Virus record (IMG/VR): IMGVR_UViG_3300025598_000122 | Span: 1 to 29,748 of that record | DNA from: a virus | Reading direction: 5' to 3' (one strand) | Length of the DNA stretch: 29,748 nt | In this document: positions 1-29,748 of the stretch, piece by piece | Layout of the letters: every line of letters begins with the position of its first letter | Numbering within the stretch: the first letter of the stretch is position 1 | Notes under the pieces: model-generated | Told to the model about the DNA's origin: nothing | Seen by the model: the letters and a program-made list of their open reading frames with translations, nothing else | The model's database searches: none | Program-made: the position numbers and the translations under genes

Positions 1-395
1 CCCTTCAAGACTTCGAGATGTCCCTTCGGTTGCTGGCATTTAATTTCAATCCCGCCATTAGCTCCGACAATAAGTCCGTCGGGGCTGCTGCCTGACATTG
101 CGATTAAAGGATGGTCGATAAAAGCAATCTCGCGCACTTCCCTATTAAGAAGCTGACAGTAAGCAGCCCTAGCAATCGGTTCGCGTTCAGTCCCATCTTT
201 CATTGGCCCCGTTACGAAAAACTCAGTGGGTTTGCCTGTGATGCGCTCAAGCACTAGCTGCGTTTTATAGTCGCCTCTGCTTGCGCCCCATCCTGTTTTG
301 ATCTTTGCTCTGATCTTCGAGATATTGCTGCCGGTAGCTTTACCAAGCCGCAATTGATGCCAGCTATCTACGCCTTGCTGTCCTTGATGTATCAT
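1..395 (-). CDS. YqaJ/lambda-type exonuclease, C-terminus outside window
   Basis: This is the N-terminal 131 codons of a viral recombinase-type exonuclease, which resects double-stranded DNA so that an annealing protein can pair the exposed strand. It opens with a W-x-x-L-R-x-G-K-x-T-G-S segment (residues 12-23). Further motifs follow: G-T-E-R-E-x-x-A-R-x-x-Y (68-79), S-P-D-G-L (104-108) and G-I-E-I-K-C (115-120). The acidic residues near 70-72, D106 and E117-x-K119 are those expected for the metal-dependent PD-(D/E)XK core of the YqaJ/lambda exonuclease family. The start ATG shares one base with the TGA of the upstream ERF gene (TGATG), so the pair is translationally coupled and very likely works together. 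The family's remaining C-terminal part lies beyond base 1. The family call is firm; exact substrate is inferred. Confidence 0.85.
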   Translation of the reverse strand, partial: MIHQGQQGVDSWHQLRLGKATGSNISKIRAKIKTGWGASRGDYKTQLVLERITGKPTEFFVTGPMKDGTEREPIARAAYCQLLNREVREIAFIDHPLIAMSGSSPDGLIVGANGGIEIKCQQPKGHLEVLK

Positions 396-1084
396 CACGC
401 GGCTTCCTTTTGTTGAAATAATGCTTTTGCTTTTTTAAGAGCGTCACGAAGATCGTTTTTATGATCGGTTGTTAGGCGTGTAATTGTTTCGATGTTATCG
501 TTGCGCCATTTGTCGATGTCATTAATTGACTTAGCCATTGCCAGCGTTTCAATAAGAACATCGAAAGCGTCTTGCGATGCTTCTGCATCAAGCGTTTTTG
601 GCTGCTCTTGTTTTGGTAGCTCAACAATCTCATGTGAATGAGCGTCGGCGTCGTCTTCTCCTTGCACTGGTATGCAGAACGTTTGAAACAAGAGATATTT
701 GTAGGCGCAGGTGCGGGCCTTAGAGATAGCTTTATCGCCGCTGTCTAACGCTTCGCCGGTTGCTACAGTTTTGTGGAATGATCCATCTGTAGGGCAGACA
801 AAGGTGTATTCAACTTCTAAAACGACATGAAGTTGGACGCCTCCGTTGCGGGTAGGGCGCTCTGTTACTTGGCGCTGCAAATCACGCGGTATAATAACAA
901 GGTTATTCTTTGATAGGATGCGCGAAGTTGCTTGATAAACATCGTCAATGCCACGGAATTTAAAGCCTTGCGCGACGTTTTTTTGCTCTTTAGCTATGCC
1001 AACTTTTGACAAGTCAAACATTGTGTTTTGAATTGCTTGATAAACGCCTAGCTTGATTTCTGGCGCGTGTTCTTGTTCGGACAT
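395..1084 (-). CDS. erf: ERF-family single-strand DNA annealing protein
   Basis: The 229-residue protein belongs to the ERF family, single-strand annealing recombinases first known from P22. Diagnostic stretches are G-F-K-F-R-G-I-D-D-V-Y (residues 40-50) and G-E-A-L-D-S-G-D-K-A-I-S-K-A (110-123), followed by A-Y-K-Y-L-L. The C-terminal 70 residues are charged and helical, as in other members, where this part is variable. The frame stays open 52 codons further upstream, but that extension overlaps another gene. The ATG at 1084 has GGAG eight bases before it, so it is taken as the start. It lies between the unknown gene at 1090 (five bases away) and the exonuclease gene, forming a two-component recombination module comparable to Red or RecET. 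It is transcribed leftward from the promoter near 1543-1570. Confidence 0.9.
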   Translation of the reverse strand: MSEQEHAPEIKLGVYQAIQNTMFDLSKVGIAKEQKNVAQGFKFRGIDDVYQATSRILSKNNLVIIPRDLQRQVTERPTRNGGVQLHVVLEVEYTFVCPTDGSFHKTVATGEALDSGDKAISKARTCAYKYLLFQTFCIPVQGEDDADAHSHEIVELPKQEQPKTLDAEASQDAFDVLIETLAMAKSINDIDKWRNDNIETITRLTTDHKNDLRDALKKAKALFQQKEAA

Positions 1085-1089
1085 AGTGA

Positions 1090-1410
1090 TTACTCCGCTG
1101 CGTGTCTGAAATATTCGCAATTTTCGATGTCTTTTTTGATTGCCAAGCAAATTGAGAGGTCGTGGCATTTGATTAGAGCCAGCTTTATCGGCTGATATAG
1201 GTAATGGTTTTCGTGAATTTCTTTTGTCCATGAGCGGCATTTGTTGCCGGTCATACCGTTGTGGCAGGAAAGCTCAACGTATCGCAGATGCCATCCGCTA
1301 AAATCGTCAAAGCTAACGTGCGCGATGCCGTAGAGCTGCGAGTTAATAAAGCCGCCTGTGTCTTCGTCGATGAGATTAAGTTCATCGAACTCGTAAACGA
1401 TGGTGTGCAT
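1090..1410 (-). CDS. Hypothetical early protein, 106 aa
   Basis: I do not recognise a family. The protein is acidic at the N-terminus (M-H-T-I-V-Y-E-F-D-E-L), mixed beta-like in the middle, and has four cysteines (C52, C60, C84 and C98 by count) with several histidines, so metal binding is possible but no standard zinc motif is seen. The frame extends 17 codons further upstream. The ATG at 1410 is preferred because a GGAG sits seven bases before it and its A is the last base of the upstream gene's TGA (TGATG coupling). It sits between a tiny membrane peptide gene and the ERF gene, so a minor role in recombination or host takeover is possible, but this is only context. Confidence 0.7.
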   Translation of the reverse strand: MHTIVYEFDELNLIDEDTGGFINSQLYGIAHVSFDDFSGWHLRYVELSCHNGMTGNKCRSWTKEIHENHYLYQPIKLALIKCHDLSICLAIKKDIENCEYFRHAAE

Positions 1411-1514
1411 CAGCGCGCTCCACAAAAAACGTAAGCCATGCCGATGAGCCAGATGCCGCAAAGAATGAGGCAGGGGCCTGCTAAAATAAGTGATGCGAGT
1501 TGAATGTCAGTCAC
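1410..1514 (-). CDS. Small single-span membrane peptide, 34 aa, GTG start
   Basis: This is the first gene of the leftward operon. It reads V-T-D-I-Q-L followed by one uninterrupted hydrophobic stretch (about residues 7-30, rich in Leu, Ile, Ala, Gly and Cys) and ends C-G-A-R. It is therefore predicted to be a single-pass inner-membrane peptide. The start is GTG with a strong AGGGAGA ribosome site six bases upstream, and the stop overlaps the next start by one base, which makes chance unlikely despite the length. The function is unknown. Promoter-proximal membrane peptides in leftward phage operons are sometimes exclusion or host-modifying factors, but nothing here proves that. Confidence 0.6.
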   Translation of the reverse strand: MTDIQLASLILAGPCLILCGIWLIGMAYVFCGAR

Positions 1515-1542
1515 GGTGTATCTCCCTAAGTTCATGAAAGGG

Positions 1543-1570
1543 AGAATACCAAATATTTTGGTTACGTCAA
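1543..1570 (-). promoter_or_regulatory. Leftward early promoter with operator in the spacer
   Basis: Read on the minus strand there is TTGACG, a 16-base spacer and TATTCT. The spacer contains the palindrome ACCAAAATATTTGGT (plus-strand positions 1548-1562). Transcription would begin near 1536 and reach the GTG at 1514 after a leader of roughly 20 bases. The same arrangement, with the same palindrome, recurs at 2195-2222 in the opposite orientation. A repressor bound here would cover the region between the two promoter hexamers. Confidence 0.7.
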
Positions 1571-1597
1571 TATAAAAAACAAGAAATTTGTTAAAAA

Positions 1598-1648
1598 CAC
1601 AAAAAAATTGGTATTACGCAATAAAATCAAGTAAACAAGTATTTTGGC
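1598..1648. promoter_or_regulatory. Two degenerate operator-like sites
   Basis: Two weaker matches to the ACCAAA-N3-TTTGGT palindrome lie in the AT-rich gap: 1598-1612 (right half ATTGGT) and 1634-1648 (AACAAG-TAT-TTTGGC, 9 of 12 arm positions match). With the perfect site at 1548-1562 they could form a three-site cluster for cooperative repressor binding, as in other phage control regions. The match is by eye; no binding is shown. Confidence 0.35.
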
Positions 1649-1672
1649 ATGTTAATTGTCACAAATCGGAAT

Positions 1673-1702
1673 TTTGACATAATCTGTGTGTTTTTTGTCA
1701 AA
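1673..1702. promoter_or_regulatory. TTTGACA/TGTCAAA inverted repeat, possible promoter for the 1737 gene
   Basis: TTTGACA (1673-1679) and TGTCAAA (1696-1702) form an inverted repeat with a 16-base centre, about 35 bases before the ATG at 1737. The TTGACA is a consensus -35 hexamer, but no convincing -10 follows at normal spacing, so a promoter here would need an activator or be weak. A further TGTCA lies near 1657-1661. Confidence 0.3.
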
Positions 1703-1736
1703 GATCCGACTAGAGTTTAACAGTTTAGGTGGGGCG

Positions 1737-1937
1737 ATGCAGGACAAAGATTTAAAGGTTTTGGCTATGCAAATGGCATCCATGCTGCCAGCGGATAAGG
1801 CCACAAGTCTGCGCGTTCATTATTTCCTCGGCCACATAATTGGATCGTGGCTTTATGAGGATTGTCCTAACGCCAAGTCAAAAGAAGAAAGCATAATTAC
1901 CAAATTGCCAGGCAGGGAAGATAGATCGCCTCGATAA
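1737..1937 (+). CDS. Small hypothetical protein overlapping the repressor gene tail to tail
   Basis: The 66-residue protein starts M-Q-D-K-D-L-K-V-L-A-M-Q-M-A-S-M-L-P and looks helical up to about residue 40, then becomes charged. The frame is open from an ATG at 1686, but the ATG at 1737 has AGGTGG four bases upstream and is a better start. It is the only plus-strand gene between the two minus-strand blocks. Its last 85 bases run antisense to the 3' end of the repressor gene (1853-1937). I do not recognise the family. Placement in the immunity region makes a regulatory role plausible, but this is inference. The overlapping tail may not be conserved, and a chance ORF is not excluded. Confidence 0.45.
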   Translation: MQDKDLKVLAMQMASMLPADKATSLRVHYFLGHIIGSWLYEDCPNAKSKEESIITKLPGREDRSPR

Positions 1938-2140
1938 ATATAATCGAGGTTAGCGCCTGTTATTCCGCAAATCTTGATAGCCTCCGGCACTGGGATCAGT
2001 CCGTAACCTGTTTCCCAGTTGTTCAGCCTATTGGTTTTTACGCCTATCAAATCAGCCAGATTTTTTTGGCTTCCAAGGTTCTTGACCTTACGGAGAGCTT
2101 CCAGGCGTTTACCAACTTCAATGGTAGAACATTTGCTCAT
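1853..2140 (-). CDS. XRE-family helix-turn-helix repressor, 95 aa
   Basis: This is a small DNA-binding regulator of the Cro/CI (XRE) type. A helix-turn-helix is seen at about residues 24-44 (S-Q-K-N-L-A-D-L-I-G-V-K-T-N-R-L-N-N-W-E), and the L-D-Y-I-Y-R-G-D segment (65-72) is common in short XRE proteins of alphaproteobacteria. There is no LexA-like cleavage domain, so induction would need an antirepressor or another route. Its gene lies between two promoters that carry the ACCAAAATATTTGGT palindrome, and its own likely promoter overlaps the right-hand copy, which suggests autoregulation. The ribosome site (GTGA) is weak. The 3' end overlaps the convergent gene at 1737-1937. Whether it acts as lysogeny repressor or Cro-like switch is not decided by sequence; repressor is favoured by its position. 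Confidence 0.85.
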   Translation of the reverse strand: MSKCSTIEVGKRLEALRKVKNLGSQKNLADLIGVKTNRLNNWETGYGLIPVPEAIKICGITGANLDYIYRGDLSSLPGNLVIMLSSFDLALGQSS

Positions 2141-2178
2141 TTCACGCTGTTTAACACATTACACCACAATTTTTAACT

Positions 2179-2207
2179 TATATATTCTTGGTTGTTGACT
2201 AAACCAA
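2179..2207 (-). promoter_or_regulatory. Probable repressor promoter
   Basis: On the minus strand TTGGTT (2207-2202), 17 bases, then TATATA (2184-2179) form a promoter pointing at the XRE gene, with a leader of about 30 bases. The -35 hexamer is part of the operator palindrome at 2203-2217, so the same bound protein could control both directions. Confidence 0.5.
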
Positions 2208-2222
2208 AATATTTGGTATCTT
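2195..2222 (+). promoter_or_regulatory. Rightward early promoter with operator in the spacer
   Basis: TTGACT (2195-2200), a 16-base spacer and TATCTT (2217-2222) point into the early operon. The spacer holds ACCAAAATATTTGGT (2203-2217), a perfect 6-3-6 palindrome. An 18-base core is identical to the leftward promoter at 1543-1570. Transcription would start near 2229. Confidence 0.7.
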
Positions 2223-2268
2223 CACACATAGGCTGATTTGGCCGTCTGTCAATGTGTGGGTTTTACTC

Positions 2269-2466
2269 ATGGTCGATACGGCTGATTTTCTTCTGATCCA
2301 GCATCGAATGGTGAAGGCGCTTGAAGGCCAGCCAATGGACAGCATGGATCAGCGTCTCAAAGCATATGCTGATGTCGGCATTTCATTAGACGAATTAACG
2401 AGCGAGGAGATTGAGGGCGCCGATAGAGAGGCGTTGTCGATTTATCTTCTTAAGAGGTTTTTGTGA
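2269..2466 (+). CDS. Hypothetical first early protein, 65 aa
   Basis: This acidic, helical protein of 65 residues (M-V-D-T-A-D-F-L-L-I-Q-H-R-M-V-K) has no family I recognise. The ATG at 2269 is about 40 bases after the predicted rightward transcript start. A GTG at 2254 in the same frame is an alternative start, and neither has a strong ribosome site. As the first gene under the repressor-controlled promoter it occupies the place of cro or cII-like genes in lambdoid phages, but it shows no clear helix-turn-helix, so that comparison rests on position only. It is followed by two hairpins before the RusA gene. Confidence 0.6.
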   Translation: MVDTADFLLIQHRMVKALEGQPMDSMDQRLKAYADVGISLDELTSEEIEGADREALSIYLLKRFL

Positions 2467-2467
2467 T

Positions 2468-2533
2468 CCGCGTTGCCTCCCTACGCGGCTACTGGCCGAG
2501 GTCGAGCGTTAATTCGTTCCCTCGGTCTTTTTT
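2468..2533 (+). terminator. Tandem hairpins with T-tract inside the early operon
   Basis: A first stem-loop pairs CCGCGT (2468-2473) with ACGCGG (2483-2488). A second pairs GGCCGAGG (2494-2501) with CCTCGGTC (2520-2527, one G-T pair) and is followed at once by TTTTTTCTTTT. The second looks like an intrinsic terminator with an 18-base loop. Since genes continue downstream, it probably acts as an early attenuator that read-through or antitermination must pass. Confidence 0.6.
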
Positions 2534-2547
2534 CTTTTGGTGATCTT

Positions 2548-2916
2548 ATGGCGGCGCAGGCGTTTCTAGAATTTAAGACGCGGCCTATCTCTACGAACGC
2601 ACTCTATCGCGCCTTTACACGCGGCAAGCGCGTTACGTCGATCAAGAGCGCTGCCTATCGCAAATTTATCGAAGAAGCTGGCGCAGAATTGCTTGCACAG
2701 CGGCCTGGGCATGTCCCTGGCGCGTATGGCGTCAAGATCATTCTAATCAGCGGTTGGCGCGGTGATGTCGATAACGCGGCAAAGGCGTTTTTGGATTTGC
2801 TAGCAGCGCATGGCGTCACGGATAACGACCGCAACTGCATGGATCTGCATGTCAAGCGCGGGAAGCATGACGTTACTCAGATTTGGGTGATTTCTACAAA
2901 GGATTTGGAGCCATGA
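2548..2916 (+). CDS. rusA: RusA-family Holliday junction resolvase
   Basis: The 122-residue protein matches the RusA family of homodimeric Holliday-junction endonucleases, which are small and usually phage-borne. The active-site pattern is complete: D73-x-D75-N, K79, D83 and D94, with the spacing of D70, D72, K76 and D91 in Escherichia coli RusA. The protein would cut branched DNA produced by recombination or replication before packaging, complementing the ERF and exonuclease genes on the other strand. The frame is open from a TTG at 2473, but that extension would run through the hairpins. The ATG at 2548, preceded by GGTGA, fits the family length. Its stop overlaps the next start (ATGA). Confidence 0.92.
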   Translation: MAAQAFLEFKTRPISTNALYRAFTRGKRVTSIKSAAYRKFIEEAGAELLAQRPGHVPGAYGVKIILISGWRGDVDNAAKAFLDLLAAHGVTDNDRNCMDLHVKRGKHDVTQIWVISTKDLEP

Positions 2917-3311
2917 AGAAAAAGGCTTTACGTTATCCCTGGACAAAAAAATCCTTCGACATGATGTTGATGTGGCGCAATCTAGGCTACGAATGGGAAG
3001 AGATAGCCCGTGAGTTGCAAAATAGATTTAATCACCCCTGCAATTCTAAAATAGTTCAAAACCGTTATTATAATAAAAATAAATTCTCACTTAAACAGCA
3101 AAGAAAAGTCCCGAATTTTGAAATTGTCGAGCCTTTTGCATCGATCCAGGTTGCGACGATATATCATTTATTAGACCTAAAGCGCGCCGGTCATTCGCCT
3201 AAACAGACTGAGCTTAAAATACCTGGCGGGCGCCCGATCCGCATGGATTTAGAGTTCTATTCGTATCTCACTAGCCCATCGGTGCTTTGCGCTGAGAATG
3301 TGGGGCTGTGA
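2913..3311 (+). CDS. Hypothetical protein with HTH/Myb-like N-terminus, 132 aa
   Basis: I do not recognise a named family. The first 60 residues are basic and contain a W-x(18)-W-x-x-I-A spacing (W9 and W27), the look of a Myb/SANT-like or simple helix-turn-helix DNA-binding unit that ends in a basic N-R-Y-Y-N-K-N-K stretch. The C-terminal half is less typical, ending V-G-L. The start is the ATG that overlaps the RusA stop by four bases, which implies coupled translation; a longer in-frame start at 2883 would overlap RusA by over 30 bases. A DNA-binding accessory role in early transcription or replication is a guess from the fold and the neighbours. Confidence 0.6.
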   Translation: MKKKALRYPWTKKSFDMMLMWRNLGYEWEEIARELQNRFNHPCNSKIVQNRYYNKNKFSLKQQRKVPNFEIVEPFASIQVATIYHLLDLKRAGHSPKQTELKIPGGRPIRMDLEFYSYLTSPSVLCAENVGL

Positions 3312-3538
3312 TGTTTCAACCAGAACGCACCCTAGCTGCCATACATTTGATTATCCATGCTCTGAGACGCGGCGTCTTTAACTGGACGCCATCAGAGCGA
3401 CAGAACCTTGCTGACGATCTGGAGCTTTTAGAAGCCGATATACGCTCCGTTGTGAAACGCAAGCGCGAAGCCCGCAAAGCTATCCAGCAAGCAGAAATAA
3501 CCGAATTGATGCGCGAAGAGATGGATCGCAACAAATGA
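3311..3538 (+). CDS. Hypothetical coiled-coil early protein, 75 aa
   Basis: This short protein has an N-terminal helical part (residues 1-35) and a long charged helix from about 36 to the end, rich in Glu, Arg and Lys, that could form a coiled coil. No family is recognised. The ATG shares one base with the preceding TGA, and a GGGG lies seven bases before it. The 3' end overlaps the replication gene by four bases (ATGA). Tight coupling on both sides suggests a function linked to replication initiation, but the sequence itself gives no direct clue. Confidence 0.6.
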   Translation: MFQPERTLAAIHLIIHALRRGVFNWTPSERQNLADDLELLEADIRSVVKRKREARKAIQQAEITELMREEMDRNK

Positions 3539-4221
3539 GCTTGGCTGAAACAATCCTTGCGATGATTGATGCCGGTTGCACTCCAGAGCAAATGGGAGCC
3601 GTTGCGCGTTCATTTAAGGCTATGGAAGAAAAACAGCGAGAAGCTGAACAAGCTGCGTTGTCAGAAAAACGATCAAAAGATGCTGCTCGAAAAAGAGCTG
3701 CAAGAGCTAAATGTCCAACTGTGTCCGTCGATGTCCAGCGGACAGAGTGTGACCTCTCCCCCCCTCTTTCCCCCTCTTCTTCTTTCCCCCCTATAACCCC
3801 CCTAATAACTACACCCCCTATCTCCCCCCCTCTCACTTCTTCGGCAAAAGCCGTTGATGGCTGCGCCATCGGCTCTCCGTCGAAACGATTTGACGATGAT
3901 TTGCTTCGCTCAACTGCGGAAGCCTGGAACGATTTGGCAAACAGTTTGGGCCTAGCGACGGTTGCCAAGCTAACCGATGCCCGAAAGATCGCAATCACTC
4001 GCAGAGCCAAAGAACTCGTTGACGATTTTGATTTCGAGACGCCAGCGCAGGGATTTGCGGAATTGTTCAACAAAATCCGTGGTTCTCCGTTTCTTCGTGG
4101 CGCTGACGGCAAGTGGCGCGCTGATTTTGATTGGGTGTTTGAGTTGAGAAATTTTACGAAAATCATGGAAGGCAAATATGAAAATCGTGGGCAGAAAGTC
4201 GTTTCAATCAAGCGGTGGTGA
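3535..4221 (+). CDS. Phage replication initiation protein
   Basis: The 228-residue protein has the three-part plan of phage replication organisers. An N-terminal helical, lysine-rich part (to about 60) comes first. A Pro/Ser/Thr linker (about 74-105) follows, then a compact C-terminal domain (about 120-225). The C-terminal W-R-A-D-F-D-W-V-F ... N-F-T-K-I-M-E-G-K-Y segment is typical of many phage replication proteins that recruit helicase. The linker DNA contains six C-runs in a 27-bp triple repeat, resembling the way lambda O carries its own origin. The start overlaps the previous stop (ATGA) and the 3' end overlaps the next gene by 44 bases. No ATPase or primase motif is visible, so host helicase and polymerase would be used. 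The exact partner is not known. Confidence 0.7.
   Translation: MSLAETILAMIDAGCTPEQMGAVARSFKAMEEKQREAEQAALSEKRSKDAARKRAARAKCPTVSVDVQRTECDLSPPLSPSSSFPPITPLITTPPISPPLTSSAKAVDGCAIGSPSKRFDDDLLRSTAEAWNDLANSLGLATVAKLTDARKIAITRRAKELVDDFDFETPAQGFAELFNKIRGSPFLRGADGKWRADFDWVFELRNFTKIMEGKYENRGQKVVSIKRW
3757..3837 (+). repeat. 27-bp, C-run triple repeat, candidate replication origin iterons
   Basis: Six C-runs (3758-3764, 3770-3774, 3786-3791, 3797-3802, 3814-3818, 3824-3830) form three pairs. Starts within a pair are 10-12 bases apart, and pairs recur every 27-28 bases. The protein reads as three 9-residue units beginning P-P-L/I-S/T-P. Two short hairpins follow: CGGC/GCCG (3842-3853) and GATGGC/GCCATC (3856-3870). 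Iteron-like arrays inside the initiator gene are known in lambdoid phages; function here is inferred. Confidence 0.5.
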
Positions 4222-4774
4222 TCCGTTTTCGGATGCGACAACTTACGAGGAAAAGGCGAAAGCCTATTGCCAGCGTTCTGGACGCGATGATGGCAGTCAT
4301 CTCGTCATTGTAGCTGGATCGCACGAATGGGCGCTGTGGATGGCTTATTTTGAACATATCGGCCATTCTCACGCCAAGCCAAACAGTTTTGCAAATCAGC
4401 GCGGCAGATTGACGGTTCCAGCGAATACTCCGGATGCGTTTGAACCTGGTTGGAGAGCCAGCGAAAGCTATGCGGATAAGAACCCACCGATGCGCAAATT
4501 AGAAGCGCCGGAAGCCTTTGTCTCGCCGGAGCAAAAAGCAGCCATGCGTGAGCGAATGAACGCCATGTATCAATCGTTCAAATCTGGTGCTGGGCCAAGT
4601 TCATCTAATGGCGGCGCAAGAGACAAGCGTGACGCAGAGCGTGAAAAGCAAGCGGCGCGTATTTGGCTCAAAGAGCATGAAAACGGCGAATTAGCGCAAG
4701 ATTTAACTGTCAGCGACCGATTGACTGCCATGCTTGATGAAATGTTTCCACGTTACGACCAGGCCGCAGAATAG
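4178..4774 (+). CDS. Hypothetical early protein, 198 aa
   Basis: No family is recognised with confidence. Residues 30-80 have the look of a small mixed fold (H-L-V-I-V-A-G-S-H-E-W-A-L-W-M-A-Y-F) and the rest is charged and helical, with a Gly/Ser stretch near 135-146 that may be a linker. The ATG at 4178 lies inside the end of the replication gene (44-base overlap) with an AAGG ribosome site about six bases before it. The DNA is plainly coding throughout. The position right after the initiator is where many phages keep a helicase loader or a host-takeover gene, but the sequence does not decide this. Confidence 0.65.
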   Translation: MKIVGRKSFQSSGGDPFSDATTYEEKAKAYCQRSGRDDGSHLVIVAGSHEWALWMAYFEHIGHSHAKPNSFANQRGRLTVPANTPDAFEPGWRASESYADKNPPMRKLEAPEAFVSPEQKAAMRERMNAMYQSFKSGAGPSSSNGGARDKRDAEREKQAARIWLKEHENGELAQDLTVSDRLTAMLDEMFPRYDQAAE

Positions 4775-4782
4775 GGGATAAC

Positions 4783-5289
4783 ATGCCTCCAATTAGCCCA
4801 AAGCGACGATTGCCTAATGGCCGTTTAAGTAGGGCCAAGAGAGCTGTTGATCAGCAAAATGATGACAACGCAAAACAATCCGATGAGGTCCAATCTATTG
4901 TGTTGGCGCAGCCGCACAGAAGGGGCAATCCTGACCAGCTATGCGAAAGCCCATTAGGTAGGTTCATACTGAAATACGCGCTTAAGCGTGAGTTATACGA
5001 CGCTGGCATGATTTATCATAAAGCGCGCTTACAATGGGTTGGCGGTGCTTGGCATGGGCCTTCTGATGAGAAGCATCCAGGATCTGGTTATGGATTATCT
5101 GAAGAGTTAGCGATTAAAATAAGGAATGATTATTCTGAATGGTTTTGTGAAATGGTTAGAGCCTCATCTCGGTCATCAGCCGAAGCCGTAGAAGCTATGG
5201 CGGCTGGATATGAGATTGCTGAAAACCTGTATATGTTAGACGTTATTTCCGCGCTTGATGCTTTAGGCAAAGCGACCGGCAAGACATAG
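4783..5289 (+). CDS. Hypothetical conserved phage protein before the late genes, 168 aa
   Basis: The first 45 residues are basic and low-complexity. A conserved-looking core follows (about 48-130), with R-G-N-P-D-Q-L-C-E-S-P-L-G-R near 47-60 and E-L-Y-D-A-G near 70-75. Similar proteins occur, to my memory, just upstream of terminase genes in alphaproteobacterial prophages, but I know of no proven function. The start has AGGGG at suitable distance. It is the last early gene before a non-coding stretch and the late block, which is where an antiterminator such as Q or a late activator usually sits; this is inference from position alone. Confidence 0.65.
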   Translation: MPPISPKRRLPNGRLSRAKRAVDQQNDDNAKQSDEVQSIVLAQPHRRGNPDQLCESPLGRFILKYALKRELYDAGMIYHKARLQWVGGAWHGPSDEKHPGSGYGLSEELAIKIRNDYSEWFCEMVRASSRSSAEAVEAMAAGYEIAENLYMLDVISALDALGKATGKT

Positions 5290-5307
5290 CTTTAATTAAG
5301 AATTATC

Positions 5308-5336
5308 TTGACTTTTTGGTGTTTTTGTGTTAAGGA
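5308..5336 (+). promoter_or_regulatory. Candidate late promoter
   Basis: TTGACT (5308-5313) is followed after 17 T/G-rich bases by the poor -10 TAAGGA (5331-5336). Two GGATGAT copies (5334-5340, 5350-5356) lie just beyond. This is the only intergenic stretch over 90 bases between early and late genes, so a late control site is expected here. The weak -10 suggests an activator or antiterminator is needed. Confidence 0.35.
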
Positions 5337-5393
5337 TGATGTGTAAAATGGATGATTGCGCCTAGAGACTAATTACTATTTATGGGGCTACCA

Positions 5394-5561
5394 ATGTTCG
5401 TGTTGGTGGTCCTTTTGCTTTTTAGCGACGGTCATCATTCAGCTATTGTTGTAAATAGACACAATACATATTCGGCATGTGATGAAGCTGGCCGTAACGC
5501 TTCTCAATTAAAAGACAAACGCTTTCGATTGCTTGCATATAAGTGTGAGCAGGGTGTCTGA
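5394..5561 (+). CDS. Small putative exported protein, 55 aa
   Basis: The reading frame begins M-F-V-L-V-V-L-L-L-F-S-D-G and so carries a short hydrophobic N-terminus like a signal sequence or anchor. A polar remainder has two cysteines (C29 and C51) that could form a disulphide in the periplasm. GGGG sits six bases before the ATG; an in-frame ATG at 5382 would add four residues (M-G-L-P). Small exported two-cysteine proteins are common in alphaproteobacterial phages, where their role is mostly unknown. It lies alone between the last early gene and the terminase genes, so it may be a moron-like gene or the first late gene. No lipobox is visible. Confidence 0.5.
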   Translation: MFVLVVLLLFSDGHHSAIVVNRHNTYSACDEAGRNASQLKDKRFRLLAYKCEQGV

Positions 5562-5563
5562 CG

Positions 5564-5574
5564 CTTTTCAACGG
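5564..5574 (+). promoter_or_regulatory. 11-base late-gene leader motif, copy 1
   Basis: CTTTTCAACGG ends 14 bases before the ATG of the terminase small-subunit gene and just upstream of its ribosome site. Exact copies occur at 10271-10281 and 13200-13210 with almost the same spacing to a start codon. Confidence 0.5.
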
Positions 5575-5588
5575 CGTGAGTAGGGGAT

Positions 5589-5831
5589 ATGGCAAACGTA
5601 AATAGATCAAATTACAGTATGCCAGATAGGCATAGAGATAAAATTGCAAATAGTAACATTCTCAACAATTTAATTGAACATGCAGAGGGGACTAAAAAGC
5701 TAGAGCCTTCTCAGGTTACTGCTGCAATTGCATTATTGAAAAAGGTATTGCCGGATTTACAGTCAGTTGCTTTGACTGATCCGACACACAGCCAGCCTGC
5801 CAAGCTGATTATTGAATGGGATAATGACTAG
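5589..5831 (+). CDS. Probable terminase small subunit, 80 aa
   Basis: This short basic protein sits directly before and overlaps the large terminase gene by eight bases. Its sequence has the helix-rich look of small terminase subunits: H-R-D-K-I-A-N-S-N-I-L near 15-25, then Q-V-T-A-A-I-A-L-L-K-K-V-L-P-D-L (42-57), a pattern frequent in phage proteins at this position. The small subunit recognises the packaging site and regulates the large subunit at the portal. At 80 residues it is shorter than most (100-160), so either the DNA-binding part is minimal or another protein helps. The start ATG has AGGGG just before it, and one of the 11-base leader motifs lies immediately upstream. Confidence 0.7.
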   Translation: MANVNRSNYSMPDRHRDKIANSNILNNLIEHAEGTKKLEPSQVTAAIALLKKVLPDLQSVALTDPTHSQPAKLIIEWDND

Positions 5832-7152
5832 GCTACGCATACCGTATAAGCCTAGGGATGTATTTAAGCCATTTCACGATAGACAAGAGCGATGGGCCTG
5901 TATTGTTGCTCATAGGCGCTGCGGCAAGACTGTAGCGTGTATTAATGATCTTGTTAGGCGTTGTTTAGAGAATAAGCGTGAGCGGCCAAGATACGGGTTG
6001 ATTAGCCCGTTTCTATCGCAGAGCAAGACGAACGCCTGGGATTATTTAAAGGCATATTCTGCGCCGCTATTAGCTTATGGCGCGACATTTAATGAGAGTG
6101 AGTTACGCGTAGATTTCCCGAATGGCGGTCGCGTTAGACTGTATGGCGCTGATAACTATCAAGCGCTGAGAGGCGGGTATTTTGATGGCATTGTCATTGA
6201 CGAGCCTAGCCAGATTAGCCCTGCGGTTTACACAGAGGTTCTTCGACCTGCTCTTAGTGATCGTAATGGTTGGGCTGTATGGATTGGAACGCCATGCGGC
6301 AAGAATGAGTTCTGGGAGATTTCAGAAAAGGCTCGGCAATCGTCCGAGTGGTTTCATTTAGATTTAAAGGCGAGTGAGACGGGGTTAATTCCTCAGTCTG
6401 AATTAGACGATGCCCTAGAGCAAATGGGCTACGACCGTTATCAGCAGGAATACGAAAATAGTTTCGACGCTGCCATAGTCGGGGCCTACTTTGGGCGCGA
6501 GATGGCTGAAGCGCAACGTGATGGCAGGATCGTTGAAAGTCTGCCGCAATTAGACACAGAAATACATACAGCCTGGGATTTCGGTAACGGCGCTAATATG
6601 GCTGTCTGGGCGTTCCAGATCGGCAGGGATGGACCGCATGTCGTCGATTTCATTTCGGTCAGCGGATATTACTTTCTCGATTATCTCAAAGAGATCAAAG
6701 AGCGCCATTACACAGGCACATGTTACGTTCCGCACGACGCAAAGGTGCCTTCATTCGAGACCGGCAGGACACGCATTGAAACGATGCTGGCAGAAGGAAC
6801 TAAGCCTGTTCTGGTGGCAGATCATCGTGTCGAGGACAGAATACACGCAGCCAAGCTCACCATCCCAAAATGTCGGTTTGATGGCGGACGATGTGCTTCG
6901 GGTTTGGAAGCACTAAGGCAATATAAACAAGAATGGGACGATAAGGCGCGTGTGTTTAAGAACACGCCAAAGCATGATTGGGCGTCTCATCCGGCTGATG
7001 CGTTTGGTTATCTCGCTATGGCGTGGAAGCAACACATACAGCCAGCGATTGACAAGGCCGATAAGCCTAAGATGCGCGGCTTAAATGAGATTACGTTAGA
7101 CGAATACATGAGCGCTGAAATTGGCGGTCACGAAAAGCAAGATAGGGTTTAA
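5824..7152 (+). CDS. terL: Terminase large subunit (ATPase and nuclease)
   Basis: This is the motor that pumps DNA into the procapsid and cuts the concatemer. Its 442 residues show the full ATPase set: Walker A near 29-37 (A-H-R-R-C-G-K-T-V), Walker B D121-G-I-V-I-D126-E127 and the coupling G-T-P at 155-157. The RNase H-like nuclease follows, with acidic residues at W-D252-F-G, P-H-D305-A-K and H-P-A-D392-A-F. The length fits the family. The ATG at 5824 overlaps the small-subunit gene by eight bases; a TTG at 5812 is an alternative start. The stop overlaps the portal start by one base (TAATG). Headful (pac) packaging is likely by analogy with P22-type phages but is not shown. Confidence 0.95.
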   Translation: MTRLRIPYKPRDVFKPFHDRQERWACIVAHRRCGKTVACINDLVRRCLENKRERPRYGLISPFLSQSKTNAWDYLKAYSAPLLAYGATFNESELRVDFPNGGRVRLYGADNYQALRGGYFDGIVIDEPSQISPAVYTEVLRPALSDRNGWAVWIGTPCGKNEFWEISEKARQSSEWFHLDLKASETGLIPQSELDDALEQMGYDRYQQEYENSFDAAIVGAYFGREMAEAQRDGRIVESLPQLDTEIHTAWDFGNGANMAVWAFQIGRDGPHVVDFISVSGYYFLDYLKEIKERHYTGTCYVPHDAKVPSFETGRTRIETMLAEGTKPVLVADHRVEDRIHAAKLTIPKCRFDGGRCASGLEALRQYKQEWDDKARVFKNTPKHDWASHPADAFGYLAMAWKQHIQPAIDKADKPKMRGLNEITLDEYMSAEIGGHEKQDRV

Positions 7153-8750
7153 TGGCTTCAGACGCAGATAATTACAAAGCTGATGGCCAGCCTCAAAGCG
7201 CCGCCTATTATCTTGATTTGATTGAAAGCGCCCAACGTGCGCCAGAAATGCACGAGTGGAACGAGCGTTGCAAAAAGATACGCAAGAAATATCGTTACGA
7301 AGCCAGCCAGACAAACAAAACGCGGCGCTATCAAATCCTCTGGTCAAACATGGAGGTGATGAAGCCAGCGGTTATGGCAAAGGCTCCGCAGCCTGTAGTG
7401 CAGCGCCGCTTTAGAGATAGCGATGCAGTAGGCCGTGAGGCGTGTGACTTACTTGAACGCGCTTGTCGGTTCCAGGTCGAGAGCAATGATTTTTATAGCC
7501 GTCTTGAGCAAGTTAGGGATGATTTCCTTCTTTACGGTCGTGGCGTTGCTAGGGTTTATTATGAGCCTGTTACTGTCACGGTAACAGACGAAGACGACGT
7601 AGACGGGCTTGATACAGCGTCGATGATGGGCCTTGATAGCGAGGTTCCTGAAGAGCGCGAAGAAGCGCAAGAGGCTGGCAATCCGAATGAGGTGCTAGAT
7701 TTCGAGCATGTGAAGCTCAGATATGTCCAGCGTGAGGATTTCGTTTGCCAAGCAGCGAGAACCTGGGATGAGGTTCAATGGGTTGCGTTTAGAGCCTATC
7801 TGTCCAAGGACGATCTGACTGAGCGGTTCGGTCAAGAGATTGCTAGCAACATCCCGCTTGATGCAAATCCAGAAGCGCCAAGCTCTGACGCAATGAATAC
7901 GAATTCATCCACGACGGGCATGAGCAAGGCCACGATCTGGGAATTTTGGGATAAGGAAAAACAAAAGGTCTGCTGGATTGCAAAGGGCTATCCCGATGTG
8001 TTGGAAGACGGTGCGCCTTATCTGAAGCTGGACGGGTTTTTCCCATGTCCAAAGCCAGCATTTGCGACACTGACAACCGATAGCCTCGCGCCTATTCCTG
8101 ACTATGTGTATTACCAGGATCAAGCCGAAGAGATTGACACGCTGACGGCTCGCATTGGCGCCCTACAGCAAGCGTTGAAGCTAGTGGGCTTTTATCCTGC
8201 GGGGCCTCAAGGTGAAGGAGCGCCAGAGGTTGAGCGCGCTATGTCGCCAGGCTTTGAAAATAAGCTAATTGCTGTCAAGTCTTGGGATGCTTTTACAAAA
8301 GGCAATAACGGCGCTCCTGTTGTTTGGTTGCCGGTCGATCAAGTCGCCAATTTGCTCAAGGGTTGTGTTGAATTACGCAAGCAATTGATTGAGGATATTT
8401 ATCAGATTGTTGGCATTTCTGACATTATGCGCGGCGACGCTAACGCTTCGGAGACGGCCACGGCGCAGTCGATCAAGGCGCAATACGGCTCAATCCGTAT
8501 TCGTGAGCGGCAGCAAGAACTAGCGCGTTTTAGCCGCGACATTGTCCGTATGCTGGCTGAGATTATTTGCACACAGTTTCAGCCTGAGACATTGCTGAAA
8601 ATGACTAATATGAGCTTGCCGACTGAGGCAGAGCTACAGCAACAACAAATGATGGCGCAGCAACAAGCGCTTATGGCGCAAGCGCAACAAGCTCGTATGC
8701 AGCAAATGCAAGCGCCTCAACCACAACCGTCGCAGCCAGGTATGATGTGA
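7152..8750 (+). CDS. Portal protein, N-terminal and central part
   Basis: The portal ring is the DNA gateway at one capsid vertex and binds both terminase and tail. This 532-residue protein follows TerL, contains the helix-rich N-terminus and the core with L-Y-G-R-G-V-A-R-V-Y-Y-E (residues 126-137), and a late segment I-M-R-G-D-A-N-A-S-E-T-A-T-A-Q-S typical of P22-like portals. Residues after about 495 are rich in Gln, Met and Ala and end in Q-P-G-M-M. P22 portal is 725 residues; here the missing C-terminal part appears as the next gene in the -1 frame, overlapping by one base. A frameshifted or coupled second product is therefore likely. Confidence 0.88.
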   Translation: MASDADNYKADGQPQSAAYYLDLIESAQRAPEMHEWNERCKKIRKKYRYEASQTNKTRRYQILWSNMEVMKPAVMAKAPQPVVQRRFRDSDAVGREACDLLERACRFQVESNDFYSRLEQVRDDFLLYGRGVARVYYEPVTVTVTDEDDVDGLDTASMMGLDSEVPEEREEAQEAGNPNEVLDFEHVKLRYVQREDFVCQAARTWDEVQWVAFRAYLSKDDLTERFGQEIASNIPLDANPEAPSSDAMNTNSSTTGMSKATIWEFWDKEKQKVCWIAKGYPDVLEDGAPYLKLDGFFPCPKPAFATLTTDSLAPIPDYVYYQDQAEEIDTLTARIGALQQALKLVGFYPAGPQGEGAPEVERAMSPGFENKLIAVKSWDAFTKGNNGAPVVWLPVDQVANLLKGCVELRKQLIEDIYQIVGISDIMRGDANASETATAQSIKAQYGSIRIRERQQELARFSRDIVRMLAEIICTQFQPETLLKMTNMSLPTEAELQQQQMMAQQQALMAQAQQARMQQMQAPQPQPSQPGMM

Positions 8751-9355
8751 TGATGCCAGGTCAGCAACAACCAAACCAGCCAGTGACTATTGATGCTGTC
8801 ATGGCGTTGCTACGCGACGGGGCGTTACGTCGATTTAGAATAGATATAGAGGTCGATAGCACGATTGTTGGCGACGAAAGCCAAGAGCGTAAAGACCGCA
8901 ATGATTTTATTGCCTCCGTCACGCAGTTTATGCAGGGATGGGGGCCAATGGTGCAGGCAAATCCTGCTTTGGCTCCGTTAGCTGGCGATCTATTGTTGTT
9001 TGGCGTTCGGGCTTATCGTGTTGGTCGTGAGCTAGAAGAAACAATTGAGGACACAGTCGAAAAGATCGAACAACTGGCAAGCCAGCCTAAGCCGCCAAGC
9101 CCTGAGATCATGGCAGCGCAAGCAAAAGCTCAGTCAGAGCAAGTAAAAGCCAAGGCTGAAGTGCAAAAGTCTCAGTTTGATGTGCAAGCGGCACAGGTCG
9201 GCGCTCAAGCCAAGATTGCACAGGCTCATCTCGATCATCATACAGCGATGCGCCAAGCTCAGATGGATGAGCAAAGAGCGCAGAATGATTTCATTCGCCA
9301 GCAAGCAGAAGCGGCAAACGCGGCTATGATGCCGCCAGGGGCAAACAATGTCTGA
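8750..9355 (+). CDS. Portal protein C-terminal part, encoded separately
   Basis: Residues 20-120 (R-F-R-I-D-I-E-V-D-S-T-I, then D-E-S-Q-E-R-K-D-R) resemble the segment that follows the Q-rich region inside full-length P22-type portals. The rest (about 120-200) is an Ala/Gln/Lys helix that could be the portal barrel. With the previous gene the total is 733 residues, close to the 725 of P22 gp1. The ATG shares its A with the TGA of the preceding gene, and a GTG three bases earlier is possible. The frame is -1 relative to the first part. It may be made by reinitiation and assemble with it, or be fused by frameshifting; a sequencing error at this ATG-rich junction cannot be excluded. Confidence 0.75.
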   Translation: MMPGQQQPNQPVTIDAVMALLRDGALRRFRIDIEVDSTIVGDESQERKDRNDFIASVTQFMQGWGPMVQANPALAPLAGDLLLFGVRAYRVGRELEETIEDTVEKIEQLASQPKPPSPEIMAAQAKAQSEQVKAKAEVQKSQFDVQAAQVGAQAKIAQAHLDHHTAMRQAQMDEQRAQNDFIRQQAEAANAAMMPPGANNV

Positions 9356-9527
9356 TTGGATCAAAGGCGCCATTAAACATCCAGGCGCGCTTCACAAAGA
9401 ATTAAACGTGCCAATGGGTAAGAAAATACCTGACAGCAAAATCGAAAAAGCTGAACACAGCAAAAACCCTAAAGAGCGCAAACGGGCTATGTTAGCTGAG
9501 ACGCTCAAAAACATGCACAAAGGTTAA
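9348..9527 (+). CDS. Small conserved phage protein, 59 aa
   Basis: The protein reads M-S-D-W-I-K-G-A-I-K-H-P-G-A-L-H-K and later K-N-P-K-E-R-K-R-A-M-L-A-E-T-L. This is a recognisable small conserved protein that occurs widely in phage genomes near head genes, but its function is unknown to me. It is strongly basic and probably helical, which would suit binding to DNA or the inside of the procapsid. The ATG overlaps the end of the portal C-terminal gene by eight bases and has AGGGG six bases before it. Its overlap and good ribosome site support it as real. Confidence 0.8.
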   Translation: MSDWIKGAIKHPGALHKELNVPMGKKIPDSKIEKAEHSKNPKERKRAMLAETLKNMHKG

Positions 9528-9530
9528 GTC

Positions 9531-9890
9531 ATGGCTGGCGGTTTATTCTTACAATCCGAACAAAATCTTAGTGACGGTTACACGGTCACTGGCTCAGTAA
9601 CGGCGGCAGGCAATCTGTTTTCTGTCGATACGCAAGGCTATAAGCGTATTGCTGTCAACGTCTCCAGCGCTGGAACGACCTGCACGATTACCTATGAGGC
9701 AAGTCCTGACAATGTGAACTGGGTCGGTGTTTCTGGTTATGCGCCATCAGCTCCCGCAACGGAAACGGTAGCAACAACCACAACGGCAGTTGCAACTGTA
9801 TTCCGCACTGATCTGCGTTATTTCCGCGCTAGAGTGTCAACCTATGGCTCTGGCACTGTTACGGCTGCGGCTAACCTTAGATTGTCCTAA
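9531..9890 (+). CDS. Small beta-rich virion protein, possible head decoration
   Basis: The 119-residue protein is rich in Thr, Val, Ala and Ser with little charge, the look of a beta sandwich. The Y-E-A-S-P-D-N-V-N-W-V-G-V-S stretch (56-69) resembles a repeat found in many phage surface and decoration-like domains. It lies between portal and scaffold genes, so a head or head-tail surface role is likely. The start has AAAGG seven bases upstream, three bases after the preceding stop, and the stop overlaps the next ATG. I cannot say whether it decorates the capsid or belongs to the tail. Confidence 0.55.
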   Translation: MAGGLFLQSEQNLSDGYTVTGSVTAAGNLFSVDTQGYKRIAVNVSSAGTTCTITYEASPDNVNWVGVSGYAPSAPATETVATTTTAVATVFRTDLRYFRARVSTYGSGTVTAAANLRLS

Positions 9891-10267
9891 TGACTGAGCG
9901 ATCCTGCCGCGTCTGCGGTGGCTGGCATAAGCTAGAAGAAGATTGGCCCTTAGAATGTGCGGGCCATTTTCATTTTAACGACAAGCGTTCCGATTTAGCG
10001 ACCCCGATGATCATCAAGGATGAAATGGGCGCCATTCAATCGCAACTAACAGGCAAGTTTTACGATAGCAAATCAAGCCTTCGTAAAGAATACAAACAAC
10101 ACGGCGTTGTCGAGATGGGCAACGACAAGCAAGATATTAAAGCTCCAAAACGTCCACAAGTAAGCAAGGACGACATCAGCAAAGCTATTCACAAAATTAA
10201 GAATGGCTACAAGCCAGAGGCACAAGGCGTCGCTCTCGCTAAAGAGACAGGCGCTTCCTGGCAATAA
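9890..10267 (+). CDS. Conserved phage protein with CxxC motif, 125 aa
   Basis: The N-terminus S-C-R-V-C-G-G-W-H-K (residues 5-14) with a further C24, H27 and H29 could bind a zinc ion. The central R-S-D-L-A-T-P-M-I (33-41) and Y-D-S-K-S-S-L-R-K-E-Y-K (58-69) stretches are, to my memory, conserved in a family of unknown function found beside scaffold genes in alphaproteobacterial phages. The C-terminal half is lysine-rich. The start overlaps the previous stop (TAATG). One of the 11-base leader motifs follows its stop, ahead of the scaffold gene. Function is unknown. Confidence 0.65.
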   Translation: MTERSCRVCGGWHKLEEDWPLECAGHFHFNDKRSDLATPMIIKDEMGAIQSQLTGKFYDSKSSLRKEYKQHGVVEMGNDKQDIKAPKRPQVSKDDISKAIHKIKNGYKPEAQGVALAKETGASWQ

Positions 10268-10270
10268 CGG

Positions 10271-10281
10271 CTTTTCAACGG
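10271..10281 (+). promoter_or_regulatory. 11-base late-gene leader motif, copy 2
   Basis: CTTTTCAACGG ends 12 bases before the ATG of the scaffold gene, immediately upstream of its AGGTGA ribosome site. It is identical to copies at 5564-5574 and 13200-13210. Confidence 0.5.
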
Positions 10282-10293
10282 CCCAGGTGAACA

Positions 10294-11358
10294 ATGATAG
10301 ATGAAGAAATTATTGACGCCCCGTCAACGGGCGAAAGCGAAGTCGCGTCCAGCCCAACAGATTTACGTTCAATTATTGAAGCGGCTAGGGATAAACAGCG
10401 CGAAATATCGAATGATGTTTCAAATGCTGAACCCGCCAAAGCCGATGAGCCGGAAGAAAAGCAGGGGCGTAAAGACGGCAGAGACGATAAAGGCCGTTTC
10501 GCATCAAAGGATAAACCTGCCGAAGCTGTTGAGGTCAAGGACGAGCAAGTTCAAGATCAAGCAAGCGGCGATGAGGTTCAGAAACCCGCATATAAAGCGC
10601 CTCCTGGTTGGTCGGTTGCGGCAAAAGCTGCATTTAACGAATTGCCGGAAACAGTTAAGGAAAGCATAGCCAAGCGTGAGCAAGAGGTAGATAAAGGCTT
10701 TGCGCGCTATGGTGGATTAAAGCAGTTTGCAGAGGTCGCTGAAGAAAACGGCACAACCTTAGCGGCTGCGGTTCAAGATTACGCTAAAATAGAAAACAGC
10801 CTTCGGACAAATTACCTTGATGGCGTAGATTTACTGAACAGTCGATTTGGCATTAATCCTGCTCAGTTTATAATGGCTTATGCGGCACGTTATGGCGTCG
10901 ATCTTTCGGGAACTAACGTGCAGCAATCACAGGGCTATCAACCCCCTGCGATAAACCCTGACGCCTTGCTCCAACAAGCAGAGCAACGGTTTGAGGAAAA
11001 GTTTTTACAGCGTGAAACTCTTAGTGAGATAGAGCGCTTTAGAAACGATCCAGCTAATGCGTATTTCGAGAATGTCCGTGAGGATATGGCGATCCTTCTT
11101 CAAAATGGGAAAGCCAGTGATCTGAAGGACGCATATGAAAAGGCTTGTTGGTTCAACCCTGAGACAAGAGCAATCTTACTCAAGTCTCAACCTAATTCGA
11201 CGCCTAACCCCGCGCAGGCAGTTCAAAAAGCCAAAGCAGCGGCAAAGGCGGTTGGCGGCGCTCCAAGCCCTGGTTTCAACCCCAGCGCAAAAGCAACACC
11301 ACAAAACATGAGTATTCACGACAACATTAGAGCCGCGATTGCAGCGCAGCGCGGTTAA
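10294..11358 (+). CDS. Probable scaffolding protein
   Basis: Scaffolding proteins direct procapsid assembly and leave before packaging is complete. This 354-residue protein sits directly before the major capsid gene, is very acidic and low-complexity for the first 100 residues (many Glu, Asp, Lys), and then has a conserved-looking central helical part. That part includes A-P-P-G-W-S-V-A-A-K-A-A-F (102-114) and R-E-Q-E-V-D-K-G-F (128-136). The C-terminal 60 residues are Ala/Pro/Lys rich. Charge, helix content and position all match, although the family is not the P22 scaffold itself. The start has AGGTGA five bases upstream. The 11-base leader motif precedes it. Confidence 0.75.
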   Translation: MIDEEIIDAPSTGESEVASSPTDLRSIIEAARDKQREISNDVSNAEPAKADEPEEKQGRKDGRDDKGRFASKDKPAEAVEVKDEQVQDQASGDEVQKPAYKAPPGWSVAAKAAFNELPETVKESIAKREQEVDKGFARYGGLKQFAEVAEENGTTLAAAVQDYAKIENSLRTNYLDGVDLLNSRFGINPAQFIMAYAARYGVDLSGTNVQQSQGYQPPAINPDALLQQAEQRFEEKFLQRETLSEIERFRNDPANAYFENVREDMAILLQNGKASDLKDAYEKACWFNPETRAILLKSQPNSTPNPAQAVQKAKAAAKAVGGAPSPGFNPSAKATPQNMSIHDNIRAAIAAQRG

Positions 11359-11371
11359 GAAAGGATAACCA

Positions 11372-12373
11372 ATGGCTAGTCCCTTAGTGGCAAGCGTCGA
11401 TTGGGGCGATGTGGTTACAACCACGCTTGAAAATCGCTCACGCGTTCTTGCTGACAACATTACAAACAACAATGCTTTGCTTGAGCGTCTTAAACAAAAA
11501 GGCAAAAACAAGCCTTTTTCTGGTGGTCGCGAGATCATGCAGGAACTGCGTTACGCGCAGAACCAGACGTTTATGTTCTATTCGGGCTTTGAGTTCCTTA
11601 ACGTATCGCTGAATGATACGATGACGGCTGCTCGCTTCCCGATTAAACAGGCGTCGATTGCTGTCGTTTTGTCAGGTCTTGAAGAGCTTCAGAACCGTAG
11701 CGAAGAAGAGATGATTGACCTCATCGAAGCTCGCGTTGATACGGCTGAAGATACATTCTGGAACCAGATGTCTGCGGCTGTTTACTCTGACGGCACTGGT
11801 TGGGGTGGCAAGCAGATTAACGGCCTTGCGCTGTTGGTTTCTAAAACGCCTACCTCTGGTATTGTCGGCGGCATTGATCGTTCCAGCCAGGTTTGGTGGC
11901 GTAACGTAGCTGTAAACGCGAACACTGATAGCCGTGGCGTTGTCACTAGCTCGAATATTCAGAGCTATATGAACTCTACGTCAATTCAGTTGAAGCGTAA
12001 TTCTGACGGCGTTGATCTGATTGTTGCAGATAATAACTATTATCTCGCCTATCTTGCTTCGCTTCAGTCAATTCAGCGTATCACTGATGACAAAGGCTCC
12101 GCAGGCGCCGGTTTCACGGCTGTCAAATACTATGGTGCTGGTAAGTCCGTTGATGTCGTTCTTGACGGCGGTAAAAACGGTCAAATCCCATCAAACACCA
12201 TGTATTTCATCAACTCCGATTACTTGTTCTATCGCCCACATGCGAGCCGGAACTTCAAAGTAGTCGGCGGCGACCGCACCAGCATCAACCAGGACGCGAT
12301 TGTTCGCATCATGGCTTGGGCCGGAAACATGACAATCGCCAATCCGTCCCTCCAAGGCGTCCTTTGGCAGTAA
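11372..12373 (+). CDS. Major capsid protein
   Basis: The 333-residue protein follows the scaffold gene and looks like an HK97-fold capsid subunit. It has an N-terminal arm with L-E-N-R-S-R-V-L-A-D-N-I (19-30), a helix-rich middle with E-E-M-I-D-L-I-E-A-R-V-D-T-A-E-D (111-126) and a beta-rich C-terminal part ending N-P-S-L-Q-G-V-L-W-Q. It would form the icosahedral shell around the DNA. A strong ribosome site (AAGGA, seven bases before the ATG) suits a highly expressed product. The family call rests on position and general pattern. No protease gene or obvious cleaved delta domain is seen, which agrees with a separate scaffold. Confidence 0.85.
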   Translation: MASPLVASVDWGDVVTTTLENRSRVLADNITNNNALLERLKQKGKNKPFSGGREIMQELRYAQNQTFMFYSGFEFLNVSLNDTMTAARFPIKQASIAVVLSGLEELQNRSEEEMIDLIEARVDTAEDTFWNQMSAAVYSDGTGWGGKQINGLALLVSKTPTSGIVGGIDRSSQVWWRNVAVNANTDSRGVVTSSNIQSYMNSTSIQLKRNSDGVDLIVADNNYYLAYLASLQSIQRITDDKGSAGAGFTAVKYYGAGKSVDVVLDGGKNGQIPSNTMYFINSDYLFYRPHASRNFKVVGGDRTSINQDAIVRIMAWAGNMTIANPSLQGVLWQ

Positions 12374-12385
12374 GGAGAGACGATA

Positions 12386-13159
12386 ATGACAATTGCTTAT
12401 TTTCCAGTAATGGGCGCGGGTGAAAAGACTTATGCGCCTATTGGCCCGACCGACAGCACTGTCGGCCCATATGCTAACTTTCGTCCTGGCACGATTGTTC
12501 ACGGCGATGGCGGCGCTAGCTTTGTTGCTGCGTCTTTCACAGCAACGGCAAGCCAGGTTGTAAACCAGGGCGATCTCGCCTTTGTTGATAACAACTTTGT
12601 AGCGACGCTTGGCGTTACGAGCGCTGCTAAACTCGGTGTTAAGGTTGGCACTTTCTTCTTTGGTGGCAACTATCAGATGGCTCCAACATCTGCGGCCTTC
12701 TCTTTTACATTCCCTTCAGCGGGTGTGTATATTGTGTGGGTTCAGGTTGATGGCGTATCGCTTCTGAACTGCGCGTCAACGGCGCTTACGGGTAAAACCG
12801 TAACATCGTCAACGACCGCTGGTCAGGCTGACGCTCCTACTGCCGGCCCTGCTTCTGGCTCCTATACGCTTGGCGGCGTATTTCTGCCAGCAACAAACTA
12901 CACGTTTACAGCGAATACGACGAATGGCTCTGCCGTTCTGACGAACCTTTCGACTGTAACGGGTATTTATCCAAACATGACGATTAGCGGAACGGGTATT
13001 CCTGCTTCTACCACGATTTCTTCAATCAACGGTAGCGCTGGAAATTACACGATTACGCTGTCGGCTAATGCGACGGCTACAGGCTCAACGATCACGATGA
13101 CCTGTGCAAAATACGTCGAAGCCTATCTTAACAGCGCCTTTATCAGCGCTGCTAACTAA
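12386..13159 (+). CDS. Probable capsid decoration protein with C-terminal adhesin-like repeat
   Basis: Residues 1-110 form a beta-rich domain with G-D-L-A-F-V-D-N-N-F-V (62-72) and are reminiscent of small head decoration proteins that clamp capsid subunits. The later part (about 160-245) is Thr/Ser/Asn rich with N-M-T-I-S-G-T-G-I-P-A-S-T-T-I (196-210), a motif common in surface-exposed beta repeats. It is placed immediately after the capsid gene, has a strong AGGAGA ribosome site and ends before an intrinsic terminator, so abundant expression is expected. The decoration role is inferred. The extra domain may be displayed on the virion surface for weak binding. Confidence 0.6.
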   Translation: MTIAYFPVMGAGEKTYAPIGPTDSTVGPYANFRPGTIVHGDGGASFVAASFTATASQVVNQGDLAFVDNNFVATLGVTSAAKLGVKVGTFFFGGNYQMAPTSAAFSFTFPSAGVYIVWVQVDGVSLLNCASTALTGKTVTSSTTAGQADAPTAGPASGSYTLGGVFLPATNYTFTANTTNGSAVLTNLSTVTGIYPNMTISGTGIPASTTISSINGSAGNYTITLSANATATGSTITMTCAKYVEAYLNSAFISAAN

Positions 13160-13167
13160 TCTTGATC

Positions 13168-13195
13168 GGGGGGCGCTTATGCCCCCCTTTCTTTT
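13168..13195 (+). terminator. Strong intrinsic terminator after the capsid block
   Basis: GGGGGGC (13168-13174) pairs with GCCCCCC (13181-13187) over a 6-base loop, followed by TTTCTTTT. It lies 9 bases after the stop of the decoration gene and would separate strongly expressed head genes from the tail genes, although some read-through must occur unless a promoter lies in the gap. Confidence 0.9.
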
Positions 13196-13199
13196 GCGC

Positions 13200-13210
13200 C
13201 TTTTCAACGG
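13200..13210 (+). promoter_or_regulatory. 11-base late-gene leader motif, copy 3
   Basis: CTTTTCAACGG ends 12 bases before the ATG at 13223, between the terminator and the AGGGG ribosome site. It is identical to copies at 5564-5574 and 10271-10281. Because it follows a terminator here, it could mark a new transcript or processed end. Confidence 0.5.
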
Positions 13211-13222
13211 GCAGGGGATAAA

Positions 13223-13834
13223 ATGCAAGATACATTAGGCGGAGTTGGCGACCCATTCGCTACAGTTTCGGGTGGTTTTGGAATTGATTACGCTCAAATG
13301 AATAAAGGCGTTCAGCCAATATTCTTTGTTGAGCCAGTGGAAGATCAGGCGGCTTCAGAACGCGATGGCGTTCCGCGTTACCGCGAAGAAGAGCGCGTGA
13401 GATTGATTGTCGCAGGCGATATGTTTAACCAGCCTGTGCATCCAGTAGATAGCAATATTAAAGAGCGTTTTCCTGTGGCTTATGAAGCTTGGAAAGCCAA
13501 GAGACAAGAAAAGCACATTGATGGAACGCCGCTAAAACAGTGGCCGTTGCTGTCGCCTGTGCAGATTGCAGAATTTGAAGCCTCTGGCATTTTTTCGGTC
13601 GAAAGCCTGCGAGACATAGCCGACACGAATGTTAACCGTATCGCTGATGGTCGCATATGGCGCGAGAAAGCCAAGGCATGGCTAGAGCAAGCTAAAGACG
13701 GCGCGGCGGCTACAAGGCTAGCTGCTGAAAATGAGCGCCTTCGTGAGCAATTAGAACGCTTGGAAAAGCGTATTGATGAAATGGACAAAGAGGCTGTTAA
13801 ACGCGGCCCTGGGCGTCCTGCAAAGGCTGATTAA
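13223..13834 (+). CDS. Conserved structural-cluster protein with coiled coil and AT-hook-like tail
   Basis: The first 60 residues are beta-like with P-I-F-F-V-E-P-V-E-D-Q-A-A (32-44). The middle contains a W-P-L-L-S-P-x-Q-I-x-E-F-E-A-S-G-I segment (107-123) and a helical repeat. Residues 155-190 form a strong heptad coiled coil, and the end K-R-G-P-G-R-P resembles an AT-hook, a minor-groove DNA-binding element. Proteins of this plan occur in alphaproteobacterial phages between capsid and tail-adaptor genes, but I know of no proven role. Head completion or DNA contact at the portal is possible. The ATG has AGGGG upstream; the stop overlaps the next start (TAATG). Confidence 0.6.
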   Translation: MQDTLGGVGDPFATVSGGFGIDYAQMNKGVQPIFFVEPVEDQAASERDGVPRYREEERVRLIVAGDMFNQPVHPVDSNIKERFPVAYEAWKAKRQEKHIDGTPLKQWPLLSPVQIAEFEASGIFSVESLRDIADTNVNRIADGRIWREKAKAWLEQAKDGAAATRLAAENERLREQLERLEKRIDEMDKEAVKRGPGRPAKAD

Positions 13835-14556
13835 TGTCATTATTAACTATTTGCCAGAACGCGGCAATACGCATTAATTTTGGGGCTGTCCCAAATAGCG
13901 CGTATTCATCTACCGATACAAGCGTCTTGCAATTAGTTGCGTTTTCTCAAGATACAGGTCGAGAATTATTAGAGCGGTATGATTGGAACAATCTTAAAAA
14001 CCAAGCTCTAATAACCGGCGATGGCGCGACGGCGCTATTTAATTTGCCTTCAGATTGGATGCGTCTTTGTCCATCAGATAAGTCACCAATGGGCGCGTTG
14101 ATTAGTTTGGCGCGTCCGACTATTCCATTGATTGGCCCCGTCAATGACGAATGGCTTAATCAAATGAAGGCGCTTCCAGCCTATCCAGCCTATCCAGTTT
14201 GGCGCATCGTCAATAATGAAATGGAAATATGGCCTGCTCTGGCAAGCGGTGAGGTTGTCCAATTCTGGTATTTTACTAAAAACTGGATACAATCTGGCTC
14301 AACCAGCGCTTATATTCAATCTTGGTCAGGCGATAGCGATACGTCGCTCATTGACGAAGATATTATAATGAAAGGCACCATATGGCGCTGGAAACGCGCT
14401 AAGGGCTTGGATTACGCCGAAGAATTTCGCGCTTATGAATTGTCTGTTGATCGTAACGCCGGTCAGCAAAATAACGAGCGTGTTGTTTCGACCAGCGATT
14501 ATACTGTCAACTCAGATAATTTCTGGCCTGGTCAGATAAGCTATACGCCGCCATGA
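13834..14556 (+). CDS. Head-to-tail adaptor, P22 gp4-like
   Basis: In P22-like virions the gp4 adaptor binds under the portal and is the platform for the tail needle and hub. This 240-residue protein has the typical layout: an N-terminal helix pair with S-Q-D-T-G-R-E-L-L-E-R-Y-D-W (38-51), then L-P-S-D-W-M-R-L (71-78), a beta region with W-P-A-L-A-S-G-E-V (132-140) and D-E-D-I-I-M-K-G-T-I-W-R-W-K-R (173-187). It lies directly before the gp10-like gene, with a four-base overlap, as expected. It is longer than P22 gp4 (166 residues), as many adaptors of this group are. The start is coupled to the upstream stop. Confidence 0.75.
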   Translation: MSLLTICQNAAIRINFGAVPNSAYSSTDTSVLQLVAFSQDTGRELLERYDWNNLKNQALITGDGATALFNLPSDWMRLCPSDKSPMGALISLARPTIPLIGPVNDEWLNQMKALPAYPAYPVWRIVNNEMEIWPALASGEVVQFWYFTKNWIQSGSTSAYIQSWSGDSDTSLIDEDIIMKGTIWRWKRAKGLDYAEEFRAYELSVDRNAGQQNNERVVSTSDYTVNSDNFWPGQISYTPP

Positions 14557-16124
14557 GATTAGCGCCTTTACGAGATAAAGGGCCATCCAAATCTCGCATA
14601 TCACAACCGGCGCAAATACCGGCTCCGACTAAGGGCTGGTATGTTGGCTATAACATGGCTGAAGCGCCGCCAGGAACGGCGTATTTATTACAAAATGCTT
14701 TTCCTCAATTAGACTATGTCCGTATTCGCCGTGGCTCACAGGCTTATGCGACGGGTATGCCGTCAGCCACAGTAAACACGTTAATGCCGTGGCAAAACGC
14801 GACTAATTCTAAAATGTTTGCCGTATGCAATGGCAATATTTACGATGTCACCAATACGGGCGCAGTTGGCGCGGCAATGGTGACGGGGTTAAGCAATTCT
14901 GCTTATTTTAATTATGTGCAGTTTCAAGGATTATCAGCTAGCTATTTAGTAGCTGTTAATGGCATAAACCCTGTTTATCAATTTAACGGCACAAGCTGGT
15001 CTACGCCAACAATTACCGCTGCTTCTGGTTCTTTTTCGTCTTTTTCTAATGTTAATATATTTAAAAATCGCCTTTATTTTGTAGAAACAAACACATTAAA
15101 CATATGGTATTTGCCAGTTAATTCTATTGCCGGTGCTGCGACAGTATTCCCGATGCAGGGCATATTTCGCAATGGTGGTTATATTGTAGCTACATCGTCT
15201 TGGGCGATTGATAGCACAAGCGGTATTTATGAGAGTTTTGTCGCAATTTCGTCTGAGGGCGAAGTTGTTATGTATGACGGTGCCGATCCAAGCGTTTGGA
15301 CATTAAAAGGCACTTATAAGATTTCAAAGCCTCTTGGCCCTAGATGTTTTTCTAAGGCTGGCGGCGATTTATTGATTATGACTGAAGACGGCATTGTTCC
15401 CATGTCTAAGGTGCAGACATTGGATCAAATATCGCTGCAAAACGAGGCGATAACACAGCCTATAATGCCGGCCTGGAGGTCTGCCGTTATCGCAAGAACC
15501 GGCTTGGTTGGATGGCAAATCCAGCTATGGCCGCTGGAAAGCATGGGTATTATTAATTTACCTAAACTTTCTGCCGGCGATAAAACGCAATTTATTGTGA
15601 ACGCTCGAACTGGCGCATGGGCGCAATATGTCGGGTGGGATGCAAATTGTTTTGCTGTGTATCAAAATGGTTTGTATTATGGCACATCTGATGGCCGTGT
15701 CATGCAGGGTGAAGTTGGTGCTGCCGATGATGGTGCTAACTATACAGCAACAATATTCCCGTCATTTACCGGATTTAACGACACGGTAACGCATAAACAA
15801 GTTAGAATGGTGCATCCTTATGTATCGTCTAATTTTGGTCAGCAATTGCAAGTAACTGTAAATGTTGATTATGATATTACAATTCCTCAAGCTCCAACTT
15901 CTATTATTCAAGGTAATTTTGGCGCGACTTGGGATAGTTCTGTTTGGGGCACAGCTATTTGGCCTAATAGTCTTGTGACGCAAAATTATTGGCAAACGGC
16001 AACTGGCTTTGGAAGCGTATTTAGCCCAGTTATCCAAGTCACATTATCATCTACTAACGTCACGCCAGATATACGGCTTATGAGAACGGATATATTATTT
16101 GAAGAAGGCGAGATAATTGCTTAA
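14553..16124 (+). CDS. Tail hub / packaged-DNA stabilisation protein, P22 gp10-like
   Basis: The gp10 hub seals the portal after packaging and carries the tailspikes or fibres. The 523-residue protein resembles this family: an N-terminal arm, then L-L-Q-N-A-F-P-Q-L-D-Y-V-R-I-R-R-G (45-61), repeated beta-rich segments with F-K-N-R-L-Y-F-V-E (170-178), and W-T-L-K-G-T-Y-K-I-S-K-P-L-G (249-262). The length is somewhat above P22 gp10 (472). It overlaps the adaptor gene by four bases and the GNAT-like gene by eight. The match of order (adaptor, hub, then ejection proteins) supports the call. Confidence 0.78.
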   Translation: MRLAPLRDKGPSKSRISQPAQIPAPTKGWYVGYNMAEAPPGTAYLLQNAFPQLDYVRIRRGSQAYATGMPSATVNTLMPWQNATNSKMFAVCNGNIYDVTNTGAVGAAMVTGLSNSAYFNYVQFQGLSASYLVAVNGINPVYQFNGTSWSTPTITAASGSFSSFSNVNIFKNRLYFVETNTLNIWYLPVNSIAGAATVFPMQGIFRNGGYIVATSSWAIDSTSGIYESFVAISSEGEVVMYDGADPSVWTLKGTYKISKPLGPRCFSKAGGDLLIMTEDGIVPMSKVQTLDQISLQNEAITQPIMPAWRSAVIARTGLVGWQIQLWPLESMGIINLPKLSAGDKTQFIVNARTGAWAQYVGWDANCFAVYQNGLYYGTSDGRVMQGEVGAADDGANYTATIFPSFTGFNDTVTHKQVRMVHPYVSSNFGQQLQVTVNVDYDITIPQAPTSIIQGNFGATWDSSVWGTAIWPNSLVTQNYWQTATGFGSVFSPVIQVTLSSTNVTPDIRLMRTDILFEEGEIIA

Positions 16125-16524
16125 TGCCTATCGCTCGGATGCGAAGTCGAAGGCTTACTTAGATAAAGCGCTAAATATAAATTTATCTCTGCCTTTTTGT
16201 GGTTACGTTATAGCAAACAAGCAAAATGATACAGTTGGTGCTTTTGTCTATAACGGGTTTACCGGCGATAATGTCGAGCTAACGATTGCCTGTGAAGAAC
16301 GGGTAACAATTTCTATCGCTCGATTTATAGCATTAATCGCTTTTTTTGATCTCGGCTGCAACCGAATGTCGGCTCGGACAAGGGTATCAAATCAGCGCGC
16401 TATAAAAGCGATGCTTAATGTTGGTTTTAAGTTTGAAGGCGTTGCCAAAGAATATTTTGGCGGCGAGGATGCAATTTTGTTTGGCATGTTAGCCAAAGAG
16501 CAAAAACTGGTGAAACGGAAATGA
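16117..16524 (+). CDS. GNAT-fold protein in the tail cluster, TTG start
   Basis: The 135-residue protein resembles a compact GNAT acetyltransferase. The C-terminal S-A-R-T-R-V-S-N-Q-R-A-I (84-95) followed by G-F-K-F-E-G (102-107) is the pattern seen after the acetyl-CoA loop in this fold. The usual R/Q-x-x-G-x-G/A loop is not clear, so activity is uncertain and the fold may serve another purpose. No ATG or GTG lies near the frame start. A TTG at 16117 with AAGG before it, overlapping the hub gene by eight bases, is the likely start. GNAT-like genes occur at this site in other podoviruses, but their role is unproven. Confidence 0.65.
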   Translation: MLNAYRSDAKSKAYLDKALNINLSLPFCGYVIANKQNDTVGAFVYNGFTGDNVELTIACEERVTISIARFIALIAFFDLGCNRMSARTRVSNQRAIKAMLNVGFKFEGVAKEYFGGEDAILFGMLAKEQKLVKRK

Positions 16525-17819
16525 ATAGCCCGCAAGCTCCAAATCCTATGACTGCGATGTTGATGGCGAACGCCATGTCAAATCAACAAGCGCAGGCTAA
16601 CCAGCAAGCAGCAGACGCCACGCGTAAGGGAAATATGATTGATCAGTCAACCCCTTACGGGTCGTTGACTTATACGGCTGATCCTAATGCACCTGGCGGG
16701 TATTCTGCAAATCAATCATTATCAGCACCATTACAAAATATTCTTAATTCCAATGAAAATTTAGCTCAAGGCGCAAGTAACGCAGCTAATTCATTTCTAA
16801 ATAATAACGCCGCTAACATGACGGCGCAATCGCCGCAATATCATGCTCAAGATTTGAACCTTCAAAATGTTAATCCTAATTTACAATTAAACAATGTAAG
16901 CGGTGATTTAAGCCTACAAAATCTAAACCCTAATTTGCAGCTTCAAAACAATAACAGCCAGCTTGATCTAAGCTATAATGCAAATGCTCAAAGGCTGGCA
17001 GATTTAAACAAATCCACACTTGATCCCTATTGGAACCAGCAACAAAACAATTTCGACCAGGAAATGGCAAATAGGGGCGTTGTTCCTGGTTCTGTTCAAT
17101 ATGACAATGCTTATCGCGATTTTAATACCGCTAAGAGCAATGCTTATAATCAAGCTGATTTAAACGCTTATAATACGGTAGCAGGAAACGCCGCCACACA
17201 ATTTAATGCCAATAACAATGTATTGAACCAGAATAATCAAAATGCACTAAGCCAATTTGGCGCAAATAACTCTGCAATTGCGCAAAACAACCAAAACGCA
17301 CAAAATATTTATGGTGCGCAATATAATGCTGCTAATCAAAATAATGCCAATGCACTTAATCAATTTAACGCTAATAATTCGGCTGTAAACCAAAACAATA
17401 CAAATGCCCTTAATAGTCAAAACGCCAATATTCAGAATTTTGGCGCTAGCTTACAGGCTTATAATAACCCATTTAATAACTTAGCGTCATTAAATGGTCA
17501 GACCTCAGTAAATGCGCCTATTCAATCTATTGGCTTATCGCAAACGCCTACGGCTAGCGTTCAATCGCCTGACGTTATGGGTGCCTATCAATCTGCATAT
17601 GGCAATCAGCAAAACGCTTACAACAATCAGATAGCCAATAATAGCGCAATGATGGGTGGATTATTTGGTCTTGGTGGAGCGGTGGCTGGCGGTCTAGCTG
17701 GCGGGCCTATGGGTGCTGCAATGGGTTCTGGCCTTGCCAATGCTGGATGGGGGCTTGCTAATTCTAACGGTTATGCAGGGCCATTTGCTTCCTCATATTC
17801 TAATCCAAGGGCATACTAA
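16521..17819 (+). CDS. Asn/Gln-rich virion protein, probable ejection or tail-tip protein
   Basis: The 432-residue protein contains very many Asn, Gln and Ala. It starts with a conserved-looking Y-G-S-L-T-Y segment near 46-51 and has F-D-Q-E-M-A-N-R-G-V-V-P-G-S (178-191), a pattern recurring in proteins of short-tailed phages. Residues 220-300 are imperfect N/Q/A repeats, and a glycine-rich hydrophobic tail (about 375-412, G-G-L-F-G-L-G-G-A-V-A-G-G) could insert in a membrane. Position between hub and transglycosylase matches the small ejection proteins of P22 (gp7, gp20, gp16). The start overlaps the previous stop by four bases. The exact ejection role is inferred. Confidence 0.55.
   Translation: MNSPQAPNPMTAMLMANAMSNQQAQANQQAADATRKGNMIDQSTPYGSLTYTADPNAPGGYSANQSLSAPLQNILNSNENLAQGASNAANSFLNNNAANMTAQSPQYHAQDLNLQNVNPNLQLNNVSGDLSLQNLNPNLQLQNNNSQLDLSYNANAQRLADLNKSTLDPYWNQQQNNFDQEMANRGVVPGSVQYDNAYRDFNTAKSNAYNQADLNAYNTVAGNAATQFNANNNVLNQNNQNALSQFGANNSAIAQNNQNAQNIYGAQYNAANQNNANALNQFNANNSAVNQNNTNALNSQNANIQNFGASLQAYNNPFNNLASLNGQTSVNAPIQSIGLSQTPTASVQSPDVMGAYQSAYGNQQNAYNNQIANNSAMMGGLFGLGGAVAGGLAGGPMGAAMGSGLANAGWGLANSNGYAGPFASSYSNPRAY
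16842..16970 (+). repeat. Imperfect coding repeat (L-Q-N-x-N-P-N-L-Q-L)
   Basis: Within the Asn/Gln-rich gene the unit L-Q-N-V/L-N-P-N-L-Q-L occurs twice with related partial copies between and after. A second repeat zone at about 17205-17450 has the pattern Q-F-x-A-N-N-S-A-x-x-Q-N-N-x-N-A. Both look like protein-level low-complexity expansion rather than a DNA element. Confidence 0.55.
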
Positions 17820-19676
17820 ATGGCTCTTACGCAAACGCTTCAAGACGATCCATCAGTCGGAAATTATCTTTCCGAAGACGGCATTAAGCGCAAACGCGCA
17901 TTGGCTGAAAGCCTAATGCAGCAAGCGTCAGATACGTCGCCTATTCGATCCCCTTGGCAGGGTGTTGCTCGCTTGGCTCAAGGGCTTATGGGCGGCTTCC
18001 ATGAAGGCATGGCTAATGCCGCTGAAAAAGAAAATAACGATTATAATTCCACATTGATGAACAAGGTATTTGGAACGCCTCGCCTAGCGCCGGAAACCGG
18101 CAGCGGGCCTTCTGGCGATGTTTCATCTGGCACAGCAAGCAATTCTGACGTTTCGCCTAATATACAATCTGCTATTTTTACGGCGGCAGATAAATATGGT
18201 GTTCCGCGTCAAATTGCGCTTGCAATGGCAAAGCAAGAAAGCTCAAACAATCCCAATGCGCCACACGGTGGTTTGTTTCAAATAACAAAAGGAACTGCCT
18301 CACAGCCTGGTTATGGCGTCCAGCCAGTAGATTATAATTCTTTAAGCGACCCGTCAGTTAATTCTGATTTCGCTATGCGGTATCTGACAGCTAGAAATAA
18401 AGGGATTAATTGGAATGACCCTAATTCTGTCGATAAAGCTCTTGCTTCTTATAATGGCGGCGGCGATACTAATTACGTTCAACATGTCCGTAGACACATA
18501 CCTCAAGAAAACGCCGCGCCTGTCCAAGTCGCCAGCAATAGCCCGTCGCAAGCATTTTTATTAAGTCGTGAGGCGCGTAAGCAGGACGCACAAACAAAAG
18601 AACCTCAACCACAAATGGCGCAAGCGCAACCTAGTCGCGCGCAGCAAATCCTCGCCGCAATGTCTGATCCGCGTATTACGCCTCAAAATAGGCAGATATT
18701 GACGCAGCTATATACTGACGCGGTTAAGAATGAAGAACGCTATGCCGCGCCTTACATGGACGATTACGGCAATCTGATTCAAAAAGACCCTAGCGGTAAA
18801 GTTAATGTCCTTCACGCTTCGCCGGCAGAACGCGATAGCAGAACAAACGAACAAAAGAATTATGAATATTTAAATGCTCATCCAGAAGCTAAAGAATTTT
18901 TTGAGCAAACCAAACAATTTAAGCCAGGGCGCCATGTCGTCGGCGGTGCGTTAATAGACGATAACGGCAATGAAATTTATAAGGCCAAGGGTGTAGGGCC
19001 TAGCCTTACGCCGGACGCTATTAAATTTGGTGGCGAGCAATTAGCAAGAGGCGATAAGTCTGTTTTAGCTAATTTAGGCCGTGGCGCACAAGGCGCTGAA
19101 AACGTAACGGCATTACGAAACGAAGCTGTTAATTACGCTTTGGCTCATAATATAGACCCGCGTAAGGCTATGGATGCTGCGGCTGAGTATATGGGCCAGC
19201 AAGCAGGCGAAAGAACCCTTGGAACGCAAGAAGCCAATGCGATGACTGCGGGAACCGAAGCCTCTAACGCATTGTTAATTGGTCGAGGCGCAAACGCTGC
19301 TTTGCCAAGAGGAAACTTTGTTCCTGTCAATCAAGCAGTTCAAGCATGGCAAAGTGGAAATAGCGATCCTCGTTTAGCTAAATTTGGTCAAGCTATGGCG
19401 ACAATTGCCAATACTTATGCAAGAGCGGTTAATCCAAAAGGCTTGCCGCATGAGGCTGTTGTTTCTGACACGCTTAAGCGCCTTTCTTCAGCGCAGGGGC
19501 CGGAGGCGCTAAACGCTATTTTGGACGTTATGCAGCAAGAAATAGATTTAGCTGAAAAATCCCCTAATCAAGCGCGTGAAATTATCAAAGAAAATAGAGC
19601 GATGCGTAATGGCGATAAGCCAGAAAAACCTAGCGCCGGCGTAACAAGCAGCGGCTTAAAATGGTCGATTGAATAA
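17820..19676 (+). CDS. Virion lytic transglycosylase (SLT domain), 618 aa
   Basis: A lysozyme-like SLT domain lies at about residues 115-225. It shows A-M-A-K-Q-E140-S-S, the usual catalytic glutamate context, H-G-G-L-F-Q-I (149-155) and A-S-Y-N-G-G-G (209-215). The enzyme would cut peptidoglycan locally so that ejected proteins and DNA can pass. The rest is long and helical with Gln-rich linkers, compatible with transport through the narrow tail. Its place among ejection genes says it is carried in the virion, unlike the endolysin near 29235. The ATG follows the previous stop directly, with AAGG nine bases upstream. The stop overlaps the next start. Confidence 0.85.
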   Translation: MALTQTLQDDPSVGNYLSEDGIKRKRALAESLMQQASDTSPIRSPWQGVARLAQGLMGGFHEGMANAAEKENNDYNSTLMNKVFGTPRLAPETGSGPSGDVSSGTASNSDVSPNIQSAIFTAADKYGVPRQIALAMAKQESSNNPNAPHGGLFQITKGTASQPGYGVQPVDYNSLSDPSVNSDFAMRYLTARNKGINWNDPNSVDKALASYNGGGDTNYVQHVRRHIPQENAAPVQVASNSPSQAFLLSREARKQDAQTKEPQPQMAQAQPSRAQQILAAMSDPRITPQNRQILTQLYTDAVKNEERYAAPYMDDYGNLIQKDPSGKVNVLHASPAERDSRTNEQKNYEYLNAHPEAKEFFEQTKQFKPGRHVVGGALIDDNGNEIYKAKGVGPSLTPDAIKFGGEQLARGDKSVLANLGRGAQGAENVTALRNEAVNYALAHNIDPRKAMDAAAEYMGQQAGERTLGTQEANAMTAGTEASNALLIGRGANAALPRGNFVPVNQAVQAWQSGNSDPRLAKFGQAMATIANTYARAVNPKGLPHEAVVSDTLKRLSSAQGPEALNAILDVMQQEIDLAEKSPNQAREIIKENRAMRNGDKPEKPSAGVTSSGLKWSIE

Positions 19677-22120
19677 TGGCAAAGCTCAAGATTGGCGATC
19701 ACACAGTTACGGTCGATGATAGCTTTAAAAGCCTGTCGCCTGCCGAACAACAAAGCGCCGTTGAAGAAATATCAAAAAGCCTGCCTAGCAAGGTCGCGTC
19801 TACTGCTAAGTTAGATGCCCCAGAAGATCAGGGCGATTTTTCTTTAGACAATGCTGTTCGTTCTGTCGCTAATGGCATGACGTTTGGTCTTGCTGATCGT
19901 ATTGCCGCCGCCGCGAATACGGTTTTTCCATTAGACAAAGGTTCGCATTTTCTCGATTATTCTGGAAACCTAAAAAATCAACAAGAACGCACAAACGCCT
20001 ATAGAGAAAAGCATCCCGTTTTAAACACGGTTGGGAATGTCGTCGGAAACGTCGCTGCATTACCTCTTATGCCGGAGGCTTTAACAGGCGGCGTTATGTC
20101 TGGGCCTGTTCTGTCGCGTGTTGCCGCTGGCTCAAAAGCTGGTGCGCTTGCTGGTGCATTACAAGGCGCTGCGGATAGTCCCGATCTGACTGATGTGCAT
20201 AGGACTGTAGGCGGCACTGTTACTGGCGCTGGAACCGGCGCAGTTTTGGGTGGCGGTATTCCAATACTCGGCAAGGCTTTGGGCGCCGCTGGCTCGACAA
20301 TAGCTGATAGTTTGCGCAGTTATGATGGAATTTCTGCTCCTGCCGGTCGTTCGCTAATTAAAGCCCTCAAGCAAATGGCTCCTGGCGACGTTGAACACGC
20401 CGCCGGTCGGCTTGGCGATGAAGCGACATTGATGGACTTTTCGCCGGCATTTTTAGGCAAGGGGATGGGTGTTGCTGGCAATTCGCCGGAAGCGCGCAAC
20501 ACAATTACCAATATGCTGACGCGTCGAAACAACGGCACAAGTAATCGTTTGTTGGGTGATGTGCAGGCTAATTATGGGCCTGCTGAAGCCCCGCGTATTC
20601 TTGATAAAAACATTAAAAACGAATTAAAGCGCGCCGATTATCAAAACTATCGTGTTGGCGCTGGTTTAGAACCAGGCAATCCAGAACTGCCGGAAGTCAA
20701 TACACAGGCTTTGCTTGACCATTTAGATAAGGCTTTACCGTATGCAGAGGGCGGCGAAAGGCGCGCATTAGCGACGCTAAAAGAACGCCTTATGATGGAA
20801 AACCCAGAGGCGGCAAATAATTTAAAGGCAAAAGACTTTATCCAAGAAAAGCCTAAAGGCCAGGTGCAAGATTTGATTTCTTTCTTGCGTGAAAGAGGCG
20901 GCGTTAGAGATGAAGGCGGCAATTTAACGTCTCAAAATTTACAAAAATTCCATAGGGGGCTTATCAATAAGCGCACTGGTATGCCTATGGATAAGGCGCG
21001 TGAAGCTGCTGCTGAAGCCGGTTATTTGGGAGGCGATACTGACGGCGCTGTCGCTGGCACAGATATTAATGATTTTATTGATGCTATCCACGATCACCCG
21101 CGCTATTCTGTTCACGATCAAGAAAAGCAATGGCAACGAGATGCTTACGACGCCTTTAAGGATGGACGCAATCGCAAGCAGATATATGCTGATGCTAGAG
21201 CGCAAGCTGAAGAAAATGCCGCTCCTGCAACAATACCAAAAACAAATCCCGTTAATCTGCATAAAATTAAGGGTGAGCTAGATAATCTGATTGAGCATAA
21301 TTTGCCTGGTCTTGGCATGCAAGCGTCTGACGTAGCGACGCAGCAAGGCGCGCTGAAGCATGTTAGAGGTATGCTGAATGATATTCTGGAAAATCAAGTT
21401 CCAGGCTATCGTGAGGCTAACAGGGCTAGCTCTAAAATTAGAAAGCGCGACGAAGCCTTAAAGCAGGGGTATGAGCTATTTGGCGGTAATCCAGGTCAAT
21501 CGACAATTTGGCCGGATGAATTAGCTGCGCTGCGTAAGAGTTTAGGGCCTGCCAACGTAGATTTTAGAAATGGCGTAAGATCAAAGATTGAAGAAAAGTT
21601 TCGTAATACAGCTAATGATCTAACTGCCGGAAAAGCATTAACTGGCGGCGATAACGACTTTAAGCGCCCGCTTTTAGAGCAAATATTTGGCGAAGATGAA
21701 ACGCGCAACGTATTAAATGCGGTAAACCGTGAAAAGCAATTTGCGCAAACGCATAATGATATAACGCGCAACTCTATGACTGAGCCGCGCCGTGTGGCGA
21801 CTAAAGAAGAAGCGCCAGCAAATATAGGTAGCTTGGCCGGTATTAAAGACGCGATATTAACGCCAATATTAAACCGATTTGCTGAAAGTATGCCAAGATC
21901 GGCACAATATTACCCAGAAATGGCTAAGATATTAACAGCGCAAGGGCCAGAAAGAGATAAATACATTAAGGCCCTTTCTGAAGGTCTTAATAGGAAAATC
22001 GCTAAAAACGCTGCAATGGATAAAGCGGGAAATAGGGCTTCTTTAGCTGCTGCATTATTAGCTGCAAATGGCGCTAGGTCTTTAGCGCTGCCAACTATTG
22101 ACGTTCCTGGTCGTCAATAA
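19676..22120 (+). CDS. Large internal virion (ejection) protein, 814 aa
   Basis: The protein opens with a short domain K-L-K-I-G-D-H-T-V-T-V-D-D-S-F (3-17), similar to N-termini of phage internal proteins. It then has a glycine/alanine-rich hydrophobic part (about 125-215) with small-residue motifs that could cross a membrane, and a very long charged helical region to the end. The size, position after the transglycosylase and lack of any enzyme motif fit a protein ejected with DNA to build the trans-envelope channel, as P22 gp16 or T7 gp16 do. The start is coupled to the previous stop (TAATG). The last 26 bases overlap a minus-strand gene. Confidence 0.6.
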   Translation: MAKLKIGDHTVTVDDSFKSLSPAEQQSAVEEISKSLPSKVASTAKLDAPEDQGDFSLDNAVRSVANGMTFGLADRIAAAANTVFPLDKGSHFLDYSGNLKNQQERTNAYREKHPVLNTVGNVVGNVAALPLMPEALTGGVMSGPVLSRVAAGSKAGALAGALQGAADSPDLTDVHRTVGGTVTGAGTGAVLGGGIPILGKALGAAGSTIADSLRSYDGISAPAGRSLIKALKQMAPGDVEHAAGRLGDEATLMDFSPAFLGKGMGVAGNSPEARNTITNMLTRRNNGTSNRLLGDVQANYGPAEAPRILDKNIKNELKRADYQNYRVGAGLEPGNPELPEVNTQALLDHLDKALPYAEGGERRALATLKERLMMENPEAANNLKAKDFIQEKPKGQVQDLISFLRERGGVRDEGGNLTSQNLQKFHRGLINKRTGMPMDKAREAAAEAGYLGGDTDGAVAGTDINDFIDAIHDHPRYSVHDQEKQWQRDAYDAFKDGRNRKQIYADARAQAEENAAPATIPKTNPVNLHKIKGELDNLIEHNLPGLGMQASDVATQQGALKHVRGMLNDILENQVPGYREANRASSKIRKRDEALKQGYELFGGNPGQSTIWPDELAALRKSLGPANVDFRNGVRSKIEEKFRNTANDLTAGKALTGGDNDFKRPLLEQIFGEDETRNVLNAVNREKQFAQTHNDITRNSMTEPRRVATKEEAPANIGSLAGIKDAILTPILNRFAESMPRSAQYYPEMAKILTAQGPERDKYIKALSEGLNRKIAKNAAMDKAGNRASLAAALLAANGARSLALPTIDVPGRQ

Positions 22121-22277
22121 GTTTAGCAATATAGAAAATACCGCAAAGCAAAAAACCGCATAACGTCAAATAAGACGCGATGCTCATATTTTCACTAAGA
22201 AAAGTCAAAAACTTTCCCTCTGCTACAACGATAGTGAGCAGGGTGATCGTGCATATTATAGCAATAAGGCGATCCAT
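22095..22277 (-). CDS. Two-span small membrane protein on the opposite strand
   Basis: This is the only minus-strand gene in the late region. The 60 residues form two hydrophobic spans (about 4-18 and 32-53) separated by a polar loop (E-G-K-F-L-T-F-L-S-E-N). A charged C-terminus follows. The gene fills the 159-base gap that has no plus-strand ORF, overlaps the large internal gene by 26 bases at its 3' end and starts just before the fibre gene. The ribosome site is weak (AGG) and no good promoter is seen on that strand. It could be a moron or superinfection-exclusion gene, or a holin-like protein; neither is proven. A chance ORF is possible but unlikely given its well-formed spans. Confidence 0.5.
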   Translation of the reverse strand: MDRLIAIICTITLLTIVVAEGKFLTFLSENMSIASYLTLCGFLLCGIFYIAKLIDDQERQ

Positions 22278-22279
22278 AT

Positions 22280-23344
22280 ATGCCTAGACAAGCCAACGGA
22301 ACCTACTTGCAGCCAGCTAACACTACGGCTGTAAGCGGCACCACAATTTCATCATCTGCCTATAATACCCTACAGACCGATTTAGGCAATGAAATAACCA
22401 ATAGCGTTGATCGTGGCGGTCGAAGCGCGATGGCGGCCAATTTAAACCTTGGCTCGTATCAAATCAACAACTTAGCTAACCCTAGTAATTCTACTGACGC
22501 CGCAAACAAGGCTTATGCCGACACGAAGCTGCCTCTAGCTGGCGGCACAATGACGGGCGCCATTAGCGTCAATTCGTCAAACAATCTTGGTTATTTAGCC
22601 TGGTTCAACGGCGCAACGGCAACCGCGTCATGGGGGGCAAATTCAACTTACGCCGTATATATTCAAAACGCATCTGGCACTGGCGTTATATATTCCGATC
22701 AATCCGGCAATTTAACTGCTGTTGGAACAATATCATCTGGGACGCATAACGTAACTGGGAATGTGTCTGCTTCTGGAACTGTATATGCGGCTAGCTCGCC
22801 TTGTTTAACAGCCGCAACATATAATTCTTATGCGCCAACATTAACTGGCGGCAATGCTTCTGGAACTTGGGGCATTAACGTAAGCGGTAACGCTGCAACG
22901 GCGACAACAGCAACAAACCAATCTGGCGGCACAATTTCTGCGTCGTCAGGATATATTGGTTCACTTGGCGTTGGAACTGCCGCCTCTGGAACTGGGGGCG
23001 AAATTCGCGCAACTAATAATATTACTGCTTATTATAGCTCTGATATTCAATTTAAAACGAATATCGTAAATATTTCTGAGCCATTGCAAAAAATTAGAAA
23101 AATTAACGGCGTTGAATTTGATTGGACAGATAAATATATCGCAGATCATGGCGGCGAAGATAATTATTTTATGCGCAAACACGATGTTGGCGTCATTGCG
23201 CAAGAGATAGAGCGCGTATTGCCAGAGGTTGTTGCGACAAAAGATGATGGCTCAAAAGCCGTTAAATATGAGCGTATTTGCGCTCTATTAATTGAAGCTG
23301 TCAAAGAGCTAGATCAAAAAGTGAAGAAACTTGAGGTTCGCTAA
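22280..23344 (+). CDS. Tail fibre with C-terminal S74 self-cleaving chaperone
   Basis: The 354-residue protein starts with an N-terminal attachment part and a beta-rich shaft with P-L-A-G-G-T-M-T-G-A-I (85-95), common in trimeric phage fibres. The last 100 residues are an intramolecular chaperone of peptidase S74 type. S254-D-I-Q-F-K259 holds the Ser/Lys pair, with the spacing seen in endosialidase chaperones. H-D-V-G-V-I-A-Q-E-I-E (291-301) follows, then a terminal coiled coil. The chaperone should help the trimer fold and then cut itself off N-terminal to S254. The start has AAGGCG eight bases upstream. Host receptor is unknown. Confidence 0.88.
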   Translation: MPRQANGTYLQPANTTAVSGTTISSSAYNTLQTDLGNEITNSVDRGGRSAMAANLNLGSYQINNLANPSNSTDAANKAYADTKLPLAGGTMTGAISVNSSNNLGYLAWFNGATATASWGANSTYAVYIQNASGTGVIYSDQSGNLTAVGTISSGTHNVTGNVSASGTVYAASSPCLTAATYNSYAPTLTGGNASGTWGINVSGNAATATTATNQSGGTISASSGYIGSLGVGTAASGTGGEIRATNNITAYYSSDIQFKTNIVNISEPLQKIRKINGVEFDWTDKYIADHGGEDNYFMRKHDVGVIAQEIERVLPEVVATKDDGSKAVKYERICALLIEAVKELDQKVKKLEVR

Positions 23345-24147
23345 TGACGATCCCATCAAGCGGCCCGATTAGCATATCGCAAATAAGCACTGATAACGCT
23401 GATGGGTATGGTTTGGGGTATAGTTTAGCATCATATCGTGGGGTTTTATACGATAATAATGCTGGTGGTGTTGGAGTTTTCCCGTCAACAAATATTAGTT
23501 TTTCGTCTTTTTATGGCAGGCGTCGTGTAGATGCTGGCTCAAGGTCATACTCATCTACAGGATCAAATTCTATTGTTGTTCCTCCATATGTGACCATGAC
23601 AATTTATGCTCGCGCAGGCGGCGGGGGCGGGGGCGGTGGCGGTGGTTCTACCAATGGCGGCGGCTGTAATGCGTATAATGGGAGTTCTGGCAATAACGGT
23701 GGCTCGACAACATTTGGGTCGTCTGGAAATGCTTGGTATTTAAGTCCATCCGGTGGCGGCGCAGGAACTGGTGGAACTGGACAAGACGGCAATCAAAACG
23801 CTGGCCCAAGTGGTTCTAATGGTGCTGACGGGGCTGGTTACGATGGTTCTGTTGCGAGAGCGTCCGGCGGGGATGGAAAAAACACAGGCAACGGCGGGGG
23901 CGGCGGCGGTGGCGGTGCTCAAACAATTACATTAACAAATCCAGCGCTTGGTGGAACTGGCCCAACATCTGGCGCAACGGTAGCTGGTTTTGTTGGCAGC
24001 GGCGGCGGTGGCGGTGGTTATGGACAAGGTCGCGCATTGCAGGGCGTTTATCCTTATGTTTCTTGCGGTAATGATGACGCAAGAAATGGGGCGTCGGGCG
24101 CTTCTGGAGCTAACGGAATTATAACGCTCAATTGGACAGGCGATTAA
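23344..24147 (+). CDS. Glycine-rich fibre-tip adhesin
   Basis: The N-terminal part (1-90) begins M-T-I-P-S-S-G-P-I-S-I-S-Q-I-S, a phage structural signature, and includes F-S-S-F-Y-G-R. Residues 90-230 hold many runs of glycine, including stretches of 8-10 consecutive Gly, separated by Ser/Asn/Ala/Thr loops. This pattern matches the polyglycine sandwich folds of detachable fibre-tip adhesins, such as the gp38 type of Salmonella phage S16. In those, the variable loops between Gly helices contact the receptor. The gene follows a fibre gene directly, as such adhesins usually do. Its stop precedes a 26-base gap to the next gene. Family homology is by composition, so it could be another glycine-rich fibre protein. 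Confidence 0.65.
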   Translation: MTIPSSGPISISQISTDNADGYGLGYSLASYRGVLYDNNAGGVGVFPSTNISFSSFYGRRRVDAGSRSYSSTGSNSIVVPPYVTMTIYARAGGGGGGGGGGSTNGGGCNAYNGSSGNNGGSTTFGSSGNAWYLSPSGGGAGTGGTGQDGNQNAGPSGSNGADGAGYDGSVARASGGDGKNTGNGGGGGGGGAQTITLTNPALGGTGPTSGATVAGFVGSGGGGGGYGQGRALQGVYPYVSCGNDDARNGASGASGANGIITLNWTGD

Positions 24148-24173
24148 TCACAAACTTTAAATAGGAATATACG

Positions 24174-24626
24174 ATGCCAAAAGGAACTACTTTTGACAAT
24201 GCTTTGCTGCAACTATTGTTCAACAATAATGCTGCAAATGCGCCAGTAAACGCTATTGGTTCTGGATTGCAGGCTTCTGTTACCGCTGGCAATCTTTACG
24301 TCTCGCTTCACACGGCTGATCCAACTGCAAGCGGCAATCAATCATCAAGTGAAATCAGCTATACGGGTTATGCGCGTCAGGCTGTTGCAAGAACAACTGG
24401 CTCAAGCGGTTTTACGGTAACAACAAATTCTGTGTCACCAGGCTCCGCAATTACGTTTGGCTCAATGACAGGCGGCGCTGGCGGCACTGTTACAAATTGG
24501 GCTGTTGGAACCTCCCCTTCTGGCACTGGTTATATTCTTTATACCGGCACTGTATCGCCTAATATTCTTGTGTCTACAGGCGTCACGCCACAGCTAACGA
24601 CAGCTTCGACAATTACCGAAAGCTAA
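24174..24626 (+). CDS. Short tail fibre-associated protein, 150 aa
   Basis: The beta-rich protein contains L-Y-V-S-L-H-T-A-D-P (41-50) and Y-T-G-Y-A-R-Q-A-V-A-R (63-73), a combination found in a widespread family of short phage tail-fibre proteins. It has G/S/T-rich linkers towards the end. It probably forms part of the host-contact apparatus with the two S74 fibres. Its ribosome site is AGGAA, about eight bases before the ATG. No enzymatic motif is seen. Function is inferred from family resemblance and neighbours. Confidence 0.7.
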   Translation: MPKGTTFDNALLQLLFNNNAANAPVNAIGSGLQASVTAGNLYVSLHTADPTASGNQSSSEISYTGYARQAVARTTGSSGFTVTTNSVSPGSAITFGSMTGGAGGTVTNWAVGTSPSGTGYILYTGTVSPNILVSTGVTPQLTTASTITES

Positions 24627-24669
24627 TAGCTAAAATTATAACATTAATTAAAATTGAGAGACGCTAGCA

Positions 24670-26748
24670 ATGGCAAAGTTATATAACCGCGCTAAAATGA
24701 CAACTGCTACCACAGGCACAGGAACAATTACGCTTGTTGCGGCGGTATTGGGTTATCAGACATTTGCAACTTCTGGCGTTCAAAATGGTGACACGGTTAG
24801 CTACGCAATAGACGATAATTCTGGGGCGTGGGAATATGGCACAGGCACATATAGCACAACCGGCCCGACATTAACCAGGACGCTCGGACAAAGCAGCACA
24901 GGGTCATTGTTAAGCCTGTCAGGTAATGCTGTTGTTTATATCGCGCCGCTGGCTGCTGATATTGTTTCTAACGGAGGCAACAACACGCTTGGCGTTGCAA
25001 ACGGCGGCACTGGCCTCACCAGTTTAACGGCTGGATATATACCGTATGGGAATGGGACGAGTGCGTTTAGTTCTAGTAGCGGTTTCACGTTTGACGGAAC
25101 TAGCTTATCAATCAATGGCAGTAGTTCGTCTTATGTTATAGATGCTGCAAAAGCGTTAGCAATATTCCGTATTGTATCATCTACTGGAACTAATTATGTC
25201 GGCAGTTTTATGTCGAATACCGGAGGCGCGCTTCGTGTTGGTTGTGAAGGAAGTTCTGGAAGCCAGCTTTTAACTGGAGCTTCTGCTTATTCGGGAATAA
25301 TTGGAACAGACAGTGCTAATCCGCTTTCTTTTGGCACAAATGCTACTGAGCGTATGCGCATCACCTCCGCAGGTAATGTGGGTATTGGGACTACAACGCC
25401 ATCTACAACATTAGAAGTAAATGGAACTGCTACTGTAAATAATGCCAATAACGGCCAGACAATATTACAAACAGGAACAACTGGTTCTGCCGTAAATCAG
25501 TATATAACCTTAAATCATTCTCCAGGTGGCGGCGCATACTCATACACGGCGCTTCAAATTACCGGTGTAGATATATTTGCTGCTGGCAATAATTTATCAA
25601 GCTACGCAGGTAGTGCAATAATTAATGCTCCGGGCAGTAGTGGCAGTTTGCTATTTAAAAATAGCGGCACTACTAACATGACGCTTAATTCATCCGGCAA
25701 CCTCGGACTAGGTGTGACGCCGAGTGCTTGGAGTTCTAGCATACGAACGCTGGACATTGGCTTTGGAACTGCTCTTACTAATGCAAATTCCACTACGGCA
25801 ACTTGGCTATCGTCCAACGCTTATTACACTACGCAATGGTTATATAAAAATACATCACTAGCTAGTTATTATGCGCAAGAAGCTGGTATCCATAAGTGGT
25901 TTATAGCTCCATCCGGCTCTGCAAACGCAGCCATCACCTTCACTCAGGCGATGACGTTGGATGCTAGTTCTAATCTTACTGTAGGTGGAACAGGTGGCAC
26001 TAGGCGTTTTACAGCAACAGGAACATATTCTAGTTCATTAACAGCAGATCAAACTTGTGTTGCTGTTTTGAGCAATCAAAGTTTAGATTTTTCTGGCTCA
26101 AATTACAATCAAGTTGGCCTTGGTTTTACAGCTTTGCCTTCTGGTGGAATTAGATCAGCTATCGTTGCTGGAACTTATGGTAATGATTATTTGGATTTTT
26201 ATACCAATGGTGTCTTTACTTCGCCTAGAGTAAGAATTGACAGCAGCGGAAACCTGCTGGTTGGGCCGACAAGTGTTCCAATTTCTATTGGTTCAGTTTC
26301 TGGAACAGTAAGTAGTAAAGGATACGCTGGACGATCTGGTTATACTGGATCTTATGACGCCCACGCCTTTAATCTTTATTATTCTAGCGGAACGCAATTA
26401 TGGATTGATACTACGAATACAGGAACTATTACAGTAACATCAGATTATCGTATTAAAAAGAATGTTCAAACACAAACAATTACTGCTTTAGATCGTGTTT
26501 CGCAATTGCGTCCTGTCACATATACTTATGCTGATTATGAACCGTTTAGTTGGGAAGCTGACGGAATTGCGCGTGAAGGCTTTATAGCTCACGAATTAGC
26601 AACTGTTATCCCAAGCGGGGTTGACGGCGAAAAAGATGCTGCAAATCAAATTCAGTCCCTTCGTCTTGATGCTCTCTGCTCTGTAATGGTCAAAGCCATC
26701 CAAGAACTTGCCGCAAAAGTCCAAGCATTAGAAGCAAAGGTAGCTTAA
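24670..26748 (+). CDS. Long tail fibre with C-terminal S74 chaperone
   Basis: The 692-residue protein begins with a virion-anchoring domain (1-95) containing [15 protein letters not shown] (35-49), then [10 protein letters not shown] (107-116). It continues as a long Ser/Thr/Gly/Asn beta shaft with repeated S-S-G-N-L elements. The end is a second S74 chaperone: S591-D-Y-R-I-K596 and F-I-A-H-E-L-A (637-643), followed by a terminal coiled coil. The Ser/Lys pair is intact, so self-cleavage N-terminal to S591 is expected. It differs clearly in length and sequence from the first fibre, so two independent receptor-binding proteins appear to be present. Confidence 0.88.
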
Positions 26749-26749
26749 T

Positions 26750-27238
26750 ATGGCTAACATCACATACGATGAAGCCATTGAGGCTTTCGAATACCGAGAC
26801 GGTGAATTGTTTTGGAAGATCAAGCCTCACGGCGCTGTTCAAGCTGGCGATAAAGTTGGTGGCGTTCGGAACGATGGCTACGTCATATTTGGGTATAAGC
26901 AAAAACGCCATAGAGCGCACCGTATCATATTTTTAATGCACAACGGCTTTATGCCAGATGACATAGATCATATCGACGGTAATCGAAGTAACAACAAAAT
27001 TGAAAACCTACGCAGCGCGACAAGATGTCAAAATCAATATAACAAAAAAATGATGAAGAATAACAAATCTGGCGTTCGCTGTGTTTCTTGGGATAATTCT
27101 AAAAATAAGTGGGCTGTTTATGTTAATTTTGAAAGAAAAAGAAAATTTTATGGTTATTTTGAAGATTTAGAAATCGCTGCTTTGGTGGCTAATGAAGTAA
27201 GAGATAAGTTACACGGCGAATTTGCTAGGGCAGCGTAG
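26750..27238 (+). CDS. Free-standing HNH homing endonuclease with AP2 domain
   Basis: The protein has an HNH_3-type nuclease core with H57-R-I-I-F-L-M-H, then D-D-I-D-H74-I-D-G-N78 and N82-K-I-E-N-L-R. An AP2-like DNA-binding domain follows (about 107-155, S-G-V-R-C-V-S-W ... W-A-V-Y-V ... F-Y-G-Y-F). This pairing is typical of mobile homing endonucleases in phage genomes, which cut a DNA site in related phages and spread by repair. It sits with no functional link between a tail fibre gene and a small conserved gene, and its 3' half is more AT-rich than its neighbours, both signs of insertion. AAAGG lies about nine bases before the ATG. Confidence 0.92.
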   Translation: MANITYDEAIEAFEYRDGELFWKIKPHGAVQAGDKVGGVRNDGYVIFGYKQKRHRAHRIIFLMHNGFMPDDIDHIDGNRSNNKIENLRSATRCQNQYNKKMMKNNKSGVRCVSWDNSKNKWAVYVNFERKRKFYGYFEDLEIAALVANEVRDKLHGEFARAA

Positions 27239-27247
27239 GAGATAATA

Positions 27248-27586
27248 ATGGCAAATACTTATCAATGGCGCATTAATCAGCTTGAATGTTATCCGCAACA
27301 CAACAATCACACGGATGTAGTCTTTACGGTGCATTGGGATAGGGTATCTACTGATGGCACTTACAATGCTCGTATATACGGAAGCCAATCCGTAACGCTA
27401 GATCCAGACGCTCCATTCACAGCCTATGCCGATCTGACAGAAGCACAGGTTATCGGTTGGCTGGAAGATGCGTTTGGCGCTGAGACATTAGCTGCACAAA
27501 TCGCTTCGCTTAATAAGCAGATTGAGGATCAGATCAATCCGCCTGTGGTTCGCCCGCAGCTTCCTTGGGTAGCGCCAGCGACTTAA
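27248..27586 (+). CDS. DUF7936-like phage protein, 112 aa
   Basis: The protein contains a pattern of aromatic and acidic residues (Y-Q-W-R-I-N near 5-10, V-V-F-T-V-H-W-D-R-V near 24-33, A-Y-A-D-L-T-E-A-Q-V-I-G-W near 59-71) that I associate with DUF7936, a family of small proteins found near phage fibre genes, of unknown function. The short Q-I-A-S-L-N-K-Q-I-E helix (about 84-93) precedes a Pro-rich end. It has a GGAG ribosome site about seven bases before its ATG and is followed by the structured RNA region at 27594-27651. A fibre-assembly role is only a guess. Confidence 0.65.
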   Translation: MANTYQWRINQLECYPQHNNHTDVVFTVHWDRVSTDGTYNARIYGSQSVTLDPDAPFTAYADLTEAQVIGWLEDAFGAETLAAQIASLNKQIEDQINPPVVRPQLPWVAPAT

Positions 27587-27593
27587 CAGAATT

Positions 27594-27651
27594 GGCGCGG
27601 GAGTAGCTCGTCCGGCCCGCGTCAAACTCCAACCGGACGGGTGCTTTGGAG
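27594..27651 (+). ncRNA. Putative kissing-hairpin RNA element hiding a ribosome site
   Basis: Hairpin A pairs 27594-27601 with 27616-27623 (8 pairs, one G-T) around a 14-base loop. After AAA, hairpin C pairs CTCCAA (27627-27632) with TTGGAG (27646-27651) around a 13-base loop. The loop of A contains CGTCCGG (27609-27615) and the loop of C contains CCGGACG (27633-27639), which are perfectly complementary. They can form a 7-bp kissing contact or, instead, a single B hairpin that opens both others. The TTGGAG strand carries the GGAG ribosome site for the ATG at 27659. The pairing is seen in sequence; function is inference. Confidence 0.6.
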
Positions 27652-27658
27652 AAGCAAA

Positions 27659-27820
27659 ATGGAAAATCAGAAAGTATCAATTAGTTTCAATATAAATGAA
27701 CTAAATTACGTTATGTCTGCTCTTGGTCGTATGCCATATGTAGAAGTTACGCCATTAATTGATTTGATTCGCGAACAAGCAAAATCACAGATAGAACCCG
27801 CCGCGCCTGCGGCTGAATAG
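27659..27820 (+). CDS. Small conserved phage protein, 53 aa
   Basis: The protein reads M-E-N-Q-K-V-S-I-S-F-N-I-N-E-L-N-Y and then A-L-G-R-M-P-Y-V-E-V-T-P-L-I-D-L-I-R. This matches in outline a small protein seen in many phages, with a beta strand, an N-E-x-N helix and a G-x-x-P-Y turn before a helix, to my memory. Its function is not known to me. The ATG is preceded by GGAG with seven bases between; that GGAG is locked in the stem of the structured element just upstream. The C-terminus is Pro/Ala rich. The element and gene together suggest it is translationally controlled. Confidence 0.75.
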   Translation: MENQKVSISFNINELNYVMSALGRMPYVEVTPLIDLIREQAKSQIEPAAPAAE

Positions 27821-27828
27821 GCATTTAA

Positions 27829-29028
27829 ATGCTTGCAAGTCGCCCGTTAGCTTCAGCGCCATTAGCTTCGGGCGGCATAGTCTATGTAATATCTACGGCT
27901 TCGGCGTCTGCTTCTGGCTCTGCGTCCGTCTCTGGCGCGGGCGTTGCGTTAGACGTAGCAACTGCTAGCGCGTCTGGAACGTCAACCACTAGCGCCACAT
28001 TAGCCGCTACAGCCTCGCTAACAGCAACCGCTTTTGGTTCTGCATCAGCAACCGCAACTGGCGCTTCTACATGGGCCGCTAGCGCTTCTGCAACTGCCTT
28101 TGCGTCAATATATGGCTTAGGGGCGTCAACATGGTCGGCTAGCTTTACGGCTTCTGGTTCTGCCGTTGTTGTTGCTTATCCAACTGTTGTTGGCTCTGCG
28201 TTCGGCATAGCGTCAATAAACGGTTCATTAGCTGCAATATCGTCAGCAATTGCGATTGCTAACGGCTCTGCTTCGGTTTCCGGCGCTGGAGCTGCTACAG
28301 ACGCAACAACTGGAACCGCTACCGCATCCGGCTCCGCAAGCGCTGTTGGCGCGGCGTCATGGGCGGCTTTAGCTTTAGCTTCTGGCGTCGGCGCTGCTTC
28401 TGGCGTTGGAGCATCTAAAGCTGCCGCCGTTTCATCTGCTACCGGCTCCGCATCTGTTACTGGTAGTTTTACAACAATATGGTCAACTAGTTGTTCTGCA
28501 AGCGGCACATCTAGCGTTGTTGGGTATATCGGCGCACTAACGCTTTTTGCATTTGCGCCTGACTACGCTTTTGCTGGCTCGACACTAGCAAACGATGTTT
28601 TGGCGGCTAGCGTTCTTGCTGGCTCAAACTATATAACAGTTCCTAATGGCGCTTGTATTGTTAATGGTGTTGGCGGTTCGATAAATGCTGCTACTGGCGT
28701 AGCAAATGGTTCTGCTAATAATATTTTAGCTATCGGCGCTTTTTGTCTTGACCCGCATTTAAATAAATTAATTAAAGCTACAGCTAGAAATAAAACAAAT
28801 TTATTAGCACAATTTAACCCGACACCAAAAACACTTGTGTCTGGTAAATCTAAATCAATAACAGCTTTGTCAAAAAATGTTGTTTTGCTTGTTCCTATAA
28901 ATGGAGGGGCGTTAGGTTCTTATACATTAGCCAGCCAGCCAATTACTGCCTATGAAAAACAATCATCTAATAATTTAGCTGTCGCACAAGCTAAAACTCC
29001 GACATCACTATCAAGGCACGTTTGCTAA
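27829..29028 (+). CDS. Ala/Ser-rich repeat virion protein, probable tail-surface protein
   Basis: The N-terminus M-L-A-S-R-P-L-A-S-A-P-L-A-S resembles conserved starts of phage tail proteins. Residues 20-235 are almost entirely Ala, Ser, Gly, Thr and Val, with recurring G-S-A-S-V-S-G-A-G and A-S-T/W-x-A-S units. They look like a fibrous stalk with small side chains. From about 240 to 399 the sequence is mixed, ending H-V-C, and may be a globular head. No enzyme motif is visible. It closes the fibre module before the lysis genes. The ribosome site is weak (TAGG). It could bind the host surface, serve as structural spacer or be a low-complexity decoy; none is established. Confidence 0.55.
   Translation: MLASRPLASAPLASGGIVYVISTASASASGSASVSGAGVALDVATASASGTSTTSATLAATASLTATAFGSASATATGASTWAASASATAFASIYGLGASTWSASFTASGSAVVVAYPTVVGSAFGIASINGSLAAISSAIAIANGSASVSGAGAATDATTGTATASGSASAVGAASWAALALASGVGAASGVGASKAAAVSSATGSASVTGSFTTIWSTSCSASGTSSVVGYIGALTLFAFAPDYAFAGSTLANDVLAASVLAGSNYITVPNGACIVNGVGGSINAATGVANGSANNILAIGAFCLDPHLNKLIKATARNKTNLLAQFNPTPKTLVSGKSKSITALSKNVVLLVPINGGALGSYTLASQPITAYEKQSSNNLAVAQAKTPTSLSRHVC
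27895..28530 (+). repeat. Degenerate coding repeats (Ala/Ser/Gly)
   Basis: Copies of the G-S-A-S-V-S-G-A-G unit start at 27916 and 28264 with clearly different codons, and three A-S-T/W-type units recur near 28065, 28120 and 28350. The low DNA similarity with retained amino-acid pattern suggests selection at the protein level. Confidence 0.55.
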
Positions 29029-29150
29029 TGCACCCCGACCATTTCGAGATTGTCAGAAAGCTGATGAATATCGGAATGGCTCTAATCTGTGGTCAATTCT
29101 CAATAAAAATCATCTTATCTTTTATTAGAGAACTCGAAAGGGGTTTCTAA
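29028..29150 (+). CDS. Tiny putative membrane peptide, 40 aa
   Basis: The ORF begins at an ATG overlapping the stop of the previous gene (TAATG) and ends in an identical overlap with the next. It reads M-H-P-D-H-F-E-I-V-R, then a hydrophobic stretch (about 12-32, broken by Gln and Lys) and a basic/acidic end. It may be a single-span membrane peptide. Its strict coupling to neighbours just before the lysozyme supports it as a gene, possibly a holin-type or spanin-linked peptide, but no family is recognised. Confidence 0.45.
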   Translation: MHPDHFEIVRKLMNIGMALICGQFSIKIILSFIRELERGF

Positions 29151-29242
29151 TGCACGATCTCATGCTCGCAATGCTGCTGGCGCAGTTTGTGTTTTATCTC
29201 GCATTTCTCGAAAGCCTAGAATGGGTCAAAGCAAATGCCTAA
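29150..29242 (+). CDS. Tiny putative membrane peptide, 30 aa
   Basis: A 30-residue ORF, M-H-D-L-M-L-A-M-L-L-A-Q-F-V-F-Y-L-A-F-L, followed by a polar E-S-L-E-W-V-K tail. It is predicted to span the membrane once. It is joined to its upstream gene by TAATG and overlaps the lysozyme gene by eight bases. A GGGG about ten bases before the ATG could serve as ribosome site. Small single-span peptides next to an endolysin are holin candidates; the sequence alone cannot prove that. Confidence 0.45.
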   Translation: MHDLMLAMLLAQFVFYLAFLESLEWVKANA

Positions 29243-29699
29243 TGTATTATTCATGCAAAAAGCGCCTCGCTTGATGCGCACATTGATGCACAATTTTGGC
29301 ATGACTGATTATCAAGCCGCTGGTATTCTTGGCAATCTTGGAACGGAAAGCATGGGCTTTCAGCGTTTGCATGAAATTGGTCAGCCAGAAGGCAGAGGTG
29401 GTTATGGCTGGTTTCAATGGACAGGGCCGCGTCGAAAATCCTTCCTAGATTGGTGCGTAAAAAACAAGCTCAAATGGACGAGCGACGAAGCAAATGAAGG
29501 CTTCCTGCTTTACGAATTGACGCATGATTATTTCCATGTTGTCGCACATTTAAAAGACACAAAAACGCTGAATGAGGCAACGGAAGTATTTGAGCGTGAA
29601 TATGAGGGCGCTGGTGTCCCTAACATGAAAAGCCGTTTCCAATGGGCGCAGATGGCTATGAACGCACTTGATGCTGATGAGCATAAGGTATTCGCATAA
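29235..29699 (+). CDS. Endolysin, phage lysozyme of the tail-lysozyme type
   Basis: The 154-residue protein shows G-I-L-G-N-L-G-T-E38-S (30-39) and G-G-Y-G-W-F-Q-W-T-G-P-R-R (55-67), hallmarks of the phage lysozyme/tail-lysozyme group, with E38 the likely catalytic residue. There is no signal peptide, so a holin would be needed for access to peptidoglycan. It has no fused structural domain and lies in the lysis region, so it is most likely the endolysin; the virion-bound enzyme is the separate transglycosylase at 17820. It overlaps the upstream peptide gene by eight bases, and its stop overlaps the next ATG. Confidence 0.85.
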   Translation: MPNVLFMQKAPRLMRTLMHNFGMTDYQAAGILGNLGTESMGFQRLHEIGQPEGRGGYGWFQWTGPRRKSFLDWCVKNKLKWTSDEANEGFLLYELTHDYFHVVAHLKDTKTLNEATEVFEREYEGAGVPNMKSRFQWAQMAMNALDADEHKVFA

Positions 29700-29748
29700 T
29701 GGCTCCTTACATTCGTGAATTTGTTCACTCTCTCATAGCGCTGGCAGC
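29699..29748 (+). CDS. Start of the next lysis-region gene, cut by window end
   Basis: Only 16 codons are present, M-A-P-Y-I-R-E-F-V-H-S-L-I-A-L-A, coupled to the endolysin by TAATG. The basic/polar start followed by a turning-hydrophobic stretch could open a holin or another membrane protein. That is the expected neighbour of an endolysin, but too little is visible to decide. Confidence 0.4.
   Translation, partial: MAPYIREFVHSLIALA

Follow-up and report, generated by a model that had tools for sequence, protein, structure and literature searches.

A covariation-supported H-type pseudoknot at the ribosome-binding site of a small phage gene

The intergenic element and its neighbouring genes

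The window analysed here, an IMG/VR virus record, spans 29,748 bases and is assigned to a tailed phage by its terminase, portal and major head protein genes. Its portal shares 28-43% identity with counterparts that include those of Bradyrhizobium, Rhizobium and Myxococcus Mx8 phages. A gene encoding a DUF7936 protein (27248-27586, plus strand; Pfam PF25590, E=1.9e-29) is followed on the same strand by an ORF of 53 amino acids (27659-27820) with homologues in other phages (MW202825, MW202483). The 53-aa protein had no PHROG or Pfam match, and a direct search of viral contigs with this protein returned nothing. The 72 bases between the DUF7936 stop codon (27584-27586) and the ATG at 27659 hold the whole element described below (27592-27655), its first helix being separated from the stop codon by 5 nt. 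An HNH endonuclease gene (26750-27238) adjoins this cassette in the window, and an HNH-like ORF follows the small ORF downstream of the element in L160. The window also contains a 399-aa ORF (27829-29028) that is rich in Ala and Ser towards its N terminus and matched no family; it immediately precedes a Phage_lysozyme2 gene at 29235.

The element, on the plus strand throughout, comprises three helices. The 5' strand of P1 (TTGGCGCGGG, 27592-27601) forms 10 bp with the 3' strand (CCCGCGTCAA, 27616-27625). The loop between them consists of L1 (AGTA, 27602-27605) and the 5' strand of S2 (GCTCGTCCGG, 27606-27615), which abuts the P1 3' strand directly, leaving zero nt at the P1/S2 junction. L3 (ACTCCAA, 27626-27632) then leads to the S2 3' strand (CCGGACGGGT, 27633-27642), which pairs with 27606-27615; the resulting 10 bp include two G.U pairs. 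The element ends with the hairpin P3 (GCTT-TGGAG-AAGC, 27643-27655), a feature absent from the initial annotation, whose stem measures 4-5 bp and whose loop carries the Shine-Dalgarno sequence GGAG (27648-27651) 7 nt upstream of the ATG. A conserved CTCC in L3 (27627-27630) is able to pair with this Shine-Dalgarno; in pseudoknot-free folds, CTCCAA (27627-27632) and TTGGAG (27646-27651) form a competing stem, P2.

Relatives of the element and covariation of its helices

Searching with the DUF7936 protein retrieved 80 viral contigs, in 17 of which DUF7936 and a small ORF were separated by a similar stretch; these 17 instances were found via the protein, without an RNA search. The remaining members came from pattern searches, together with L255, a bacterial MAG contig titled Methylocystaceae, giving a family of 26 distinct sequences that otherwise derive from IMG/VR phage contigs. 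L255 was the sole member among 56 matches in a pattern scan of genome contigs. A covariance search of 782 genomes of its order and class returned only L255 and a false positive, L280, which was rejected for lacking CTCC and the Shine-Dalgarno hairpin; four weak covariance-model matches (L015, L210, L218 and L219) were not accepted as members either. Within the tested loci the model recovered the members present, L117 and L281 included despite their divergence. An initial, stringent DNA pattern gave no matches. When the window region and two member sequences were compared by BLAST with 50,697 phage records, no real match emerged; eight weak matches within actinobacteriophage coding genes were dismissed. 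Most members are closely related and many are near-identical; true divergence is limited to the window, L281, L117 and L160, and the independent lineages, judged by eye, number perhaps six to eight.

Across 24 aligned sequences, 98.6% of P1 and 100% of S2 positions were paired (99.1% of cells overall), and 15 of 24 pairs had changed on both sides. These two-sided changes affected 7 of the 9 scored pairs in P1 and 8 of the 10 in S2. None of 500 shuffles reached any of five covariation measures, and sliding the partner strand by 1-3 columns as a control lowered pairing to 28-45%. Pair 7 of S2, for example, was U-A in 10 members, C-G in 9 and G-C in 7. Pairing was kept in L117, L160 and L281 despite clearly different P1 sequences, and in L117 and L281 despite largely different S2 sequences. 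P3 was paired in 26/26 members with two compensatory pairs, C-G to G-C and A-U to U-A, in the window and L281. The alignment thus strongly supports P1 and S2, and modestly P3. The initial annotation had pointed to a 7-bp complement between two hairpin loops and named covariation across related phages as a check: the complement (CGTCCGG/CCGGACG, 27609-27615 and 27633-27639) is the core of S2 and behaves as a genuine conserved helix.

As in the classical H-type fold, the loop of the P1 hairpin pairs with a strand outside it and both helices covary, so that, judged from the alignment, P1 and S2 almost certainly coexist as an H-type pseudoknot. Spans were taken from ideal A-form helices, and the calculation was tested against the established deep-groove minimum of 6-7 bp. 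L1, which crosses the S2 deep groove and begins with AG or GG in every member (n=26), has 4-7 nt in these members for the 20.7 Å of a 10-bp S2, and L3 has about 7 nt for about 40 Å over a 9-bp P1; members with an 11-12-bp P1 would require fraying for L3 to span the groove.

An origin in chance hairpins or as a side effect of coding sequence would be extremely improbable for this arrangement. Nested folding of the window alone gives an ordinary result (z = -0.32), as such an origin would have it; ordinary folding misses the element because the decisive helix is a pseudoknot. A sequence-independent scan for the architecture (P1 of at least 8 bp, S2 of 10 bp, zero nt between them) found exactly one match in the window; 100 dinucleotide-shuffled windows gave none. 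The covariation refutes a chance origin, and the element is intergenic in all contexts.

The compact H-type fold adjoining a Shine-Dalgarno and the conserved loop nucleotides also recall small-pseudoknot metabolite or ion riboswitches such as preQ1 or SAM-II. We regard this as very improbable: among the Rfam 15 covariance models no riboswitch reached its gathering score, the weak Glutamine-II match remaining far below it (11 bits versus 33), S2 is predicted to be very stable already without a ligand, and no metabolic gene lies downstream. No other Rfam 15 family reached its gathering threshold, in line with the earlier remark that the arrangement was not familiar as a named RNA family. A SymR match was on the opposite strand and far below its gathering score, and ribozymes (pistol, hammerhead) were dropped, having no Rfam matches. 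We found no paper describing the element in the open-access literature; a description not indexed there may exist. The element represents an unlisted RNA family of about 65 nt, supported by covariation and present in dozens of environmental phage contigs.

Initiation of the small gene and the competing stem P2

The element invariably followed a stop codon and preceded a small-ORF start. Overlap of stop and start codons (TAATG) is the usual sign of translational coupling, and it was found in most relatives without the element, the small-gene Shine-Dalgarno lying within the DUF7936 coding sequence. In relatives with the element, the small gene starts 72-78 nt downstream of the stop codon and the Shine-Dalgarno is inside P3. 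Since relatives without it mostly overlap start with stop, the element would supply an independent start site; the simplest reading is that of a self-contained initiation site, and the element probably controls ribosome start on the small gene. Natural relatives with and without the element before homologous genes make a clean, small test system for pseudoknot gating of a ribosome site.

The upstream gene differs in L160, L117 and L281, so the element occurs independently of DUF7936. In L117 the downstream gene differs as well, the element preceding an unrelated, membrane-like ORF of 40 amino acids. This setting (L117:9829-9909, minus strand; also L136) is the most different one; the 40-aa ORF adjoins an amidase-endolysin-like ORF, and a role as a lysis gene is possible there. 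The element precedes at least two small-protein groups without detectable similarity, the profiles of A2 and A3 matching with 3% probability. The neighbours of the DUF7936/element/small-ORF cassette vary by phage and include scaffold/coat, methyltransferase-like, glycosyltransferase-like and tail-like genes; these different neighbours suggest that the cassette moves as a unit. It is conceivable, if doubtful, that phages carry the element as a portable RNA module with its own ribosome site, which on insertion between coupled genes breaks their coupling and places the second gene under a pseudoknot-gated start answering an infection signal. Tandem DUF7936-like copies occur in L028, L030, L031 and L060-L064, the second copy overlapping or directly following the first.

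P2 and P3 are mutually exclusive because both use the same bases. Their energies were mostly close (P2, -1.0 to -7.6 kcal/mol; P3, -3.5 to -6.2 kcal/mol). The state combining pseudoknot and P3 was estimated to be more stable than the best nested fold by 6.7-12.6 kcal/mol in 25/25 parsed members, a figure that depends on one flat pseudoknot penalty (9.6). In ideal A-form geometry, closing P2 over the full 10-bp S2 needs about 42 Å (41.8 Å), for which the P2 spacer of 4-5 nt in 12/26 members, including the window, is too short. By this rough check, P2 is not expected to fit alongside a complete 10-bp S2 in the window. The energy estimate favours pseudoknot plus P3 and the geometry speaks against P2 with a full S2, which leads us to regard the pseudoknot as the default state and P2 as its competitor.

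These results alter the picture given by the initial annotation, in which two hairpins toggled or formed a kissing complex. P1 stays closed and coexists with S2, and a kissing complex of two intact hairpins appears geometrically unlikely, by the same estimate of about 42 Å against the 3-4-nt spacer of the window. The annotated stem burying the Shine-Dalgarno corresponds to P2: CTCC and GGAG are indeed complementary, and their stem competes with the loop pairing for the ribosome site. P2 shows zero covariation and is retained as a competing pairing only. When released from P2, the GGAG would be placed in the loop of P3 and not be free as had been supposed.

The reading we favour, with roughly even confidence, is that the RNA of 27592-27655 is a cis-acting translation-initiation pseudoknot that presents the Shine-Dalgarno in P3, P2 being the off state. 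The pseudoknot would form by default and lock the 3' strand of S2, which would keep the anti-Shine-Dalgarno CTCC from holding the Shine-Dalgarno. With the Shine-Dalgarno presented in P3, ribosomes would not depend on the upstream gene to start. Should a bound factor or co-transcriptional kinetics keep S2 from forming or undo it, CTCC would pair with the Shine-Dalgarno in P2 and initiation would be off. The off state may not matter, since P2 lacks covariation and is weaker in L041, where one pair is broken, and in L117. Covariation of P2 is not expected, because GGAG must also pair with 16S rRNA.

The element could instead be a static insulator or stability element, a rigid roadblock to ribosome read-on or nucleases that shields the downstream messenger without switching, P3 merely carrying the Shine-Dalgarno; we consider this possible, at low confidence. 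The very stable pseudoknot predicted in every member, its position a few nucleotides after the stop codon and the missing covariation in P2 would all be accommodated. Left unexplained are the exact placement of the Shine-Dalgarno in the P3 loop and the CTCC kept in L3 of 26/26 members, including those found via DUF7936 without CTCC as a search key; conservation of CTCC and GGAGAAG is partly imposed by the search patterns.

Comparison with known pseudoknots and other elements in the relatives

A presented Shine-Dalgarno gated by a pseudoknot, as favoured above, may work like the knots of gene 32, rpsO, tisB, timP and repZ. Among phages, the classic translational pseudoknot is that of the T4 gene 32 leader. 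The leaders of gene 32 in T4, T2 and RB69 hold an H-type pseudoknot with coaxial stems that serves translational autorepression; it sits 67 nt ahead of the start codon as the nucleation site for gp32, which binds over an unstructured A+U-rich stretch (PMC3014915). A 2010 review described the T4 knot as perhaps the sole viral case in translational autoregulation (PMC3014915). The present element is likewise a phage H-type pseudoknot in the leader of a phage gene. Unlike gene 32, the knot adjoins a Shine-Dalgarno hairpin 7 nt from the ATG, the leader is G+C-rich and without an A+U-rich stretch, and the 53-aa product is not SSB-like; the locus does not belong with T4-type gene 32.

The gene 32 precedent, together with the conserved AG/GG of L1 and the Shine-Dalgarno in a hairpin loop, raises the prospect of a protein operator, in which a phage or host RNA-binding protein on the pseudoknot, the GGAG loop or both would repress or activate the small gene, after the model of T4 gp32, ribosomal protein S15 or a binder of GGA hairpins such as CsrA. 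This seems rather unlikely to us: no candidate protein is at hand, and the differing downstream products (A2 and A3, and the 40-aa ORF of L117) make simple autoregulation unlikely. The same diversity renders doubtful the feedback by the downstream protein that had been proposed initially.

In E. coli rpsO, which encodes S15, a pseudoknot at the ribosome-binding site decides between two folds. The present element shares the placement of its knot at the ribosome-binding site; rpsO differs as a host ribosomal-protein gene and has no sequence or Rfam match to the element. PMC11295053 cites the rpsO pseudoknot as one that requires S1 for 30S recruitment. Translation-activating knots are described as rare, and in timP and tisB a pseudoknot serves or activates translation of a small protein, the timP Shine-Dalgarno region being otherwise sequestered (PMC11295053). 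The link between a pseudoknot and small-protein translation is common to these systems and ours; timP and tisB are bacterial type I toxin messengers under antisense RNA, whereas the phage small protein is not known as a toxin. Closest in layout is repZ of IncI-alpha ColIb-P9, where a loop finds its pairing partner immediately 5' of the Shine-Dalgarno and an upstream ORF ends at the structure. The repZ knot reportedly forms only after translation of the leader peptide opens a stem. The knot described here differs in being predicted to form unaided and in having a phage small gene as its target. The repZ pseudoknot of Asano and Mizobuchi (1998) is cited in PMC10724649.

Two further structures were seen in the relatives. 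Near position 5000 of L042 and in its relatives, a strong hairpin (GGGGGCTTCGGCCCC) followed by a T-rich stretch lies ahead of the Shine-Dalgarno of the next gene and looks like an intrinsic terminator. A nearly invariant 22-nt element, ACCGACURGCCGGAWAGCUAGGU, absent from the window and in L037 without an Rfam match at gathering threshold, occurs at L037:3068-3089, L003:3751-3772 and about 60 other loci. It lies just before a scaffold-like gene that precedes a coat gene, including in the GenBank podovirus MW202483, and could fold as a tiny pseudoknot through CCG/CGG and CURGC/GCUAG.
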